Positions 1-64,000 of a stretch of 64,000 nt of DNA are shown here, in pieces. Origin of the DNA: an uncultured Pedobacter sp. (GTDB taxonomy: Bacteria; Bacteroidota; Bacteroidia; Sphingobacteriales; Sphingobacteriaceae); the NCBI RefSeq assembly GCF_946479715.1, contig NZ_CAMLHF010000001.1, positions 1 to 64,000 on the forward strand, written 5' to 3'. Position numbers and translations under genes: made by a program. Position 1 is the stretch's first letter; the number at the start of each line of letters is the position of its first letter. The notes below the pieces were generated by a model, which was not told the DNA's origin, made no database searches, and saw only the letters and a program-made list of their open reading frames with translations.

Positions 1-1808
1 TGGTCAAAGATTTCGGCCCCGGTAAACTCCAGATTTATCCAGGTCACCAGATAGTTGAAATAGGTCTTGTTCGTCTTTATCGCATTACTGGCAATCAGAA
101 ATATCTGGACCTTGCAAAGTTTTTCCTGGATGTAAGGGGACCTAAGGGTGATGCATATAATCAGGCAAATGCCAAAGTTATAGACCAGCGTACTGCTGTT
201 GGACATGCGGTACGGGCAACTTATATGTATACAGGGATGGCTGATGTGGCCGCATTGACCGGCGATCAGAACTATCTTAATGCCATAGATAAGATCTGGG
301 AAGACGTGGTTTATAAAAAACTGTACATCACCGGAGGTATTGGAGCTACGGGTGCAGGAGAGGCATTTGGAGAAGCTTATCAATTGCCAAATATGTCTGC
401 CTATGCAGAAACTTGTGCTGCCATTGCTAATATCTATTGGAATAGCAGAATGTTTCAGTTGCATGGTGATGCCAAATACATGGATGTTTTAGAGAGAACA
501 CTTTACAATGGTTTACTTTCGGGTGTATCTTTAAGTGGCGATCGATTCTTTTACCCAAACCCTCTGGCTTCGATGCACCAACATCAACGCAGTGCGTGGT
601 TTGCCTGTGCCTGCTGTATTTCTAATATGACTCGTTTTTTGCCTTCGGTACCGGGCTATGTTTATGCACAGAATAACAATGACCTCTATGTGAACTTATT
701 TATGAGTAATACAGCTGATGTTAATCTTAAAGCAACTAAAGTTACGCTTACTCAAACAACAGGCTATCCGTGGAACGGGAAAGTAGAGATCATCATCAAA
801 CCGGAGAAATTATCCACATTTGCGCTCAATATTCGGATTCCGGGCTGGGCTGCTCAGTCGCCTGTACCAGGTGATCTGTATACTTATATGGATCAGGCTA
901 AGTCACACTTCAAATTACTGCTGAACGGAAAGCCGGCAGTTTATAAAATGGTCAAGGGTTATGCCGTTGTGGAGCGTCAATGGAAAAAAGGAGACCAACT
1001 TATACTCGATCTGCCAATGGAAGTTCAGAAGGTGATTGCCAATACGAAGGTAAAAGATGATGTTGGCAGATTTGCTTTCCAGCGTGGACCAATTGTATAC
1101 TGTCTTGAGGGGCAAGACAACAAAGACGGGCTGGTTCAAAATATCATGGTCGATAAAGATGCCAAAGCTACTACAGCATTTAATAAAGAAAAATTAAACG
1201 AAATTCAGGAAATCTCAGTTGAAGGAACAGGTACTAAAAGACAAGTTAACTCCGACGAATTGGTTCAGGTAAAACAAAAAGTTACCGCAATTCCATATTA
1301 TGCCTGGGCTAATCGCGGATCAAGTGATATGACTGTTTGGATTCCTTACGAGGCTTCCTCGGCCAGACCACAGCCTGCACCAACTATTGCCTCTTTAAGT
1401 AAAGTGAGTTCTTCATTAAATAACCCGCGTTTGCTGGAAGCAATCAAAGATCAATATGAGCCTGCCGATTCAAAGGATACCAATTATCCATATTTGCATT
1501 GGTGGCCAAAAAAGAATACGACCGAATATGTACAATATGATTTTTCTGAAAACCACACAGTTTCAGAATCCGGAGTTTACTGGTATGACGATGGACCATG
1601 GGGCGGTTGCAGGATTCCGCTTTCATATAAGGTAATGTTTTTGAAAGATGGCGCTTGGATACCCGTTGAAATATTAAGTGATTCGGGAATCGCTAAAGAC
1701 CAGTTTAATATTCTTAAATTTAAACCTGTAAATACCAAAGCCTTGAAACTTGAAGTTCAGCTACCGGTGGAGCAATCTTCGGGTATTCATGAATGGAAAG
1801 TGAAATGA
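1..1808 (+). CDS. GH127 beta-L-arabinofuranosidase (5' end outside window)
   Basis: The reading frame is open from base 3, so the gene begins upstream of the window. The product matches glycoside hydrolase family 127 (DUF1680), which removes beta-L-arabinofuranose from plant arabinans and hydroxyproline-rich glycoproteins. Family residues are visible: the Glu-Thr-Cys motif (codons 408-416) and the Cys-Ala-Cys-Cys motif (606-617), which in characterised members hold the Zn ligands and the cysteine nucleophile. The glycine-rich segment GGIGATGAGEAFGE precedes them and probably carries the acid/base Glu. The last ~130 residues form an extra beta-rich C-terminal module after the (alpha/alpha)6 barrel. 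The stop overlaps the start of the next gene by 4 bp (ATGA), so they were one operon. Family assignment is firm; exact substrate is inferred. Confidence 0.92.
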   Translation, partial: VKDFGPGKLQIYPGHQIVEIGLVRLYRITGNQKYLDLAKFFLDVRGPKGDAYNQANAKVIDQRTAVGHAVRATYMYTGMADVAALTGDQNYLNAIDKIWEDVVYKKLYITGGIGATGAGEAFGEAYQLPNMSAYAETCAAIANIYWNSRMFQLHGDAKYMDVLERTLYNGLLSGVSLSGDRFFYPNPLASMHQHQRSAWFACACCISNMTRFLPSVPGYVYAQNNNDLYVNLFMSNTADVNLKATKVTLTQTTGYPWNGKVEIIIKPEKLSTFALNIRIPGWAAQSPVPGDLYTYMDQAKSHFKLLLNGKPAVYKMVKGYAVVERQWKKGDQLILDLPMEVQKVIANTKVKDDVGRFAFQRGPIVYCLEGQDNKDGLVQNIMVDKDAKATTAFNKEKLNEIQEISVEGTGTKRQVNSDELVQVKQKVTAIPYYAWANRGSSDMTVWIPYEASSARPQPAPTIASLSKVSSSLNNPRLLEAIKDQYEPADSKDTNYPYLHWWPKKNTTEYVQYDFSENHTVSESGVYWYDDGPWGGCRIPLSYKVMFLKDGAWIPVEILSDSGIAKDQFNILKFKPVNTKALKLEVQLPVEQSSGIHEWKVK

Positions 1809-2140
1809 TGAGCAGAATTTTATTTCTTCTATTATTTATTGGAGAAATATGCTTTGCTCAGCGTAAAACACATAATACACCTGGCTCAGGGAATCCCATT
1901 GTGCCGGGATATTTTGCTGATCCAACCATAAAGAAATTTGGAGATACCTATTACCTTTACGCTACTACTGATGGAAATGGAGGTGGCTTCGGTCCGTCTC
2001 AAGTCTGGATTTCCAAAGATTTTGTAAACTGGAGTTTGCAGGATATGAACTGGCCTACTACACATCATTACTGGGCGCCTGATGTGACACAGGCAAGGAA
2101 ACTGGCACTTTCCCACTCATATCTGAACACCTACAGTTAA
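1805..2140 (+). pseudogene. Truncated GH43-family glycosidase
   Basis: The ORF starts with a lipoprotein-like or Sec signal peptide (MMSRILFLLLFIGEICFA), then the GH43 N-terminus: VPGYFADPTIKKFGDTYYLY carries the catalytic-base Asp of the five-bladed propeller, and HYWAPDVTQ is the next conserved blade motif. After that motif, near base 2092, homology ends and about 15 unrelated residues lead to a stop. Total length is ~111 aa, against roughly 300-550 for the family, so the general acid and remaining blades are missing. The start at 1805 overlaps the GH127 stop (ATGA); an in-frame ATG at 1793 is possible but less likely. Another frame across 2102-2170 is open and reads like the C-terminus of a different protein, which suggests a deletion junction. 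Confidence 0.8.
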
Positions 2141-2300
2141 TATCCAAACTGGCCATATGGAGTTGATGTGTAAATTGTTGTTAGCCAGTTAGATAATAGT
2201 CTTATATTCAATTAATCTGTGTATTTTAGATAGCCTAATTCCAGTAGGATTTTCTGGAAGGCACTATCAATTATTAAAACTGACAATTAATAGGGAAAAA

Positions 2301-3341
2301 ATGGAACACCAAACTAATCAGCCATCGCCTGAAAACATTATGAAAATTGGAACGGGCTTTTGGGCCTCAAAAATTCTTTTGACCGCTGTGAGTTTTCAAT
2401 TATTCACCAAGCTTGCGGAAAAGAAAACTATGAAAGCCAGGGATGTCAAAGAAATTTTAGGGCTTCAGTGCACAGACAGGAATGTGTATGATTTTTTAGA
2501 TGCGTTAACTGTATTTGGTTTTTTAACGCGAGAAGGCATTTTGGATACAGCCATTTATTCAAATGCCATAGACGCAGATACATTTTTAGACATAAATAAA
2601 CCATCATATATTGGAGGTATCCTTGAAATGATGAACAATCGTTTATATGGATTTTGGGGTAATTTAGAGGAGGGCTTGCTTACCGGGCTTCCTCAAAACG
2701 AAGCCAAAAGAAGTGAGGATTTTTTTGGTTTAATATATAAGGACCCTGAAAAATTAAAAGAATTTACTAATGCAATGACTGGCATTCAAATGGGTAATTT
2801 TATGACCTTTGCTCAAAAATTTGAGTTTCAAAAATATAATACACTAGTTGATATAGGCGGTTCGGCCGGGTTGCTTTCGCTTATGGTTGCAAAGTATAAT
2901 CCTCATATGCATTGTACAAGTTTTGACCTGCCGCCGGTTGAGCCTATTGCAAACGCTACCATCCAGCAATTCGGACTATCAGATCGTGTAAAAGCCGCGA
3001 GCGGCGACTTCTTTACCATGCCAATACCCAATGCAGAGATTGTTGTAATGGGAAATATCCTGCACGATTGGGACGAAGAAAATAAAATTTCATTAATGAA
3101 AAAAGCTTATGATGCACTCCCCGACAATGGGGCATTTGTAGCCATTGAAGGTATCATAGATGATGAAAGAAAGCAAAACGTTTTTGGTATGATGATGAGT
3201 TTAAATATGCTGATTGAAACAGGAACAGGATTTGATTACACATTTGCCGATTTTAACAGGTGGGCTAATATTGTCGGATTTAGAACCACTGCACTTCTTT
3301 CATTAGCGGGGCCATCAAGCGCAGCAATAGCCTACAAATAA
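2301..3341 (+). CDS. Class I SAM-dependent O-methyltransferase
   Basis: The 346-aa protein has the two-part build of O-methyltransferase family 2 (acetylserotonin/hydroxyneurosporene methyltransferase-like): an N-terminal winged-helix dimerisation domain (about residues 10-100) and a Rossmann SAM-binding domain. The glycine-rich motif I is DIGGSAGLLSLMVAKY near residue 182; motif II/III lies near DRVKAASGDFF; the typical ILHDWDEE segment, whose His is usually the catalytic base, is near residue 255. It stands alone, 160 bp after the broken GH43 gene, with no biosynthetic partner beside it, so the acceptor substrate cannot be predicted. The start is the first ATG after a typical A-rich region. 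Confidence 0.85.
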   Translation: MEHQTNQPSPENIMKIGTGFWASKILLTAVSFQLFTKLAEKKTMKARDVKEILGLQCTDRNVYDFLDALTVFGFLTREGILDTAIYSNAIDADTFLDINKPSYIGGILEMMNNRLYGFWGNLEEGLLTGLPQNEAKRSEDFFGLIYKDPEKLKEFTNAMTGIQMGNFMTFAQKFEFQKYNTLVDIGGSAGLLSLMVAKYNPHMHCTSFDLPPVEPIANATIQQFGLSDRVKAASGDFFTMPIPNAEIVVMGNILHDWDEENKISLMKKAYDALPDNGAFVAIEGIIDDERKQNVFGMMMSLNMLIETGTGFDYTFADFNRWANIVGFRTTALLSLAGPSSAAIAYK

Positions 3342-3640
3342 AACCGCGTTAGTATTACTCACCAAGAGAAAAATTAAACCACTTAATGCTCCGATGTGTT
3401 CATTTTCGAGCACTGATGTATGGTTTCGTACGGGATTCATGCATCGTAGGTGTATTTTAAAGATAAGTGCCAGCTCACAAGCTGTTTCCATTTGATAATT
3501 ATAAATCAAACTAAGAGGGAACGCTTACGCTGAATAGGATTTAAATTTGATTTTATGCAGTGAGCACAAGTTTGCATTTAGGACAAATGAAAGTCGAATG
3601 AAATTTTGTTATATTAGGAACAATCAAAAAATTAAATGTT

Positions 3641-4174
3641 ATGAAAAAAATATTTGTACTGTCTCTAATTGTGACTTTGTTTACCTCAGCAACTTTATCT
3701 GCTCAGGACAAACCTAAAGAAGATAAAAGTAAACGGCCGAGTCCGCCTGCAATCGCTAAAGGAACGACTAAATCAGGCACAGCAATTACGATCGATTACA
3801 GTGCACCTTCTGTAAAAGGTCGTACTGTAGGTAAAGAAATCGCACCGTTTGACGGTAAAGTTTGGCGAACCGGAGCAAATGAGGCCACTATTTTTGAAGT
3901 GACTAAAGATGTAACCATTGACGGAAAAGCTTTACCTGCCGGAAAATATTCATTGCATTCCATTCCCGGCGCCTTGGACTGGGTGTGGATCTTTAATAAG
4001 ACCGCAAACCCAGCGGGTCCTTATGAATACAAAGAAGCAAATGACGTCATTCGCGTAAATGCTAAAACCGGAAAAGCAAAAAGCTTCGTGGAAAAAATGA
4101 CTTTTACTATCGATAAATCAGGTAAGGTTGTTTTAGAATGGGGCGATATTTCGGTGCCGTTTAATGTAAAATAA
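3641..4174 (+). CDS. DUF2911 domain-containing secreted protein
   Basis: The product is 177 aa with a clear Sec signal peptide (MKKIFVLSLIVTLFTSATLSA, cleavage before QD). The rest matches the DUF2911 family, common in Bacteroidota: the conserved blocks are IDYSAPSVKGRTVGKEIAPF, VWRTGANEAT and LPAGKYSLHSIPG. No catalytic function is known for the family. Length is normal for a single-domain member. A strong hairpin terminator follows at 4242. The gene is monocistronic. Confidence 0.85.
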   Translation: MKKIFVLSLIVTLFTSATLSAQDKPKEDKSKRPSPPAIAKGTTKSGTAITIDYSAPSVKGRTVGKEIAPFDGKVWRTGANEATIFEVTKDVTIDGKALPAGKYSLHSIPGALDWVWIFNKTANPAGPYEYKEANDVIRVNAKTGKAKSFVEKMTFTIDKSGKVVLEWGDISVPFNVK

Positions 4175-4241
4175 AATCAAGAGTTTTTTTGCCTGCCTAC
4201 TGTAAAATGATTAGGCAGTGGGTCAGAAGTATTAGGATGGG

Positions 4242-4276
4242 AGGCGCCATAAACGTAATTGGCGCCTTCTTTTTTA
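4242..4276 (+). terminator. Rho-independent terminator after DUF2911 gene
   Basis: Arms AGGCGCC (4242-4248) and GGCGCCT (4261-4267) pair perfectly around a 12-nt loop. They are followed by TCTTTTTT. Confidence 0.8.
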
Positions 4277-4333
4277 TAGACTTTTGCGCTGATCTTTCAG
4301 ATCTGAGAATAATTCTTTGAGGTCCACATGTAT

Positions 4334-4430
4334 TAATGCCGAAATGCTCAGTTATGGAGGCTTTGATGGCAAACAATCCAATTGCTGGAAATCTGGCAAT
4401 TCGTTAAGAGAAAAGAAAGAATCAGGATGC
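4334..4430 (+). pseudogene. Decayed copy of the 3' end of the 76-aa gene at 4828
   Basis: Read in the frame of base 4334, this stretch encodes NAEMLSYGGF, identical to residues of the C-terminus encoded near 5012-5041, with synonymous changes at several third positions. Upstream the match fades and is out of frame; downstream the frame runs on with unrelated residues to a TAA at 4428-4430. It looks like an old duplicate, 670 bp away, of which only the conserved tail survives. Synonymous divergence suggests the copy is not recent. Confidence 0.6.
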
Positions 4431-4468
4431 TAAAGAAGTCAATTTATCCTGCTAAAAGATTTCGGAGC

Positions 4469-4591
4469 TCAGATCCAGAGTATCTCCTCTTCCAAAGGCT
4501 CATTAAACGTTTGGAGATAACGAAACAAAGAAACGATTGGCGCTGTTAAAGCGACCACCACAAATACAATTACCACAGTGTTTATTCTCAT
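4469..4591 (-). CDS. Possible 40-aa single-pass membrane peptide
   Basis: On the minus strand an ATG at 4591 opens a 40-codon frame beginning MRINTVVIVFVVVALTAPIV, a hydrophobic segment suited to one membrane helix, followed by an acidic tail (EPLEEEILWI) and a TGA. A hairpin with A/T flanks at 4609-4638 lies just upstream, so a promoter would have to sit between them, or the hairpin would act as an attenuator. No family is recognised. It may be a chance ORF. Confidence 0.3.
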   Translation of the reverse strand: MRINTVVIVFVVVALTAPIVSLFRYLQTFNEPLEEEILWI

Positions 4592-4608
4592 CTTAAAAAA
4601 CTTAAATT

Positions 4609-4638
4609 AAAAAGCTCTGACATCCATCTGAGCTTTTT
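4609..4638. terminator. Bidirectional hairpin with A/T flanks
   Basis: AAAAAGCTC (4609-4617) and GAGCTTTTT (4630-4638) pair perfectly around 12 nt and give T-tracts on both strands. It lies in a gene-poor stretch, so which transcript it ends is unclear. Confidence 0.5.
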
Positions 4639-4827
4639 ATGATCAACTAAACCTAAACGTATTAAATACTAACCAAATATTTATGCAGCAAAGCTAAAGT
4701 CCTCTTGTTAAACCTGTGTTAAGTTTTTGCTATATGTTACCCTGCGACCCAAAACATAACATGAACTGACCAATGAGTTAAAACCAGTTGCCTTAATTGC
4801 CTTTAATTCGTAAGATTAGATTTTAAC

Positions 4828-5058
4828 ATGGAAAAAACACAAGTAAAGATCAGCTCAGACCTGCAAAAATTCATAGATAAGTTTGAGCCGAACAAATTTA
4901 AGCTGATGGCCAAAGGGATCGAAATCAGGGGTATCAATGACATGCACCGGAACATCAGGCAAGCCAAAGACCTCATCGAAAGACTGGAACTTAACCTGAT
5001 TGTATTCCACAATGCAGAAATGCTGAGTTACGGTGGCTTTGAAGTCAACAACCGTTGA
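4828..5058 (+). CDS. 76-aa hypothetical protein with a decayed paralogue nearby
   Basis: The family is not recognised. The protein is soluble, charged and probably mostly helical (KFIDKFEPNKFKLMAKGIE, then RNIRQAKDLIERLELN), ending in the motif FHNAEMLSYGGFEVNNR. No signal peptide, membrane helix or metal motif is visible. Survival of the same NAEMLSYGGF tail in a second worn copy at 4334 supports it as a real gene. It converges on the metallo-beta-lactamase gene and shares the terminator at 5073 with it. Confidence 0.6.
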   Translation: MEKTQVKISSDLQKFIDKFEPNKFKLMAKGIEIRGINDMHRNIRQAKDLIERLELNLIVFHNAEMLSYGGFEVNNR

Positions 5059-5072
5059 CAAGCGATACAAAA

Positions 5073-5105
5073 AAGGTCCCGATCAATGTTATCGGGGCCT
5101 TTTGA
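5073..5105. terminator. Bidirectional terminator between convergent genes
   Basis: AAGGTCCCGAT (5073-5083) pairs with ATCGGGGCCTT (5091-5101) with one T-G wobble and a 7-nt loop; A-rich and T-rich flanks serve both strands. It separates the 76-aa gene from the metallo-beta-lactamase gene. Confidence 0.8.
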
Positions 5106-5133
5106 AATAAACAAAAGTGAATTCTTTAAACGC

Positions 5134-6651
5134 TTAGTGTTTAGATACGAAATCCTGCCTTTCGTCGTTCCAGATCAGCTTGTCAATCTGCCACTTGACA
5201 ATTAGACCGAAGCGTGATGTCGGCTTCTCTAGTTTTTGTGTGATAATCGTGTTTTTACCATCAGATCGTAATGCAATCATTCCGTAAGTAGAAACAAGCC
5301 GTTGTTTTTCTTTATCTGTTTTAACTTTAATCATTTCCAGTGTTAGGTATTCTGGCGATGACCGTGAAAGCTCTGTGCTGTAGATCAGCGGCCGGTCACC
5401 TCTGCTGTACTTTCCAATGGCACCGAGTGTTTCAGGTCTCGGATGACAGAAAGATTCCTCGTCTCCACTGGAAATTACCGTTGCAATTGGATTCAATACA
5501 CGTAGGAATTCATTGGTGATGTCATGACTTCCGTGGTGACAGGATTTGGCTACATCGCAGCCAAGAATAGGACGACAGACTTCTACAACAGCATCAATTT
5601 GTTTTTGGATCTTGGCTTTTGCCTGTTCCGTCTTTGCCTTCTCCAGACTTGCTTTCAATACTTCCAGTTCCTGACCACTGTACTGAGACATGATGAAATC
5701 CGCAGATTTCGAATTCAGGTCACCGCCCAAAAGTACTTTGAGCTTTCCGATATGTGCCATTATCACCACAGAATGCCCGTTTTTTGTTTTACCGACATCA
5801 TCAGCAAACCAGCGCAGCGCATATTGTTCGCTCCCCGCTATCGTTACCTTTTCAGCAATCGGCGCCAGGACTTCTAGTTTTAATTGCCCGTCATCATATA
5901 TAATTTTTTCTTCACCAATAATTTTATATAGCCCGTCGATCTTTATATCCTTGTTTGTACTTAAGGTATCGGACAGCAATTGCTGGTACTTACTTTTTTT
6001 ATCAGCCTTGTCCATGATGGTGGTCAGTTTCTTCTTGGTATCGGTAAAATCCGTTAGATATTTGACACCATTAAAGACAGCCGAATCCCCGAGCGAGCTT
6101 CCTGGCCTTTGAATAATGGTGTTGTGATAGATTTGCTTAAATGGAAGTTTCCTCTTGAGGCCATCAGTGGGGTTCGCGAATAGCTTTCCAAAACCTTTGA
6201 AGTGATCCTCATCTGAATGACTGATGATTGCCGAGAAAGAGGGGAGCGGTTTTGAAATCCCTTTTAAGTTAAATCGCCAACGTAAAAACCTATACATATT
6301 ATCGGTTTCCCCGGCATCAATGATGATGTGCTCATCATTTGGTGTAGCCACATGGCAACCGTCACCCTGCCCGATGTCTACAAAATTGATTTCCAGTACC
6401 CTGTTCGGCTGAATATCAGATAACAACATCCAACCGTCTTCCTGCCGGGAGTGCACGTTGACCCAAATTTTGCCTTCATGGACTTTCGAGTGTTCCGGTT
6501 CCCATTTTTTAGATGCGGAAGCTCTTGGGGGAGAAATGTAGTCTCCGAATATCAAATGTTGAATACTTTTTACGCCAGGACTTTTATAGATTCTGGCTTC
6601 AGGGAATACAGCAAAACCGTGACCCTGTTTTTGAAGAGAGGTAAATTCCAT
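5134..6651 (-). CDS. ComEC/Rec2-like MBL-fold hydrolase with an N-terminal SH3-like region
   Basis: The 505-aa protein has no signal peptide or membrane helix. Residues ~10-85 look like an SH3-type beta domain (GKIWVNVHSRQEDGWMLLSD). Then comes a metallo-beta-lactamase fold of the ComEC C-terminal type: FVDIGQGDGCHV, HIIIDAGE, the metal motif SHSDEDHFKGF (HxDxDH), LLGGDLNS and the late histidine motif KSCHHGSHD. It lacks the membrane channel of true ComEC, so a role in DNA uptake is unlikely; soluble relatives often occur as orphans or in conflict and defence loci. Here it stands next to tRNA-Ser and a 76-aa orphan. Family is firm; function unknown. Confidence 0.8.
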   Translation of the reverse strand: MEFTSLQKQGHGFAVFPEARIYKSPGVKSIQHLIFGDYISPPRASASKKWEPEHSKVHEGKIWVNVHSRQEDGWMLLSDIQPNRVLEINFVDIGQGDGCHVATPNDEHIIIDAGETDNMYRFLRWRFNLKGISKPLPSFSAIISHSDEDHFKGFGKLFANPTDGLKRKLPFKQIYHNTIIQRPGSSLGDSAVFNGVKYLTDFTDTKKKLTTIMDKADKKSKYQQLLSDTLSTNKDIKIDGLYKIIGEEKIIYDDGQLKLEVLAPIAEKVTIAGSEQYALRWFADDVGKTKNGHSVVIMAHIGKLKVLLGGDLNSKSADFIMSQYSGQELEVLKASLEKAKTEQAKAKIQKQIDAVVEVCRPILGCDVAKSCHHGSHDITNEFLRVLNPIATVISSGDEESFCHPRPETLGAIGKYSRGDRPLIYSTELSRSSPEYLTLEMIKVKTDKEKQRLVSTYGMIALRSDGKNTIITQKLEKPTSRFGLIVKWQIDKLIWNDERQDFVSKH

Positions 6652-6730
6652 GTTAATTCAGAATAAGTAACTAACTTACTGAATATCAATTGGTAAATCA
6701 AGTTGTTTTTTTAATTCTAATCAAAAACGA

Positions 6731-6763
6731 AAAAGCCTGCTATCTTACGATTTGCAGGCTTTT
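6731..6763 (-). terminator. Terminator of tRNA-Ser copy 1
   Basis: AAAAGCCTGC (6731-6740) pairs with GCAGGCTTTT (6754-6763). Read on the minus strand it lies 10 nt after the tRNA CCA end and is followed by a T-rich tract. It could also serve the plus strand. Confidence 0.75.
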
Positions 6764-6773
6764 CATTTTTCTC

Positions 6774-6861
6774 TGGCGGAGAGCGAGGGATTCGAACCCC
6801 CGGACCTATGACAGTCAACAGTTTTCAAGACTGCCGCATTCGACCACTCTGCCAGCTCTCC
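6774..6861 (-). tRNA. tRNA-Ser (UGA), copy 1
   Basis: On the minus strand the gene starts GGAGAGC, pairs with GCTCTCC at the 3' end, and encodes discriminator G plus CCA. The anticodon loop CTTGAAA gives anticodon UGA, and a long class II variable arm is present, as expected for serine. The T-stem GGGGG/CCCTC closes fully with one G-U pair. A promoter at 6866-6896 lies only 4 nt upstream of the mature 5' end. Confidence 0.95.
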
Positions 6862-6865
6862 GCGA

Positions 6866-6896
6866 CAAAAGTACAAACTCAAATCGATTCTGCAAA
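6866..6896 (-). promoter_or_regulatory. Bacteroidota-type promoter for tRNA-Ser copy 1
   Basis: On the minus strand TTTG (6893-6896) is followed after 19 nt by TACTTTTG (6866-6873), matching TTG / TAnnTTTG. Identical spacing occurs before tRNA copy 2. Confidence 0.75.
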
Positions 6897-7243
6897 CTCA
6901 GATTCACATATATTTCATATTAAATTAATATGGAGTATATGTGAATACCTAATTCATTGAGCTACAACTTTTTTATAACCAGTGAGCCTGAAAGCAAAAG
7001 TTGAGCAGTTGTGAAAAAGGATTAGATAGGGGGTAGAAAGACGAGAATATCATGTCGCCCTAATTTTAGTTTTGATTCAGAATTGATGACTTTTCTTTAC
7101 AATATGGTCTCGATCAGCGAATATTATCCTCTCGGTTTCTGTACAATTTTATTCTAAATCAATCAAATAGTGTATATATTAGACATTTAGATACGAAGCT
7201 CTTCTATTTGGCGAAAAATGACTTTCAATATTAAAACATTTCA
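6897..7243. other. Intergenic stretch without recognised genes
   Basis: AT-rich sequence between the tRNA-Ser promoter and the PH-like membrane protein gene. No ORF, hairpin terminator or repeat of note was seen. Confidence 0.5.
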
Positions 7244-7711
7244 ATGGAACCCCTTATCATCAGGAAAGCAGCGTTAAACCTATACCTTGGATTGCTGCTG
7301 TCAATATTATCTGTACTCTTTTTTATCTATATTTTTTATGGGGAGTTTACAATTGTAGCGGTAGGCATCATTGCTGTTTTTAGTATATTCCCTGTATGGC
7401 TGTTTATTTATGCACTTCGCGAGCTCATTAATAAAACACCTCATCTTACTTTTACGGAAGATAAACTGATCGTTAAAAATCGAGATACTTACAATTGGGA
7501 AAACATTGCGGACTTTGCATTCAGCATAGAAGAAGTGGGACGTGACAATGCAGGGAGCATTTATAAAAATTACATTACCCTATCCTTAAAGGACGGTACC
7601 TCAGCGAAAATTCCGGTATCCCATCTGGACAGGAAGGCAGATGAAATCCTGTATTTGCTTAAGCAATATAAGCGGGAATCAGATGATGCAAAAAGGCAAT
7701 CTATAGAATAA
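7244..7711 (+). CDS. Small membrane protein with PH-like C-terminal domain
   Basis: The protein has 155 aa: two adjacent membrane helices (about residues 10-32 and 36-58) and then a cytosolic beta-rich part (LTFTEDKLIVKNRDTYNWEN, then YITLSLKDGTSAKIPVSHLD) that resembles bacterial PH-like domains, probably the STM3941 type. The assignment rests on overall pattern and is tentative. It lies alone between two tRNA-Ser genes, with a possible small lipoprotein ORF 20 bp after its stop, a context typical of tRNA-linked cargo. No catalytic motif is seen. Confidence 0.7.
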   Translation: MEPLIIRKAALNLYLGLLLSILSVLFFIYIFYGEFTIVAVGIIAVFSIFPVWLFIYALRELINKTPHLTFTEDKLIVKNRDTYNWENIADFAFSIEEVGRDNAGSIYKNYITLSLKDGTSAKIPVSHLDRKADEILYLLKQYKRESDDAKRQSIE

Positions 7712-7751
7712 AGTTTTAAATCTCTGCCTGATGACTCTGGATCATAATGGA

Positions 7752-7865
7752 ATGAAATTAATGCTACCCTTTATACTCCTGATGGCTTGTGCTGACATTA
7801 AATCAACAGGCAAGCAAATAGGGGGCAATGATGCATTTATCGAAGCATATAGAGGAGTAAGCTGA
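7752..7865 (+). CDS. Possible 37-aa lipoprotein fragment
   Basis: An ATG at 7752 gives MKLMLPFILLMACADIKSTG, a short signal peptide with an acceptable lipobox (LMAC), then about 17 more residues to a TGA. An in-frame ATG at 7731 would add seven residues. The peptide is too short for a folded lipoprotein; it may be the 5' remnant of a longer gene. It follows the PH-like gene closely and could share its transcript. Confidence 0.35.
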   Translation: MKLMLPFILLMACADIKSTGKQIGGNDAFIEAYRGVS

Positions 7866-7976
7866 AATATTTATCATCAGGAAAGTAATATCATTCTGGT
7901 GAGTCATTTCAATTTTTCAAATCACTTACCAGCAGTATGAGAATTTGTGGATATTTTGGGTGCCCTAGAAACAAAA

Positions 7977-8005
7977 AAGCCCGCTAATCTTCGATTTGCA
8001 GGCTT
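7977..8005 (-). terminator. Terminator of tRNA-Ser copy 2
   Basis: On the minus strand AAGCCTGC pairs with GCGGGCTT (one U-G wobble) and is followed by a TTTT tract. It is homologous to the terminator of copy 1. Confidence 0.65.
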
Positions 8006-8027
8006 CTTGTTGGTTTTGATACCATTT

Positions 8028-8117
8028 TGGCGGAGAGTGGGGGATTCGAACCCGCGGACCCTTTGACAAGTCAACAGTTTTCAAGACTGCCGCAATCGAC
8101 CACTCTGCCAACTCTCC
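8028..8117 (-). tRNA. tRNA-Ser (UGA), copy 2, with a T-stem mismatch
   Basis: This is a diverged duplicate of the tRNA at 6774: same anticodon loop CTTGAAA (UGA), class II variable arm and encoded CCA. The seventh acceptor pair is T-A here and C-G in copy 1, a compensated change. In the T-stem the strands read GCGGG and CCCCC, leaving a C-C mismatch at the second pair (50-64 by standard numbering). A terminator-like hairpin lies at 7977-8005 and a promoter at 8122-8152. It is probably still functional, though slightly weakened. Confidence 0.92.
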
Positions 8118-8121
8118 GCGA

Positions 8122-8152
8122 CAAAAGTACAAATACGACTTGATTTTGCAAA
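8122..8152 (-). promoter_or_regulatory. Bacteroidota-type promoter for tRNA-Ser copy 2
   Basis: On the minus strand TTTG (8149-8152), 19 nt, then TACTTTTG (8122-8129), 4 nt before the tRNA 5' end. Layout is identical to copy 1, so the duplicated unit includes promoter, tRNA and terminator. Confidence 0.75.
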
Positions 8153-8211
8153 TTCAGATTTAGATAATTCGGCTTAAAAGTGATAACGCGCTAAAAATGA
8201 GTGAGAAAAAA

Positions 8212-9204
8212 TTATCTTTTCCCTAGTTTGTCCTCTATTGGAGCCGCTTTTTTGAATAAATTGAAGTTAGGTCTGATGATTTTTACACTTCTTTTCGACA
8301 GATCTACGCTTGCATTTAGCTCAAAACCTACCAAAAGTATCAGAGAATTTAAATAAAGCCAGATCATAATAACGATAAGTGTACCGATAGATCCATAAAC
8401 TTTATTGTATGAACTGAAGTTATTAATGTAAAAAGAGAAGCCCCAAACAGAGATAAAGGCAAGTATAGTAGCCAGCCATGAACCGGCGCTGAAAAACTTC
8501 CATTTCTTGGCATGAGCCGGTCCGTATCTGTAAAGGATAGAAATCGTTACAAAATATAATATCCCTAACAGGGCCCATCTGGTAAGCTGAATAGCAAATG
8601 TTGTAAAGCTTGCCTTAATATTAAGTGTAGTTTCAATACGGTTTAATGCAATTTCACCAATTGCCATTGCTATAATACAAGTAATTACAGAAAAAGCAAT
8701 CACAAGGGTTAGTAAAACAGCAATTAAGCGTTGTTTTATCCAGCTACGTGTTTCAATGATCAATGATGATTTATTAAAAGCCATCATTAGATTATGCACG
8801 CCATTTGTTGCGAAAAATAATGACAAGATAAATCCGAACGAAAGCAAACCACTGTTTTGCTTATGTACAATCTCATCAAGAGTAGTGCTAAAAGCTTTAT
8901 AAGCATCTTCTGGCAAAACCAAAATAATCAGGTTCATCAGTTGATCCTGAAAACCAATTTTCTTAGGTATAAAGGGGATCAGCGTAAATAAGAAGATAAT
9001 TGCAGGGAAAATGGCCAGCATAAAATTATAAGCCAATGAAGAAGCCTTATTCACCAGGGAGTCTTTGCCAATCTCTTTAAAAAAGAATGTGGCAACAGTA
9101 TAAATTGGTAGCGGACTAAAGCCAGGTAAAACACAAACTTTTGTCCAGCTAATAAACATAGAATAAAGCCTGATTTTTAAAAGTTGCTTATGAACCCACT
9201 CCAT
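8212..9204 (-). CDS. YihY/BrkB-family inner membrane protein
   Basis: The 330-aa protein has about six membrane helices and the family signature near the N-terminus (KASSLAYNFMLAIFPAIIFL) and in the later helices (YGSIGTLIVIMIWLYLNSLI). The family was once called RNase BN but that activity belongs to another protein; its molecular role is unclear, possibly transport. The gene is last in a minus-strand run PASTA - mltG - thioesterase - yihY, with a 9-bp gap to the thioesterase gene, so co-transcription is likely. Confidence 0.88.
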   Translation of the reverse strand: MEWVHKQLLKIRLYSMFISWTKVCVLPGFSPLPIYTVATFFFKEIGKDSLVNKASSLAYNFMLAIFPAIIFLFTLIPFIPKKIGFQDQLMNLIILVLPEDAYKAFSTTLDEIVHKQNSGLLSFGFILSLFFATNGVHNLMMAFNKSSLIIETRSWIKQRLIAVLLTLVIAFSVITCIIAMAIGEIALNRIETTLNIKASFTTFAIQLTRWALLGILYFVTISILYRYGPAHAKKWKFFSAGSWLATILAFISVWGFSFYINNFSSYNKVYGSIGTLIVIMIWLYLNSLILLVGFELNASVDLSKRSVKIIRPNFNLFKKAAPIEDKLGKR

Positions 9205-9213
9205 CTATCAAAT

Positions 9214-9621
9214 TTAATTAAAAAATACCCTTAACTTCTCCATAAAATTTTCTGGAGGAGAGCAAGGCTTGTTTTTTGACATATCAACAAATACCAGCGT
9301 AGTTGTTCCAATGTTAATCAATTCACCGGCCGGATTCGACAGTTCGTATTTAAAATGGATCCTCACACCCGGAAGTTCGTTGATCGTAGTTTTAATTGTT
9401 ATTTCCTGATCGTATAAAGCTGGCTTTATATATTTACAGTTCAATTCTAAAACTGGCATCATTACACCTGCACCTTCCATTCCAACATAATCCATACCCA
9501 AACTTCTTAGCATCTCTACACGGGCAACTTCGTAGTACTCAGCATAATTCCCGTAATAAACATATCCCATTTGGTCCGTTTCGCCGTATCTAACCCTTAT
9601 TTTGGTCGTATGAGTATACAT
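9214..9621 (-). CDS. Acyl-CoA thioesterase, hot-dog fold (YbgC/4HBT type)
   Basis: The 135-aa protein is a single hot-dog domain. The N-terminal signature RVRYGETDQMGYVYYGNY contains the Asp of the 4HBT active site (DxxGxVxxxxY). It hydrolyses acyl-CoA thioesters; the true substrate is not visible. Its ATG overlaps the mltG stop by one base (TAATG), which implies translational coupling. Such YbgC-like enzymes often sit with envelope genes, as here. Confidence 0.88.
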   Translation of the reverse strand: MYTHTTKIRVRYGETDQMGYVYYGNYAEYYEVARVEMLRSLGMDYVGMEGAGVMMPVLELNCKYIKPALYDQEITIKTTINELPGVRIHFKYELSNPAGELINIGTTTLVFVDMSKNKPCSPPENFMEKLRVFFN

Positions 9622-10679
9622 TATTTAAAAATATTGCGCTGGTTTAAAGCATCTCTGTATTTCTTGGCATTCCTTTCATGCTCCTGAACCGTTACTGCAA
9701 AGTTGTGGTAGCCAGAAAAATCTTCCTTAGCACACATATAAATATAACTGTTATTATCGCGGTTTAACACAGCATCAATAGCATTAATACTTGGCATCAT
9801 GATAGGTCCTGGAGGCAAGCCAGCATATTTATAAGTATTGTATTTTGATTGCACATTTAAAAGTGAGTTAGTAACACGTTTAACTGTAAAGTCGTTATTA
9901 GCAAAAATAACTGTTGGATCTGCTTGCAACAATATACCTTTATTTAGGCGGTTTAAATACAAACCTGCAATAATAGGCATCTCTTTATCGTACAAAGCTT
10001 CAGCATCAACAATTGAAGCCAATATAGAAACCTGAATAGGGGTTAAGTTTAATGATGCTGCTTTCTGCTTCCGATCAGCATTCCAGAATTTGTCATATTC
10101 GGCATGCATTCTGTCAAAGAATTCCGGAGCAGTAACATTCCAATACATTTCGTAAGTGTTAGGAATGAACATCACATAGCTGTTATCTTTATTAAAACCA
10201 TACTTTTCAAGCAAAGAAGCAGAGTCAAGCAGATTTACAAAAGTTAAAGAATCTGGTTCAAGGTTTCTTGACAGATAGCCTGCAAAGTTTTCTTTTTTCC
10301 TTAAGTTTTGAAACTTCAGTTTTACAGGATCCTGATTGCCCGATTTCAACATATTAATAATGCTGCGGTTATTCATCCCTTTAGCCAATTTATAGCGACC
10401 TGGTTTTAGAGAACGCGCAAGCTGCATTTTACCGGATGCTTCACTAAAAGAACCTATATCGGTTAACATATCTTTTAGTTTAATCTCTTTAAACAGGTCG
10501 TCGATATTATAACCTGTTCTTACATACAGATACTTTTCGTTGCCTGTAACGTTTGGTGCAAAGTATACTTTATATAATTTAAGTCCATAAAAACCCCCGG
10601 CAACTAAAACAAGCAATAGTAAGCCTAATATTATTTTGGTATTCTTTTTAAGACCTGTTTTATTTTCTTCGTTTGACAT
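9621..10679 (-). CDS. mltG: Endolytic murein transglycosylase MltG
   Basis: The 352-aa protein has a short cytosolic N-terminus, one membrane helix (about residues 15-35), a LysM-like region and the YceG/MltG catalytic domain. The catalytic-region motif ILASIVDAEA keeps the second Glu of the family pattern, and GLYLNRLNKGILLQADPTVI is the classic conserved block. MltG cuts nascent glycan strands in the membrane-proximal periplasm and helps terminate strand elongation. It follows the PASTA gene by 18 bp and is coupled to the thioesterase through TAATG. Confidence 0.93.
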   Translation of the reverse strand: MSNEENKTGLKKNTKIILGLLLLVLVAGGFYGLKLYKVYFAPNVTGNEKYLYVRTGYNIDDLFKEIKLKDMLTDIGSFSEASGKMQLARSLKPGRYKLAKGMNNRSIINMLKSGNQDPVKLKFQNLRKKENFAGYLSRNLEPDSLTFVNLLDSASLLEKYGFNKDNSYVMFIPNTYEMYWNVTAPEFFDRMHAEYDKFWNADRKQKAASLNLTPIQVSILASIVDAEALYDKEMPIIAGLYLNRLNKGILLQADPTVIFANNDFTVKRVTNSLLNVQSKYNTYKYAGLPPGPIMMPSINAIDAVLNRDNNSYIYMCAKEDFSGYHNFAVTVQEHERNAKKYRDALNQRNIFK

Positions 10680-10697
10680 ATATAAATGATAGTATGA

Positions 10698-11468
10698 TTA
10701 ATTTTTATTAGATAATGTAATGTTTACTGGTGTTCCAATTTTTACTTTAGTTACCGAATCTGTAGCAAGTGGATCCTGTTTTATGATTACAGCATTAGCT
10801 GAATCCGTAACAACCCCCTCATAAGTAACTGTTCCAAGGTTTAGCATTGCGCCATTTCTCAACGCAAACAGTGCCTCATCTTTAGTTAAGCCAATAAGAG
10901 TTGGAATGTCAACTTCTTCGTTTCCTTTTCCATCGCCCAATAAAAAGTCAATTCTTGATCCTTTAGGTACCATTTCTCCGACTTTAATTGGCTGATTGCC
11001 AAAAGACACCTCCAAAACAACATCTCTGCTCACATCCGGTTTATAAGTAGTATCCCCAAGTTTCAGACCAAAACTTTCAATTATTGCCTGTGCTTGTCTT
11101 AATGATTTAAATACAACATCCGGAAACTTAACATTTGGTGCCTTATTCATGCTCACAGTCAGGTAAATTGTTCTGTTATCTTTTACAAAAGTATTAGGAT
11201 TTGGATCCTGATCTATTACTGTTCCAGGAGGTGTATCCATAATATAAACAGAATCGACCTCATAACGTAAGCCCAACTGTTCAAGCTTACTAACTGCTTG
11301 TGTAAATGATAACCCTTTAACTGAAGGTACATTTAAACCCTGGCCATGTTTAGTGTAATACCTTAAACTAAAGAATGCGATAAATAAGATTACCGCAACA
11401 GTAATTACAGCTGCAATAAGATTGTTCCTAAATGAATTTGTTTTTAAATAAGATATGAATTTGCCCAT
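10698..11468 (-). CDS. PASTA-domain membrane protein
   Basis: A 256-aa protein with one membrane helix near residues 16-38 and three consecutive PASTA repeats in the periplasm (starting near NVPSVKGLSFTQAVSKLEQL, VKFPDVVFKSLRQAQ and VDIPTLIGLTKDEA). There is no kinase or transpeptidase domain, unlike PknB or PBP2x; this stand-alone form is usual in Bacteroidota. PASTA modules bind muropeptides or beta-lactams in other proteins. Promoter position before mltG suggests a cell-wall role. It is divergent from ddl across a repeat-bearing intergenic region. Confidence 0.9.
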   Translation of the reverse strand: MGKFISYLKTNSFRNNLIAAVITVAVILFIAFFSLRYYTKHGQGLNVPSVKGLSFTQAVSKLEQLGLRYEVDSVYIMDTPPGTVIDQDPNPNTFVKDNRTIYLTVSMNKAPNVKFPDVVFKSLRQAQAIIESFGLKLGDTTYKPDVSRDVVLEVSFGNQPIKVGEMVPKGSRIDFLLGDGKGNEEVDIPTLIGLTKDEALFALRNGAMLNLGTVTYEGVVTDSANAVIIKQDPLATDSVTKVKIGTPVNITLSNKN

Positions 11469-11576
11469 GCGTTTTTCTCTTCTGAAGGTATAGCGTCCAA
11501 ATTTAGATTAAAATAATATTTTATTGGAATTAAAATGACATCTGCACCAACTAATTTATATTTGTGCCTTACCTGA

Positions 11577-11640
11577 GCTGATCACTTTGCTTAACCCGAT
11601 GGCTTTGTTTGACCTGATGGTTTTGCTTAACCTGATCGCT
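11577..11640. repeat. 18-bp tandem repeat, about 3.5 copies
   Basis: Units start at 11577, 11595 and 11613, with a partial at 11631. The middle two read CCCGATGGCTTTGTTTGA and CCTGATGGTTTTGCTTAA. They lie between the divergent PASTA and ddl genes, just before the hairpin element at 11664. Confidence 0.65.
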
Positions 11641-11663
11641 AGGGCAGTTGTTGATAAACCAGG

Positions 11664-11736
11664 TCGTCATCTCAACAAAGGAGAGATCTCTTGATTAAAC
11701 ACAGCCCAAGAGATCTCTCCTTTGTCGAGATGACGA
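11664..11736. repeat. Long intergenic hairpin element, copy A
   Basis: Arms of 30 bp (11664-11693 and 11707-11736) with one mismatch and a 13-nt loop. The outer end reads TCGTCATCTC and the inner end GAGATCTCTTG. Related elements lie at 13889 and 24296. Confidence 0.9.
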
Positions 11737-11804
11737 TGGTAAGTTATGTATACATTAAATGCGTATACATATAACACATATATTGGAATTTAAAAATTAT
11801 ACAG

Positions 11805-12791
11805 ATGAAGAAAACAATAGCATTGCTAACCGGAGGTACCACTGGCGAATGGGTGGTGTCCGTTAAAAGTGCAGCAACAATAGCACAGAATTTAGATACC
11901 AGTAAATTCGATGTCTATAAAATTATGCTTACCCACCAGGGCTGGTTTTATGAGCCTGCAGATTCTGTGAAAATAGAGGTTGACCGTAACGATTTTTCTC
12001 TTACCATTAAAGGAAGAAAAATAATGTTTGAAGGGGTATTTATAGCAATACACGGCTCTCCAGGTGAAGATGGCAAGCTACAAGGATATTTTGATATGCT
12101 TAATATTCCTTATACAACATGTGATGCGCTTACATCGGCTATTACCATGAACAAAGGTTACACAAAAGCAATTGTACAGGACATAGATCAACTAAATGTT
12201 GCTAAATCTGCGCAGATCTTTAAAAATGTACCTTACGATCTAGTTCAATTAAAAAAAGACCTAAAGCTACCATACTTTGTTAAACCAAACAACGGTGGCA
12301 GTAGTATAGGCATGAGTAAAGTAAGCCATGGCCATGATTTGGAAGTAGCTCTTGAAAAAGCTTTTCACGAGGATAATCAGATTCTGATAGAAGAATTTAT
12401 ATCAGGCAGAGAGTTTACCGTTGGTGTGGTTAAACTTGATGGCAAAATAAAGGTGTTGCCTATTACAGAAGTAGAAACAGCAAAAGAGTTTTTTGATTTC
12501 GAAGCCAAATATACTCCTGGAGTAGCAACAGAAACAACCCCTGCCGAGGTTAAGCCTGAAACAAGGGATCGGGTAGCTAAAATAGCTGAGGCTGTTTATA
12601 TTAAGTTGAATTGCAGGGGTGTAGTGCGTATAGATTTTATACTTACAGAAGATGAGGCCGATTTTTACTTTATTGAAATAAATACCATCCCAGGACAAAC
12701 TTCAACCAGCTTTATTCCTCAACAAGTTGCAGCAATGGGAATGAAGTTGAATGATTTTTATACTAAGCTCATTAAAGAAACGATAGGGTAG
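11805..12791 (+). CDS. ddl: D-alanine--D-alanine ligase
   Basis: The 328-aa enzyme is an ATP-grasp ligase that joins two D-alanines for the peptidoglycan pentapeptide, in the cytosol. The N-terminal domain starts IALLTGGTTGEW and contains IHGSPGEDG; the ATP-grasp part shows KPNNGGSSIGMSKV near residue 164, the metal-binding FIEINTIPGQ near 293, and a C-terminal SFIPQQ segment. Length is normal. It faces away from the PASTA/mltG operon, grouping wall genes on both strands. Confidence 0.95.
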   Translation: MKKTIALLTGGTTGEWVVSVKSAATIAQNLDTSKFDVYKIMLTHQGWFYEPADSVKIEVDRNDFSLTIKGRKIMFEGVFIAIHGSPGEDGKLQGYFDMLNIPYTTCDALTSAITMNKGYTKAIVQDIDQLNVAKSAQIFKNVPYDLVQLKKDLKLPYFVKPNNGGSSIGMSKVSHGHDLEVALEKAFHEDNQILIEEFISGREFTVGVVKLDGKIKVLPITEVETAKEFFDFEAKYTPGVATETTPAEVKPETRDRVAKIAEAVYIKLNCRGVVRIDFILTEDEADFYFIEINTIPGQTSTSFIPQQVAAMGMKLNDFYTKLIKETIG

Positions 12792-12818
12792 CATTTGACA
12801 TGAAAAGGCATTTTCATC

Positions 12819-13400
12819 ATGACAATTAAATATTTGCTGGATAATAGTTATAAACCCTCTCCTTATAAAAAGGGAGATGTAATTTATGAGCCGGGAGCCC
12901 AGCCAAGGGCAGTTTATTTTATAAAGACAGGTAAGGTGAGGATGGTGACTGTTAATGATGATGGTAAAGAATTTATTCAGGGCATTTTTAAAAGCAACGA
13001 GTATTTTGGAGAGCCTGCGTTATTGGTAAATAAACCCTATCTGGCATACACAATAGCCACTCAGGATTCGGAAATTATAGCGGTGAAAGGGGAGGACTTT
13101 TTTAAAATGCTAAAGGAACATCCTGATTTTAGTATGAAGCTTATCCAAACACTGAGCCATCGCTTGTTCTATAAATCGATGATGCTCGAAGAACTGGCAA
13201 ATGAACATGCAGAACATAGGATAAGAACACTTATTGCTTACCTGTTTAAAGATGTAGAACATACTCAGGAGCTAAAGGTAACCCGACAGCAGCTCGCAGA
13301 CATGAGCGGGCTGCGAGTGGAAACTGTAATCCGCATTATTAAAAAGCTTTCAGATCAGAAGGAATTGAAACTGCTTAGGGGCAAAATCATTAGAATTTAA
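12819..13400 (+). CDS. Crp/Fnr-family transcriptional regulator
   Basis: A 193-aa protein: an N-terminal cyclic-nucleotide-binding-like beta barrel (about residues 15-115), a long dimer helix and a C-terminal winged helix (VTRQQLADMSGLRVETVIRI is the recognition helix region). It contains no cysteine, so it cannot carry an Fnr-type Fe-S cluster; the effector is unknown. A perfect 16-bp palindrome begins 2 bp after its stop, in front of the next gene, and is a plausible binding site. The ATG at 12819 follows ddl by 27 bp, so the two may be co-transcribed. Confidence 0.88.
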   Translation: MTIKYLLDNSYKPSPYKKGDVIYEPGAQPRAVYFIKTGKVRMVTVNDDGKEFIQGIFKSNEYFGEPALLVNKPYLAYTIATQDSEIIAVKGEDFFKMLKEHPDFSMKLIQTLSHRLFYKSMMLEELANEHAEHRIRTLIAYLFKDVEHTQELKVTRQQLADMSGLRVETVIRIIKKLSDQKELKLLRGKIIRI

Positions 13401-13401
13401 G

Positions 13402-13417
13402 TATGATCTGGATCATA
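13402..13417. promoter_or_regulatory. Perfect 16-bp palindrome, candidate Crp-type operator
   Basis: TATGATCTGGATCATA is a perfect palindrome. Its centre (13409.5) is about 43 bp before the expected start of transcription from the TATTTTTG box at 13439-13446, the classical activator position for Crp/Fnr proteins. Confidence 0.55.
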
Positions 13418-13438
13418 AATTAACTGTTTTATCTGTCG

Positions 13439-13446
13439 TATTTTTG
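13439..13446 (+). promoter_or_regulatory. -7 box of DUF983 gene promoter
   Basis: TATTTTTG fits TAnnTTTG. No good -33 TTG stands at the usual distance, consistent with a promoter that needs the activator site at 13402. Confidence 0.5.
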
Positions 13447-13464
13447 TGTCATAATATTAAAGTT

Positions 13465-13863
13465 ATGAAACCAATATCAAAAATACAGGCAGTTGTAGAG
13501 TGTAAATGTCCAAGATGTAGAAAAGGCCCAATATTTTCTGGTAAGCTTTATGCTTTTAAGGGCCAGACAACGAATGAATATTGTCCCGTTTGTAACCTTC
13601 GTTTTGAAAGGGAGCCTGGCTTTTTTTATGTAGCGATGTTCATTAGTTATGCAATGAATGTTGCCGAAATGATTACCATCGCAGTAGCAGCTTATATACT
13701 TGGAGTAGATCTTACTTACGAGAACCTATGGATGTATGTAGCCATTATTATGGTTGGTGTATTTCTGTTTGCCCCTTTTAATTACCGTTATTCAAGAGTG
13801 TTTTTACTGCATTGGCTTACGCCGGGCCTGGGGTATGTTCCAGATCTGAAACAACAGGCATAA
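13465..13863 (+). CDS. DUF983 membrane protein with zinc-ribbon-like cysteines
   Basis: A 132-aa protein counted from the ATG at 13465; an in-frame TTG at 13444 lies within or next to the promoter and is rejected as start. CPRC near residue 14 and CPVC near residue 38 form a four-cysteine zinc-ribbon-like head, followed by two membrane helices (about 48-74 and 82-104). DUF983 proteins are widespread, with no proven function. The gene sits directly downstream of the Crp-type regulator gene and its candidate operator. Confidence 0.85.
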   Translation: MKPISKIQAVVECKCPRCRKGPIFSGKLYAFKGQTTNEYCPVCNLRFEREPGFFYVAMFISYAMNVAEMITIAVAAYILGVDLTYENLWMYVAIIMVGVFLFAPFNYRYSRVFLLHWLTPGLGYVPDLKQQA

Positions 13864-13888
13864 GGAATTAATATTTTCATAGCACAAG

Positions 13889-13984
13889 TCGTCATCTCGA
13901 CAATAGGAGAGGTCCCTTGATCATTAATTAGCTCTGAAGCAAATTGGTATAGCCAAGAGATCTCTCCTATTGTCGAGATGACGA
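13889..13984. repeat. Long intergenic hairpin element, copy B
   Basis: Arms of 31 bp at 13889-13919 and 13954-13984 with few mismatches, loop of 34 nt. Outer end TCGTCATCTCGAC is shared with the copies at 11664 and 24296; the middle of the arms (AATAGGAGAG) differs from the other copies. It separates the convergent DUF983 and MATE genes. Confidence 0.9.
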
Positions 13985-13999
13985 AAGTTTATAACGCAG

Positions 14000-15427
14000 T
14001 TAGACTTTTATAGTCTTCCACCGGCCAATTTTAAACAGAATATAACCTGCTATTGCAATCCCGGTTTCGGCAACTGGAATAGCAATGAATACACCGGTTG
14101 GGCCCATTTCTAGATATTTAGCAAGGAAGTAGCCCAAAGGAATCTGGAACAACCAGAAGCCAAAAAGATTAACCCATGTAGGCGTCCAGGTATCTCCGGC
14201 ACCATTAAAGGTGCTGATCAGTACCATGCCAATACCATAAAAGATATATCCCAGACTCATAATTTGAAGCGCATTTTTGGCAACCTCCTGTATTAAAACA
14301 TCATTGCTGAAAAATGATATAAAATAGCGTCCAACACCAAAGGTTAACACCATAACAAAGAGCATATAAATTACAACATATTTCGCAGTTTTCATTACAG
14401 ACTGCTCAGCCCTGTCAATGTGTTTTGCACCTAAATTCTGGCCAACCAGTGTGGCTGCTGCATTGCTCATTCCCCATGCCGGAAGCATAAAGAACATCAT
14501 AAGCCTTAACGCAGTTTGATAACCAGCTGAACCATGATCTCCACCTGTTGTTGCTACAAGCTGCGCCAAAAATATCCAGCTGCATGATGCAATAACAAAT
14601 TGGAAAATACCAGGCGTCGCAATTTTTAACAATGCTTTTATCTGTTCAAAATGAGGCCTGAAATAGGATAATTTTATTTTTAAAAGGCTTTTGCCACTCA
14701 CAAGGTGATAAACCTGATAGCACACACCAATGCCACGACCAATACTTGTAGCCATTGCTGCACCTGTTAATCCAAATGCAGGGATTGGCCCAAAACCATT
14801 AATTAAAACAGGGCATAGAATGATGTTGGCAATGTTGGCAATCCATAAACTTTTCATGGCTATAGCAGCATTACCTGCACCTCTGAATATACCATTAATA
14901 AGGAATAGTAATACAATAATAATACTGCCGCCCATCATAATACGCATAAATGTTGTGCCCTGTGCCGCAGTTTCGGCGGATGCACCCATTAACAATAAAA
15001 TGTCTGTTGCGTAAATAAGTCCGGCAATACTTATGATCAGATTAAATGCTACCGCAATTATTATAGCTTGCATTCCTGCTTTTGAAGCGGCAACCGGATC
15101 TTTCTCACCAATCCTTCTGGCAACCACAGCCGTTGCGGCCATGCTCATTCCAATGGCAAGTGAGTATATAACGGTAAGTACAGATTCTGTAAGCCCTACG
15201 GTTTGTATTGCATGACTACTGTTGTGTAAATGACCTACAAAATAAAGGTCTACCAGTGCAAAGACAGATTCCATAGCCATTTCCAGCATCATTGGGATGG
15301 CCAGTAAAATAACAGCTTTGCGAATGCTACCTTGGGTAAAATCGAGATCTTCGCCTTTAAGGGCTTGTTTAATAAGTGTAAAAATTTGAGATAGCTTGCC
15401 TAATGAAGCTGTTTTTTGTTCTAACAT
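14000..15427 (-). CDS. MATE-family efflux transporter
   Basis: A 475-aa protein with about twelve membrane helices in two homologous halves, as in the MATE (NorM/DinF) family, which exports cationic drugs or metabolites using Na+ or H+ gradients. Recognisable blocks are IPMMLEMAMESVFALVDLYF in the first helix, ATAVVARRIGEKD after it, and in the second half AAATLVGQNLGAKH. Substrate is unknown. The upstream region holds a 13-bp palindrome (15508-15520) and tandem repeats. Confidence 0.92.
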   Translation of the reverse strand: MLEQKTASLGKLSQIFTLIKQALKGEDLDFTQGSIRKAVILLAIPMMLEMAMESVFALVDLYFVGHLHNSSHAIQTVGLTESVLTVIYSLAIGMSMAATAVVARRIGEKDPVAASKAGMQAIIIAVAFNLIISIAGLIYATDILLLMGASAETAAQGTTFMRIMMGGSIIIVLLFLINGIFRGAGNAAIAMKSLWIANIANIILCPVLINGFGPIPAFGLTGAAMATSIGRGIGVCYQVYHLVSGKSLLKIKLSYFRPHFEQIKALLKIATPGIFQFVIASCSWIFLAQLVATTGGDHGSAGYQTALRLMMFFMLPAWGMSNAAATLVGQNLGAKHIDRAEQSVMKTAKYVVIYMLFVMVLTFGVGRYFISFFSNDVLIQEVAKNALQIMSLGYIFYGIGMVLISTFNGAGDTWTPTWVNLFGFWLFQIPLGYFLAKYLEMGPTGVFIAIPVAETGIAIAGYILFKIGRWKTIKV

Positions 15428-15751
15428 AGGATAGGGGAAAAATAATAAATAAACCGCGATCAGCAGGAAATGCTGGATCTGTATTTTCTGGAAAAGGTGG
15501 AGCCCTTGGTTCTTAGAACCTCAAACGGACTGCAAATACTTTCATCGTAATGCGGTTGAGTTAGAAAACAAATATATATAATTTAGAAATACAATTCTAT
15601 ATTTTTTTGTGCTGATTTATTATGAGTCCACGTTGAGTCCACAGTGAGTCCACGTTAAGTCCACGTTTTTTCAAAAAAAAGGTGGACTTATTATGGTCTG
15701 ATTATTTATTAAATCTGGATTTACATTAAGTATTTATGAGAAAAACTAATA
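15428..15751. other. Intergenic region with repeats between MATE and thioesterase genes
   Basis: It contains the palindrome GGTTCTTAGAACC (15508-15520), which is operator-like for the MATE gene, and the 11-bp tandem repeat described separately. No gene was seen. Confidence 0.5.
15624..15690. repeat. 11-bp tandem repeat (4 copies) with an inverted copy
   Basis: Four units, GAGTCCACGTT, GAGTCCACAGT, GAGTCCACGTT and AAGTCCACGTT (15624-15667), are followed at 15681-15690 by GGTGGACTTA, the inverted form. The last unit and the inverted copy make a 9-bp stem, TAAGTCCAC with GTGGACTTA. Confidence 0.85.
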
Positions 15752-16171
15752 TTAAATGCTGTACGCCTTTATCATCTCTTCATTTACTTTGCAGCCTTTT
15801 CCAGTGGCAGTGTCAATCATCACATAATCAAACCATCCATCAGAAGCAATTTTACCTGTTCTTTTATTTTCAATTTCGAACTGTACACGACAGCCTTTTT
15901 CATTAATGGTTAAAATTCCGGTACGGATAGCAATAACATCGCCTAGGATGAGCGGGCGTTTAAATTCTACAAGTGCTGTACGTACTACCCAGCCAAAACC
16001 ACTGTTTAAAAAAGATTCCATTGGCATTTTGTAAAATTCGGCCATTTGATCATAACGGGCAGCAAGCACATAATCAAAGTATTTGCTGTTATGGACATGG
16101 TTAAACATATCGATATCATCAGGACGTACTTTTAGTTCACTTTCAAATATACTGTATTGATTTTTTTCCAT
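15752..16171 (-). CDS. Acyl-CoA thioesterase-like hot-dog protein
   Basis: A 139-aa hot-dog domain protein when started at the ATG at 16171 (MEKNQYSIFESELKVRPDDI); a longer frame to 16216 begins with Cys-rich residues unlike the family and is rejected. RPDDIDMFNHVHNSKYFDYV is the usual N-terminal active-site segment with the Asp, though with H in place of the common G/Y positions. A role in acyl-CoA hydrolysis is likely, substrate unknown. It is divergent from rpsO. Confidence 0.85.
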   Translation of the reverse strand: MEKNQYSIFESELKVRPDDIDMFNHVHNSKYFDYVLAARYDQMAEFYKMPMESFLNSGFGWVVRTALVEFKRPLILGDVIAIRTGILTINEKGCRVQFEIENKRTGKIASDGWFDYVMIDTATGKGCKVNEEMIKAYSI

Positions 16172-16247
16172 AAATAAGTCGTTACAGCAACAAAAATAGG
16201 ATTTAGTAATGGCCAATTTTCTTGTCGTGTCAAAATTTTACGCATAC

Positions 16248-16278
16248 TTGTTAATCTTTAAAACTTACACTATCTTTG
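16248..16278 (+). promoter_or_regulatory. rpsO promoter
   Basis: TTG (16248-16250), 20 nt, then TATCTTTG (16271-16278): a full match to the Bacteroidota TTG / TAnnTTTG promoter, about 43 bp before the rpsO ATG. Confidence 0.8.
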
Positions 16279-16320
16279 CACCCAATTAATTAATCATTTA
16301 AACTTTAGTATCATTCAAGA

Positions 16321-16599
16321 ATGTATTTAAGTAAAGAAAAGAAAGCTGAAATCTTTAAACAGCATGGTGAAGTAGAAACCAATACTGGTTCTGCTGAAGG
16401 TCAGGTAGCGTTATTTACATACCGCATTGCACATTTAACTGAGCACTTAAAGAAAAATCGTAAAGATTATTCTACTCAGTTATCACTACAAAAATTAGTA
16501 GGTAAACGCCGCGGTATTTTGGCATATCTATTTAAAAAAGATATTGAGCGCTATCGTGCTATCATCAAGACTTTAGGTCTAAGGGATATCATCAAATAG
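16321..16599 (+). CDS. rpsO: 30S ribosomal protein S15
   Basis: 92 aa, normal for S15 (about 89). The four-helix protein binds the 16S rRNA central domain early in 30S assembly. Conserved segments are TGSAEGQVALFTYRIAHLTE, HLKKNRKDYSTQ and KLVGKRRGILAYL. It is followed by a strong terminator and then pnp, the same neighbour order as in most bacteria. Confidence 0.97.
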   Translation: MYLSKEKKAEIFKQHGEVETNTGSAEGQVALFTYRIAHLTEHLKKNRKDYSTQLSLQKLVGKRRGILAYLFKKDIERYRAIIKTLGLRDIIK

Positions 16600-16616
16600 A
16601 ACTACTTATATCAAGA

Positions 16617-16645
16617 AAAGCCATTCTTTAGGGATGGCTTTTTTA
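16617..16645 (+). terminator. Terminator after rpsO
   Basis: AAAAGCCAT (16617-16625) and ATGGCTTTT pair around 8 nt and are followed by more T. Confidence 0.85.
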
Positions 16646-16699
16646 ATTTCTTGATATTATTATCTTAACTTGCAAAGTAAAATTATATATATAAATCCG

Positions 16700-16725
16700 G
16701 TGTGTGAAAAGAGGAAAACACACCA
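16700..16725 (+). promoter_or_regulatory. Hairpin in the pnp leader
   Basis: GGTGTGT (16700-16706) pairs perfectly with ACACACC (16719-16725). The 12-nt loop contains AGAGG. It ends 13 nt before the pnp ATG, a place where enteric pnp carries its autoregulatory hairpin. Confidence 0.5.
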
Positions 16726-16738
16726 CAACAATTTTTAA

Positions 16739-18889
16739 ATGAATGTAATAAAAAAATCGTTCGACTTGGGCGATGGAAGAACAATCGAAATTGAAACAGG
16801 AAAATTAGCTAAACAAGCTGATGGTTCGGTGGTAGTTAAAATGGGCGATACTATGCTTTTGGCAACTGTAGTTTCTACAGTAGGAGCTAAGGCTGGTGTT
16901 GATTTTTTACCTTTATCTGTTGATTATCAGGAGAAATATGCTGCCGCAGGCCGTATCCCTGGAGGTTTTCTTCGTCGCGAGGCAAGATTATCTGATTATG
17001 AAGTTTTAATTTCACGTTTAGTAGATCGCGCTTTACGCCCGATGTTCCCTGAAGATTATCACTCTGATACTCAGGTAATGATCTCATTGATCTCTTCTGA
17101 TAAAAATATAATGCCTGACTGTTTAGCTGGTTTAGCTGCTTCGGCTGCTATTGCAGTTTCAGATATTCCGTTTAACGGACCAATCTCTGAAGTACGTGTA
17201 GCTAAAATTGATGGTAAACTAGTAATTAACCCTTATGTTAGTGATTTAGAGCGTGCTTCGTTGGAATTCCTTGTTGCAGGTACTGAAAAAGATATCGTAA
17301 TGGTTGAAGGTGAGTGTGATGAGATTTCTGAAACTGAAATGGTTGAGGCAATTGAATTTGCTCATAAAGCAATCGTTATCCAGGTTCAGGCTCAAAAAGA
17401 ACTTGCTGAACTTGTAGGTAAAACTGTAAAACGTGAGTATTCTCATGAAGACAGTAACCTTGAATTAAAAGAGCAGGTTTATGCTGCTACTTACGATAAG
17501 GTTTATGCTGTAGCTAAAAGCAACACAAGCAAAGGTGAGCGTGGTGATGCATTTGGTACTATCTTAATGGACTTCATTGCTACATTAGGAGAAGATATTG
17601 ATGATGTAACCGGTTTCCTTGCAAAGAAATATTTCCACGATGTACAATATGACGCTATCCGTAACCTTGTTTTAGATGAAGGAATTCGTTTAGACGGTCG
17701 TGATGTTCGTACTGTACGCCCAATCTGGAGTGAAGTAGGTTATTTGCCTGCTGCTCACGGTTCTGCAGTATTTACACGTGGCGAAACGCAATCATTAACT
17801 ACTGTTACTTTAGGATCTAAAGATGATGAGCAAATGATTGATGGTGCTTTCATTAATGGATACAACAAATTCTTATTGCACTATAATTTCCCTGGCTTCT
17901 CAACTGGTGAGGTTCGTCCTAACAGAGGTGCTGGTCGTCGTGAAATTGGTCATGGTAACTTGGCTATGCGTTCTTTAAAGAAAGTATTGCCAGGATTAGA
18001 AGAAAATCCTTACACCATCCGTATCGTTTCTGATATCTTAGAATCTAACGGTTCTTCATCAATGGCAACTGTTTGTGCAGGTACATTAGCACTTATGGAT
18101 GCTGGTATTAAAATCAAAGCTCCGGTATCGGGTATTGCAATGGGTTTAATTACTGATGAGAAAACGGGTAAATATGCAATCCTTTCTGATATTTTAGGGG
18201 ATGAAGATCATTTAGGTGATATGGACTTTAAAGTAACCGGTACTGAAAAAGGTATTGTTGCTTGTCAAATGGACTTAAAAATCAATGGCTTGAAATGGGA
18301 AGTGTTAACAAACGCTTTAATCCAGGCTAAAGAAGCCCGTTTGCACATCTTAAACGAGATGAAGAAAACAATTTCTGCACCTCGTGAAGATTATAAAGAC
18401 CATGCTCCACGTATTGTTTCTTTAAGTATTGATAAAGAATTTATTGGTGCTGTAATAGGACCAGGCGGTAAAATTATTCAGGAAATGCAACGTGAAACTG
18501 GCGCTTCTATCTCTATCGAAGAGGTTGGAAACAAAGGTATCGTTGAAATTTTTGCTGATAACAAGGCTGCAATTGATGCTGCTGTTACCCGTATCAATGC
18601 AATAGCTGCTAAACCAGAAATAGGTGCAACTTACAGTGGTAAAGTAAAATCTATTATGCCATTTGGTGCATTCGTAGAGATTATGCCAGGTAAAGATGGT
18701 TTACTTCACATTTCTGAAATTGACTGGACTCGTTTGGAAACAATGGACGGTGTGTTTAAAGAAGGTGATAAAGTTGAAGTGAAACTTTTGGATGTTGATA
18801 AGCAAGGTAAAATGAAACTTTCTAGAAAAGCTTTATTGCCTCGCCCACCAAAAGCAGAAGCCGCTCCAGCTGAAAATAAACCAGCTTAG
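16739..18889 (+). CDS. pnp: Polyribonucleotide nucleotidyltransferase (PNPase)
   Basis: The 716-aa enzyme degrades RNA 3' to 5' by phosphorolysis. Domain order is complete: first RNase PH domain (about 10-220), helical linker, second RNase PH domain (about 310-540, with [24 protein letters not shown] phosphate-binding residues and [15 protein letters not shown]), KH domain ([12 protein letters not shown] near 572) and S1 domain ([16 protein letters not shown] near 632). The C-terminal tail is Ala/Pro-rich and could be a docking segment. Confidence 0.97.
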
Positions 18890-18923
18890 GAAAATTTATA
18901 CTGTTTGCTTAAGGTGATCGTAT

Positions 18924-19007
18924 CGTCATCCTGAATTTAGTTCAGGATCTCGCACATACTATGTTTGCCTTTCCATTTCGGGATCCTGAACTAAATTCAG
19001 GATGACG
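18924..19007. repeat. Intergenic hairpin of a second type with self-complementary arms
   Basis: Arms of 26 bp (18924-18949 and 18982-19007) match perfectly around a 32-nt loop. Each arm itself contains CCTGAA...TTCAGG and can fold alone. The outer CGTCATC end resembles the family at 11664/13889/24296 but the core differs. Confidence 0.9.
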
Positions 19008-19022
19008 GAAAACATAAAACTT

Positions 19023-19049
19023 AAAACCCCGCAAATTGCGGGGTTTTTT
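19023..19049 (+). terminator. Terminator downstream of pnp
   Basis: AAAACCCCGCAA and TTGCGGGGTTTT form a 12-bp stem with almost no loop, followed by T. It lies just after the hairpin repeat at 18924. Confidence 0.85.
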
Positions 19050-19117
19050 GGTATAAAATGGGTTATTTCTTTATATTTACAACTGTGAACCAGCTATAAA
19101 TTAAAAATACATTCCTC

Positions 19118-19789
19118 ATGAAACACCTTATTGCTCCCTCTTTACTTTCCGCTGATTTTGCTAACCTGCAACGTGATATTGAAATGGTTAATTCGAGTGA
19201 GGCAGATTGGTTTCATGTAGATGTGATGGATGGCGTATTTGTGCCAAACATTTCTTTTGGTTTTCCTGTAATGGAAGCTGTAAAAAAATACGCAACAAAA
19301 CCTTTGGATGTGCACTTGATGATTGTTAATCCTGATCAGTATATTGAGCGTTTTGCAGCTGCAGGAGCATCGGTAATAACAGTACATTACGAAGCTTGTA
19401 CTCACTTACATAGAACCATTCAGGCAATTCATGCAGCTGGTTGTAAGGCAGGTGTTGCAATTAACCCTCATACCCCCGTGGCCTTACTTAAAGATGTTTT
19501 GGTAGATCTGGATCTGGTACTTGTTATGTCGGTAAATCCGGGGTTCGGTGGTCAAAAGTTTATTCCTAATACGCTAAATAAATTAAGGGAGTTAAAAGCT
19601 ATGGCATCAGCTGTTAATCCTCATCTGCTAATAGAAGTTGATGGTGGGGTAGGGATACAAAACCTGGGCGATCTGATTCAGGCAGGTGCCAGCGTTTTTG
19701 TTGCAGGAAATGCCATCTTTGGTGCTCCTTCTCCTTCAGTCATGATCTCTGAATTAAAACAACTTGATGCACAATTGAAATCATCATAA
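19118..19789 (+). CDS. rpe: Ribulose-phosphate 3-epimerase
   Basis: A 223-aa TIM-barrel enzyme interconverting ribulose-5-P and xylulose-5-P in the pentose phosphate pathway. Family motifs: APSLLSADFANL (N-terminus), HVDVMDGVFVPNISFG with metal-binding His and Asp, LDVHLM, VMSVNPGFGGQKFI and EVDGGV. All catalytic Asp/His positions are present. Length is normal. The TonB-dependent receptor gene follows after 21 bp. Confidence 0.96.
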   Translation: MKHLIAPSLLSADFANLQRDIEMVNSSEADWFHVDVMDGVFVPNISFGFPVMEAVKKYATKPLDVHLMIVNPDQYIERFAAAGASVITVHYEACTHLHRTIQAIHAAGCKAGVAINPHTPVALLKDVLVDLDLVLVMSVNPGFGGQKFIPNTLNKLRELKAMASAVNPHLLIEVDGGVGIQNLGDLIQAGASVFVAGNAIFGAPSPSVMISELKQLDAQLKSS

Positions 19790-19810
19790 GCTCACAGCTT
19801 TGTAACATAA

Positions 19811-22210
19811 ATGTATAGACCCTACCTGCTGCTCTCAGTTTTACTATTTGGTTTTACGTATGTAAATGCGCAACCTCTTGTAAAAGTGTCGGGCCTGATT
19901 ACGGATGATCTGAAGAGTCCATTAGCTATGGTAACTATTAGTGTTGTTGGGCGAAATCAGTCGACTGCTTCTGATGATAATGGGATCTATAATATTTATT
20001 CAAGTACTACTTCCTTTACATTGAAATATAGTTTATTAGGTTATAAATCTGTTTTGGTCGAGTTTAAATATGGTAAGGCTGGCAGGATTATTCAAAACGT
20101 TTCTTTAACACGAAATATAAACGAGCTGGAGCAGGTTACCATCACCACAAAACAAAACCAACTTCGTAACAGTACCACTATCAATATTGCAGATATTGCT
20201 TCTATACCTTCAGTTTCGGGTAATTTTGAAGTGGTTCTTAAAACATTGCCTGGTGTATCAACCAATAACGAATTGAGCTCGCAGTATAGCGTTAGGGGAG
20301 GTAATTTTGATGAAAATCTGGTATATGTAAATGATGTTGAAATTAGTCGGCCTGTATTGATCAGGAATGGACAGCAGGAGGGGCTGAGTTTTATTAACAG
20401 TGATTTGTTAAGCTCTGCTAAGTTTTCTACAGGCGGCTTTGAATCTCGCTATGGCGATAAATTATCATCAGTATTGGACGTGAGATATGATAGGCCTGAT
20501 AGTAGTGAAGCCGTATTGAATCTTGGTATGCTGGGTGCCGGGTTTAGTTCTAAGATTTTAAATAAAAACAGCTATTTGCTTGCCGGATTGAGGTATAAAA
20601 ACAATACAAGTATATTAAACAGACAAGATAATAAAGGAAGCTATGCACCTAATTTTACCGATGCACAACTGATTTATCATCAGAATGTTTCGTCTAAAAT
20701 GAGTGTGGATTTTTTAGGAAGTTTTAACAGTGGCATCTTTAAATTAATACCAGAAAGCAGAGAAACCCAGTTCGGAACAATGAGTACCGTAATGCGCCTG
20801 CAAACTGATTATAGCGGGAAAGAAATAGATGACTATCAAACTGCGGGCGGGGCGATAACCTTTGCGTTTTATCCTAAATCGAATCTGGTTATAAAATGGA
20901 TAAGCAGTTATTTTAATACCCTTGAAAGGGAAAGAATAGACATAGAAGGAAGATATGTGTTTGATGAGGTTACCAATAGCTTTGCAAATGGGAACTTTGG
21001 CTCTGTTAGAATCAACAAAGGTATAGGAAAGTATATAAATTATGCCCGCAATAATCTGGAGTCAGAAAACTTCAGCTCAGAGGTAAAGGTAGATCAGAAT
21101 TATGAAAACCATACTTTTTCATTGGGCCTAAGATTCGAAAACAAGAAATATATTGACAATTTAAATGAGTATAGTCTTATAGATTCTGCCGGATATATAC
21201 AGCAAGGAGGACTAAATAATTTCTATCAGGATAATCTTATTAATGTTAGAAATGACCTGGCAATTCAATACTACAGCGCCTATATTCAGGATAGTTATAC
21301 CTTATCGGCCAATTCAACCCTTCAGCTTGGCGTAAGAGGTAATTATAATACCCTCAGTAAGCAATTTCTTCTTAGCCCAAGGTTGCTTTTGGCTTACAGG
21401 CCATCGAGCAATAATAAAATTTTTAGGTTTACTGCTGGAGTATATCAGCAGGCGCCCGACTACAGGAGTATCAGGGATTTTAATGGGGTTCTTAATTTAA
21501 ATCAGCAGGCCCAAAGATCGTACAACACATCCGCAGGTTTGGACTATGCATTCGATGGGCTGGGAACACGCTTAAAGTTTACTTCTGAGCTTTATTTTAA
21601 ATATCAGGACCGGCTTATTCCTTATATGATGGATAATGTAAGGATCAAATATCTGGCCGGAGAGCTGGCAAAAGGTTACATCTACGGAGCAGATTTGAGT
21701 ATAGGTGGTGAGTTTGTAAAAGACTTGGTATCGTATTTCAGAATGTCTTTAATGAAGGCCAATCAGAATATCTTCAATGATGAGCGTGGTTATTTAAAAA
21801 GGCCAACAGATCAAAGGATTAACTTTTCAGTTTATTTTCAGGATAGATTGCTGAACAGCCCTACTTATAAAGTGCATTTAAATATGATGTACGGTTCTAA
21901 ATTGCCGGTAGGAGCACCTCTTATACGTCGTTATTCCGATAATTTTAATATCCCTGCTTATAAGCGTGTGGATATTGGATTTTCTAAAGATTTTTTAGAC
22001 GATGCCGGAGTAAAAAAACCGAGGTTGCTGGATAAATATTTTAGTTCGTTTTCTGCTCATTTAGAGGTATTTAATTTGTTGAATATTAATAATACGGTTT
22101 CATATTTATGGCTTAAGGATGTATATAACGTACAATATGCTATTCCTAATTATTTAACTGGCAGACAACTAAATTTGAAATTGATCATAAAGTTCAAGAA
22201 TTCGAAATAA
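19811..22210 (+). CDS. TonB-dependent outer membrane receptor
   Basis: A 799-aa protein with signal peptide ([20 protein letters not shown]), a carboxypeptidase-regulatory-like beta domain (about 25-100, [20 protein letters not shown]), a plug domain (about 120-230, [20 protein letters not shown]) and a C-terminal barrel ending in an aromatic-poor [11 protein letters not shown]. It is not of the longer SusC type and has no SusD partner. Ligand unknown. It lies between rpe and serC and may be transcribed with rpe. Confidence 0.88.
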
Positions 22211-22260
22211 TAAATAATATAAAACTGTTACATTTACAAGCATTAAAAATCACTATAAAA

Positions 22261-23328
22261 ATGAGACACAATTTCGGCGCAGGCCCCTGTATTTTACCTC
22301 AGGAAGTATTTAAGCAAGCAGCACAAGCAGTTCTAGATTTTAAGGATGGTTTATCTATTCTGGAGATCTCTCACCGCACATCTGAATTTGAAGGTGTGGT
22401 AGCAGAAACAGAAAAATTAGTTAAGGAATTATTAAATGTACCTTCCGGATATTCTGTTTTATTTTTACAAGGCGGTGCAAGTTTACAGTTTGCAATGGTT
22501 CCAATGAACTTATTACCTGAAGGAAAAACTGCCAGTTATCTGGAAACAGGCGTTTGGGCAAACAAGGCTATCAAAGAGGTATCTACTTTTGGTAAAGCAA
22601 ACATTGTTGCTTCTTCAAAAGAATCAAACTTTACCTTTATTCCTAAAGATTATAGTATTCCTGAAGACAGTGCATATTTCCACTTCACTTCTAACAATAC
22701 TATTTACGGAACAGAAATGTTCAGCTTACCTGAAACCAGTATTCCTGTAGTTTGTGATATGTCTTCGGATATTATGAGCAGGGTTATTGATGTTTCCCAA
22801 TATGATTTGATCTATGCAGGAGCTCAAAAAAATATCGGTCCGGCTGGTTTAACAGTAGTAATTGTTAAAGATGAGATCCTAGGTAAATCAGGCAGAAAAA
22901 TACCTTCTATGCTTGATTATAAAGTGCATATCGATGGTGGTTCTATGTATAACACGCCTCCGGTATTTTCTATATATGTAGCTATGCTTAACTTAAGATG
23001 GTTGAAATCTAAAGGAGGCGTTGCTGAAATTGAAAAAGAAAATATAGCAAAAGCCAGAGCTTTATATACAGAGATTGATAGAAATCCATTGTTTAAAGGA
23101 ACTTGTGCCGTTGAAGATCGCTCTAGAATGAATGTTTGTTTTGTAATGGAAAATCCAGAGCTTGAAAAGCCATTCTTGAAATATGCTGAGGAAAATGGAA
23201 TTGAAGGTATTAAAGGACATAGAAGTGTTGGTGGTTTTAGGGCCTCTATATACAATGCACTTCCAATTACAAGTGTTCATGCACTAGTTGAATTAATGCA
23301 GAATTTTGCTGAAAAACACACCAATTAA
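22261..23328 (+). CDS. serC: Phosphoserine aminotransferase
   Basis: A 355-aa PLP enzyme of fold type I, class V, making 3-phosphoserine (and 4-phosphohydroxythreonine for PLP synthesis). Signatures: [40 protein letters not shown], and the PLP lysine in [12 protein letters not shown] near residue 190. Length is typical. It precedes serA by 11 bp, forming a serine biosynthesis operon. Confidence 0.96.
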
Positions 23329-23339
23329 AATAAAAATTA

Positions 23340-24290
23340 ATGATTAAGATACTTGCAAACGATGGGATAGATCCTATCGGTAAAGCGTTATTAGAAAAAG
23401 CGGGTTTTGTTGTTGATACTGAAACTGTTCCTCAAGATCAATTGGCTGAAGCTTTAAAAAACTATGATGGTATTACAGTTAGAAGTGCCACTAAATTACG
23501 TAAAGAATTGATTGATCAGGTGCCTAACATTAAATTGATTGGCAGAGGCGGAGTAGGTATGGATAATATTGACGTTGAATATGCCCGCAGTAAGGGTGTT
23601 GCAGTGGTAAATACACCTGCAGCTTCTTCGTTGTCTGTTGCTGAACTGGTATTTGCACATTTGTTTACCGGTATCCGTTTCTTACAGGACTCGAACAGAA
23701 AAATGCCTGTTGAAGGAGCTACTAAATTCAATGCTTTGAAAAAAGCGTATGCAGGTGGTGTTGAACTTCAAGGTAAAACTATGGGTATCATTGGTTTCGG
23801 TCGTATTGGTCGTGAAACTGCTAAGGTTGCCCTTAGATTAGGTATGAATGTATTGGCTTATGATCTTTACCCTGCTGAAGGTACTTTGCCATTGACTTTC
23901 CAGGGGGGTGTTTCTGTTGAGATTCCATTCAAAACAGTATCATTGGATGAGGTAATTGCAAACAGTGATTTCATTAGTTTACATACTCCATTTGCAGATA
24001 AGCCTATTTTAGGTGCAGAAGAGTTTGCTAAAATGAAACAAGGCGTTGGTGTTGTGAACTGTTCAAGAGGCGGTACTATTGATGAAGAGGCACTAGTTGC
24101 TGCTTTAGATAGTGGTAAAGTATCTTTCGCTGGTTTAGATGTGTTTGATGACGAACCTACACCTAGAGCTGCAATTTTACAACATGCTAAAATATCTTTA
24201 ACTCCTCATATTGGAGCTGCTACTAATGAAGCTCAGGAACGTATTGGCGTTGAACTTGCCTCATTAATTATTGAGCATTTTAATAAATAA
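23340..24290 (+). CDS. serA: D-3-phosphoglycerate dehydrogenase, short form
   Basis: A 316-aa NAD-dependent D-isomer hydroxyacid dehydrogenase. The dinucleotide motif is MGIIGFGRIGRETA near residue 148; the catalytic Arg/Glu/His set appears in NCSRGGTIDEEAL, FDDEPTP and LTPHIGAAT. There is no C-terminal ACT or ASB domain, so the serine feedback site of long forms is absent. Function as SerA is supported by the adjacent serC. Confidence 0.92.
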   Translation: MIKILANDGIDPIGKALLEKAGFVVDTETVPQDQLAEALKNYDGITVRSATKLRKELIDQVPNIKLIGRGGVGMDNIDVEYARSKGVAVVNTPAASSLSVAELVFAHLFTGIRFLQDSNRKMPVEGATKFNALKKAYAGGVELQGKTMGIIGFGRIGRETAKVALRLGMNVLAYDLYPAEGTLPLTFQGGVSVEIPFKTVSLDEVIANSDFISLHTPFADKPILGAEEFAKMKQGVGVVNCSRGGTIDEEALVAALDSGKVSFAGLDVFDDEPTPRAAILQHAKISLTPHIGAATNEAQERIGVELASLIIEHFNK

Positions 24291-24295
24291 GATAT

Positions 24296-24373
24296 CCCGT
24301 CATCTCGACCTCAGGGAGAGATCTCTTGAATTATAGTTAACAAGAGATCTCTCCCTGAGGTCGAGATGACGGG
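24296..24373. repeat. Long intergenic hairpin element, copy C
   Basis: Arms of 33 bp at 24296-24328 and 24341-24373 match perfectly around a 12-nt loop. Outer CCCGTCATCTCGAC and inner GAGATCTCTTG are shared with copies A and B, while the middle (CTCAGGGAGA) differs. It lies between serA and the DUF1015 gene. Confidence 0.92.
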
Positions 24374-24393
24374 TTTATTAATTAACCAAATGT

Positions 24394-25638
24394 ATGCCAA
24401 CGATTAAGCCTTTCTGCGCGCTTAAACCTGCACTACATTTACAATCACTGGTTGTAACGCGACCGCTTGAGAATTATAGTACGGGTGAAGCGAGGTTAAT
24501 TGCTTCAGAAAATAAGTGTACTTTTCTTCATCTGATTAATCCGGAACTCGATAATCCATATCTAAGAGGAACAAGAGAGGAGTTGGTTTATAAAAAGATC
24601 AGCGAGAATCTTGAGGGGTTCATTGAGCATCAATTTCTTATTAAACAGGATAAACCTGCCATTTATATTTACAGAGTGAAACACAATGAGCTGGTGCAAA
24701 CAGGGATCTGGACACTTACTCATATTAATGATTATCTAGAGGGGAGGATAAAGAAGCATGAATCAACTGTAGAGCGCAGGGAGAGGCTGCTGGCCGATTA
24801 TCTGCAACAAACCGGACTAGATGCTAACCCTGTACTAATTACCTACCATCCTGATCAGATTATCGATTCCATTACAGATAAATACACCAAGCTTAAAGCT
24901 GACCTTGATTTTACATTTGCAGATGGTACAACACATCAGGTATGGGCTGTTAGTGATAATCCGGATTTGAACGTTCTGGTTGATGCCTTTTATGATATTC
25001 CGTTTGTTTACATTGCTGATGGTCACCATAGAGCAGCATCAATGGCAAAGATGGGTTTACATAAGCAAGCTTTAAATAAGGAACGTCATACTGGAACGGA
25101 AGGCTATAATTATTTTACCACAGTTTATATGAATACCAGAGAGGTTAAAATACTGGAATTTAACAGACTGGTTAGGGACCTTGGCGATCTGAATCCTCAG
25201 TCATTGATTGGACTATTAAAAAAGTCATTTTTAATACAAGAATCGCCAGATGCGGTTGAGCCGAATCAATTACATAAGATTGGGATGTATTTTGATAAAA
25301 AATGGTATGAGCTTGAGCCAAAAAAAGAAATCTACGATGAAAATGATCCTGTTAAAGCGCTTGATGTGAGTATTGTGCAGGATTATATTCTAGACCCCAT
25401 ATTAAATATAAAAGATCCCAGGACTGATGCCCGAATTACTTTTGAAGGTGGAAGAATTCCAGTTTCTGAACTCCAGCTTAAGGTTGATAACGGACTTTAT
25501 GCATTGGCTTTTACTTTGTTCCCAGTTTCAATAGATCAGGTTATTGCGGTAGCTGATGTTAATGGGGTAATGCCACCCAAATCAACCTGGGTTGAGCCAA
25601 AATTTTTGGTAGGGCTATTAACGAATTACTTTAATTAA
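24394..25638 (+). CDS. DUF1015 domain-containing protein
   Basis: The 414-aa protein matches DUF1015, which in Bacteroidota and many other bacteria lies next to serC and serA, as it does here. Conserved features are IKPFCALKPAL at the N-terminus, RGTREE and the motif YIADGHHRAASMA near residue 208, whose Asp/His/His/Arg suggests a catalytic or phosphate-binding site. A role in serine or a related phospho-metabolite pathway is inferred only from gene neighbourhood. Confidence 0.9.
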   Translation: MPTIKPFCALKPALHLQSLVVTRPLENYSTGEARLIASENKCTFLHLINPELDNPYLRGTREELVYKKISENLEGFIEHQFLIKQDKPAIYIYRVKHNELVQTGIWTLTHINDYLEGRIKKHESTVERRERLLADYLQQTGLDANPVLITYHPDQIIDSITDKYTKLKADLDFTFADGTTHQVWAVSDNPDLNVLVDAFYDIPFVYIADGHHRAASMAKMGLHKQALNKERHTGTEGYNYFTTVYMNTREVKILEFNRLVRDLGDLNPQSLIGLLKKSFLIQESPDAVEPNQLHKIGMYFDKKWYELEPKKEIYDENDPVKALDVSIVQDYILDPILNIKDPRTDARITFEGGRIPVSELQLKVDNGLYALAFTLFPVSIDQVIAVADVNGVMPPKSTWVEPKFLVGLLTNYFN

Positions 25639-25776
25639 GCGACTGAGTTAAAACCCAATACCTATAGCCTAATATTGCTTTTTGAAACGTTGTGAGTTTT
25701 AGCGGGTCTTTTTTATACAGACTTGGTAAAATCGCTTTGTTAATTTTTACAAGAATTTTAAAGACTGCTGTTTTCA

Positions 25777-26289
25777 TTATGCTTTTTTAAGTTTTTTATA
25801 GAATAAGAAACAGGCTACAAATAAAGTAAGTGCCAAAAACATAACTATGTAATTGGTAATTTGTTTTTCTTTATTTGCGGCAGCATAATCCTTTTTTAGC
25901 TGTATGTTCTGATCTTGTAGTTTTTTAATTGATATTTTGTAGTTTTCGATTCTGCCGCTAGTACTGTTTGCTTCATTTTTAACACGTTTAACTTCCTCAT
26001 CTTTGTAGTCCATGAGTATTTTAAGCTCTTTAAAAACATTGTTGTCATTTAAAACTATCTGACGCAGTATTTCATTTGAGTTTTTTATATCACCTTTAGT
26101 TTGGAAGCCAAATATTCCTGTTTTGGTATCCAGGCTTTGATCGTACTGACCAAATTTGGCACTTCTTTCTTTAAGAAGAGCGTTTACTTTTAATCTTTGT
26201 GTTTGATAAGCACTTGTGTCCGTTTGAAATGTTGCGGCTTGTAATGAAGTGCTAAAAAAGAAAATAATAAACAATACGTTTTTGATCAT
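25777..26289 (-). CDS. Secreted coiled-coil protein with C-terminal membrane anchor
   Basis: Family not recognised. From the ATG at 26289 the 170-aa product has a signal peptide (MIKNVLFIIFFFSTSLQA), a charged helical middle with heptad-like pattern (about 60-135) and one membrane helix at the end (IVMFLALTLFVACFLFYKKL) with a basic cytosolic tail. A longer frame to 26340 would put residues before the signal peptide, so the internal start is preferred. It probably stands in the periplasm anchored at its C-terminus. Confidence 0.7.
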   Translation of the reverse strand: MIKNVLFIIFFFSTSLQAATFQTDTSAYQTQRLKVNALLKERSAKFGQYDQSLDTKTGIFGFQTKGDIKNSNEILRQIVLNDNNVFKELKILMDYKDEEVKRVKNEANSTSGRIENYKISIKKLQDQNIQLKKDYAAANKEKQITNYIVMFLALTLFVACFLFYKKLKKA

Positions 26290-26342
26290 GTTAAGTGTTT
26301 TTAAGGGATAAGCAAACTCCATGCCTGATGGAAAATGCATGT

Positions 26343-27122
26343 TTAAGGATGAAATTCGATCCTGATAATGTCGTTAAGGTGTAAACCTAATAATCCGCTG
26401 GCCTTTCCTTTGTTAATGGCAATTTCAAGATGGTTACTGATGCCAAACAGGCACAATTTTTCTCCTTCAGGCACCTCATTATAATGCCAGCTTAACTGTG
26501 TAATGGTTTCGCTTTTTCTGAAATACAAGGTGAAGTCGCGGTTACGCTGAATTTTTGTAAAAAGATCTTTTGTGATGTTGGTTATTACATTGCAGAAGGT
26601 GTCGATATAGATTACGCTGCCTCTGATGATGTCACGTTCAATAACAGGATTTAACAACATTCTTTCTTCAATACTCTCTGTTGGTACACCAATGTCCCTC
26701 AGCTTAGCACCTTTGGCAAGCTGTGTTGCAGCTTTAACAAAAATATCAACCAGGGGAAAGTGAAGATATTTAAGGTCTTGCATAATATTTAGCTCCACAA
26801 TCTCTTCGGGCTTCTCATTAAAAAGTAAAGAGAAAATTCCATTATCAGCACCCACAAAGAAATGATCTTTATGTTTTAGTGCAATATATTTTGTGTTTTC
26901 GCTAAATACAGAATCAATGCCAATAAGGTGAACAGTGCCCTTAGGGAAGTATGGATAAACGTTCTTTAAAACGAATGCAGCATGCGAAATATTAAAAGAT
27001 GGCACTTCATGGGTTACATCAACAATGTTAGCTGTAGGCAGGATACTCAGGATACTACCCTTAAGGGCAGCCTGATAGAAATCTTTAGAACCTAAATCTG
27101 TTGTTAAAGTAATAATGGCCAT
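26343..27122 (-). CDS. SAM hydroxide adenosyltransferase (DUF62 family)
   Basis: From the ATG at 27122 the protein has 259 aa and starts MAIITLTTDLGSKDFY, the signature of the fluorinase/chlorinase-like DUF62 family; the Asp of TTDLG is substrate binding. VDVTHEVPSFN and VGADNGIFSLLF are further conserved blocks. Most members hydrolyse S-adenosylmethionine to adenosine and methionine rather than halogenate. A 20-residue upstream extension (to 27182) is not family-like. Divergent from phoH. Confidence 0.88.
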   Translation of the reverse strand: MAIITLTTDLGSKDFYQAALKGSILSILPTANIVDVTHEVPSFNISHAAFVLKNVYPYFPKGTVHLIGIDSVFSENTKYIALKHKDHFFVGADNGIFSLLFNEKPEEIVELNIMQDLKYLHFPLVDIFVKAATQLAKGAKLRDIGVPTESIEERMLLNPVIERDIIRGSVIYIDTFCNVITNITKDLFTKIQRNRDFTLYFRKSETITQLSWHYNEVPEGEKLCLFGISNHLEIAINKGKASGLLGLHLNDIIRIEFHP

Positions 27123-27224
27123 TAAAAATTGAATATTTATTCTTAATCTTGCGTAGGTGGTAAAACGCGTACAAATATTCAACTTTTAAATCAAAATATA
27201 CACTCCAATCTAAAAAACAATATT

Positions 27225-28190
27225 TTGAACGAACTAAAATTAACATTAGAATCGGTAGATCCGGTACAATTTTGGGGTGCTAATAACGAGCATTACGAGC
27301 TTGTTAAAAGTGCTTTTCCAAAATTAAAGATTGTGGCAAGAGGAAACGAAGTAAAGGTACTTGGTGATGAACAGGAACTTAAGGTTTTTGAAAAGAAGTA
27401 TGGTCAACTGATTAGTCAGTTAGAGAAGTATAGCTCTTTAACTGCGAATGATGTAGAGTCTATTTTGGTTTCAAAAAAAATACAGTCGGCCGACGAACCC
27501 GCTGCTGAAAAAGCAAGCAATGGGGGAGGTGGAGAAGTCATTGTGTTTGGTACCAATGGTTTAATGGTAAAAGCAAGAACCGCTAATCAGCGGAAGATGG
27601 TTGAGAGCATTAATAAAAATGATGTGCTTTTTGCTATCGGCCCTGCCGGAACCGGAAAAACTTATACAGCTGTTGCCCTTGCAGTAAGAGCATTAAAAAA
27701 TAAGGAGATCAAGCGTATCATCTTAACCAGACCGGCTGTTGAGGCTGGAGAGAATCTTGGGTTTTTGCCAGGAGATTTGAAGGAAAAGGTTGATCCTTAT
27801 TTACGCCCATTATATGATGCTCTGGATGATATGATCCCCGCTGAAAAACTTAAATTATATATTGAAAACAGAACTATCGAGATTGCTCCACTTGCATTTA
27901 TGCGTGGAAGGACGCTTGATAACTGCTTTGTAATTTTAGATGAGGCACAGAACTCTACTGATTTGCAATTGAAAATGTTTTTGACCCGTATGGGACCATC
28001 AGCTAAATTCATTGTAACAGGCGACATAACACAAATAGATTTACCGAAAAAGCAGATGTCGGGTTTACATAACGCACTGCGTATTCTTGAAGATATACCA
28101 GGTATTGATATTATTTATTTAACAGGTGAAGATGTGGTAAGACACAAACTGGTTAAAAGAATATTGAAAGCCTATGGTGATATTCAGTAA
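27225..28190 (+). CDS. PhoH family ATPase
   Basis: A 321-aa P-loop protein: N-terminal KH-like region (about 1-105), Walker A GPAGTGKTYTA near residue 140, Walker B FVILDEAQN near 240 and sensor segment FIVTGDITQIDLP. PhoH-like proteins are RNA-linked ATPases, often tied to YbeY in RNA maturation. Translation appears to begin at a TTG (27225), since the conserved N-terminus follows it directly and no ATG lies nearby. Confidence 0.9.
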   Translation: MNELKLTLESVDPVQFWGANNEHYELVKSAFPKLKIVARGNEVKVLGDEQELKVFEKKYGQLISQLEKYSSLTANDVESILVSKKIQSADEPAAEKASNGGGGEVIVFGTNGLMVKARTANQRKMVESINKNDVLFAIGPAGTGKTYTAVALAVRALKNKEIKRIILTRPAVEAGENLGFLPGDLKEKVDPYLRPLYDALDDMIPAEKLKLYIENRTIEIAPLAFMRGRTLDNCFVILDEAQNSTDLQLKMFLTRMGPSAKFIVTGDITQIDLPKKQMSGLHNALRILEDIPGIDIIYLTGEDVVRHKLVKRILKAYGDIQ

Positions 28191-28225
28191 TTTAAATAAT
28201 CAATAAAAGCTTTTTAGCACATAGC

Positions 28226-29179
28226 ATGACAGCAATTAAAGAAACAAATTTTAGCTTCCCTAAGCAGACAAATTATTACAAAGGAAAAGTGAGAGATGTT
28301 TATACCATTAACAACCAATTCATGGCAATGGTAGTAACAGACAGGATATCTGCATTTGATGTGGTTTTACCTGAGGCAATACCTTTTAAAGGACAAGTAT
28401 TGAACCAGATAGCGGCTAAATTTTTAGGTGCAACAAAAGACATTGTTCCAAACTGGGTTATTGATGTACCTGATGAAATGGTTACCATCGGACGTATTTG
28501 TGAGCCGTTTAAAGTGGAAATGGTAATTAGAGGTTATTTAGCAGGACATGCCTGGAGAGAATACAGCGCCGGAAAGCGTAGTGTTTGCGGAGTGGCTTTG
28601 CCAGATGGTTTAAAGGAAAATGATAAATTACCTAAACCTATTATAACACCTACAACTAAGGCCTCTGTTGGACATGATGAGGATATTTCTAAAGAAGATA
28701 TTTTAGCTAAAGGCATCGTATCTGTGGCAGACTATACTCATCTTGAAAATTATACTTATGCGCTGTATGAGCGTGGTACGCAAGTGGCGGCTGAGCGCGG
28801 CCTTATCCTTGTAGATACCAAATATGAATTTGGTAAAGTTGACTCAGATATTTATTTAATTGATGAGATCCATACTCCTGATTCTTCACGTTATTTTTAT
28901 GCAGAAGGTTACACAGATAGACAGGATAGGAATGAACCACAGAAGCAGTTATCTAAAGAATTTGTAAGGAAATGGTTAATAGAGAATGGTTTTCAGGGTA
29001 AGGATGGGCAAACCATTCCGGTGATGACCCCAGAAATTGTGAACTCTATATCTGATCGTTACATTGAGCTTTATGAGCAAATAACAGGAGATCAGTTTGT
29101 GAAGAATGAGACAGCTGATGTTGTTAGCAGAATAGAAAAAAATGTAGGTGATTCTTTAAATAAACTCTTATCGGCGTAG
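28226..29179 (+). CDS. purC: SAICAR synthase
   Basis: The 317-aa enzyme condenses CAIR with aspartate in purine synthesis (ATP-grasp-like fold). Signatures: [12 protein letters not shown] near the N-terminus, [39 protein letters not shown] and [13 protein letters not shown]. The length fits the longer form common in Bacteroidota and yeasts. Gap to phoH is 35 bp, so they may be co-transcribed. Confidence 0.96.
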
Positions 29180-29257
29180 GTACCTAATCTACTTCAATAA
29201 TTAAATAAATCAGAGAATTTTAACTACATTCGTAATCAAACTAAATAAATCAATATC

Positions 29258-29644
29258 ATGAAATTTTCAGTAGATAAGCATGAAAAGTATGTTGTTCTGA
29301 AGCTTAATGAATCTAAGTTTACAAACGATAATACACCGAAATTGAAATCTGAATTCATCTTATTGAATACAGAGGGGTATCGTAATATCGTATTAGATTT
29401 ATCGGCTATAAAGCAATGTGATGATTCTCAGGATCTGAGCAGTTTGCTTGTTGGAGACAGACTTTGTAAGAAATCTAATGGTCTGTTTATTGTAACAGGA
29501 ATAAATGAGGTTGTGGCTAAAATATTGGAGATGTCCAATTTAGACCAGTCTCTAACAATTGTGTCAAAACTTGATGAAGCAACCGATCTAATCTTCATGG
29601 AAGAAATAGAAAAAGAGTTGTTGGGAAGCGTAGATAAAGATTAA
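29258..29644 (+). CDS. STAS-domain (anti-anti-sigma-like) protein
   Basis: A 128-aa protein made of one STAS fold: YVVLKLNESKFTNDNTPKLK, the strand NIVLDLSAIKQCDDSQDLSS at the usual phospho-site position, and VAKILEMSNLDQSLTIVSKL. At the phospho-acceptor place it has a D-D-S-Q sequence, so a Ser for phosphorylation may remain. No anti-sigma kinase is nearby. The stop overlaps the rnz start (TAATG), giving translational coupling, so the partner may be RNase Z expression rather than a sigma factor. Confidence 0.8.
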   Translation: MKFSVDKHEKYVVLKLNESKFTNDNTPKLKSEFILLNTEGYRNIVLDLSAIKQCDDSQDLSSLLVGDRLCKKSNGLFIVTGINEVVAKILEMSNLDQSLTIVSKLDEATDLIFMEEIEKELLGSVDKD

Positions 29645-30555
29645 TGAAATTTGAGATTACTATTTTAGGGAGCAGCTCTGCCACACCCGTATATAATAGA
29701 AATCCTACAGCACAGCTTTTAAATTGCAATGAAAAGTTTTATTTGATTGACTGTGGCGAGGGTACTCAGCAGCAGTTGATCAAATACGGCTTTAAAGCTA
29801 GTAAGATAGATTATGTGTTTATAAGCCATTTGCATGGCGATCACTACTTTGGTTTGATAGGTTTGCTTTCTAGTTTGCACTTAAACGGACGTGTTAAGCC
29901 TATTAAGATATTTGCGCCAGAACCTTTACAGGAAATACTGGCTCTTCAATTTAAATATTCAGAAACAGTCATCAGGTATCCGATAGAGTTTGTGATAACG
30001 CAGGCAAATGAATCTGCTCAGATCTTTGAAAATGCTGACCTGATTGTTGATAGCTTTGTTTTAAATCATAGAATTCCATGCACAGGATTTAAGTTCACTC
30101 AAAAGAAGCGACTGCGTAAGCTCCTTGTTGAAAAACTTGAACAGGAGCAGATTGATATTGAGTATTATCCTTTGCTTAAAAGGGGTGTTGACCTTAATTT
30201 ACCTGACGGCAAAGTTATCCTGAATAAGGATTATACTACTGACTCTGATACCCCTAAGAAATATGGGTATTGTTCTGACACATTGTTTGACGAAGGGTAC
30301 TTTGGCAACATTGCAGATTGTGATTTGCTTTATCACGAAGCTACATTTTTACATGAAATGCTGGATAGGGCAAATATAACACATCACACAACGGCATTAC
30401 AGGCCGGTGAGATCGCTAAAATAACCGGAGCTGTAAAATTACTTATTGGACACTTTTCATCAAGATACAAGACATTGCAGCCTCTTTTAGAGGAAGCAAA
30501 ATCTGTCTTTGAAAACACTGAGCTTGCAATAGAAGGTAATACCTATACTATTTGA
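29644..30555 (+). CDS. rnz: Ribonuclease Z
   Basis: The 303-aa metallo-beta-lactamase-fold enzyme cuts tRNA precursors lacking encoded CCA at the 3' side. The metal motif SHLHGDHYFGLIG (HxHxDH) is near residue 62; the flexible-arm region lies around 150-185; Asp of YCSDT and the late HxE/His motifs HEATF and GHFSSRY follow. Its stop directly abuts the stop of the convergent mlaD-like gene, with zero spacing. Confidence 0.95.
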   Translation: MKFEITILGSSSATPVYNRNPTAQLLNCNEKFYLIDCGEGTQQQLIKYGFKASKIDYVFISHLHGDHYFGLIGLLSSLHLNGRVKPIKIFAPEPLQEILALQFKYSETVIRYPIEFVITQANESAQIFENADLIVDSFVLNHRIPCTGFKFTQKKRLRKLLVEKLEQEQIDIEYYPLLKRGVDLNLPDGKVILNKDYTTDSDTPKKYGYCSDTLFDEGYFGNIADCDLLYHEATFLHEMLDRANITHHTTALQAGEIAKITGAVKLLIGHFSSRYKTLQPLLEEAKSVFENTELAIEGNTYTI

Positions 30556-31506
30556 TTACTTATCCTTTTTGCCACCACCAAATATTGAGAAGTGAACGTA
30601 ACGTTTTGGATTTGCTTTCAGATCTATCATCAGATTATCAAGACTTTTAGACGCGTTGTTTAGGTTGTCGTACATTTTTGTATCGTTAACTAACAGGCCC
30701 AGTGTTCCTTCACCATTGTTAATTTTACCTACAATAGTTTGAAGATCTACAACAGCTTTATTTGCATTATCTATTGTTTGTTTGAAATTTGCGGCAGCTA
30801 CCTGATCAGTAATTGAATTGATATTGTTCAATATTGCAGATATTTTGGCATTGTTCTGTTTTAGGTTGCCCGAAATTGCTTCTACATTGGCTAGAATTGC
30901 AGATATACGAGTACCTTCTGAACCAACAAGATTATCAACCTTTTTAGAGGTAGATTCTAAAGAAGAAAGGGTAGAGGCTATGCTGTTAAAGCTTTTATCA
31001 ACATTCTTTTGGAAATTAGGATTCAATATGGAGTTTACACTTGTTAATATGGAGTCCATTTTACCAATAATTAACTCAGCCTTTTTTTGAACCGGCTGCA
31101 CTGTTTCAAGAATTCCTTTTTGAACATTAGCATTCAATGTATCTCCATCCTGAGCAAAGTTATTACCCGTACCTAAAGCCATCACAATTGCTTTACTTCC
31201 TAAAAGGTCTGTGCTTTCAAGTTTGGCAACACTATTTTTGGGAATCTCGTATTTGCCTTTGATTTTAAGTGTAGCTACAATAGAACCGTCTGTTTGTAAT
31301 TCCAATTTATCTACACGGCCAATTTGATAACCATTAATTAAAACGGGTTTAGATACTGCCAGACCATCAACACGCGAATATTTTGCATATAAAACAGTTT
31401 CACTTGAAAAAATGGCATTTCCCTTTAAAAAATTATAGCCTATAATTAACAGGGCTATGGAAAAGGCAGCTAGTATGCCTACTTTGGTTTCATTTGCTAT
31501 CTTCAT
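30556..31506 (-). CDS. MlaD/MCE-family lipid transport protein
   Basis: A 316-aa protein with N-terminal membrane helix (about 8-27) and one MCE domain (about 35-115, VDGLAVSKPVLINGYQIGRV and ALGTG near its end), then a long helical region with repeated Leu/Ile and Asn-rich heptads (about 130-290). MCE proteins form hexamers that ferry phospholipids across the periplasm with an ABC transporter. The ABC partners are not in this window. It follows the two amidase genes on the same strand. Confidence 0.9.
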   Translation of the reverse strand: MKIANETKVGILAAFSIALLIIGYNFLKGNAIFSSETVLYAKYSRVDGLAVSKPVLINGYQIGRVDKLELQTDGSIVATLKIKGKYEIPKNSVAKLESTDLLGSKAIVMALGTGNNFAQDGDTLNANVQKGILETVQPVQKKAELIIGKMDSILTSVNSILNPNFQKNVDKSFNSIASTLSSLESTSKKVDNLVGSEGTRISAILANVEAISGNLKQNNAKISAILNNINSITDQVAAANFKQTIDNANKAVVDLQTIVGKINNGEGTLGLLVNDTKMYDNLNNASKSLDNLMIDLKANPKRYVHFSIFGGGKKDK

Positions 31507-31534
31507 TCAGTGTATGTTCTTGGTATGTATTTAC

Positions 31535-32380
31535 TTAATTTGTTTCAGTTTCCTTTTTATAGGTTTTTATTGCTTTGTAAATTGAATTAACAATTTCCTC
31601 TTGTCCATGCGCTGAATTCATATATTCTTCTTCGGTAGGGTTAGAAATAAATCCAATTTCTGTTAGTACCGCAGGCATTCCGCATCTTTGAAGAATTAAA
31701 AGTCCTTGTTCCTTTATCCCTCTGTTTACTCTATTGTCATCGTGGGTATAATTGTGCTGAATTAATTTAGCTAATTTCAGACTTTTATCCCTAAATATAT
31801 TTTTGAACAAAGATAGTATAATAAATGTTTCAGGATCATTAGGATCGTAGCCATTATAATTTTGCTTATAATTCTTTTCAAGTTTGATATCTTCATTTTC
31901 CCTGATTGCGGCATCTTGCTCATTTAAGCGGTGAGAACCTGCAACAAATGTTTCAGTGCCGCTTGTAGATTTATTTTTTACATAGGAATATTTAGTCGTC
32001 TTTTTACCTCTTCTGTTTTTTGTATAACCAGTAATAACCCTTTTATCGGGCATTGAGTTACAGTGAATGGAAATGAAGAGATCGGCTTTATTATCATTTG
32101 CCAGGGCAGCTCTTTTATAGAAATCTACATCAACATCTGTTTTTCTGGTATAAAGGATTTTTACTCCGGGTAATTCTTCCTCAAGCTTTTTACCCAGTTT
32201 TAAAGCTACTTTTAGCGCAACATTTTTCTCTAAAGAAAAACTTCCTCTGGCACCAGGTTTCGTGCCACCATGTCCGGCATCAATAACAATAGTTTTAACT
32301 TTATAGGTTTGGGAAAGTACTAGTTGTGAACTAAATAAACATAGCAATAATAACAGGGTTGCATTTTTCTTTACACTCAT
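31535..32380 (-). CDS. N-acetylmuramoyl-L-alanine amidase (Amidase_3), second copy
   Basis: A 281-aa secreted enzyme: signal peptide (MSVKKNATLLLLLCLFSSQL) then an Amidase_3 zinc domain. Zinc and catalytic motifs: VIDAGHGGTKPGARG, LFISIHCNSMP and the final ILTEIGFISNP with the catalytic Glu. It cleaves the bond between MurNAc and L-Ala of peptidoglycan. It is a tandem paralogue of the gene at 32407, 26 bp away, clearly related throughout. Confidence 0.93.
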   Translation of the reverse strand: MSVKKNATLLLLLCLFSSQLVLSQTYKVKTIVIDAGHGGTKPGARGSFSLEKNVALKVALKLGKKLEEELPGVKILYTRKTDVDVDFYKRAALANDNKADLFISIHCNSMPDKRVITGYTKNRRGKKTTKYSYVKNKSTSGTETFVAGSHRLNEQDAAIRENEDIKLEKNYKQNYNGYDPNDPETFIILSLFKNIFRDKSLKLAKLIQHNYTHDDNRVNRGIKEQGLLILQRCGMPAVLTEIGFISNPTEEEYMNSAHGQEEIVNSIYKAIKTYKKETETN

Positions 32381-32406
32381 CTAATAATAGTTATTGATTC
32401 AATTAT

Positions 32407-33285
32407 TTATCCTTCTATGCTTTTCTTGTAGTTTTCAATAGCCTTTAACAGACAATTGGTTATTTCATTTTGTCCGGCCTCAGAATTCATATAGTCCTCT
32501 TCATCAGGGTTGCTTATGAAACCAATTTCGGTTAATATGGCAGGCATACCTGCACGGGCTAAAACTGCCAGGCTTTTTTCCTGAACACCACGGTCGATAC
32601 GGCCAACATTCACGTATTGATCTTGTACCAGCTTAGCCAGCTTTAAACTTTGGGTTCTGAAAGTATTTTTCATTAGAGAAAGTATAATGAAGTTTTCAGG
32701 ATTGTTCGGATCAAAGCCTTCGTAATTTTCCTTATAATTTTCCTCTAAGAATATTGATGCATTTTCTCTCTTGATAGCCTCGTCTTGTTCATTTACGCGT
32801 CCCATACCTGAAACGAATGTTTCGACTCCTCTTGTAGATGTGCTTTTTCTGCTAACCGTACTGGTTATTGGAATTCTTTTCCCCCTGCTATTTTTTCTAT
32901 ACCCTGTTACCACAGTTGATCTGTATACAGGCATATCATTGCAGTGAATTGAAATGAAAAGATCTGCCTTAGCATTGTTTGCAATAGCGATCCGTTCGTA
33001 AAGAGGGATAAAAACATCTTCAGTTCTTGTATAAATTACTTTTACATCCTTCATATTCGCTTCAATCGCGGCACCAAGATGTAATGCCGTTTTAAGGGCT
33101 ACGTCTTTTTCAGTAGAGTAGAGCCCTCTTGTACTACCATCTTTTCCGCCATGACCGGCGTCAATAACAATAGTTTTTATTTTATATTCTTGCGTAAATG
33201 CCTGATAATTAGATATAGTAATAATAACTGCAGAAATAAATACAATCAAAATTGCATTTGGTCTGAGCAATGGTATATTTTTCAT
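32407..33285 (-). CDS. N-acetylmuramoyl-L-alanine amidase (Amidase_3), first copy
   Basis: From the ATG at 33285 the protein has 292 aa, with an N-terminal hydrophobic signal (AILIVFISAVIITI) and the same Amidase_3 domain: VIDAGHGGKDGSTRG, LFISIHCNDMP, ILTEIGFISNPDEEDYM. An upstream in-frame ATG at 33333 would place basic residues ahead of the signal and lies within 10 bp of the divergent lptD start. Two neighbouring copies suggest gene duplication followed by some division of labour. Confidence 0.9.
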   Translation of the reverse strand: MKNIPLLRPNAILIVFISAVIITISNYQAFTQEYKIKTIVIDAGHGGKDGSTRGLYSTEKDVALKTALHLGAAIEANMKDVKVIYTRTEDVFIPLYERIAIANNAKADLFISIHCNDMPVYRSTVVTGYRKNSRGKRIPITSTVSRKSTSTRGVETFVSGMGRVNEQDEAIKRENASIFLEENYKENYEGFDPNNPENFIILSLMKNTFRTQSLKLAKLVQDQYVNVGRIDRGVQEKSLAVLARAGMPAILTEIGFISNPDEEDYMNSEAGQNEITNCLLKAIENYKKSIEG

Positions 33286-33341
33286 TAATTTTGAACGTTT
33301 TGGATTAAACATTAATGCAAAAATAACATTCACACACGAAT

Positions 33342-35996
33342 TTGAAACTTTTACGGTACATCATTTTTTTAAACTTCATTGTTTTATTAACATCTGTTGG
33401 TAATCGGGCCCTCGCTTTGAACAATTTTTCATGGCAGCAAGTAATTAAACAAGCAGACACCACTAAGAAAGGTAACGCACAAACTGCGCCAAAAGATACG
33501 ACTGCCAGTGAGAAAATAGAATACTCTGCTCGGGATTCCAGTTTTGTTGATAAGGAGAAAGAAATGGTTTACTTGTATGGAAAAGCCAGAGTGCAGTATC
33601 AGGGCTTTGAACTTGATGCGGACTATATTACTTACAATTCAAAAACTAAAGAGATTTATGCCAGTGGAAGAACTGATGCTAAAGGAAAGTATGTAGGTAG
33701 GCCTATTGTTAAAATGACCGGGCAATCTACTTCCCTTGCCGACTCATTATTTTATAATACAGAAACCAGTATTGGTCGGATATGGGGAGTATATACAGAG
33801 CAGGAAGGGGGATTCTTTACCGGAGGGAAAGCAAAGAAGCAACCGGATGATGAAATTCACAGTAAAGGCCAAACATATAGTACTTGTAATTTGCCACATC
33901 CACACTTTGGTATTTATATTACAAAGGGTATTGTGACTGAAAATCAGATTATTACCGGTCCAGTGTATTTAAAAATAGAGGACATACCTTTGCCTATTGG
34001 TTTACCCTTTGCATTTTTCCCCAAGCCTAACAAGAAATCGTCTGGAGTCATTTTGCCTAGTCCGGGTGAAGATTATACAAGGGGTTTCTTTCTGCGGGAC
34101 GGGGGGTATTACCTTGGTCTGAATGATTACTGGGATGCAAAAATGCTGGCTACAATTTATACCAGAGGTTCATATGAAGGCTCATTGCTCTCTAATTATA
34201 CAAAGAGATATAAGTACAATGGTAACATAAATTTTCGATATTCAAATTCAAGGTATGGTTTGGAAGGTACACCTGAATATACACCGAGAAAGGATTTTAA
34301 CCTGCAGTGGACACACAGTCAGAATGCTAATGCCAAACCGGGAACAACATTTTCTGCTTCGGTAGATGCCGGTACGAGTTCATTTAATCAAAACACAGCA
34401 GGAGGTAGCTCTTATGATTATAGCCAGTTTACTAAAAACACATTAAGATCATCAATATCTTATGGTCGGGTTTTTGGTAATGGAATAACCCTTGGTGTTG
34501 CGGCAGATGGTTCGCAGGAAACACAAAATAAGTCTGTAAGTTTAAGATTACCCGATATAAGTTTAAGTGTGCCAACTTTTAATCCATTTGATTCAAAGGA
34601 TAGGTTAGGAGAGCAAAAATGGTATCAAAAGATAACTGTTGGTTATAGTATGCAGGCCAGTAATACTATTACAACAACTGAGGATCAGTTATTTAAGAGA
34701 GAGTCGCTTAATAAGTTTAAAAATGGGGTTAGTCACCAGATCCCTATAAATATGGCCTTTAATATAGCGGATTATTTTAATTTCAATACAGGTGTATCCT
34801 ATACTGAGAGATGGCAATTTCAAACTGTACGTAAATCTTATTTAAAGGTTTTAAATAATAGTGACCAGGAGATAATTGACACGGTTGCAGGTTTTAAACG
34901 TAATGGTGAGTATAGCTTAAATATGGGCGTGTCTACAAAGATTTATAGTTTGGCTCAGTTTAATAAGTTTGGGAATTTTAAAGCATTGAGGCATGTGATG
35001 ACTCCTCAGGTAAGCTTTAGCTACAGGCCAGATTTTTCTGATTTAGCTAAAGGGAATTATAAACTTGCTTACTATACTGACGGAACCCCGAAAATCGGAT
35101 CAGATGGACAGCAGCAAAAATATTCAATTTTTGAAGGCTCCCCCTATGGATTTCCGGGAGCTGGCCGCTCTGCCTCAATTTCATTTAGTTTAGACAATAC
35201 AGTTGAGGCCAAGGTGCTGACTCCAAATGATACAACAGGAAAAGGCGAGAAAAAAATTCCTATTATTCAGGGTTTAAGCATTAGCGGCTCGTACAATTTT
35301 CTGGCCCCAAGCTTTAAACTATCGACACTTGGATTTAGTGGACGTTCACAGTTTACAGATAAGTTAGGCGTAAATTATTATGGTACTTTAGATCCGTATA
35401 GATATACCGATACTGTAGATGTTTTAACAGGAAAGGTGAGTAGGAAGCTGATCGATGATTACGTTTGGAATGTGGGTAAACTGCCTCGGTTAACTAATTT
35501 TGGTTTCTCCTTTAATTACAGCTTAAATCCTGAAGCTTTAAAAAAGAAGAATGAGAACGAACAGAATTTAAAGGATAAAGCTGCTAAGACAGGTATGACA
35601 CCAGAGCAGTCAGAGGAACTTGCTAAAGTAAGCAGGGACCCTAATGCATTTGTGGATTTTAAAATTCCATGGAACTTCGCCTTTAGCTATACTTTTAATT
35701 ACAATACAGACAGGGTGGGACAAAATTCAACGATCACCAATACATTGAATTTTAATGGTGATGCCAACATCACCCCGAAATGGAAAGTCCAGTTTAACTC
35801 CGGTTGGGATTTTAAGGCGAGCACCTTCTCGCAAACCTCTTTAGCAATATACCGGGATTTACATTGCTGGGATATGAGCTTTAGCTGGATCCCTTTTGGT
35901 GCTTATCAGTTTTATTCTGTAGACATCAAAGTAAAAGCATCAGTGCTTCAGGATTTAAAACTGAGCAAGAGAAAGAATTACTATACCCGATTCTAA
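33342..35996 (+). CDS. LptD-like outer membrane LPS assembly protein
   Basis: The 884-aa protein has a signal peptide (MKLLRYIIFLNFIVLLTSVG), an OstA/LptA-like beta-jellyroll region (about 55-160, VYLYGKARVQYQGFELDADY and IYASGRTDAKG) and a long C-terminal beta barrel. It matches the Bacteroidota group of putative LptD proteins, which differ strongly from proteobacterial LptD. LptD inserts LPS into the outer membrane with LptE. Translation starts at TTG (33342), directly before the signal peptide. It is divergent from the amidase genes. Confidence 0.88.
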   Translation: MKLLRYIIFLNFIVLLTSVGNRALALNNFSWQQVIKQADTTKKGNAQTAPKDTTASEKIEYSARDSSFVDKEKEMVYLYGKARVQYQGFELDADYITYNSKTKEIYASGRTDAKGKYVGRPIVKMTGQSTSLADSLFYNTETSIGRIWGVYTEQEGGFFTGGKAKKQPDDEIHSKGQTYSTCNLPHPHFGIYITKGIVTENQIITGPVYLKIEDIPLPIGLPFAFFPKPNKKSSGVILPSPGEDYTRGFFLRDGGYYLGLNDYWDAKMLATIYTRGSYEGSLLSNYTKRYKYNGNINFRYSNSRYGLEGTPEYTPRKDFNLQWTHSQNANAKPGTTFSASVDAGTSSFNQNTAGGSSYDYSQFTKNTLRSSISYGRVFGNGITLGVAADGSQETQNKSVSLRLPDISLSVPTFNPFDSKDRLGEQKWYQKITVGYSMQASNTITTTEDQLFKRESLNKFKNGVSHQIPINMAFNIADYFNFNTGVSYTERWQFQTVRKSYLKVLNNSDQEIIDTVAGFKRNGEYSLNMGVSTKIYSLAQFNKFGNFKALRHVMTPQVSFSYRPDFSDLAKGNYKLAYYTDGTPKIGSDGQQQKYSIFEGSPYGFPGAGRSASISFSLDNTVEAKVLTPNDTTGKGEKKIPIIQGLSISGSYNFLAPSFKLSTLGFSGRSQFTDKLGVNYYGTLDPYRYTDTVDVLTGKVSRKLIDDYVWNVGKLPRLTNFGFSFNYSLNPEALKKKNENEQNLKDKAAKTGMTPEQSEELAKVSRDPNAFVDFKIPWNFAFSYTFNYNTDRVGQNSTITNTLNFNGDANITPKWKVQFNSGWDFKASTFSQTSLAIYRDLHCWDMSFSWIPFGAYQFYSVDIKVKASVLQDLKLSKRKNYYTRF

Positions 35997-36007
35997 TATT
36001 TGAATTT

Positions 36008-37255
36008 ATGCTAGCTGAAATAATAACGATAGGAGATGAGATTCTTATTGGTCAGATTGTAGATACCAATTCTGCCTGGATGGCCAAAGAACTTAATCTG
36101 ATAGGAATTAAAGTAAAACAAATTACCTCAGTATCCGACGATGCTGATCATATAACTGAAGCTATAGCGCTTGCCGAAAAAAGAGCTAAAGTGATTCTGA
36201 TTACTGGTGGTTTAGGTCCCACTAAAGATGATATTACAAAAATAACTCTCGCCAGATATTTTAATATGGGGCTTAGGAGGGATGAGCCTACATTGGCGCA
36301 CATTACTGAGATCTTTAAGCGGCATAATAGGCCAATGATTGAATCTAATATAAAACAGGCCGATGTGCCAGAGGGTTGCACTGTTATTAAAAATGAGAAC
36401 GGAACTGCGCCTTGCATGTGGTTTGAGCATAATGGAAACATCATTGTATCTATGCCAGGTGTCCCGTTTGAAATGATGTATCTAATGCAGGAACAGATTC
36501 TTCCACGTTTAAAAGGGGCATTTAAACTTCCTTTTATTGTTCATAAAACCATACTTACCGCTAATATAGGCGAGTCGTTCTTAGCAGCTGAAATTGAGGG
36601 TATTGAAAATAGCTTACCTGAGCATATTAAACTTGCATACCTGCCAAGACTAGGTCAAGTACGTTTGAGACTGAGCAGTACAGGGACTAACGAAGCAGTA
36701 TTGAGAGAGGAGGTAGAACTTTATGCTCAGCAGATTATTGCTAAAGTAAAGAAAAACGTTGTTGTAGAAGAAGATATTGCGCTAGAAAAGGCAATTCTAA
36801 ATATAATGGATGAGAGAAAGCTAACGCTTTCGACCGCCGAAAGTTGTACCGGTGGATATATTGCCCACTTGATTACACAGCATCCCGGATGTTCATCTGT
36901 TTATGTGGGAGGGGCGGTTGTCTATTCTTATGAACTTAAGGAATCAGTTTTAGGTGTTAGCCCTCAAACCCTAAATAATTACGGTGCGGTGAGTGAACAG
37001 ACCGTAAAAGAAATGGCTCAGGGAGCAATAGATCATTTTAAAACGGATTATGCTGTAGCGGTAAGTGGAATTGCTGGTCCGGATGGTGGTATGCCTGGTA
37101 AACCCGTTGGTACAGTGTGGATTGCAGTGGCAAGCCGCAAGCATGTTGTAGCAAAGGTCTATAGTTTTGGGAATAAAAGAGCGCAAAACATAGAACGTTC
37201 AGCCATAGCGGCTTTGACCATGATTTTGAATGAACTTAACCAATATGGAGATTAA
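36008..37255 (+). CDS. cinA: CinA-family protein (competence/damage-inducible)
   Basis: A 415-aa two-domain protein: N-terminal MoCF/COG1058 domain (IITIGDEILIGQIVDTNSAW, then LITGGLGPTKDDIT), which in relatives is an ADP-ribose or NAD-linked pyrophosphatase, and C-terminal nicotinamide mononucleotide deamidase domain (TLSTAESCTGGYIAHLIT, AVSGIAGPDGG). It recycles NMN to NaMN. Twelve bp after lptD, so probably co-transcribed with it. Confidence 0.93.
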   Translation: MLAEIITIGDEILIGQIVDTNSAWMAKELNLIGIKVKQITSVSDDADHITEAIALAEKRAKVILITGGLGPTKDDITKITLARYFNMGLRRDEPTLAHITEIFKRHNRPMIESNIKQADVPEGCTVIKNENGTAPCMWFEHNGNIIVSMPGVPFEMMYLMQEQILPRLKGAFKLPFIVHKTILTANIGESFLAAEIEGIENSLPEHIKLAYLPRLGQVRLRLSSTGTNEAVLREEVELYAQQIIAKVKKNVVVEEDIALEKAILNIMDERKLTLSTAESCTGGYIAHLITQHPGCSSVYVGGAVVYSYELKESVLGVSPQTLNNYGAVSEQTVKEMAQGAIDHFKTDYAVAVSGIAGPDGGMPGKPVGTVWIAVASRKHVVAKVYSFGNKRAQNIERSAIAALTMILNELNQYGD

Positions 37256-37305
37256 GTGTTCAAAATACTTTACTTTTGCATCCGATATCAATCATGAAAT
37301 AAAAA

Positions 37306-38631
37306 ATGGCTCAATACGAATTATTGTTACCTAAAATGGGGGAAAGTGTTGCAGAAGCAACCATCATTAAATGGGTTAAACAGCCCGGAGATATGATAGA
37401 GATGGATGATACGGTTCTGGAAATTGCTACAGATAAGGTTGATTCTGAAGTTCCTTCGCCAATAGCAGGTAAGCTAATTAAACAGTTGTTCAAGGAAGAT
37501 GAAATTGTACAGGTAGGTACAGTAATTGCGATTATAGAAACCGAATCTGAGACAACAGAAGATGTTCCGGTTACCATACCAGTAGTGGAACCGTCTATTA
37601 TTGAAAGCATTCCAGGAACAGAACAATTGGCGTCAAATGATGCGAAAGACTCTGCGAAAGAAGATAGTGGTTCTGATCGTTTTTATTCTCCTTTAGTAAA
37701 AAACATAGCCGCACAGGAAAATATTGCAACAAGTGAATTAGATGCTATATCTGGTACAGGTGCTGATGGACGTTTGACTAAGGATGACTTGTTAAATTAT
37801 ATTCAAAATAAAAAAGGGGGAGCAGCTTCAAATACTCCTGTTGCACATACAGCTAAAATTGAAACATCAGTTAAAGAAGAAGCTGTTAAATCGGTTTCTC
37901 AGCCATTGACAAGTGTAAGTGGAGGTGATGAGATTATCGAGATGGATAGGATGCGTAAGTTAATTGCCGAACATATGGTAATGAGTAAGCACACTTCGCC
38001 TCACGTAACATCATTTGTTGAAGCGGATGTGACTAATCTGGTCTTATGGCGCGATAAAGTGAAAGGTAGTTTTGAAAAACGCGAAAATGAGAAGATTACT
38101 TTTACTCCTTTATTTATAGAAGCTGTTGCCAAGGCAATAAAAGATTATCCAATGATCAATGTTTCTATAAATGGAAACCAGATTATTAAAAAGAGAGATA
38201 TTAACATCGGCATGGCAGCCGCTTTACCTAGTGGCAACCTGATTGTTCCTGTTATTAAAAATGCAGATCAATTTAATTTGGTCGGATTAACTAAATCGGT
38301 AAACGATTTGGCAAAACGTGCACGCATTTCTAAGCTTAAGCCTGATGAAACGCAAAATGGAACGTTTACATTAACTAACGTAGGTTCATTTGGTAATGTA
38401 ATGGGTACACCTATTATTAATCAACCTCAGGTAGCTATTTTAGCCGTAGGGGCAATTAAAAAGAAACCAGCAGTATTAGAAACAGAATTTGGAGATGTGA
38501 TAGCTATACGCCATATGATGTTCCTTTCGCTTTCATATGATCACAGGGTTGTAGATGGAGCGTTGGGTGGCTCTTTTGTAAGAAGGGTAGCTGATTATCT
38601 TGAAAATTGGGATTTGAACAGAGAAATATAA
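37306..38631 (+). CDS. 2-oxo acid dehydrogenase E2 (dihydrolipoyl acyltransferase)
   Basis: A 441-aa E2 core: N-terminal lipoyl domain with lipoyl lysine in DTVLEIATDKVDSEVPSP (about residue 43), an acidic and Ser/Thr-rich linker, an E3/E1 subunit-binding domain near 125-165 (YSPLVKNIAAQENI, GTGADGRLTKDDLL) and the C-terminal acyltransferase with LSYDHRVVDGALGG. Sequence style is closest to the branched-chain type, but no E1 genes are adjacent, so pyruvate, oxoglutarate or branched-chain use cannot be fixed. Terminator at 38645. Confidence 0.9.
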   Translation: MAQYELLLPKMGESVAEATIIKWVKQPGDMIEMDDTVLEIATDKVDSEVPSPIAGKLIKQLFKEDEIVQVGTVIAIIETESETTEDVPVTIPVVEPSIIESIPGTEQLASNDAKDSAKEDSGSDRFYSPLVKNIAAQENIATSELDAISGTGADGRLTKDDLLNYIQNKKGGAASNTPVAHTAKIETSVKEEAVKSVSQPLTSVSGGDEIIEMDRMRKLIAEHMVMSKHTSPHVTSFVEADVTNLVLWRDKVKGSFEKRENEKITFTPLFIEAVAKAIKDYPMINVSINGNQIIKKRDINIGMAAALPSGNLIVPVIKNADQFNLVGLTKSVNDLAKRARISKLKPDETQNGTFTLTNVGSFGNVMGTPIINQPQVAILAVGAIKKKPAVLETEFGDVIAIRHMMFLSLSYDHRVVDGALGGSFVRRVADYLENWDLNREI

Positions 38632-38644
38632 AATAACATAAAGT

Positions 38645-38668
38645 AAAAGGCCCCTAATGGGGCCTTTT
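38645..38668. terminator. Bidirectional terminator between E2 and hom genes
   Basis: AAAAGGCCCC (38645-38654) pairs perfectly with GGGGCCTTTT (38659-38668) around a 4-nt loop, with A/T flanks on both strands. Confidence 0.9.
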
Positions 38669-38696
38669 CACTATCAAAACAAAGCAAAAATAATAA

Positions 38697-39938
38697 CTAG
38701 TTAAATATCACTTCCTCTTCAGAAACCTTTAGGATTTGCTGTTCGGTGTAAGTGTACCTACCAGTATGAGCAATAAAAATATCCTTTTGCTCAAGAAGGT
38801 CGCGGTTAGCCAATAAAGTTTTCAGGCTTACATTTCCAATTACATATTTGTAATCATTACGGGAGAACCGCTCAATAATATTATCTATCTGAAGTTTTTC
38901 CAAGGTATACTCATGGGTGTAACGTAGATAAACTTCAATGTTTACATTGTCAGTATGAACTAATCCGTTATGCTGATGATATTTTTTATACTCGTAACGG
39001 TAATCATACCTTAAGGCAGCTATATCAGATAAAACAGCTGCTCCGGTTGGGTGTCCGCCGGCACCTTTTCCAAAGAAAAACTGTTTATCAGCAAAGGCGG
39101 CCTGAACCGTTACGCCGTTATATTCGTTTTCTACATTGAACAGGAAATCATCAGATTTTACAAACTTTGGCAATACATAAGTAATGATTTGCTTGGTACT
39201 TATTTTACGCGCAGTAGGTACAAGTTTAATTTTAAAATTCTTCTCCCTGGCATATTTAATGTCGTGCTCTGATAAGTTCTGAATGCCTACATTAAGTATC
39301 TTATTAGGATCAATAAATAATCCATAAGCATGAGCAGTTGCAATGGCTAGCTTAAATTTAGGATCATAACCTCCAACATCCAGAATAGGATTAGATTCAG
39401 CAAAACCAAGATCTTGCGCCTGCTTTAATGCAACGCCATATTCAAGATTTTCATTAAATATTTTAGATAGGATGTAGTTAGATGAACCGTTGAATATTCC
39501 ACTTATACCATGTAGTAATTCATTGTCGTAATATTCTTCCAGATTACGGATGATAGGTATACTGCCACAAACTGCACCTTCATACAGTAGAGAAGCATTG
39601 TGTTTTTCTTGCAATTCCACCAGTTCGACCAGATGAGTGGCAATCATTTTTTTATTAGCAGAAACTACATTTTTGCCACTAATTAATGCTCTTTTAACGA
39701 TGTTGTACGCTATCTCGGCATCATCAATTAATTCAACTACAGTATTGATTTCACTATTGTCTAATATCTCATCATGATTTGTGGTGAAAAGATGTGCCTC
39801 AAGGCTACGTTTTTTCTCAGGATTTTTAATAGCTATTTTAACGATCTCAAGGTTTAGGTCCTGACCGCGAATAATATCATGCAATCCTTGTCCAACAACT
39901 CCAAAACCAAATAAACCGATCTTAAGTTTCTTACTCAT
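38697..39938 (-). CDS. hom: Homoserine dehydrogenase
   Basis: A 413-aa enzyme reducing aspartate semialdehyde to homoserine. NAD(P) motif GLFGFGVVGQGL is at the N-terminus; the catalytic domain shows VSANKKMIATH, YEGAVCGSIPIIRNL and GYDPKFKLAIATAHAYGL with the catalytic Lys. The C-terminal ~90 residues (KKYHQHNGLV onward) hold an ACT-like fold rather than a typical regulatory ACT pair. It is the last gene of metY-metX-hom, 7 bp after metX, so it is under the same leader control. Confidence 0.94.
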   Translation of the reverse strand: MSKKLKIGLFGFGVVGQGLHDIIRGQDLNLEIVKIAIKNPEKKRSLEAHLFTTNHDEILDNSEINTVVELIDDAEIAYNIVKRALISGKNVVSANKKMIATHLVELVELQEKHNASLLYEGAVCGSIPIIRNLEEYYDNELLHGISGIFNGSSNYILSKIFNENLEYGVALKQAQDLGFAESNPILDVGGYDPKFKLAIATAHAYGLFIDPNKILNVGIQNLSEHDIKYAREKNFKIKLVPTARKISTKQIITYVLPKFVKSDDFLFNVENEYNGVTVQAAFADKQFFFGKGAGGHPTGAAVLSDIAALRYDYRYEYKKYHQHNGLVHTDNVNIEVYLRYTHEYTLEKLQIDNIIERFSRNDYKYVIGNVSLKTLLANRDLLEQKDIFIAHTGRYTYTEQQILKVSEEEVIFN

Positions 39939-39945
39939 CTAAATA

Positions 39946-41004
39946 CTATGCTGTTTTATGTAATTTAATTATTTTCTTGTTGACACTTTCTTTTAAGAAT
40001 GTGCCAATTATGTTGGTTAATATATCTGTCTCAATTAAAAAACCATCGTGACCATAAGCAGAGCTAATACTTTGGAGTGCTGCTCCTTGAATATGCTTTG
40101 CTAAGAACTCTTGTTCACAAAGAGGAAATAGAACATCGTTTTCAATTCCTATTACCAGCGTATTTGCTTTAACTAATGCTAAGGCATCAACAATACTTTT
40201 TCTGCTTCGGCCAACATTATGGCTGTCCATGGCTTTACTTAGGTACCAATAACTATAGGCATTAAAGCGTTTACAAAGTTTTTCGCCCTGATAATTCTGG
40301 TAAGAGGCAGCTCTGAATGAACCCGTTTTGTCATTTACACTTTCTAATTGTGTAGCTGAATATGCCTCATAAGTGCGATAAGATAATAAAGCAATGCTTC
40401 TTGCAGCCTTTAAACCTTTTAAGCCACCATCTGGCTGCTGTGCGTAAAATGTACGATCTGTGCTGATTGCTAAACGCTGACTCTCATTAAATGCAATTCC
40501 CCATGGCGAGTGTACTGCATTTGTAGCTACAAGAATTAGATTGTCTACGCTTTTGCTATCTGTAATGGCCCATTCCAATGCTTGTTGGCCGCCTAAAGAA
40601 CCTCCGATTAACACCTTAATGTGTTGAATGCCAAGATGTGTTGCAAGCAGACGGTGAGCAGCAACCAAATCTCTAATGGTAAATTCTGGAAAAGCAAGGT
40701 AATATGGTTGTCCTGTTACCGGATTTATACTTAGTGGATTGGTTGTGCCGTAATTAGAGCCTAATACATTTGCACAAATGATAAAGTGCTCCTCGGGGTT
40801 AAACAGATCGTTATTGCCGAAAAGTCCTTTCCACCAGTCTAAAACATCAGCATTGGCTGTAAGTGCATGGCATACCCAGATCACATTATCTTTCTTCGCA
40901 TTTAGTTTGCCATAAGTTTGATAAGCAACTTCTAATTTGCGTAGTTTTTTCCCGTTCTCCAGTTTAAATAACTTTGTATGCGTATATGTGGCAGTAGTGC
41001 TCAT
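39946..41004 (-). CDS. metX: Homoserine O-acetyltransferase
   Basis: The 352-aa alpha/beta hydrolase transfers an acetyl group to homoserine. The nucleophile elbow is GGSLGGQQALEWA near residue 134, the catalytic Asp lies in IENDVLFPL and the His in YGHDGFLIE. NVLGSNYGTTNPLSINP is another family block. Acetyl- versus succinyl-homoserine specificity follows the partner metY gene, which uses O-acetylhomoserine. Second gene of the operon, 25 bp after metY. Confidence 0.95.
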   Translation of the reverse strand: MSTTATYTHTKLFKLENGKKLRKLEVAYQTYGKLNAKKDNVIWVCHALTANADVLDWWKGLFGNNDLFNPEEHFIICANVLGSNYGTTNPLSINPVTGQPYYLAFPEFTIRDLVAAHRLLATHLGIQHIKVLIGGSLGGQQALEWAITDSKSVDNLILVATNAVHSPWGIAFNESQRLAISTDRTFYAQQPDGGLKGLKAARSIALLSYRTYEAYSATQLESVNDKTGSFRAASYQNYQGEKLCKRFNAYSYWYLSKAMDSHNVGRSRKSIVDALALVKANTLVIGIENDVLFPLCEQEFLAKHIQGAALQSISSAYGHDGFLIETDILTNIIGTFLKESVNKKIIKLHKTA

Positions 41005-41029
41005 TCTTTAGATCTTGTAGCGTTTTATT

Positions 41030-42337
<1,308 letters not shown>

Positions 42338-42429
42338 CTATTTAGTTTTAAGTGGTTCCTGTAATGTTTTGATTTAGATACGTTGTGGAGGTTTTAGCTT
42401 CGGAAACGTATACGATTGTTAAGCGTACC

Positions 42430-42442
42430 CCTGCAAGGGGCC
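42430..42442 (-). promoter_or_regulatory. GC-rich hairpin between leader ORF and metY
   Basis: On the minus strand CCCCTTGCAGGGG forms a 5-bp stem with a 3-nt loop, about 40 nt after the leader ORF stop and about 95 nt before the metY ATG. It is enclosed by CGGAA/TTCCG, which can also pair. No T-tract follows, so it is not a standard terminator; it could be part of a translational or Rho-dependent switch. Confidence 0.4.
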
Positions 42443-42481
42443 TTCCGTATGAATGTGAAATGCAAAAGGAAGATTTGTAAA

Positions 42482-42565
42482 TTATAGTATGCAACAGCAC
42501 ATGCAATTCGCCTGCTGAGGATAACAATAATTTAATAGATTTGAGGTAATTCTTACAATTTTCAT
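42482..42565 (-). CDS. Cysteine-rich leader peptide of the metY operon (27 aa)
   Basis: On the minus strand an ATG at 42565 opens MKIVRITSNLLN, then YCYPQQANCMCCCIL and TAA. Of 27 residues five are Cys (codons TGT, TGC, TGC, TGT, TGC), four of them plus one Met within five codons, which is far from average codon use. The ATG is 9 nt after the last base of riboswitch helix P1 and the sequence before it is A-rich, as usual for Bacteroidota starts. Codons 17-25 can fold as CAGCA/TGCTG. This fits a regulatory leader that senses charged tRNA-Cys. The role is inference; the ORF is directly visible. Confidence 0.65.
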   Translation of the reverse strand: MKIVRITSNLLNYCYPQQANCMCCCIL

Positions 42566-42574
42566 TTTGTTTCA

Positions 42575-42686
42575 ATTTATCTTTCCAAACGACACCATGT
42601 CTTTTGGTCAGGAATTGGCACCTTCTCCATCTTGGGAGGGTTGCCAGTGGGTCAAAGAGCCTGTCTCTCGCCACTTCTTTATAAAT
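42575..42686 (-). ncRNA. SAM-I (S-box) riboswitch aptamer
   Basis: Read on the minus strand: helix P1 ATTTAT/ATAAAT (42681-42686 with 42575-42580), then GAAGTGGCGAGAGACAGGC, TTGACCCACTGGCAACC and AAGGTGCCAATTCC, the conserved core of the S-box family including the kink-turn and SAM-binding segments. It lies about 240 nt before metY, a methionine gene, as expected. A terminator after the aptamer is not seen; the leader ORF begins instead. Confidence 0.93.
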
Positions 42687-42739
42687 CAAACCTTTTATTA
42701 AGGAAGGTTGACTTGATTAGCTTTCGCTAAATGATATTG

Positions 42740-42771
42740 CAAATGTAGATTTAAGTTAATAAATATCCAAA
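42740..42771 (-). promoter_or_regulatory. Promoter of the metY-metX-hom operon
   Basis: On the minus strand TTTG (42768-42771), 20 nt, then TACATTTG (42740-42747), a full match to the Bacteroidota consensus. Transcription would start near 42733, which leaves about 400 nt of leader. Confidence 0.75.
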
Positions 42772-42795
42772 ATTATATTTTGGATATTTATTAAC
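42755..42795. promoter_or_regulatory. 41-bp perfect palindrome over the metY promoter
   Basis: Arms of 19 bp (42755-42773 and 42777-42795) are exact inverted copies around TAT. The left arm covers the -33 TTTG box of the metY promoter. It has no T-tract and is AT-rich, so an operator is more likely than a terminator. Confidence 0.75.
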
Positions 42796-42845
42796 TTGTT
42801 GTATTCCAGTGTTGTAAATTGGTTTTTTGGTAGGGTGTCTTGATT

Positions 42846-43964
42846 TTATCCTGCAAGTGCCTGATCTAAATCTGCTATTAAATCATCAATATGTTCTAGT
42901 CCAACAGATATCCGAATTAAATTTTGTGGGGTTTTGGTATCAGGTCCTTCCACAGATGCACGGTGCTCTATTAAACTTTCAACTCCGCCTAAACTTGTAG
43001 CCTGTGCAAAAAGTTTAACTTTATTAACCACTTTTCTGGCCTCATCAGCACCTCCTTTAATTAACACTGATAACATTCCACCAAAGCCATTCATCTGCTT
43101 TTTTGCTATATCGTGCTGAGGATGAGTTGTTAATCCTGGATAATAAACTGCTTCAATAGCGGGGTGTTTTTCGAGGTGTAATGCTAAAGCCATTCCATTA
43201 GTGCAGTGACCGCGCATACGATATGCCAATGTTTTGATACTTCTTACTAACAGGAAACAATCGAACGGAGAGGGTACTGCTCCACCAACTTGCTGTACAT
43301 TTCTGATCTTTTCCCAAAAATCATTTTTTTGTGCGGAGATAAGTACACCACCAAGAACATCACTATGGCCTCCAATGTATTTTGTTGAAGAGTGCATTAC
43401 AATATCAGCCCCAAAATCAATAGGATTTTGTAAGCATGGCGAAGCAAAAGTGCTGTCACAGGCAAGGATAAGGTCATTTTCTTTGGCAATTTTAGAAACT
43501 CCGGCAATGTCCGTGATTTTTAATAGTGGATTAGAAGGGGTTTCTATCCATATCAGTACGGTATTCTTCTTAATGAATTTTGCTATGTTATCAAGGTTAG
43601 TAAGATCTATGAAATCAATTTCCAGCGTATCTTTAAAAATGGTCTGCAATTGTTTTTTAAAACCCCAGTACATGTCGTCAGGAGCAATGATATGGCTTCC
43701 TGGTTTTAAAGCTTGAAAAACTGCCATCCCCGCTGTATTCCCTGAAGAAAATGCACAGGCTTCTACACCTTTTTCCAATTCTGAAAGCGTACTTTCTAAT
43801 GCTGATCTATTTGGATTACTTACTCTGCTATACATGTGTCCACCAGAGTAGCCACCGTCTTCATTTCTCAGGAAGGTGGTAGATAGATTTATTGGGGGGG
43901 TGACATCGTTAGTGCTGACTTTGTATAAATTTCCAGCATGTATTGCAAGTGTTTCTGGCTTCAT
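42846..43964 (-). CDS. Cystathionine gamma-synthase-like PLP enzyme
   Basis: A 372-aa member of the Cys/Met metabolism PLP family. Motifs: ETLAIHAGNLYKV, YSRVSNPNRSALESTLSELE, LACDSTFASPCLQNP and the PLP lysine in MHSSTKYIGGHSDVLGG near residue 195. It is shorter than MetY and lacks its extra segment, so cystathionine gamma-synthase or a gamma-lyase is more likely; the two cannot be told apart from sequence alone. It has its own promoter region with a near-palindrome at 44014. Confidence 0.88.
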   Translation of the reverse strand: MKPETLAIHAGNLYKVSTNDVTPPINLSTTFLRNEDGGYSGGHMYSRVSNPNRSALESTLSELEKGVEACAFSSGNTAGMAVFQALKPGSHIIAPDDMYWGFKKQLQTIFKDTLEIDFIDLTNLDNIAKFIKKNTVLIWIETPSNPLLKITDIAGVSKIAKENDLILACDSTFASPCLQNPIDFGADIVMHSSTKYIGGHSDVLGGVLISAQKNDFWEKIRNVQQVGGAVPSPFDCFLLVRSIKTLAYRMRGHCTNGMALALHLEKHPAIEAVYYPGLTTHPQHDIAKKQMNGFGGMLSVLIKGGADEARKVVNKVKLFAQATSLGGVESLIEHRASVEGPDTKTPQNLIRISVGLEHIDDLIADLDQALAG

Positions 43965-44004
43965 TATTACGGGGTTAAAAGTTAAGATTGGGCATAAGGT
44001 GTAA

Positions 44005-44031
44005 CAAAGTTAAGTGTATAATATTATTCAC
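44005..44031 (-). promoter_or_regulatory. Promoter/operator of the cystathionine gamma-synthase-like gene
   Basis: On the minus strand TAACTTTG (44005-44012) fits the -7 box. Directly upstream, 44014-44031 is an 18-bp near-palindrome, GTGAATAATATTATACAC, with one mismatched pair. It fills the spacer before the -7 box, where a bound repressor would block polymerase. Confidence 0.5.
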
Positions 44032-44082
44032 CTTAAGTTTTGGCAAGATTTATGTAATTGAATTATCAAATTAAAGAAGAAT

Positions 44083-44571
44083 ATGAAAAGAATATTACTG
44101 ATAGCAGCCATTTTATGCAGTTCGTTAATGGTTTTGCAAAGTTGTTCACCTAAAGGCGGTGCAACTCAAAGTTTAAAGAAAGGTAATGTAACTGGTAATT
44201 GGGTTTTAAATGATATTACATTTGAAGGCTTACCGCAATCAGCAGTAAAATCATTATTTGATGAAGGTTCTTACACTTGTTTTCAAGGAAGTACCTGGAG
44301 TCTTACTAACAGCGGTAATGGAAGTTACACTTTACCGGGTGGTGGAGAATGTACTGCAAAAACTCAGAAAATATACTGGTCAGTAAGTCCTGCAGATGAG
44401 ACATTCCAATTCAAAAAGATCTTTGAAGGTGAAAAAGCCAAAAACGTAACTTCTGGTTACAGATCGGTATTGTCTTCTACAGATGGCAATAGCATGGTTA
44501 TTAAATCACCTGTAGAATACGGAGCAAAAACCGCTTACATTGTATTGAATTTTACAAAAGCAGCGAAATAA
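44083..44571 (+). CDS. Lipocalin-like lipoprotein
   Basis: A 162-aa lipoprotein: signal peptide with lipobox (MKRILLIAAILCSSLMVLQSC, Cys near residue 21), then a beta-rich domain beginning GNVTGNWVLNDITFEGLP, resembling the lipocalin-like domains common in Bacteroidota (Lipocalin_5 type). It probably sits on the outer membrane. Ligand unknown. A terminator follows at 44595. Confidence 0.78.
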   Translation: MKRILLIAAILCSSLMVLQSCSPKGGATQSLKKGNVTGNWVLNDITFEGLPQSAVKSLFDEGSYTCFQGSTWSLTNSGNGSYTLPGGGECTAKTQKIYWSVSPADETFQFKKIFEGEKAKNVTSGYRSVLSSTDGNSMVIKSPVEYGAKTAYIVLNFTKAAK

Positions 44572-44594
44572 GAATAAAATAGTTTGGTTTAGGG

Positions 44595-44630
44595 AAAAGG
44601 GTTCAATTAGTTTTGAGCCCTTTTTTTATT
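44595..44630 (+). terminator. Terminator after lipocalin-like gene
   Basis: AAAAGGGTTCAA pairs with TTGAGCCCTTTT (one T-G wobble), followed by TTT. Confidence 0.75.
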
Positions 44631-44668
44631 GATTTTTTTGTTTGATATCTTTTAATATCTATATTTGA

Positions 44669-44691
44669 ATTCATCTGATGATATGATGAAT
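44669..44691. promoter_or_regulatory. Operator-like inverted repeat before the FadR-type gene
   Basis: ATTCATC (44669-44675) and GATGAAT (44685-44691) are inverted copies 9 nt apart. The first half also forms the palindrome TCATCTGATGA. The sequence ATTCATCTGATGAT recurs with one change at 45374. Confidence 0.6.
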
Positions 44692-44695
44692 CAAT

Positions 44696-45361
44696 ATGAA
44701 AAATCTTATACAAAAAAAGTCTTTGGCGGATGAAGTAGCTGCACGATTAAGTGAGCAGATTTCTCTTGGACAATACAAAGTGAATGAACAGTTGCCGATA
44801 GAGCCCGAATTGATGAAAAACTTTGGTGTTGGGCGTTCAACTATAAGGGAAGCCATAAAAATATTGGCCAACTCGGGGTTGCTTAGGGTTCAACAAGGAG
44901 TTGGAACTTTTGTAGATCAGCTAACCGCAAATAGGGAGCCTATGGATTTGCGGTTAAAGCGCGCTAACGTTAAAGATCTGGATGAGGTTAGGCAATTACT
45001 TGAAATGAAAATTGCAGAGAAAGCGGCACTTAACAGAACTGAAAATGATATTTTGACAATAAGGACTCATCTCGAAAACAGAAGAAGAGCGGCAAAAGAG
45101 GGGCTGTTAGAAGAGTGTATTGAAGCAGACGTGCAATTTCATATATCAATTGCCGAAGCTTCAAAGAATGAAATACTAGCCGATTTATATAAATCAGCCT
45201 CCATTCATTTAAAAAATTGGTTCCTTCAAACACATTCAGATGCCAGAGCCTTCGAAGAAACTTACATATATCATGAGCAGTTGCTAAAAAGCATTATTGC
45301 CGGAGACCCCAAAAAGGCCTGGAATATTGCAGCAAAAATATTAGGACACGTATCTCAATAA
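44696..45361 (+). CDS. FadR-subfamily GntR transcriptional regulator
   Basis: A 221-aa repressor: N-terminal winged helix (about 5-72; LADEVAARLSEQI, GRSTIREAIKILANSGLL and RVQQGVGTFV) and a C-terminal all-helical FCD ligand-binding domain (about 85-215) with the metal-binding pattern Asp/His/His (EADVQFHISIAE, ...YHEQLL). Ligand unknown. It sits 40 bp before the Fsr-type transporter and both have the same operator-like motif, so it probably controls itself and the pump. Confidence 0.9.
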   Translation: MKNLIQKKSLADEVAARLSEQISLGQYKVNEQLPIEPELMKNFGVGRSTIREAIKILANSGLLRVQQGVGTFVDQLTANREPMDLRLKRANVKDLDEVRQLLEMKIAEKAALNRTENDILTIRTHLENRRRAAKEGLLEECIEADVQFHISIAEASKNEILADLYKSASIHLKNWFLQTHSDARAFEETYIYHEQLLKSIIAGDPKKAWNIAAKILGHVSQ

Positions 45362-45373
45362 AAATTTATTAAA

Positions 45374-45392
45374 ATTCATCAGATGATCTGAT
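45374..45392. promoter_or_regulatory. Operator-like site before the Fsr-type pump gene
   Basis: ATTCATCAGATGAT (45374-45387) matches the site at 44669 with one change; ATCAGATGATCTGAT (45378-45392) is a perfect palindrome with a single central base. It lies only 13-30 bp before the pump ATG. Confidence 0.6.
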
Positions 45393-45401
45393 CTGAAAAA
45401 T

Positions 45402-46634
45402 ATGGAAAAAACATCTTTTACAAACACTACCGTTATCGACGCAAAGAGGATTACACAGCAAACAGTATTCTCTATTTTATTCACAATTAGTTTTACGCAT
45501 TTACTTAATGATATGCTTCAGGCAGTAATTCCTGCTGTATATCCTGTAATAAAAGAAAAGTTCAATCTTACTTTTGCACAAATAGGCCTTATCACTTTCA
45601 CTTATCAGCTAACAGCATCAATATTGCAGCCGTTTATTGGGTTTTATACAGATAAGAAGCCCCGTCCGTATTCACTTGTTATGGCAATGGGGTTTACACT
45701 CTGTGGACTTGTAGCCGTGTCATTTGCTTCCAGCTTTTTAAATATCCTTCTTGCGGTAAGTTTGATAGGAGTAGGGTCTTCAATATTCCATCCGGAATCT
45801 TCGAGGGTGGCCCATTTAGCTTCCGGAGGTAAAAAGGGACTAGCACAATCTATTTTTCAGCTGGGTGGAAATGCAGGTAGTGCTATAGGGCCGCTTTTGG
45901 CAGCAATTATAGTTGTTCCCCATGGTCAATTTTACCTTATATGGTTTTCATTAGCTGCAATTTTAGGTATTGTAGTACTGTCTAGAGTTGCAAAATGGTA
46001 TCAGGAACAATTGGCATTAAAGGCATTAAATAAAAGTATTGTTAAGGAAGAGATTCATCATAATTTATCTAAGAACCGAGTGGTACTTTCCTTAGGTATT
46101 TTAATGGTACTTATCTTTTCAAAATACTTCTATATGGCTAGTATGACTAGTTACTACACATTCTACCTAATGGATAAATTTAATGTGTCGGTGCAGCAGT
46201 CTCAGGTCTATCTATTTGCTTTTTTAGGGGCAGTTGCTGCCGGTACGTTAATTGGAGGGCCATTAGGAGATAGATTTGGCCGTAAGTATATCATCTGGAT
46301 TTCGATTTTAGGCGCAGCGCCATTTACATTACTGCTGCCGTATGTTTCTTTATTCTGGACAGGTGCTTTATCTGTTATTATCGGCTTAATTATTTCTTCC
46401 GCATTTTCTGCAATACTGGTTTATGCAACCGAATTGGTACCCGGAAAGGTGGGTATGATTGCGGGGCTGTTCTTCGGTTTTGCCTTCGGAATGGGTGGGC
46501 TAGGCTCTGCAGTTCTGGGTAAGCTGGCGGATCAGACCAGTATTGAATATGTATTTAAAATTTGTGCTTTTCTTCCTTTGATTGGGATTTTTACAGGATT
46601 CCTCCCAAATATAGAGGGTAGTAAAAAAAGATAA
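45402..46634 (+). CDS. MFS transporter, fosmidomycin-resistance (Fsr) type
   Basis: A 410-aa transporter of twelve membrane helices of the MFS Fsr subfamily: THLLNDMLQAVIPAVYPVIK in helix 1, the loop segment GFYTDKKPRPYSLVMAMGF, GSSIFHPESSRVAHLASGG, and the second-half motif GGPLGDRFGRKYIIW. Relatives export fosmidomycin and similar compounds by proton antiport. The real substrate would be the FadR-type regulator's ligand or a related compound. Confidence 0.9.
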   Translation: MEKTSFTNTTVIDAKRITQQTVFSILFTISFTHLLNDMLQAVIPAVYPVIKEKFNLTFAQIGLITFTYQLTASILQPFIGFYTDKKPRPYSLVMAMGFTLCGLVAVSFASSFLNILLAVSLIGVGSSIFHPESSRVAHLASGGKKGLAQSIFQLGGNAGSAIGPLLAAIIVVPHGQFYLIWFSLAAILGIVVLSRVAKWYQEQLALKALNKSIVKEEIHHNLSKNRVVLSLGILMVLIFSKYFYMASMTSYYTFYLMDKFNVSVQQSQVYLFAFLGAVAAGTLIGGPLGDRFGRKYIIWISILGAAPFTLLLPYVSLFWTGALSVIIGLIISSAFSAILVYATELVPGKVGMIAGLFFGFAFGMGGLGSAVLGKLADQTSIEYVFKICAFLPLIGIFTGFLPNIEGSKKR

Positions 46635-46649
46635 TTTTTGCGCTCAATC

Positions 46650-46696
46650 GTACTCCTTTATTCATTAGATAGTAGTGGATTGGGAGTACTTTTTTA
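46650..46696 (+). terminator. Terminator after the Fsr-type gene
   Basis: GTACTCC (46650-46656) and GGAGTAC (46683-46689) pair around a 26-nt loop and are followed by TTTTTTT. The end overlaps the stop codon of the convergent SusD gene. Confidence 0.55.
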
Positions 46697-48292
46697 TTTA
46701 TCCCACCATACCCTTGATGTTAAAGCATCACCACCATTTAATCTAGCAACTGCAGCTCTATAGTTCACAGGATTATTCAAAGCTTCAGATGATAGGTATA
46801 TCATTCTTCTGGGGATTGTTCCATTGGTTACATTACTGGTATAATTAACAGGTATCAATTTAGGGTAGTCTGATCTTTTCCAATTTAACCACGATTCAAT
46901 AAAATTAAAGTTGGTGCCCGTAGCCACCCAATACTGGGTGTTGATTTGATTAAGGGCCATTTCCAGGTCAGATTGCATTAGTGGATGCTCATTTACATAG
47001 GTATTGATGATTTCAGGGGCTATTTTTGCTTGTACATCCTGCTGTTCCATTGATTGCAATGCGCCTCTAAGGCCATTTGAATAATGTTGGGTCGCAGTGC
47101 CGGAAACATTCCACCCTTTCAATTTTGCCTCAGATAGTAAAAGTTCTGTTTCGGCATATGTTATAATAAAAATTGGTCCGCCAAGTTTCAAGTAAACAGA
47201 GGTTCTTGGTCTTGAATATTTACCTAGAGGAGCCAAATCAGCACCTGAACCTGTTCCCCCGGGATACATTGGATGTTTACTGATATCTGTATTTCCTCCA
47301 AGCAGGTCATAACCGTTGGGCAGCCCGATTTGAACTGATGCATCTGTATTTCCTGAAAGTGTTTGATTTATATTTTTTGCAAGTCCATCTTGAGGTACTT
47401 CAGCTATGACGCCCAATCTTGGATCTCCAGTATTTCTTAGGTAATCAATTAAGGTTTTGCTCCATTTAACTTCAATATAATCTGAAAACACACGTAATGC
47501 AACCGAAGAGCTATTTTGGCTACCTGAGCTCGTAGCATCAGTCATTAGAATTGCATTGTCATTTACATCGGAAAAAGCATGATCTGAAGCTTTTTCAACC
47601 CAAAGTCGAGCTATATCGGGTCGAATCTTGCTTAACCTCATTGCCACTCGTATCATTAAAGCGTAGCCAAACTTTTTCCATTTATTAATGTCACCGTCGT
47701 AAAGCAGATCCGCCGTTGGTCCGGGCTTGTCAGGATTCAAATTTACAATGGCTTTTTCCAGATCTAATAACATGGAATTGTAGATGTCTTCCTGTTTATC
47801 ATACAAAGGATATTTAATCCCTTGCCTGGCTTTTGCGGCTTCACTATAAGGCACATCTCCATAAGTATCAGTTATTCTTTGTAAAATTAGCACGAAAATC
47901 ATATCTCCAATACTGATCAGATTTGAATATTTATCAGCATCTTTTTCAGTTGCGAGTCGCTGCATTTCTCTTATTGTGGAGGCTTCTGCATAGCCCTCTT
48001 CAAAAATCCGCCCTTGATAATCCGTAAAGCTCGCTACATTTATATATTTATCCCCGTTATTATAGTAATAATAAGTAGACGCGAGTAACTGCGTCATTGT
48101 ACTTTGATAAAGCAACTGATAATAACCTTTATTTGCGAATTTTAACTGAGCCGTTGAGAGTAGACTATTCGGGTCAAAGTTTGAAGAATTGGATTTTGTA
48201 GGATCATTATTTATTTCATCCAGTTGCTCTTTACTGCAGCTAAACATAATTATCATTATTAAAATCAATGGAAGAATAATTACTTTTTTCAT
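46694..48292 (-). CDS. SusD/RagB-family outer membrane lipoprotein (locus 1)
   Basis: A 532-aa SusD-like lipoprotein. The signal peptide ends in a lipobox (MKKVIILPLILIMIIMFSC), so the Cys is near residue 19. The TPR-like core belongs to the SusD-like_2 branch (EQLDEINNDPTKSN, RITDTYGDVPYSEAAKARQG), often found with non-glycan SusC systems. It caps the SusC barrel encoded 9 bp upstream and captures substrate at the cell surface. Confidence 0.92.
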   Translation of the reverse strand: MKKVIILPLILIMIIMFSCSKEQLDEINNDPTKSNSSNFDPNSLLSTAQLKFANKGYYQLLYQSTMTQLLASTYYYYNNGDKYINVASFTDYQGRIFEEGYAEASTIREMQRLATEKDADKYSNLISIGDMIFVLILQRITDTYGDVPYSEAAKARQGIKYPLYDKQEDIYNSMLLDLEKAIVNLNPDKPGPTADLLYDGDINKWKKFGYALMIRVAMRLSKIRPDIARLWVEKASDHAFSDVNDNAILMTDATSSGSQNSSSVALRVFSDYIEVKWSKTLIDYLRNTGDPRLGVIAEVPQDGLAKNINQTLSGNTDASVQIGLPNGYDLLGGNTDISKHPMYPGGTGSGADLAPLGKYSRPRTSVYLKLGGPIFIITYAETELLLSEAKLKGWNVSGTATQHYSNGLRGALQSMEQQDVQAKIAPEIINTYVNEHPLMQSDLEMALNQINTQYWVATGTNFNFIESWLNWKRSDYPKLIPVNYTSNVTNGTIPRRMIYLSSEALNNPVNYRAAVARLNGGDALTSRVWWDK

Positions 48293-48301
48293 AGCGTGCA
48301 G

Positions 48302-51300
48302 TTATTTAAACTTCAGATTCAGATTTATACCAAAAGTTCTTGTTGCGGGTAATGATGCTCCCTCTATTCCTGCATAAGCAAAGCTGGGAGAGAACTGTGA
48401 TTCCGGATCTATATTCTTAGTATACTTCAGGATAGTTAATAAATTCCTTCCTATTAAATCAATTGAGGCATTTTTAAAAGGCGTTTTATTTAATATTTTG
48501 GACGAGAATGTGTAGCCAAGCACAACTTGTCTTAATTTTATAAAACTGCCATTTAAAACAGATAGTGCAGAAATATTTGTAGCCAATGCAGGGTAATAGT
48601 TGTAGGCAGGAACATTTGTGGTATTTGTTTCTCCATTTTCATACACGCCGTTAGCAACTATACCTGTTTCACGACCATAAAGCGTTGCTTTATTAAGGCC
48701 AAGAACATAGGAGTAATCTTCTGTAGCCGACAGAATTTTGTTTCCAAATTTATAATCTATTAGGAAGCTTAAACTGAAGCTTTTATATTGAAAGTTATTG
48801 CTGAACCCTCCGTAGAAAGATGGAAGCACACTGCCCATTGGTTTCATCTCTCCTCGCTTTGGAACTCCATCTGAACCAATAATAACGTTTCCATTCTTGT
48901 CACGTTCATAATCATAAGCCATAATCTGAGTTATCGACTTGCCAACAACAAGCGCAGTGTTAGCATTTAGTGGTCGATAAGTGCCGCCAAATGCGTAACT
49001 GCTGATGCCATCTATTGATATCAATAAGTTATTTATATGACTGGCATTAATTCCTGCCTTCCAACTAAAGTTCTCATTGGTTATTAAATTGGTTTGTATA
49101 GAAGTTTCAATACCTGTATTACGGGTTTTGCCTAAATTTACATATGCAGATGTGAATCCCGTAGTTACAGATTGTCCGGCATTAATAATTTCCTTATTGG
49201 TAATCCTGTAGAAGTAAGTGAAATCAAGATCTATTTTGTTGCCAAAAAGTTTTAAATTAATACCTGTTTCAAATTCATTTAAGGTGAATGGCTTTAGGTT
49301 GTAATTTGGTAAATCCCTCGAAAAATTTCCTAAAGGAACGCCGTTTACAGACTTGTCTGAAGAATAATAGGTCTGTGTGGTATAAGGTACTGCCGGTTCT
49401 CCACTTGTTTGAGCAAAACTGGCTCTTACTTTACCAAAATCCAGACCTTTTATTTTTAAAAAGTTAGAGAATATAAAGCTACCTGATACACTTGGTACAA
49501 AAATGCCCCTGTTATTTCTGGGAAGTGTAGAATATACATCGTATCGTCCGGTAGATGATAGGGTAAGGTACTTTTTGAAATCAATGTCGACCGTGTAATA
49601 TGCCGACTGGGTAACAATTCTTGAAAGTGCATTTCTACTACTAACGGCCGATAGATTATCGACTGTGTACAAATAGGGTATGATAAATTGGGTACCGGTT
49701 AACTCATTGGATTTTGTTCTTCTATTGCGAAAGCTTGCACCTGCAGATATATCTATGTTTAGGTCTTTAGTAATATCCCGGTTCCCCGAAAGAAGAATAT
49801 CGGTATTTAATTCTGATGTTTTTGATTGATTTAGGGCATTTATACCACCCTGGCCATTTATAGAAAAAGCCGTTCCTGTTGGTACTATGCTTATAATGTG
49901 GTCATTACTAATATCGTAGCCAAATCTTCCCTGTACGAACACCCTATTGCTCAAATCGTATTTGAAAAGCGCTGAGGATATAAACCTGTCGCGCGTAGCA
50001 TTGTCTTCTTTTTTATTGATGGTGAAATATGGATTGGTTTTATATTCATCCGCATTCCACCTGGTTTCGGCTCCGGTATTTAGATCATATCCCGGAGCTA
50101 AAAAGGCCTGATCTGCACTTGTAGCTATGGCATTGATGCCATAATTTGGATTAATAGGACCATCGCTAAGGTATGATCTGTTTTTACCCCGCTCATAAAT
50201 GTAATTGCCATTTAATGTGAGTGTGAGTTTTTTGGTTAGGTCATATGAAGCAAATATGTTTGAAGTTTTTCTGTTCAGATCGCTATTTCTTAAAATAGAT
50301 TGATAATCGAGAATTGAAGCAGATGCATGATAGCTGCTTTTATCCGATCCGCCATTTAAAGAAATGGTATTTGTAAATGCCGGCGCTGTTCTATAGAATT
50401 TTTTTATATTGTCTTTTACTGGCACATACGGGCGGGTTTCTCCGTTAATTTGCACGCTTGGCTGTCCATCCATCTTTTCTCCCCAGCTAAGTATACCGGT
50501 TGCAATTGCTCCTGCAATGCTTTGTGGTCTTAAGTTTTGTGTACCCTGACCATATATGTATTGATAATCAGTATTATTTACAGGATTGTCAAATGAGAAA
50601 TTAGAATTGTATTCAATAGAATTATCCGATTTCTTTTTTCCACTTTTAATTGTAATTATAATCACACCGTTTGCAGCGCGTGCGCCGTATAAAGCGGAAG
50701 CGGAAGACCCTTTTAATACAGTAATAGTCTCTATGTCATCGGGGTTGATGTTACTAATTCCATCCCCATAATCAACACCTCCATATTCATTTGCACTCCC
50801 ACGCTGAGTATTATCTATAGGTATCCCATTAATAATAAAAAGAGGGGGGCCTGCGTCTTTGCTTGCCGCACCTCTTAGCAGTATTCTGGCAGAAGAGCCT
50901 GGTCCTCCATTCACACCACTTACATTTAATCCCGCTACAAGTCCTTCTAATGCCATAGCAAGGTTTGATTCCCTTGCCTTTGTTAGTAAAGAACCGTCAA
51001 TAGTTGATACAGAATAACCTATCTTTCTGTTCTCTTTTTTAATATTTAAGGCTGTTACTATTACTTCATCCAGCAGCTTAACTGAATCAATATGCTGATC
51101 TTCCGTTGCTCTCGGTTTTATAACAATAAGGTTGTTGGGAAGTAATTTATAATTGTAATTAGTGTTAATAAGAATCTGGTCAAGCACTTTAAAGGTTTCC
51201 TCATTCTTTACATTAATGGTAATTTTCTTATCAGGAATTTTACGTTCACTAAATACAAATCGATAAAAGGTCTGATTTTGTATCTCATTAATAACTTGAT

Positions 51301-51406
51301 TAAAACTTGCCGATTCGAGCTTTAATGTCACTTTCGTTTGCGAATGGACATTAACTGCTATCATAAGGAAGCAGAAAATCAATACTTGTCGCATCGTCTG
51401 CATCAT
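48302..51406 (-). CDS. SusC/RagA TonB-linked transporter with STN domain (locus 1)
   Basis: A 1034-aa outer membrane transporter. After the signal peptide comes a Secretin/TonB N-terminal (STN) domain (about 22-95, ending PNNLIVIKPRA), then at once the TonB box (DEVIVTAL), plug (about 120-260, GVNGGPGSSARILLRG) and a 22-strand barrel. The carboxypeptidase-like domain usual in SusC is missing. STN domains pass a substrate signal to a FecR anti-sigma; the FecR and sigma genes lie just upstream, so it is a signal-transducing transporter. Confidence 0.94.
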   Translation of the reverse strand: MMQTMRQVLIFCFLMIAVNVHSQTKVTLKLESASFNQVINEIQNQTFYRFVFSERKIPDKKITINVKNEETFKVLDQILINTNYNYKLLPNNLIVIKPRATEDQHIDSVKLLDEVIVTALNIKKENRKIGYSVSTIDGSLLTKARESNLAMALEGLVAGLNVSGVNGGPGSSARILLRGAASKDAGPPLFIINGIPIDNTQRGSANEYGGVDYGDGISNINPDDIETITVLKGSSASALYGARAANGVIIITIKSGKKKSDNSIEYNSNFSFDNPVNNTDYQYIYGQGTQNLRPQSIAGAIATGILSWGEKMDGQPSVQINGETRPYVPVKDNIKKFYRTAPAFTNTISLNGGSDKSSYHASASILDYQSILRNSDLNRKTSNIFASYDLTKKLTLTLNGNYIYERGKNRSYLSDGPINPNYGINAIATSADQAFLAPGYDLNTGAETRWNADEYKTNPYFTINKKEDNATRDRFISSALFKYDLSNRVFVQGRFGYDISNDHIISIVPTGTAFSINGQGGINALNQSKTSELNTDILLSGNRDITKDLNIDISAGASFRNRRTKSNELTGTQFIIPYLYTVDNLSAVSSRNALSRIVTQSAYYTVDIDFKKYLTLSSTGRYDVYSTLPRNNRGIFVPSVSGSFIFSNFLKIKGLDFGKVRASFAQTSGEPAVPYTTQTYYSSDKSVNGVPLGNFSRDLPNYNLKPFTLNEFETGINLKLFGNKIDLDFTYFYRITNKEIINAGQSVTTGFTSAYVNLGKTRNTGIETSIQTNLITNENFSWKAGINASHINNLLISIDGISSYAFGGTYRPLNANTALVVGKSITQIMAYDYERDKNGNVIIGSDGVPKRGEMKPMGSVLPSFYGGFSNNFQYKSFSLSFLIDYKFGNKILSATEDYSYVLGLNKATLYGRETGIVANGVYENGETNTTNVPAYNYYPALATNISALSVLNGSFIKLRQVVLGYTFSSKILNKTPFKNASIDLIGRNLLTILKYTKNIDPESQFSPSFAYAGIEGASLPATRTFGINLNLKFK

Positions 51407-51450
51407 AAGCTTCGTACTCGGGTCTTGGTGGTAATTTTTTTAGAGGGATT

Positions 51451-52491
51451 TTAATAAATATATATAATATTCCCCTCTTTTTTATAGCTGAAATTTTCTA
51501 TATAACTCAAAGCATTTAATAGTTCATCGATGCTTTCTTTCTCAAACTTTCCCGTGAATGTATAATCTTTCTTTCTCTCATCATTAAACCTTATCTCAAC
51601 ACCATATTTTCTTTCAACATCTCGGGCAATAGAAACGAATGTTTGATTCTTGAACACTAATCTGTCATTTAACCAGGAAGTTTCCATTATGCTGTTGCTG
51701 CTGCTATCCTTTGAATTATAATAAGTCAATGGAACTATTGTATAATTAACACTGTTTTTGTCGGCAAGAGTAAACTTATGGTTTGGTTTTAATATGATCT
51801 TTTCAGCAGGTTTGTTATTCAATGTGACCTGAACAAGCCCTCTTACCAAAGTTGTTTCAATAAATGAATCATCCTCATAAACTTTTACATCAAAAGCAGT
51901 TCCTAAAACCTTTATCCTCATATGTTTCGTATGAATAATGAAAGGATGTTCAGGGTCTTTTTTTACGTCAAAAAAAGCTTCACCATTAAGATATACTTCC
52001 CTGGTTTTTCCGCTAAAGGATGCTGGATATTTTAATTGACTTTTAGCGTTTAAGTTTACTTCAGTACCGTCTTCAAGTATGATTTTTGATTTATCCCGGG
52101 TTGGTGTTTGCAAAACCTTCCATTCTGTAATATCATTGTTCCCGGCAGAATTATCCGGAATAAAAAAATGATATGCAGCAAAAGAACAGATACAAAAGGC
52201 AATAACAGCCGCAATCCGGTACCAGCTAACAAAGTTTCTTTTTATCGGTTCTTCAATATTTTGGATAAACTTAGGTTCTGGAACAGCTATTTGTTGTTTA
52301 ATCTTTTCAAAAACTGAATCAATATTATTGGCGGTTGGTTTTTCGTCGTTAAAATAACCGGTTAAATTTTCGTACTCACTCCTGTGATCCACACTTTTTG
52401 AAAGTAGTTCTTTAAGCTCAATAAGCTCTTTGGGTGAAATTTCACCGGCTAATCTTTTACCCAAAAGCTCCGTAAATCTTTGATCAGTCAT
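51451..52491 (-). CDS. FecR-family anti-sigma factor
   Basis: A 346-aa inner membrane protein: cytosolic N-terminal anti-sigma region (about 1-80), one membrane helix (about 90-110, IAAVIAFCICSFAAYHFFIP), periplasmic FecR domain (about 125-225, LEDGTEVNLNAKSQLKYP, GEAFFDVKKDPEHPF) and the Bacteroidota-specific DUF4974 domain at the end (FVSIARDVERKYGVEIRF). It links the STN domain of the SusC at 48302 to the sigma factor at 52532. Confidence 0.94.
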   Translation of the reverse strand: MTDQRFTELLGKRLAGEISPKELIELKELLSKSVDHRSEYENLTGYFNDEKPTANNIDSVFEKIKQQIAVPEPKFIQNIEEPIKRNFVSWYRIAAVIAFCICSFAAYHFFIPDNSAGNNDITEWKVLQTPTRDKSKIILEDGTEVNLNAKSQLKYPASFSGKTREVYLNGEAFFDVKKDPEHPFIIHTKHMRIKVLGTAFDVKVYEDDSFIETTLVRGLVQVTLNNKPAEKIILKPNHKFTLADKNSVNYTIVPLTYYNSKDSSSNSIMETSWLNDRLVFKNQTFVSIARDVERKYGVEIRFNDERKKDYTFTGKFEKESIDELLNALSYIENFSYKKEGNIIYIY

Positions 52492-52531
52492 TTGTGTTTT
52501 TGTTGTGTTATTATTATAGTACTGTTTTTAC

Positions 52532-53203
52532 TTAAAAATGCCTACAATACTCTAAAAAATAGTTTGTTAAGCTTATTAAAAAAATAAGACTTATAATTTT
52601 TCCGCTAATGTTTTGTTTATCATTATTACTGCATTTGTACTTAGCTTCTTTATATGAAAGTAATGTAATCCTTAGTTTATCAATAGCCCTGAAAAGCTGT
52701 GTTTGCACCGTTCTTGGAGATATATTTAGAATTTCTGCTACCTCTTTATATCTCATCCCATTTTCTTTAATCAACCTAAAAACCATTTTTGCCTGCAATG
52801 GAAGTTTTTCAATTGCATTATCCAGTTTAATGTGCAATTCTTTGCGCTCCAGCTCTTTCTCAGGATTATTGTTATCCGAGAATGGATATTCGCCCGACAA
52901 TTCTAATTCAGTCATATGGATTCCTGAATATTTTTTAAGATGTTTTAATGATTGATTTCTAACAGCAACAAACAGATATGTTTCAGGATTAATTACATGC
53001 AGGTTTACCTTTCTGTTTTCCCAACATTTTACGAATATTTCTGAAATAATATCTTCAGCAACCTCTTTTTGACTTACATAATAACAACAAAATTTAAAAA
53101 GTTTATTAAATAGTGCATAGTATAAAGCCTCAAAGGATTTAACATCGTCTTCAACGGACATTCTGGTCCACAGACTGGATAAGTCGGGCTTTACTGTTTT
53201 CAA
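52532..53203 (-). CDS. ECF sigma factor (FecI-like, Bacteroidota type) with hydrophobic tail
   Basis: A 223-aa sigma factor: region 2 (about 15-85, FEALYYALFNKLFKFCCYYV, ...DIISEIFVKCW) and region 4 (about 130-185, MRYKEVAEILNISPRTVQTQ). Usual members have about 190 aa. Here the final 30 residues include GKIISLIFLISLTNYFLEYC, a membrane-helix-like tail. With FecR and the STN-SusC it forms a cell-surface signalling set that should activate the SusC/SusD genes. Confidence 0.92.
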   Translation of the reverse strand: MKTVKPDLSSLWTRMSVEDDVKSFEALYYALFNKLFKFCCYYVSQKEVAEDIISEIFVKCWENRKVNLHVINPETYLFVAVRNQSLKHLKKYSGIHMTELELSGEYPFSDNNNPEKELERKELHIKLDNAIEKLPLQAKMVFRLIKENGMRYKEVAEILNISPRTVQTQLFRAIDKLRITLLSYKEAKYKCSNNDKQNISGKIISLIFLISLTNYFLEYCRHF

Positions 53204-53443
53204 TTGCTAAATAGATTGGTTTTTTTCCACTGCAATGTAGCGAATTAAAATAATTTCAAAAAAAATGAATTCGTTGTAGGCAATTTCTTTCCAAAACTGA
53301 TCTCTTCTCTAAATACTGGTCATTGTGTGCCGTCAATTGCTTTGAGCCATCAAAGAATTCGCTAACCAAGCTCGGTTACAATTAACCATTTGTACGCAAT
53401 TGACTGTATTGATGAAAATTATTAACCTAAACTAAACAAATGT

Positions 53444-56400
53444 ATGAAAATGAGGAAAGTTCATTCCACAACCAGTGCCCTAGAAATTACATTTTCTAGC
53501 ACAACCAGAGGCTTGCGGAAGCTAGTGCTCCTAGTAGTCGCTGCGCTTGGCTTACAGAATACCACTAAAGCAGAAGGTATTGTAGCAAACAAAAATTTAT
53601 TTCCAAATCGCGCCAAGGAGGTAAAACATTCAATTAATGTAAGTGAGACAGTCGCCAAGACTGTAACCGGATTGGTAATCGACGATACCGGATTACCGCT
53701 TCCTGGTGCAACTGTTGCCGCTAAAGGTACCAGTGCTATAACGGTTACTGGCAGTGATGGGAAGTTTACATTAAATGTTCCTGACAATGTTACTATACTG
53801 GTAGTTTCCTATATTGGTATGGAATCTCAGGAAGTAAACATCAGTAATTTAACCAACGTAACTATAAACTTAAAACCTTCCGGGAATGCAAATTTAACAG
53901 AGGTAGTAGTTACCGCTTTAGGTGTAAAACGTGAGAAAAAAGCGCTGACCTTCGCTGCACAGCAACTTGCAGGCACAGAGCTTACAAAAGCTGGAAGTCC
54001 GAATTTCATGGAGGCTTTAAGCGGTAAGGCTGCTGGTATTGATATCGGCATCAGTAACTCAGGTGTTGGAGGTTCAACAAAAACGGTATTAAGGGGTTCA
54101 AAATCAATTGCAGGAAATAGTGAAGCACTTTTTGTAATCGATGGAGTACCTGTAGTAAATAACAAAGGTGGGCAACCGGGTTCTTATGGTGGAACAGATG
54201 GTGGCGATGGTCTTTCTGCATTAAATCAAGACGATTTTGAATCAGTTACTATTTTAAGGGGTGCCAATGGAGCTATTTTATATGGTAGCCAGGGAGCCAA
54301 TGGCGTAATTTTAATTAACACTAAGAAAGGTCAGGACGGCAAAATTGCTATCGCTTTAAATTCTACAATAAATTTTAGCAATGCTGCAACATTACCTGAG
54401 TTTCAATTTGATTATGGTGCAATAGGTGGTAGCGATTACAGCTGGTCCAAAACAAAGGGGGATTATCAACGTAACTATATTGACGATTTTTTTCAGACCG
54501 GTGTAAATACTATTAATTCACTTTCAGTATCTGGTGGCAATGAAAGAACAACCACTTATTTTTCCTATGCAAATAATAACGCATCGGGCATTGTGCCAAC
54601 CAGCACTTACAATAAGCATAATGTTACCTTAAGTCAGGAAACAAAACTATTTGATGATAAGCTTACTTTGAGTGGAAATGTAAGGTTCTCTAACGAAAAG
54701 TCAAAAAATCGCCCTGGAGCCGGCTATTACAATAATCCGTTAACGGGGTTATATTTATTTGCCCGCGAAAGAGATTTTAATGATTACAAAACCAATTATC
54801 AAGTTTTTAATACTGAACGAAATCTGTATAGACAAAATTGGTATTCTACCGAAGAAAAACAAAACAATCCGTATTGGGAATTATATAATGACCCAAAACT
54901 TTCTACCAGTAACAGAGTAATTGCTTCAGCAAAAGCTTCATATGCATTTTTACCACATTTTAAATTTGATGTACGTGGGAACATTGATTATAATGACAGA
55001 TTATTAGACTATCGTTATGCTGCAGGGGGCAACTCGGTAAGCGTAAGTTCTAACGGAACATGGAATTACGCCAAGTATAATGACAAGGCCTTATATGGTG
55101 ATGCTATCTTAAGCTACGACAACACTTTTGGCAAATTCAGTTTGAATGGCGTATTGGGGGGAAGCATCCAGGATTACACGTTTAATGATGGGATGACTTT
55201 TGCCAACGGTACAACACCGCTTCAGTACCCGAACTTTTTCAGTTTCGCAAACCTGCCTTATAATCTGGTTATAAATCAGACCTACAGCAGAGTTCAGAAA
55301 CAGGGCTTATTTGCCAATGCTTCTCTAGGGTTCAAAGATATGATCTATGTAGATCTGGCAGGGCGTAACGACTACGCATCTACCCTGGCAACGACCGGAA
55401 ACGATTCCTATTTTTATTATTCGGCAGGACTATCTGCAATAATCAGCCAAATGGTAACCATGCCCCATGAAATCAATTTCTTAAAACTAAGGGCATCTAC
55501 CTCTCAGGTCGGAAATGAGGTGCCATATAATATCGTAAACCCAGGTAATGTTATCGGTGGTGCAGGTGGACCGAACGGCATAGGGGGAATTACCAGAAAT
55601 ACACAAACACCTTTTGCGACATTGGTACCCGAAAAAATAATCAGTAATGAGATTGGCTTGGAAAGCCGTTTTTTAAACGATAGGCTAACTCTTGATTTTA
55701 CCTATTATAAAAATACAAGTACCAACCAATTTTTATCTTTGCCAGCACCTTCGGGTTCCGGTTACACCTTTTACTACGTGAATGCGGGTAAGGTTACCAA
55801 CCAAGGTTTTGAGTTAACATTGGGCGGAGACCCGATAAGAAACGAAAACTTCCAGTGGAACACATCTGTTAACCTATCACGGAACAAAAACAAGATTGTG
55901 GAGTTGATTGCCGATAACCCCGGTTATCAGGTAGGTAGCGATAGCGAAGGTTTTAATTCAATAATCAAAGCTGGTGGGTCTTTTAACGACTTATACATTT
56001 TCAAATTTGCACGAAATGCATCAGGTCAGATTATATTGGACGATGCTGGGAAACCGAGTAAGGCTGCAACGCAGGAATATGTTGGAAATTTAAATCCAAA
56101 TTTGATAACCGGCTGGAATAACACATTTACATATAAAAAATTAAGTTTAAGCGCTCTGGTAACGGCTAAGTTCGGCGGTGTTGCTTTCTCTAAAACCGAG
56201 GCTTTCCTGGATTCTTACGGGGTAAGCAAAAGAACTGGCGAAGCACGTGATGCTGGAAGTATTCCGATTAATGCCATACAGGGTACTACCCCTCAAAGCT
56301 CAATTGACCCGGCGCTGTACTATTCAACAATTGGCGATAGAAATGGGATTATGGAGCCTTATGTATTCTCCAGGACCAATGTCCGCTTGGCGCAGTTATC

Positions 56401-56605
56401 TTTAGCTTATAACTTGCCAATTAAAGGCTCGGCTATTAAATCAGCTTCCATTTCGCTTATTGGACGTAACCTGTTTTTCTTCTATAAAAAATCACCTTTC
56501 GATCCGGAGCAGTCGATGAGTACCAACAATAGCATGCAGGCTAATGATATTTTTGCCGTACCTGGTACACGTTCTTATGGGCTAAATCTTAAGTTAAACT
56601 TTTAA
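53444..56605 (+). CDS. SusC/RagA TonB-linked transporter (locus 2)
   Basis: A 1053-aa outer membrane transporter on the opposite strand. After a long basic start and signal segment (LRKLVLLVVAALGLQNTTKA) it has a carboxypeptidase-regulatory-like domain (about 70-145, VTGLVIDDTGLPLPGATVAA), TonB box (LTEVVVTALG), plug (about 165-290) and barrel. It lacks an STN domain, so it does not itself signal to FecR. An alternative ATG at 53450 is possible. Its partner SusD gene follows after 12 bp. Confidence 0.93.
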   Translation: MKMRKVHSTTSALEITFSSTTRGLRKLVLLVVAALGLQNTTKAEGIVANKNLFPNRAKEVKHSINVSETVAKTVTGLVIDDTGLPLPGATVAAKGTSAITVTGSDGKFTLNVPDNVTILVVSYIGMESQEVNISNLTNVTINLKPSGNANLTEVVVTALGVKREKKALTFAAQQLAGTELTKAGSPNFMEALSGKAAGIDIGISNSGVGGSTKTVLRGSKSIAGNSEALFVIDGVPVVNNKGGQPGSYGGTDGGDGLSALNQDDFESVTILRGANGAILYGSQGANGVILINTKKGQDGKIAIALNSTINFSNAATLPEFQFDYGAIGGSDYSWSKTKGDYQRNYIDDFFQTGVNTINSLSVSGGNERTTTYFSYANNNASGIVPTSTYNKHNVTLSQETKLFDDKLTLSGNVRFSNEKSKNRPGAGYYNNPLTGLYLFARERDFNDYKTNYQVFNTERNLYRQNWYSTEEKQNNPYWELYNDPKLSTSNRVIASAKASYAFLPHFKFDVRGNIDYNDRLLDYRYAAGGNSVSVSSNGTWNYAKYNDKALYGDAILSYDNTFGKFSLNGVLGGSIQDYTFNDGMTFANGTTPLQYPNFFSFANLPYNLVINQTYSRVQKQGLFANASLGFKDMIYVDLAGRNDYASTLATTGNDSYFYYSAGLSAIISQMVTMPHEINFLKLRASTSQVGNEVPYNIVNPGNVIGGAGGPNGIGGITRNTQTPFATLVPEKIISNEIGLESRFLNDRLTLDFTYYKNTSTNQFLSLPAPSGSGYTFYYVNAGKVTNQGFELTLGGDPIRNENFQWNTSVNLSRNKNKIVELIADNPGYQVGSDSEGFNSIIKAGGSFNDLYIFKFARNASGQIILDDAGKPSKAATQEYVGNLNPNLITGWNNTFTYKKLSLSALVTAKFGGVAFSKTEAFLDSYGVSKRTGEARDAGSIPINAIQGTTPQSSIDPALYYSTIGDRNGIMEPYVFSRTNVRLAQLSLAYNLPIKGSAIKSASISLIGRNLFFFYKKSPFDPEQSMSTNNSMQANDIFAVPGTRSYGLNLKLNF

Positions 56606-56617
56606 TGTCTTAAAATA

Positions 56618-58195
56618 ATGAAAAAAATATGTTTAATGGTGTTTGCTTTGATCGTACTCAACTCCTGCACCAAGAATTTCGAAGAGATAAATACAAATCC
56701 AAATCAAATAACAGATAAAATGTTAGAGCAGGATTTTAATCTGGTTGGATCTTCCTTCTCAGTTATGTTATTTAACCTGATGGGCCACCAAATTGAAGAA
56801 GATCTGTGTTATGACAACTGGATGGGATACATGGGCTCTCCAACTCCTTATGTTGCAGGTGTAAACAATACCACTTATTACCTGCGTTGGATTGATGCCT
56901 ATTGGAATCGTATATATGGTAGTGTAATGTCTCCATCAAAACAGGTAATACAGCTTGCTGAAGAAAAAGAATTACCATTATTTGGCGATTGGGCAAAATT
57001 GGTCAGGATATTAGCCATATCGAAATTAACGGCTATCTATGGTCCTGTAATCTATTCGAATTATGGCACTCCGGGCTTAGGTTCAATCAAATACGACAAG
57101 GAGTCGGATCTATATAACAATCTGTTTACACAGTTAGATCAGATTGAAACAAATTTCAAAGCCAACACATCGTACACCGGATTTACCAAATTCGACCCCA
57201 GCTATAAAGGCAATATTGCTTCATGGTTAAAATTACTTAATTCGGTGCGTTTCCGTTTAGCCATGCGTTTGGTTAAGGTTAGCCCTACAGTTGCTAAAAC
57301 CCAGGGAGAAAAAGCCTTGGCTGACCCAGTTGGGTTAATCACTACCAATGCCGAGAATTTCCTTATTTCGTTAAATGGAGAGGTAATGCCTGTTTCAATG
57401 ATCTCTTTTGACTGGAACGATACCCGTATGGGTGCAACCATGGAATCTTTTATGGTGGGTTTAAAAGATGGACGTATGAATAAATACTTTGCTGAAGTAA
57501 GTGATGCTAGTTTAGTTACTGACCATCCTGCATACAAATATAAAGGTATTCGCAGCGGCGCTTTCATCAATGCCAAAGATGATAGAGTTTCATATTCTAC
57601 AGTGAGTACAGATTTCAAATCAGTGCAAAACAGAAGAGGGTTTACTGCATCAGAAACAGCTTTTTTGAAAGCTGAAGCGGCACTAAGAGGATGGGCAAAC
57701 GCAGGAGATGCTAAAACAAACTATGAAAATGGAGTACGCCTTTCTTTTGCCGACTGGGGGGCTGCAGGTGTTGATGCCTATTTGGCTGATGCAACAAGTA
57801 AACCAATCAACTATATTGACCCAAAAGACAGTAAAAATAATTTCACAGCACTTTCTACCATTACGATAGCCTGGAATGCTGGTGACGCTAATGAACTGAA
57901 ACTGGAAAAAATTATCACACAAAAATACTTAGCTACTTTTACCAATACTTTAGAAGCCTGGGTAGATTTTAGAAGGACAGGCTATCCCAAAATTCCACAT
58001 GTTGCTAAAAATGACAGTAGCCCGGATTGGGGTATAATAACAGCCGATCAATGGATAAAGCGACTCGTATTTGTACCTGCAGAGAGAACCGGGAATGCTG
58101 CTGCTGTTGCAGAAGCTGCGACTTTTTTAAGCTCAGGTAAAGACGATATTGCGTCACGCTTATGGTGGGATACTACCACTCCAGGTAATTTCTAA
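56618..58195 (+). CDS. SusD/RagB-family outer membrane lipoprotein (locus 2)
   Basis: A 525-aa SusD-like_2 lipoprotein with signal peptide and lipobox (MKKICLMVFALIVLNSC, Cys near residue 17), followed by the family start TKNFEEINTNPNQIT and the core with LTAIYGPVIYSNYGTPG. Compared with locus 1 it belongs to the same branch but is clearly diverged. No glycoside hydrolase, peptidase or other enzyme gene stands next to either SusC/D pair in this window. A terminator follows. Confidence 0.92.
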   Translation: MKKICLMVFALIVLNSCTKNFEEINTNPNQITDKMLEQDFNLVGSSFSVMLFNLMGHQIEEDLCYDNWMGYMGSPTPYVAGVNNTTYYLRWIDAYWNRIYGSVMSPSKQVIQLAEEKELPLFGDWAKLVRILAISKLTAIYGPVIYSNYGTPGLGSIKYDKESDLYNNLFTQLDQIETNFKANTSYTGFTKFDPSYKGNIASWLKLLNSVRFRLAMRLVKVSPTVAKTQGEKALADPVGLITTNAENFLISLNGEVMPVSMISFDWNDTRMGATMESFMVGLKDGRMNKYFAEVSDASLVTDHPAYKYKGIRSGAFINAKDDRVSYSTVSTDFKSVQNRRGFTASETAFLKAEAALRGWANAGDAKTNYENGVRLSFADWGAAGVDAYLADATSKPINYIDPKDSKNNFTALSTITIAWNAGDANELKLEKIITQKYLATFTNTLEAWVDFRRTGYPKIPHVAKNDSSPDWGIITADQWIKRLVFVPAERTGNAAAVAEAATFLSSGKDDIASRLWWDTTTPGNF

Positions 58196-58217
58196 AATTT
58201 TTGCAATAATATTCCTA

Positions 58218-58246
58218 AATGGCCGCCTTTTGGCGGCCATTTTTGT
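58218..58246 (+). terminator. Terminator after SusC/SusD locus 2
   Basis: AAATGGCCGCC and GGCGGCCATTT pair perfectly around 4 nt (58218-58242), followed by T. Confidence 0.9.
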
Positions 58247-58406
58247 AAACTCCAAAGCAACTATCTGGTAAGCAGCTAAATGATCTTGTAAATAGAATCG
58301 TGAAGTGCCCTCTGTTAACGCTCTTTACATAATACTGACAGGTAAAATCCCTTAAAAAAGGGTTATCTGTTGATTTTATGTTACTTTTGTTCATTATACG
58401 TTATAA

Positions 58407-59600
58407 ATGGATACTACTTCAAAACTAGCTCTGATTTTAAACGATCCAGATCTGCCTGAGGCACTTAAAGCAATTGCACAAAAGGTACAAAATCAAGAAA
58501 GGATTACTTTTGACGAGGGTGTTTACCTTTATGAACACGCCGAACTTGGGTACCTTGGTACTTTAGCTAATCACATAAGAGAGCAAAAGCACGGTGATAA
58601 AACCTATTTTAACCGTAATTTTCATTTAGAGCCGACTAACCTTTGTGTTTACGACTGTAAATTCTGTTCGTATTCTCGCTTAATTAAGCAGAAAGAAGAA
58701 GGCTGGGCCCTAACGATGGAGGAAATGCTCGATGTGGTTAAAAAGTATGACAACGAACCTGTTACCGAAGTGCATATCGTGGGCGGGGTTTTACCTCAAT
58801 ACGATGTTGCCTTTTATTCAGCGTTGTTTACTGCAATTAAAAAACACCGTCCTGAGCTTCATGTTAAAGCATTAACACCCGTAGAATATCATTATATATT
58901 TAAAAAAGCTAAAATTGACTATGCCACTGGCATGAAGTTAATGAAAGAGGCTGGGTTAGAGTCAATTCCAGGAGGAGGGGCAGAGATCTTTCATCCTGAG
59001 GTAAGAGACCTGATATCTAAAGATAAATGTACAAGCGAACAATGGCTGGCTATACACGAAGAATGGCATAAGCTGGGGATGCGCTCTAATGCAACTATGC
59101 TATACGGACATATCGAAAAATATGAACATCGTGTAGATCATATGGAGCAATTACGTCAGTTACAAGATAAGACAGGAGGGTTCCAAACTTTTATTCCTCT
59201 TAAATTCAGGAATCAGCATAATCAGATGAGTAATGTGCCGGAAGTATCTGTAATTGAAGATCTGAGGAACTATGCAATTGCACGTATTTACATGGATAAC
59301 TTTGATCACATTAAAGCCTATTGGGCAATGATCAGCAGGCAAACTGCCCAACTTTCATTAAACTTTGGAGTAGACGATATAGATGGTACGCTAGATGATA
59401 CCACTAAAATCTATTCAATGGCTGGTGCCGAAGAGCAAACTCCTGCAATGAGTACACAAGACCTCGTAAATCTGATAAAACAGGTAAAACGTCAACCTAT
59501 TGAAAGAGATACTTTATATAATGTCGTAACCGATTACACTGATTTCGTTTTTGAGGATGAAGTGAAACCTCAATACTACAAATTACCCGTAATTAACTAA
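58407..59600 (+). CDS. mqnE: Aminofutalosine synthase (radical SAM)
   Basis: The 397-aa radical SAM enzyme adds the adenosyl group to 3-[(1-carboxyvinyl)oxy]benzoate, a step of the futalosine menaquinone pathway. The CxxxCxxC cluster motif is CVYDCKFC near residue 80 (TNLCVYDCKFCSYSRL); VHIVGGVLPQYD and IPGGGAEIFHPEVR are MqnE blocks. A -7 box TACTTTTG lies at 58382. Its stop overlaps the next start by one base (TAATG). Confidence 0.95.
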   Translation: MDTTSKLALILNDPDLPEALKAIAQKVQNQERITFDEGVYLYEHAELGYLGTLANHIREQKHGDKTYFNRNFHLEPTNLCVYDCKFCSYSRLIKQKEEGWALTMEEMLDVVKKYDNEPVTEVHIVGGVLPQYDVAFYSALFTAIKKHRPELHVKALTPVEYHYIFKKAKIDYATGMKLMKEAGLESIPGGGAEIFHPEVRDLISKDKCTSEQWLAIHEEWHKLGMRSNATMLYGHIEKYEHRVDHMEQLRQLQDKTGGFQTFIPLKFRNQHNQMSNVPEVSVIEDLRNYAIARIYMDNFDHIKAYWAMISRQTAQLSLNFGVDDIDGTLDDTTKIYSMAGAEEQTPAMSTQDLVNLIKQVKRQPIERDTLYNVVTDYTDFVFEDEVKPQYYKLPVIN

Positions 59601-60211
59601 TGGATAAGGAAATATACATCATCAGGCATGGTGAGACAGAATTAAATAAACTAGGAATTGTACAGGGCAGGGGAATAAACAGCGACCTTAATGATACCGG
59701 ACGGAGTCAGGCTGCTGCATTTTATGCCATGTATAAAGATATACCATTTGAAAAGGTTTATACCTCAAACTTAAAACGCACCCATCAAACAGTTCAAGGA
59801 TTTATTGATGCCGGGATTCCATGGGAACAGGTAGCGGGTTTAGATGAGCTTGCATGGGGCAAGTGGGAAGGAAAACCTAATGATGATAATGCAATAGCAG
59901 CGTTTAAAGCAATAGTTACAGCCTGGGATGAGGGTGATTATGACGCACATTTTGAAGGTGGAGAAAGTCCTAATCAGGTTTTAGCCAGACTTAAAGAGGC
60001 AGTAGACCTTATCAAATCCAAAAAAGATGAAAAGCTGATCCTGGTTTGTATGCATGGTCGAGCAATGCGTTTATTGCTGTGCTTACTTATGAATAAACCT
60101 TTATCGGAGATGGGAGATTTCCCACACCAAAATACAACACTTTATAAAGTTGAACTTACTGGCGATGAATTTAACATCGTTGAGTTTAATAATACCGACC
60201 ATTTAAAATAA
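59600..60211 (+). CDS. Histidine phosphatase family protein
   Basis: A 203-aa phosphoglycerate-mutase-like phosphatase. The catalytic His is in IYIIRHGETELNKLG (RHG motif near residue 9); the second His is in LVCMHGRAMRLLLC, and the acidic/Arg residues ELAWGKWEG and RTHQT are present. The gene is translationally coupled to mqnE (TAATG) and 5 bp before mqnA, so a role near menaquinone synthesis or in a shared transcript is suggested; the substrate is not known. Confidence 0.9.
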   Translation: MDKEIYIIRHGETELNKLGIVQGRGINSDLNDTGRSQAAAFYAMYKDIPFEKVYTSNLKRTHQTVQGFIDAGIPWEQVAGLDELAWGKWEGKPNDDNAIAAFKAIVTAWDEGDYDAHFEGGESPNQVLARLKEAVDLIKSKKDEKLILVCMHGRAMRLLLCLLMNKPLSEMGDFPHQNTTLYKVELTGDEFNIVEFNNTDHLK

Positions 60212-60216
60212 TTCCT

Positions 60217-60942
60217 TTGAGCAATATTAAAATATCTGCAGTTTCCTATACAAATACTAAGCCCTTCATTTACGGAATTGAGCATTCGGAAATTTTAAAT
60301 AAGATAGATCTAAGTTTAGATATCCCTTCGGATTGTGCTGCTAAATTGATTAATAATCAGGTTGATATAGGATTAATTCCTGTTGCTGCGATACCGCATG
60401 TGCCTAATGCTAATATCGTTGCAGATTATTGTATCGGATCAGTTGGTGCAGTAAACTCAGTGTTTATTTTTAGCGACGTTGAAGTTTCAGAAATTAAAAC
60501 GGTAAGATTAGATAGTCAATCCCGAACCTCAAATAATCTTGCAAAGGTATTATTGAAATTTCACTGGAAACTGGATGTAGAATTTACTACAGATGTAAAT
60601 GCGAAAACTGATGCAATAGTGTTAATAGGCGACAGAACTTTTGGTAAAAAGGCTGATTATGCTTTTGCTTATGATATGGGTCAGGAATGGATGGGTTTTA
60701 CAGGCCTGCCATTTGTTTATGCTGCCTGGGTTGCCAATAAAACTATTCCTCAATCTTTTATTAAAGAATTTAATGAGGCATTGGCTTTTGGGTTAGGTCA
60801 CCGTGCAGAACTCTTAAAAGATTTACCTGCTCGCGATGATTTTGATTTGAATGATTACCTTTTTCATAAGCTCGATTTTGATCTTACCGAAAAGAAAAGA
60901 GAAGCACTGGATTTATTCCTTTCTTACATTGCCCGACTTTAA
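60217..60942 (+). CDS. mqnA: Chorismate dehydratase
   Basis: The 241-aa periplasmic-binding-protein-fold enzyme dehydrates chorismate to 3-[(1-carboxyvinyl)oxy]benzoate, the first step of the futalosine pathway and the substrate of MqnE. Conserved: ISAVSYTNTKPFIYG, the CAAKLINNQVDIGLIPVAAI loop with active-site residues, and SRTSNNLAKVLL. Translation begins at TTG (60217); no ATG is available near the conserved N-terminus. Confidence 0.93.
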   Translation: MSNIKISAVSYTNTKPFIYGIEHSEILNKIDLSLDIPSDCAAKLINNQVDIGLIPVAAIPHVPNANIVADYCIGSVGAVNSVFIFSDVEVSEIKTVRLDSQSRTSNNLAKVLLKFHWKLDVEFTTDVNAKTDAIVLIGDRTFGKKADYAFAYDMGQEWMGFTGLPFVYAAWVANKTIPQSFIKEFNEALAFGLGHRAELLKDLPARDDFDLNDYLFHKLDFDLTEKKREALDLFLSYIARL

Positions 60943-61028
60943 ACCTATAAACATTTTTTAAATTTTCAACAAATCATAAAGCCTACACATCAAGATAGTA
61001 TCTTTACGATTTTGTAAACAGAATCATT

Positions 61029-63638
61029 TTGGCTAAAGATAATACTAAAGAAACCCCGTTAATGCAACAATACAATGCTATTAAAGCAAAGTATCCGGGA
61101 GCATTATTACTATTTAGGGTTGGCGATTTCTATGAAACATTTGGCGAGGATGCAGTTAAAACAGCGCAGATATTAGGTATCGTACTTACCAGACGAGGTA
61201 CAGGACCAAATGGTGCTTTGGAATTAGCTGGTTTTCCTCATCATTCATTAGATAATTATCTTTCAAAGTTAGTTAGAGCCGGCCAGAGGGTGGCTATTTG
61301 CGACCAGCTGGAAGATCCCAAAACAACAAAAACAATTGTTAAAAGAGGGGTTACAGAACTGGTTACACCAGGGGTGGCTTACAATGACAATATATTAAGC
61401 CAAAAATCTAATAATTATCTGGCTGCCGTTTATTTCGATAAAAATTCAATAGGTGTATCTTTTGCAGATATCTCAACCGGCGAATTCCTGGTAGCACAGG
61501 GCGATGCCGAATACATAGATAAACTTTTACAAGGCTTTAAGCCAAATGAAGTAGTTTTTCAGAAAAGCAAAAGAAAAGAGTTCCTGGAGAATTTTGGCGA
61601 CAAGTTTTATACTTTTCACCTGGATGACTGGGCATTTACCAACGACTACGCTAATGAAATTTTAACCAAACACTTTGAAGTAACTTCTTTAAAAGGATTT
61701 GGTGTTGATAAACTGCAAACCGGTATTGTAGCTGCGGGAGTTGTCCTTCATTATTTAAATGAAACTGAGCACCGCAATTTAAAGCACATTTCTTCCATCT
61801 CTCGTTTAGAAGAGGATAAATACGTATGGTTAGATCGCTTTACCATCAGAAACCTGGAATTGGTTAGTTCTACCAACGATAATGCCATTACACTTTTCGA
61901 AGTGCTTGATCAAACATCAACCCCAATGGGTGCCCGTTTGCTGCACAAATGGATCATAATGCCATTAAAGGAATTAAAACCCATCGAAGAGCGTTTGGGG
62001 GTGGTAGGCTTCCTGATTAAAAAAGAGCCGCTTTTAGAAGAATTCTTAACCCATATTAAGCAGATTGGTGATTTAGAAAGATTGATTTCCAAAGTAGGAT
62101 TACAAAAAGTAGGTCCAAGGGAACTTTGTCAGCTAAAAAAAGCACTGTATCATATAGAATCTGTTAAAAAGATAGCAGAAGAGGTAAAAAACCCTTTCTT
62201 GTCTGTTCTTGCGGATCAGCTAAACCCATGTTTAACCATCAGAGAAAAGCTCGAAAGAGAATTACATCAAGATCCTCCCGCTTTATTAATCAAAGGGAAT
62301 GTAATAGCCGATGGGATTGATGAGGATCTTGACAGGCTTAGAAAAATAGCCTTCGGCGGTAAAGATTACCTTGTTGAAATTCAAAAGAGAGAAGCTGCCA
62401 TTACTGGTATCCCGTCATTAAAAGTAGCCTTTAACAATGTTTTTGGTTATTATCTTGAAGTTACCCATACGCATAAAGATAAAGTACCTGCAGATTGGAT
62501 CAGAAAACAAACACTTGTAAATGCGGAAAGATACATTACACCTGAGCTAAAGCAATACGAAGAGCAGATACTTGGTGCTGAAGAAAAAATCCAGCAGATA
62601 GAGATTCGTTTGTACAATGAATTGATGTATCAGGTCGCTGCATATATTAAGCAGATCCAATTAAATGCTTTTCAGATAGCTCAATTAGATGTGTTGTTGT
62701 GCTTTGCCCAGCTGGCAATTAAAAATCATTATGTAAAGCCCGAAATTACTACAGGAAAAGCATTAGATATTAAAGGTGGCAGGCATCCGGTAATTGAAAA
62801 AAGATTACCCGTAGGAGAAGAGTACATCACCAATGATGTGTTTTTAGATAACGATACCCAGCAGATCATCATCATCACAGGTCCCAATATGTCGGGTAAA
62901 TCGGCTATTTTAAGACAAACAGGTCTCATTGTTTTGATGGCCCAAATGGGTTGTTTTGTGCCTGCAAAAGCTGCAAGTATAGGGCTAATAGATAAGATAT
63001 TTACCCGTGTAGGTGCTTCCGATAACCTTTCTTCAGGCGAGAGTACATTCATGGTAGAAATGAATGAAACTGCAAGCATCCTGAACAATATATCAGATAA
63101 CAGTCTTATACTGCTTGATGAAATTGGTAGGGGAACAAGTACTTACGATGGTATTTCTATTGCATGGGCAATTGCAGAGTTTCTACATACGCATCCAACA
63201 GCACGGCCAAAAACATTGTTTGCTACCCACTATCATGAGTTAAATGAGCTTGCAAATACCATGAGCCGCGTTAAAAACTTTAATGTATCCATTAAAGAGG
63301 TTTCAAATAAAGTGATCTTCCTGCGTAAACTAGTACCAGGTGGTAGTGAGCACAGTTTTGGTATACATGTTGCTAAAATGGCTGGTATGCCTCCTAAACT
63401 GATTAATAGGGCAAATGAGATTCTTAAAAAACTTGAAATAGACAGAACAGAAGGACAAAGTATTAAAGATAGTATTAAGAAGGTTCAGAATCAGGCTTAT
63501 CAGCTACAGATGTTTGCTATTGATGATCCTGTTTTAGTGAAGATAAGAGATACACTTAACAACTTGGATGTGAATATACTTACTCCGGTTGAAGCACTTT
63601 TAAAGCTCGATGAAATACAACGAATAATAAAACAATAA
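61029..63638 (+). CDS. mutS: DNA mismatch repair protein MutS
   Basis: A full-length 869-aa MutS1. The mismatch-reading Phe-x-Glu motif is FYE at residues 34-36 (VGDFYETFGED). Connector, core lever and clamp domains follow; the ATPase shows Walker A TGPNMSGKSA near 617, DEIGRGTSTYDG near 695 and ATHYHELNEL. The start is TTG at 61029; the next in-frame ATG at 61062 would cut conserved residues just before the mismatch motif. Confidence 0.97.
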   Translation: MAKDNTKETPLMQQYNAIKAKYPGALLLFRVGDFYETFGEDAVKTAQILGIVLTRRGTGPNGALELAGFPHHSLDNYLSKLVRAGQRVAICDQLEDPKTTKTIVKRGVTELVTPGVAYNDNILSQKSNNYLAAVYFDKNSIGVSFADISTGEFLVAQGDAEYIDKLLQGFKPNEVVFQKSKRKEFLENFGDKFYTFHLDDWAFTNDYANEILTKHFEVTSLKGFGVDKLQTGIVAAGVVLHYLNETEHRNLKHISSISRLEEDKYVWLDRFTIRNLELVSSTNDNAITLFEVLDQTSTPMGARLLHKWIIMPLKELKPIEERLGVVGFLIKKEPLLEEFLTHIKQIGDLERLISKVGLQKVGPRELCQLKKALYHIESVKKIAEEVKNPFLSVLADQLNPCLTIREKLERELHQDPPALLIKGNVIADGIDEDLDRLRKIAFGGKDYLVEIQKREAAITGIPSLKVAFNNVFGYYLEVTHTHKDKVPADWIRKQTLVNAERYITPELKQYEEQILGAEEKIQQIEIRLYNELMYQVAAYIKQIQLNAFQIAQLDVLLCFAQLAIKNHYVKPEITTGKALDIKGGRHPVIEKRLPVGEEYITNDVFLDNDTQQIIIITGPNMSGKSAILRQTGLIVLMAQMGCFVPAKAASIGLIDKIFTRVGASDNLSSGESTFMVEMNETASILNNISDNSLILLDEIGRGTSTYDGISIAWAIAEFLHTHPTARPKTLFATHYHELNELANTMSRVKNFNVSIKEVSNKVIFLRKLVPGGSEHSFGIHVAKMAGMPPKLINRANEILKKLEIDRTEGQSIKDSIKKVQNQAYQLQMFAIDDPVLVKIRDTLNNLDVNILTPVEALLKLDEIQRIIKQ

Positions 63639-63643
63639 AGGCT

Positions 63644-64000
63644 ATGATGATTTTGAATACGCAGAAAAACAATGTTAAGGCTGTACTATTTGTACTTATG
63701 TTAATCGTGTTGTCTTCTTGCGGTTCAAGAAAAGCAAGTGTAAAGCCTAACCCAAATTCAGCCTCTAAGATTGCTTATGCGATGTCTCATTTAAAAAGCA
63801 AGCAATTGTATCGCTTTATTAATGACTGGACAGGGGTAAGGTATCGTTTGGGTGGCCTAGATAAACGTGGTATTGATTGTTCAGGCTTTGCTTTCTTATT
63901 GCAAAAAGATATTTATGGCAATAGCCTGCCGAGAAGGTCCCGCGATCAGGCCGAAACAATTAAAGAAAAAAGTATTAGCCAATTAAAAGAAGGAGACCTT
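63644..64000 (+). CDS. NlpC/P60-family lipoprotein (3' end outside window)
   Basis: An open frame from the ATG at 63644 to the end of the window (119 codons seen). The signal peptide has a lipobox (FVLMLIVLSSCGSRK, Cys near residue 26), followed by the start of an NlpC/P60 cysteine peptidase: GVRYRLGGLDKRGIDCSGFA carries the catalytic Cys. Such enzymes cut cell-wall peptides. It begins 5 bp after mutS and is likely co-transcribed. The catalytic His lies beyond the window. Confidence 0.88.
   Translation, partial: MMILNTQKNNVKAVLFVLMLIVLSSCGSRKASVKPNPNSASKIAYAMSHLKSKQLYRFINDWTGVRYRLGGLDKRGIDCSGFAFLLQKDIYGNSLPRRSRDQAETIKEKSISQLKEGDL

Follow-up and report, generated by a model that had tools for sequence, protein, structure and literature searches.

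A 64,000-nucleotide stretch of DNA from an uncultured Pedobacter sp. (the window) carries, on its minus strand, a short cysteine-rich open reading frame lodged between a SAM riboswitch and metY. An earlier note, made from the letters alone, had proposed that ribosomes stalling at the cysteine codons of this frame under cysteine shortage could switch expression of metY-metX-hom. The locus raises the question of whether the frame is a leader peptide, what such a peptide would sense, and what part the adjoining riboswitch would play. Comparison of related leader sequences supports, with a probability of roughly three in four, the reading that the frame is a leader peptide which senses charged tRNA-Cys on behalf of metY-metX-hom, is gated by SAM, and turns expression on at low cysteine.

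The elements of the window leader are compiled in Table 1. Along the minus strand, the predicted promoter is followed by the SAM-I aptamer, a gap of 8 nt, the leader ORF, the hairpins H2 and H3, and then metY, metX and hom. The frame itself is as the earlier note had described it, with five Cys codons and one Met codon among the last 14 residues of its product. The fold of a SAM-I riboswitch was also recovered 5' of the ORF, scoring above the curated threshold; the distance from the end of the aptamer to the ATG had been given as 9 nt and is one nucleotide shorter. Family models identified the downstream genes as those proposed, with the metX-like gene falling below its curated cut-off. The promoter motif matches what we take to be the Bacteroidota-type -33/-7 promoter consensus. 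On its 5' side the leader adjoins a cystathionine gamma-synthase/lyase-like gene on the same strand (42846-43964, minus strand), and an AT-rich inverted repeat 3' of this gene overlaps the predicted promoter. When the window's own leader was subjected to dinucleotide shuffling, an ORF that started in the first 12 nt and had at least three Cys in its last 12 residues arose in 1 of 20,000 shuffles, and the same Cys-tailed ORF anywhere in the leader arose in 29 of 20,000.

Table 1. Elements of the metY leader and the genes downstream of it, in window coordinates
Element	Position	Strand	Description
Predicted promoter	42740..42770	-	TTG-N20-TACATTTG; sequence motif
SAM-I (S-box) aptamer	42574..42687	-	RF00162, 75.2 bits, gathering score 44.4
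Leader ORF	42482..42565	-	ATG to TAA, 27 codons, product MKIVRITSNLLNYCYPQQANCMCCCIL, C-terminal CMCCCIL
H0	42495..42517	-	CAGCA/TGCTG hairpin within the leader ORF; clade-limited
Cys-Met-Cys-Cys-Cys codon run	42491..42505	-	TGC ATG TGC TGT TGC
H2	42441..42473	-	UCUUCC..GGAAGG hairpin directly 3' of the stop codon, in a pyrimidine-rich stretch
H3	42428..42440	-	GC-rich hairpin followed by UACG, without U-tract; covariation in relatives
metY	41030..42334	-	O-acetylhomoserine/O-acetylserine sulfhydrylase; TIGR01326, 678.5 bits, cut-off 495.1
metX	39946..41004	-	Homoserine O-acetyltransferase-like; best model TIGR01392, 343.7 bits, below curated cut-off of 500
hom	38697..39938	-	Homoserine dehydrogenase; NF004976, 306.4 bits, cut-off 205

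The pairing of aptamer and ORF was followed through a set composed of the window and 80 further metY loci, mostly named Pedobacter and Mucilaginibacter; these are the best 80 of 553 confirmed matches and lean to close relatives. An S-box core was present within 900 nt of metY in 75 of the 81 loci, and all 75 carry an ATG-started, Cys-ended ORF directly 3' of the aptamer. These ORFs have 25-47 codons, and every one has two or more Cys among its last 14 residues; in 69 of the 75, three or more Cys fall within the last 12, compared with 0.08 expected from shuffles. The S-boxes in the 75 loci were called by core motif, and an Rfam scan of the window and of 60 of its 74 relatives with a core identified a SAM-I aptamer in 60/60 relatives. 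In the remaining six metY loci neither an S-box core nor an Rfam match was found; two of them (L049 and L078) contain a short Cys-containing ORF, and none was seen in the other four. The Cys codons and the reading frame are clearly conserved among the relatives, as the earlier proposal demanded. Because this pairing is so conserved, SAM and cysteine supply are, judged by sequence, very probably read on one mRNA. A promoter-like TTG-N17-22-TAnnTTTG motif was also observed 5' of the aptamer in 49 of the 75 loci, against 0.9% of shuffled segments.

Conservation within the leader peptide is concentrated at its end. The N-terminal part varies in sequence and length. Many Pedobacter peptides have the tail CMCCCIQ, and many of those in Mucilaginibacter have CMCCCC. 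The last Cys is followed by zero or two residues in 60 of the 75 ORFs and by at most three in 69. Across the 75 loci the Cys codons are used as TGT (230) and TGC (159), so the third position varies. The start of the ORF is held close to the riboswitch: in all 60 relatives measured, the AUG lies 5-11 nt 3' of the aptamer (8 nt in the window), within reach of its switching stem. The earlier note had taken the S-box for a mere neighbour of the ORF; this tight spacing suggests instead that the S-box gates translation of the ORF. The sequence 5' of the AUG is A-rich at positions -6, -10 to -12 and -14 in the 75 loci, with A frequencies of 80% at -6, 84% at -11 and 73% at -12. Other RNA elements were seen near some of these leaders, namely a cobalamin riboswitch on the opposite strand in L025 (1736-1934, minus strand) and Flavo-1 RNAs farther 5' in L028, L036 and L039.

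Specificity was analysed in 61 genomes of the family nearest the window, 59 of which have S-boxes. The 90 S-box loci taken from them comprised 30 of the best matches and 60 picked to span genera. For L081-L110 the orientation was guessed by script, with 14 flagged, and an Rfam check covered L081 and L101 (flagged) and L083 and L104 (unflagged). With the start required to fall 4-13 nt 3' of the aptamer, a Cys-tailed ORF was identified at 20 of 23 metY S-boxes and at 3 of 8 metX-first S-boxes, compared with 0 of 49 control S-boxes (metY vs controls, Fisher 6e-15). The control targets were metH (28), hom (7), nifS-like (5), metE (5), cysH (2) and peroxiredoxin (2) genes. Widening the search to 330 nt after the aptamer recovered a Cys-tailed ORF at 2 of the 49 controls, and at the 28 metH S-boxes no short ORF of any kind was found at +4 to +13. 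At the sequence level, the ORF is specific to S-boxes of metY and of some metX-first genes. At the metY S-box of L105 the ORF ends in MCMCQ, below the Cys-tail threshold, and in L095 the ORF lacks a Cys tail. The S-box of L104 (genome G020) is followed at +10 by the AUG of metY itself, in the position of the leader ORF and with no short ORF there, an arrangement that appears to be a natural swap of the metY start for the leader ORF.

A search of 121 genomes with the codon motif TGYATGTGYTGYTGY returned 52 matches, against seven with the reversed pattern. Among the 30 matches examined, 16 combined an S-box, the ORF and metY, two (L234 and L235) were Cys ORFs that precede SusC/SusD pairs and have no S-box, and the other 12 belonged to neither type. 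The Cys module also occurs at SusC/SusD uptake genes. The Cys-run ORFs of L234 and L235, together with L244 and L245, have endings such as ..CCMCCC and ..MCMCCCH; they lie 5' of the SusC/SusD pairs, no S-box accompanies them, and the pair in L245 is followed by two genes with M14 carboxypeptidase domains. Separately, S-boxes were observed 5' of TonB-dependent SusC-like genes (Pfam) in L083, L084, L101 and L152. Well 3' of each of these S-boxes lies a short ORF that has Cys close to its end and passes the Cys-tail threshold in three of the four; its C-terminus in L083 is MHCRFFRMCMPVNI, and in L101 a terminator-like hairpin, seen by eye, lies between S-box and ORF. L081 shows an S-box, a terminator-like hairpin (by eye), a short ORF ending in MSCC and then a metY-like paralogue with 39% identity to metY. 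In L115 (genome G002) a SAM-I riboswitch (51-148) stands directly 5' of a tRNA-Cys gene (207-278, anticodon GCA); the one sister genome searched gave a tRNA-Cys-like match without an adjoining S-box DNA match.

The taxonomic range of the ORF was assessed with 42 metY leaders from phylum- and class-wide searches. An ATG-started ORF that lies within 700 nt and has two or more Cys close to its end was present in 23 of 30 leaders inside the window's class, six of these positives being genomes of family f1 that also belong to the 61-genome sample; it was missing at seven of the 30, and none of the 12 leaders outside the class had one. The combination of S-box (Rfam) and Cys ORF was found in families f1, f24, f25, f40, f66, f73, f74 and f75. 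In another family, a SAM-I/IV riboswitch (RF01725) was observed 5' of metY (L187, 2996-3094).

At metY of families f41 and f49 no S-box was found, and the leaders carry ORFs rich in both Met and Cys. Such ORFs were identified in all three f41 metY loci (L210, L211 and L247) and in four of the six f49 loci (L201, L204, L250 and L251). Six of these seven loci have two ATG-started Met/Cys ORFs; a second frame read by eye in L201 gives CNCCMMMRMRC. In L210, L211, L247 and L250 each of the two ORFs is followed by an intrinsic terminator with a U-tract, while in L201, L204 and L251 the same test returned only a single T-rich candidate, in L204. The RNA 3' of the ribosome was folded, and the pairing of the 5' arm of the metY-proximal terminator with upstream sequence was computed. 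With a ribosome on the last Cys codon this pairing amounts to 4.9 nt in L211, 4.0 nt in L210, 6.2 nt in L247 and 6.1 nt in L250, compared with 0.1, 2.8, 0.6 and 0.3 nt, respectively, with a ribosome at the stop codon. In the stalled state the number of paired nucleotides is not above that of shuffled spacers in the four loci (52, 130, 64 and 150 of 300 reach it); the stability of the pairing is, with only 0, 12, 12 and 4 of 300 as stable. Equilibrium folding of the whole S-box-less attenuators was set aside, as it placed the terminator at 0.89-1.0 in every ribosome state and did not discriminate. The attenuator anatomy of these four loci predicts that metY would be on at shortage of Cys or Met.

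The ORFs of f41 and f49 differ also in their Met codons. The mean number of internal Met is 4.33 in 12 of these ORFs, a count that excludes the second ORF of L204 and the by-eye frame in L201, against 1.88 for the 75 S-box ORFs; a further 11 S-box ORFs, from other families, average 1.91. MM occurs in 8/12, 3/75 and 2/11 of these three sets, respectively. These S-box-less leaders are few, with three metY loci in f41 and six in f49. The idea of an exchange of sensors is weakened by L185, L078 and L049, which have no S-box and whose leader ORFs contain Cys but few Met codons.

The RNA downstream of the codon run was analysed in 43 aligned Pedobacter-type leaders; the Mucilaginibacter alignment was excluded for misaligned 3' arms. 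The GC-rich hairpin near 42430 that had been pointed out before (H3) is real and covaries in relatives, with changes on both sides in five of six pairs. The best-placed element, H2, had not been noticed earlier; it is paired in 99.2% of cells and nearly invariant in sequence. A further hairpin inside the codon run, H1, is paired in 94.7% of cells, and one of its seven pairs has changed on both sides. Cells changed on both sides numbered 56 (shuffle mean 20.3), a count that none of 500 column shuffles reached, and the covariation score was likewise reached by 0 of 500; pairs changed on both sides numbered 6 (shuffle mean 6.2), which 407 of 500 reached and which is not above chance. The CAGCA/TGCTG hairpin inside the ORF (H0), to which the earlier note had assigned a switching role, is present in the window and was rejected as a general switch, since only 11 of the 43 leaders, the window included, have standard pairs at all five positions. 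The core of that proposal, a Cys-codon ORF attenuating metY, is strongly supported at the level of sequence; the hairpin wiring was only partly right.

H2 keeps a nearly constant distance from the codon run. Counted from the first base of the Met codon in the run, the CUUCC of H2 starts 29-32 nt downstream in 43/43 leaders (sd 0.65), whereas the stop codon lies 6 to 16 nt from H2 (sd 1.85). The run, not the stop, therefore seems to be held in place, although the constant spacing could alternatively reflect few insertions and deletions. In the 43 leaders the predicted value for H2 is 0.83 in ribosome-free RNA, 0.72-0.78 with a ribosome stalled in the run and 0.30 with a ribosome at the stop codon, so that a ribosome at the stop is predicted to hinder H2. 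As H2 is predicted also without a ribosome, it cannot by itself explain repression by SAM. Pyrimidines make up 69% and G 8% of the 30 nt that follow the stop; two other stretches of the leader have 51-52% pyrimidine. Of the 75 S-box leaders, 72, the window among them, lack an intrinsic terminator and three pass the test; classical attenuation would therefore not be the final step in the S-box lineage. No terminator partner that would make H2 a mutually exclusive antiterminator was found, though H2 varies with ribosome position.

These elements can be arranged into a mechanism. Initiation in Bacteroidia favours A-rich unpaired sequence. The A-rich start sequence of the leader ORF overlaps the 3' strand of aptamer P1, and SAM binding is therefore expected to conceal the region where the ORF starts. 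Ribosomes of Bacteroidia fail to recognise Shine-Dalgarno sequences, according to the available part of PMC9976891. With SAM bound, P1 would be closed and the leader ORF would not be read. At low SAM, the ribosome would load on the A-rich stretch and read the ORF, and its progress over CMCCC would report the cysteine supply; the interspersed Met codon perhaps senses Met as well. When Cys-tRNA is short, the ribosome would stall, H2 could form downstream and metY would be expressed; with SAM and cysteine both plentiful, metY would be off. For the final step in the S-box lineage we favour Rho-dependent termination because intrinsic terminators are absent and the stretch after the stop is G-poor and pyrimidine-rich; control of metY translation would be the alternative. 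In the SAM-high state, Rho would have to act on the untranslated leader, or some other mechanism would be needed. In its fullest form the proposal is a two-input gate, in which the aptamer decides whether the ribosome starts and the Cys run decides where it stops, metY is turned on only by a joint shortage of SAM and cysteine, and lineages exchange sensors, with f41 and f49, lacking an S-box at metY, using Met codons of the leader peptide instead. We regard this fuller form as evenly poised between right and wrong.

The direction of the response deserves separate consideration. A cysteine-sensing leader could also act with the opposite sign, a ribosome stalled by cysteine shortage uncoupling from RNA polymerase so that Rho loads, metY is turned off and sulfide goes to cysteine. 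The pyrimidine-rich stretch after the stop, the missing intrinsic terminators and the position of the Cys run, which abuts the stop in most ORFs, would all suit such a device. However, the S-box-less attenuators make activation at cysteine shortage the likelier sign, as the four metY leaders with classical attenuator anatomy predict it, and the best MetY family model is also named cysteine synthase, so that activation at low cysteine makes sense. The opposite sign is therefore considered unlikely.

Other readings dispense with cysteine sensing altogether. Were the ORF translated and S-box-gated merely for shielding from Rho or for reinitiation, its Cys codons setting a fixed low rate, it would resemble the riboswitch-controlled uORFs that exist in M. 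tuberculosis (PMC11260477 and PMC12810186, in the parts available); this reading is improbable, leaving unexplained both the Cys runs at metY S-boxes, against none at the 49 controls, and the Met/Cys runs at S-box-less metY. A functional peptide, such as a thiol- or metal-binding microprotein, would account for a Cys-rich C-terminus conserved at the protein level, but hardly for a remainder that varies in sequence and length (25-47 aa), for a position fixed relative to the aptamer and H2, or for tandem copies in S-box-less relatives, each with a terminator in four loci, and we give it very little credence. It is also highly doubtful that the run is kept as RNA structure and not as codons: it does self-pair as H1 in most close relatives, but both-side changes are confined to one of the seven H1 pairs, and Cys runs persist in sequence-divergent leaders, in Mucilaginibacter and in other families. 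The reading of the ORF as a SAM-gated leader peptide that activates metY-metX-hom at low cysteine remains the preferred one.

Several known systems share features with this leader. The clostridial ubiG operon reportedly combines an S-box with a Cys T-box, so that SAM and Cys-tRNA are both read in one leader; its Cys sensor is said to be a T-box RNA, whereas a translated peptide is proposed here. Of the features of trp/his-type attenuators, the window has the leader ORF with regulatory codons; the terminator between ORF and gene is not in the window and is present at the S-box-less L210, L211, L247 and L250. Mycobacterial polycysteine ORFs and candidate actinobacterial Cys leaders, as described in the accessible portions of PMC1262725 and PMC13236596, are likewise short ORFs with a Cys run near the stop, 5' of sulfur genes, and searches at the mycobacterial ORFs identified no conserved terminator hairpin. 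These leaders serve the cys operon and cbs genes, whereas the metY operon is concerned here. The mycobacterial ORFs are called leaderless in the same portions, with translation attenuation, whereas the present ORF is internal, follows a SAM aptamer by 8 nt and occurs in a class in which Shine-Dalgarno sequences go unrecognised by ribosomes (PMC9976891, available part). The leader ORF thus shares the C-terminal Cys run near the stop with the mycobacterial type and, unlike it, is probably not leaderless, having an aptamer and a predicted promoter upstream.

The uORFC-8-2 motif 5' of cysS in Rhodobacterales, in the available text of PMC8632094, also has tandem Cys codons and is ascribed ribosome-mediated attenuation. 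It differs in its intrinsic terminator, its gene (cysS) and its lineage (Alphaproteobacteria), and no riboswitch is described in that text; the S-box-less leaders of f41 and f49 are a closer parallel to it than the S-box leaders are. In M. tuberculosis, the Mbox-uORF and B12-riboswitch-uORF arrangements likewise place the translation of a small upstream frame under riboswitch control (PMC12810186 and PMC11260477, available parts). The former involves Rho-dependent termination, and its platform masks the Shine-Dalgarno sequence (PMC12810186, available part). Both differ from the present leader in their ligands, and the same parts of PMC12810186 and PMC11260477 describe no amino-acid-sensing codon run. 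Within Bacteroidota, the accessible parts of PMC9723704 mention leader-peptide attenuation 5' of amino-acid operons of Flavobacterium psychrophilum, and those of PMC7366714 mention long 5' UTRs of Bacteroides thetaiotaomicron that contain small ORFs resembling leader peptides. No description of a Cys leader peptide beside a SAM riboswitch, or of any Cys leader peptide in Bacteroidota, was found in the full-text literature searched, in which subscription papers are thinly covered, and the accessible parts of PMC2965389 and PMC2258182 contained nothing on the combination of Cys leader and S-box. The combination appears to be new; both component kinds of RNA control are already known.

If the proposed reading is true, two ancient forms of RNA-based control, the metabolite-binding aptamer and the leader peptide read by a ribosome, would work in series on one messenger, in several Bacteroidota families of one class. 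The leader would then show a riboswitch acting on translation where ribosomes ignore Shine-Dalgarno sequences, and its relatives would show the evolutionary swapping of sensors for one pathway.
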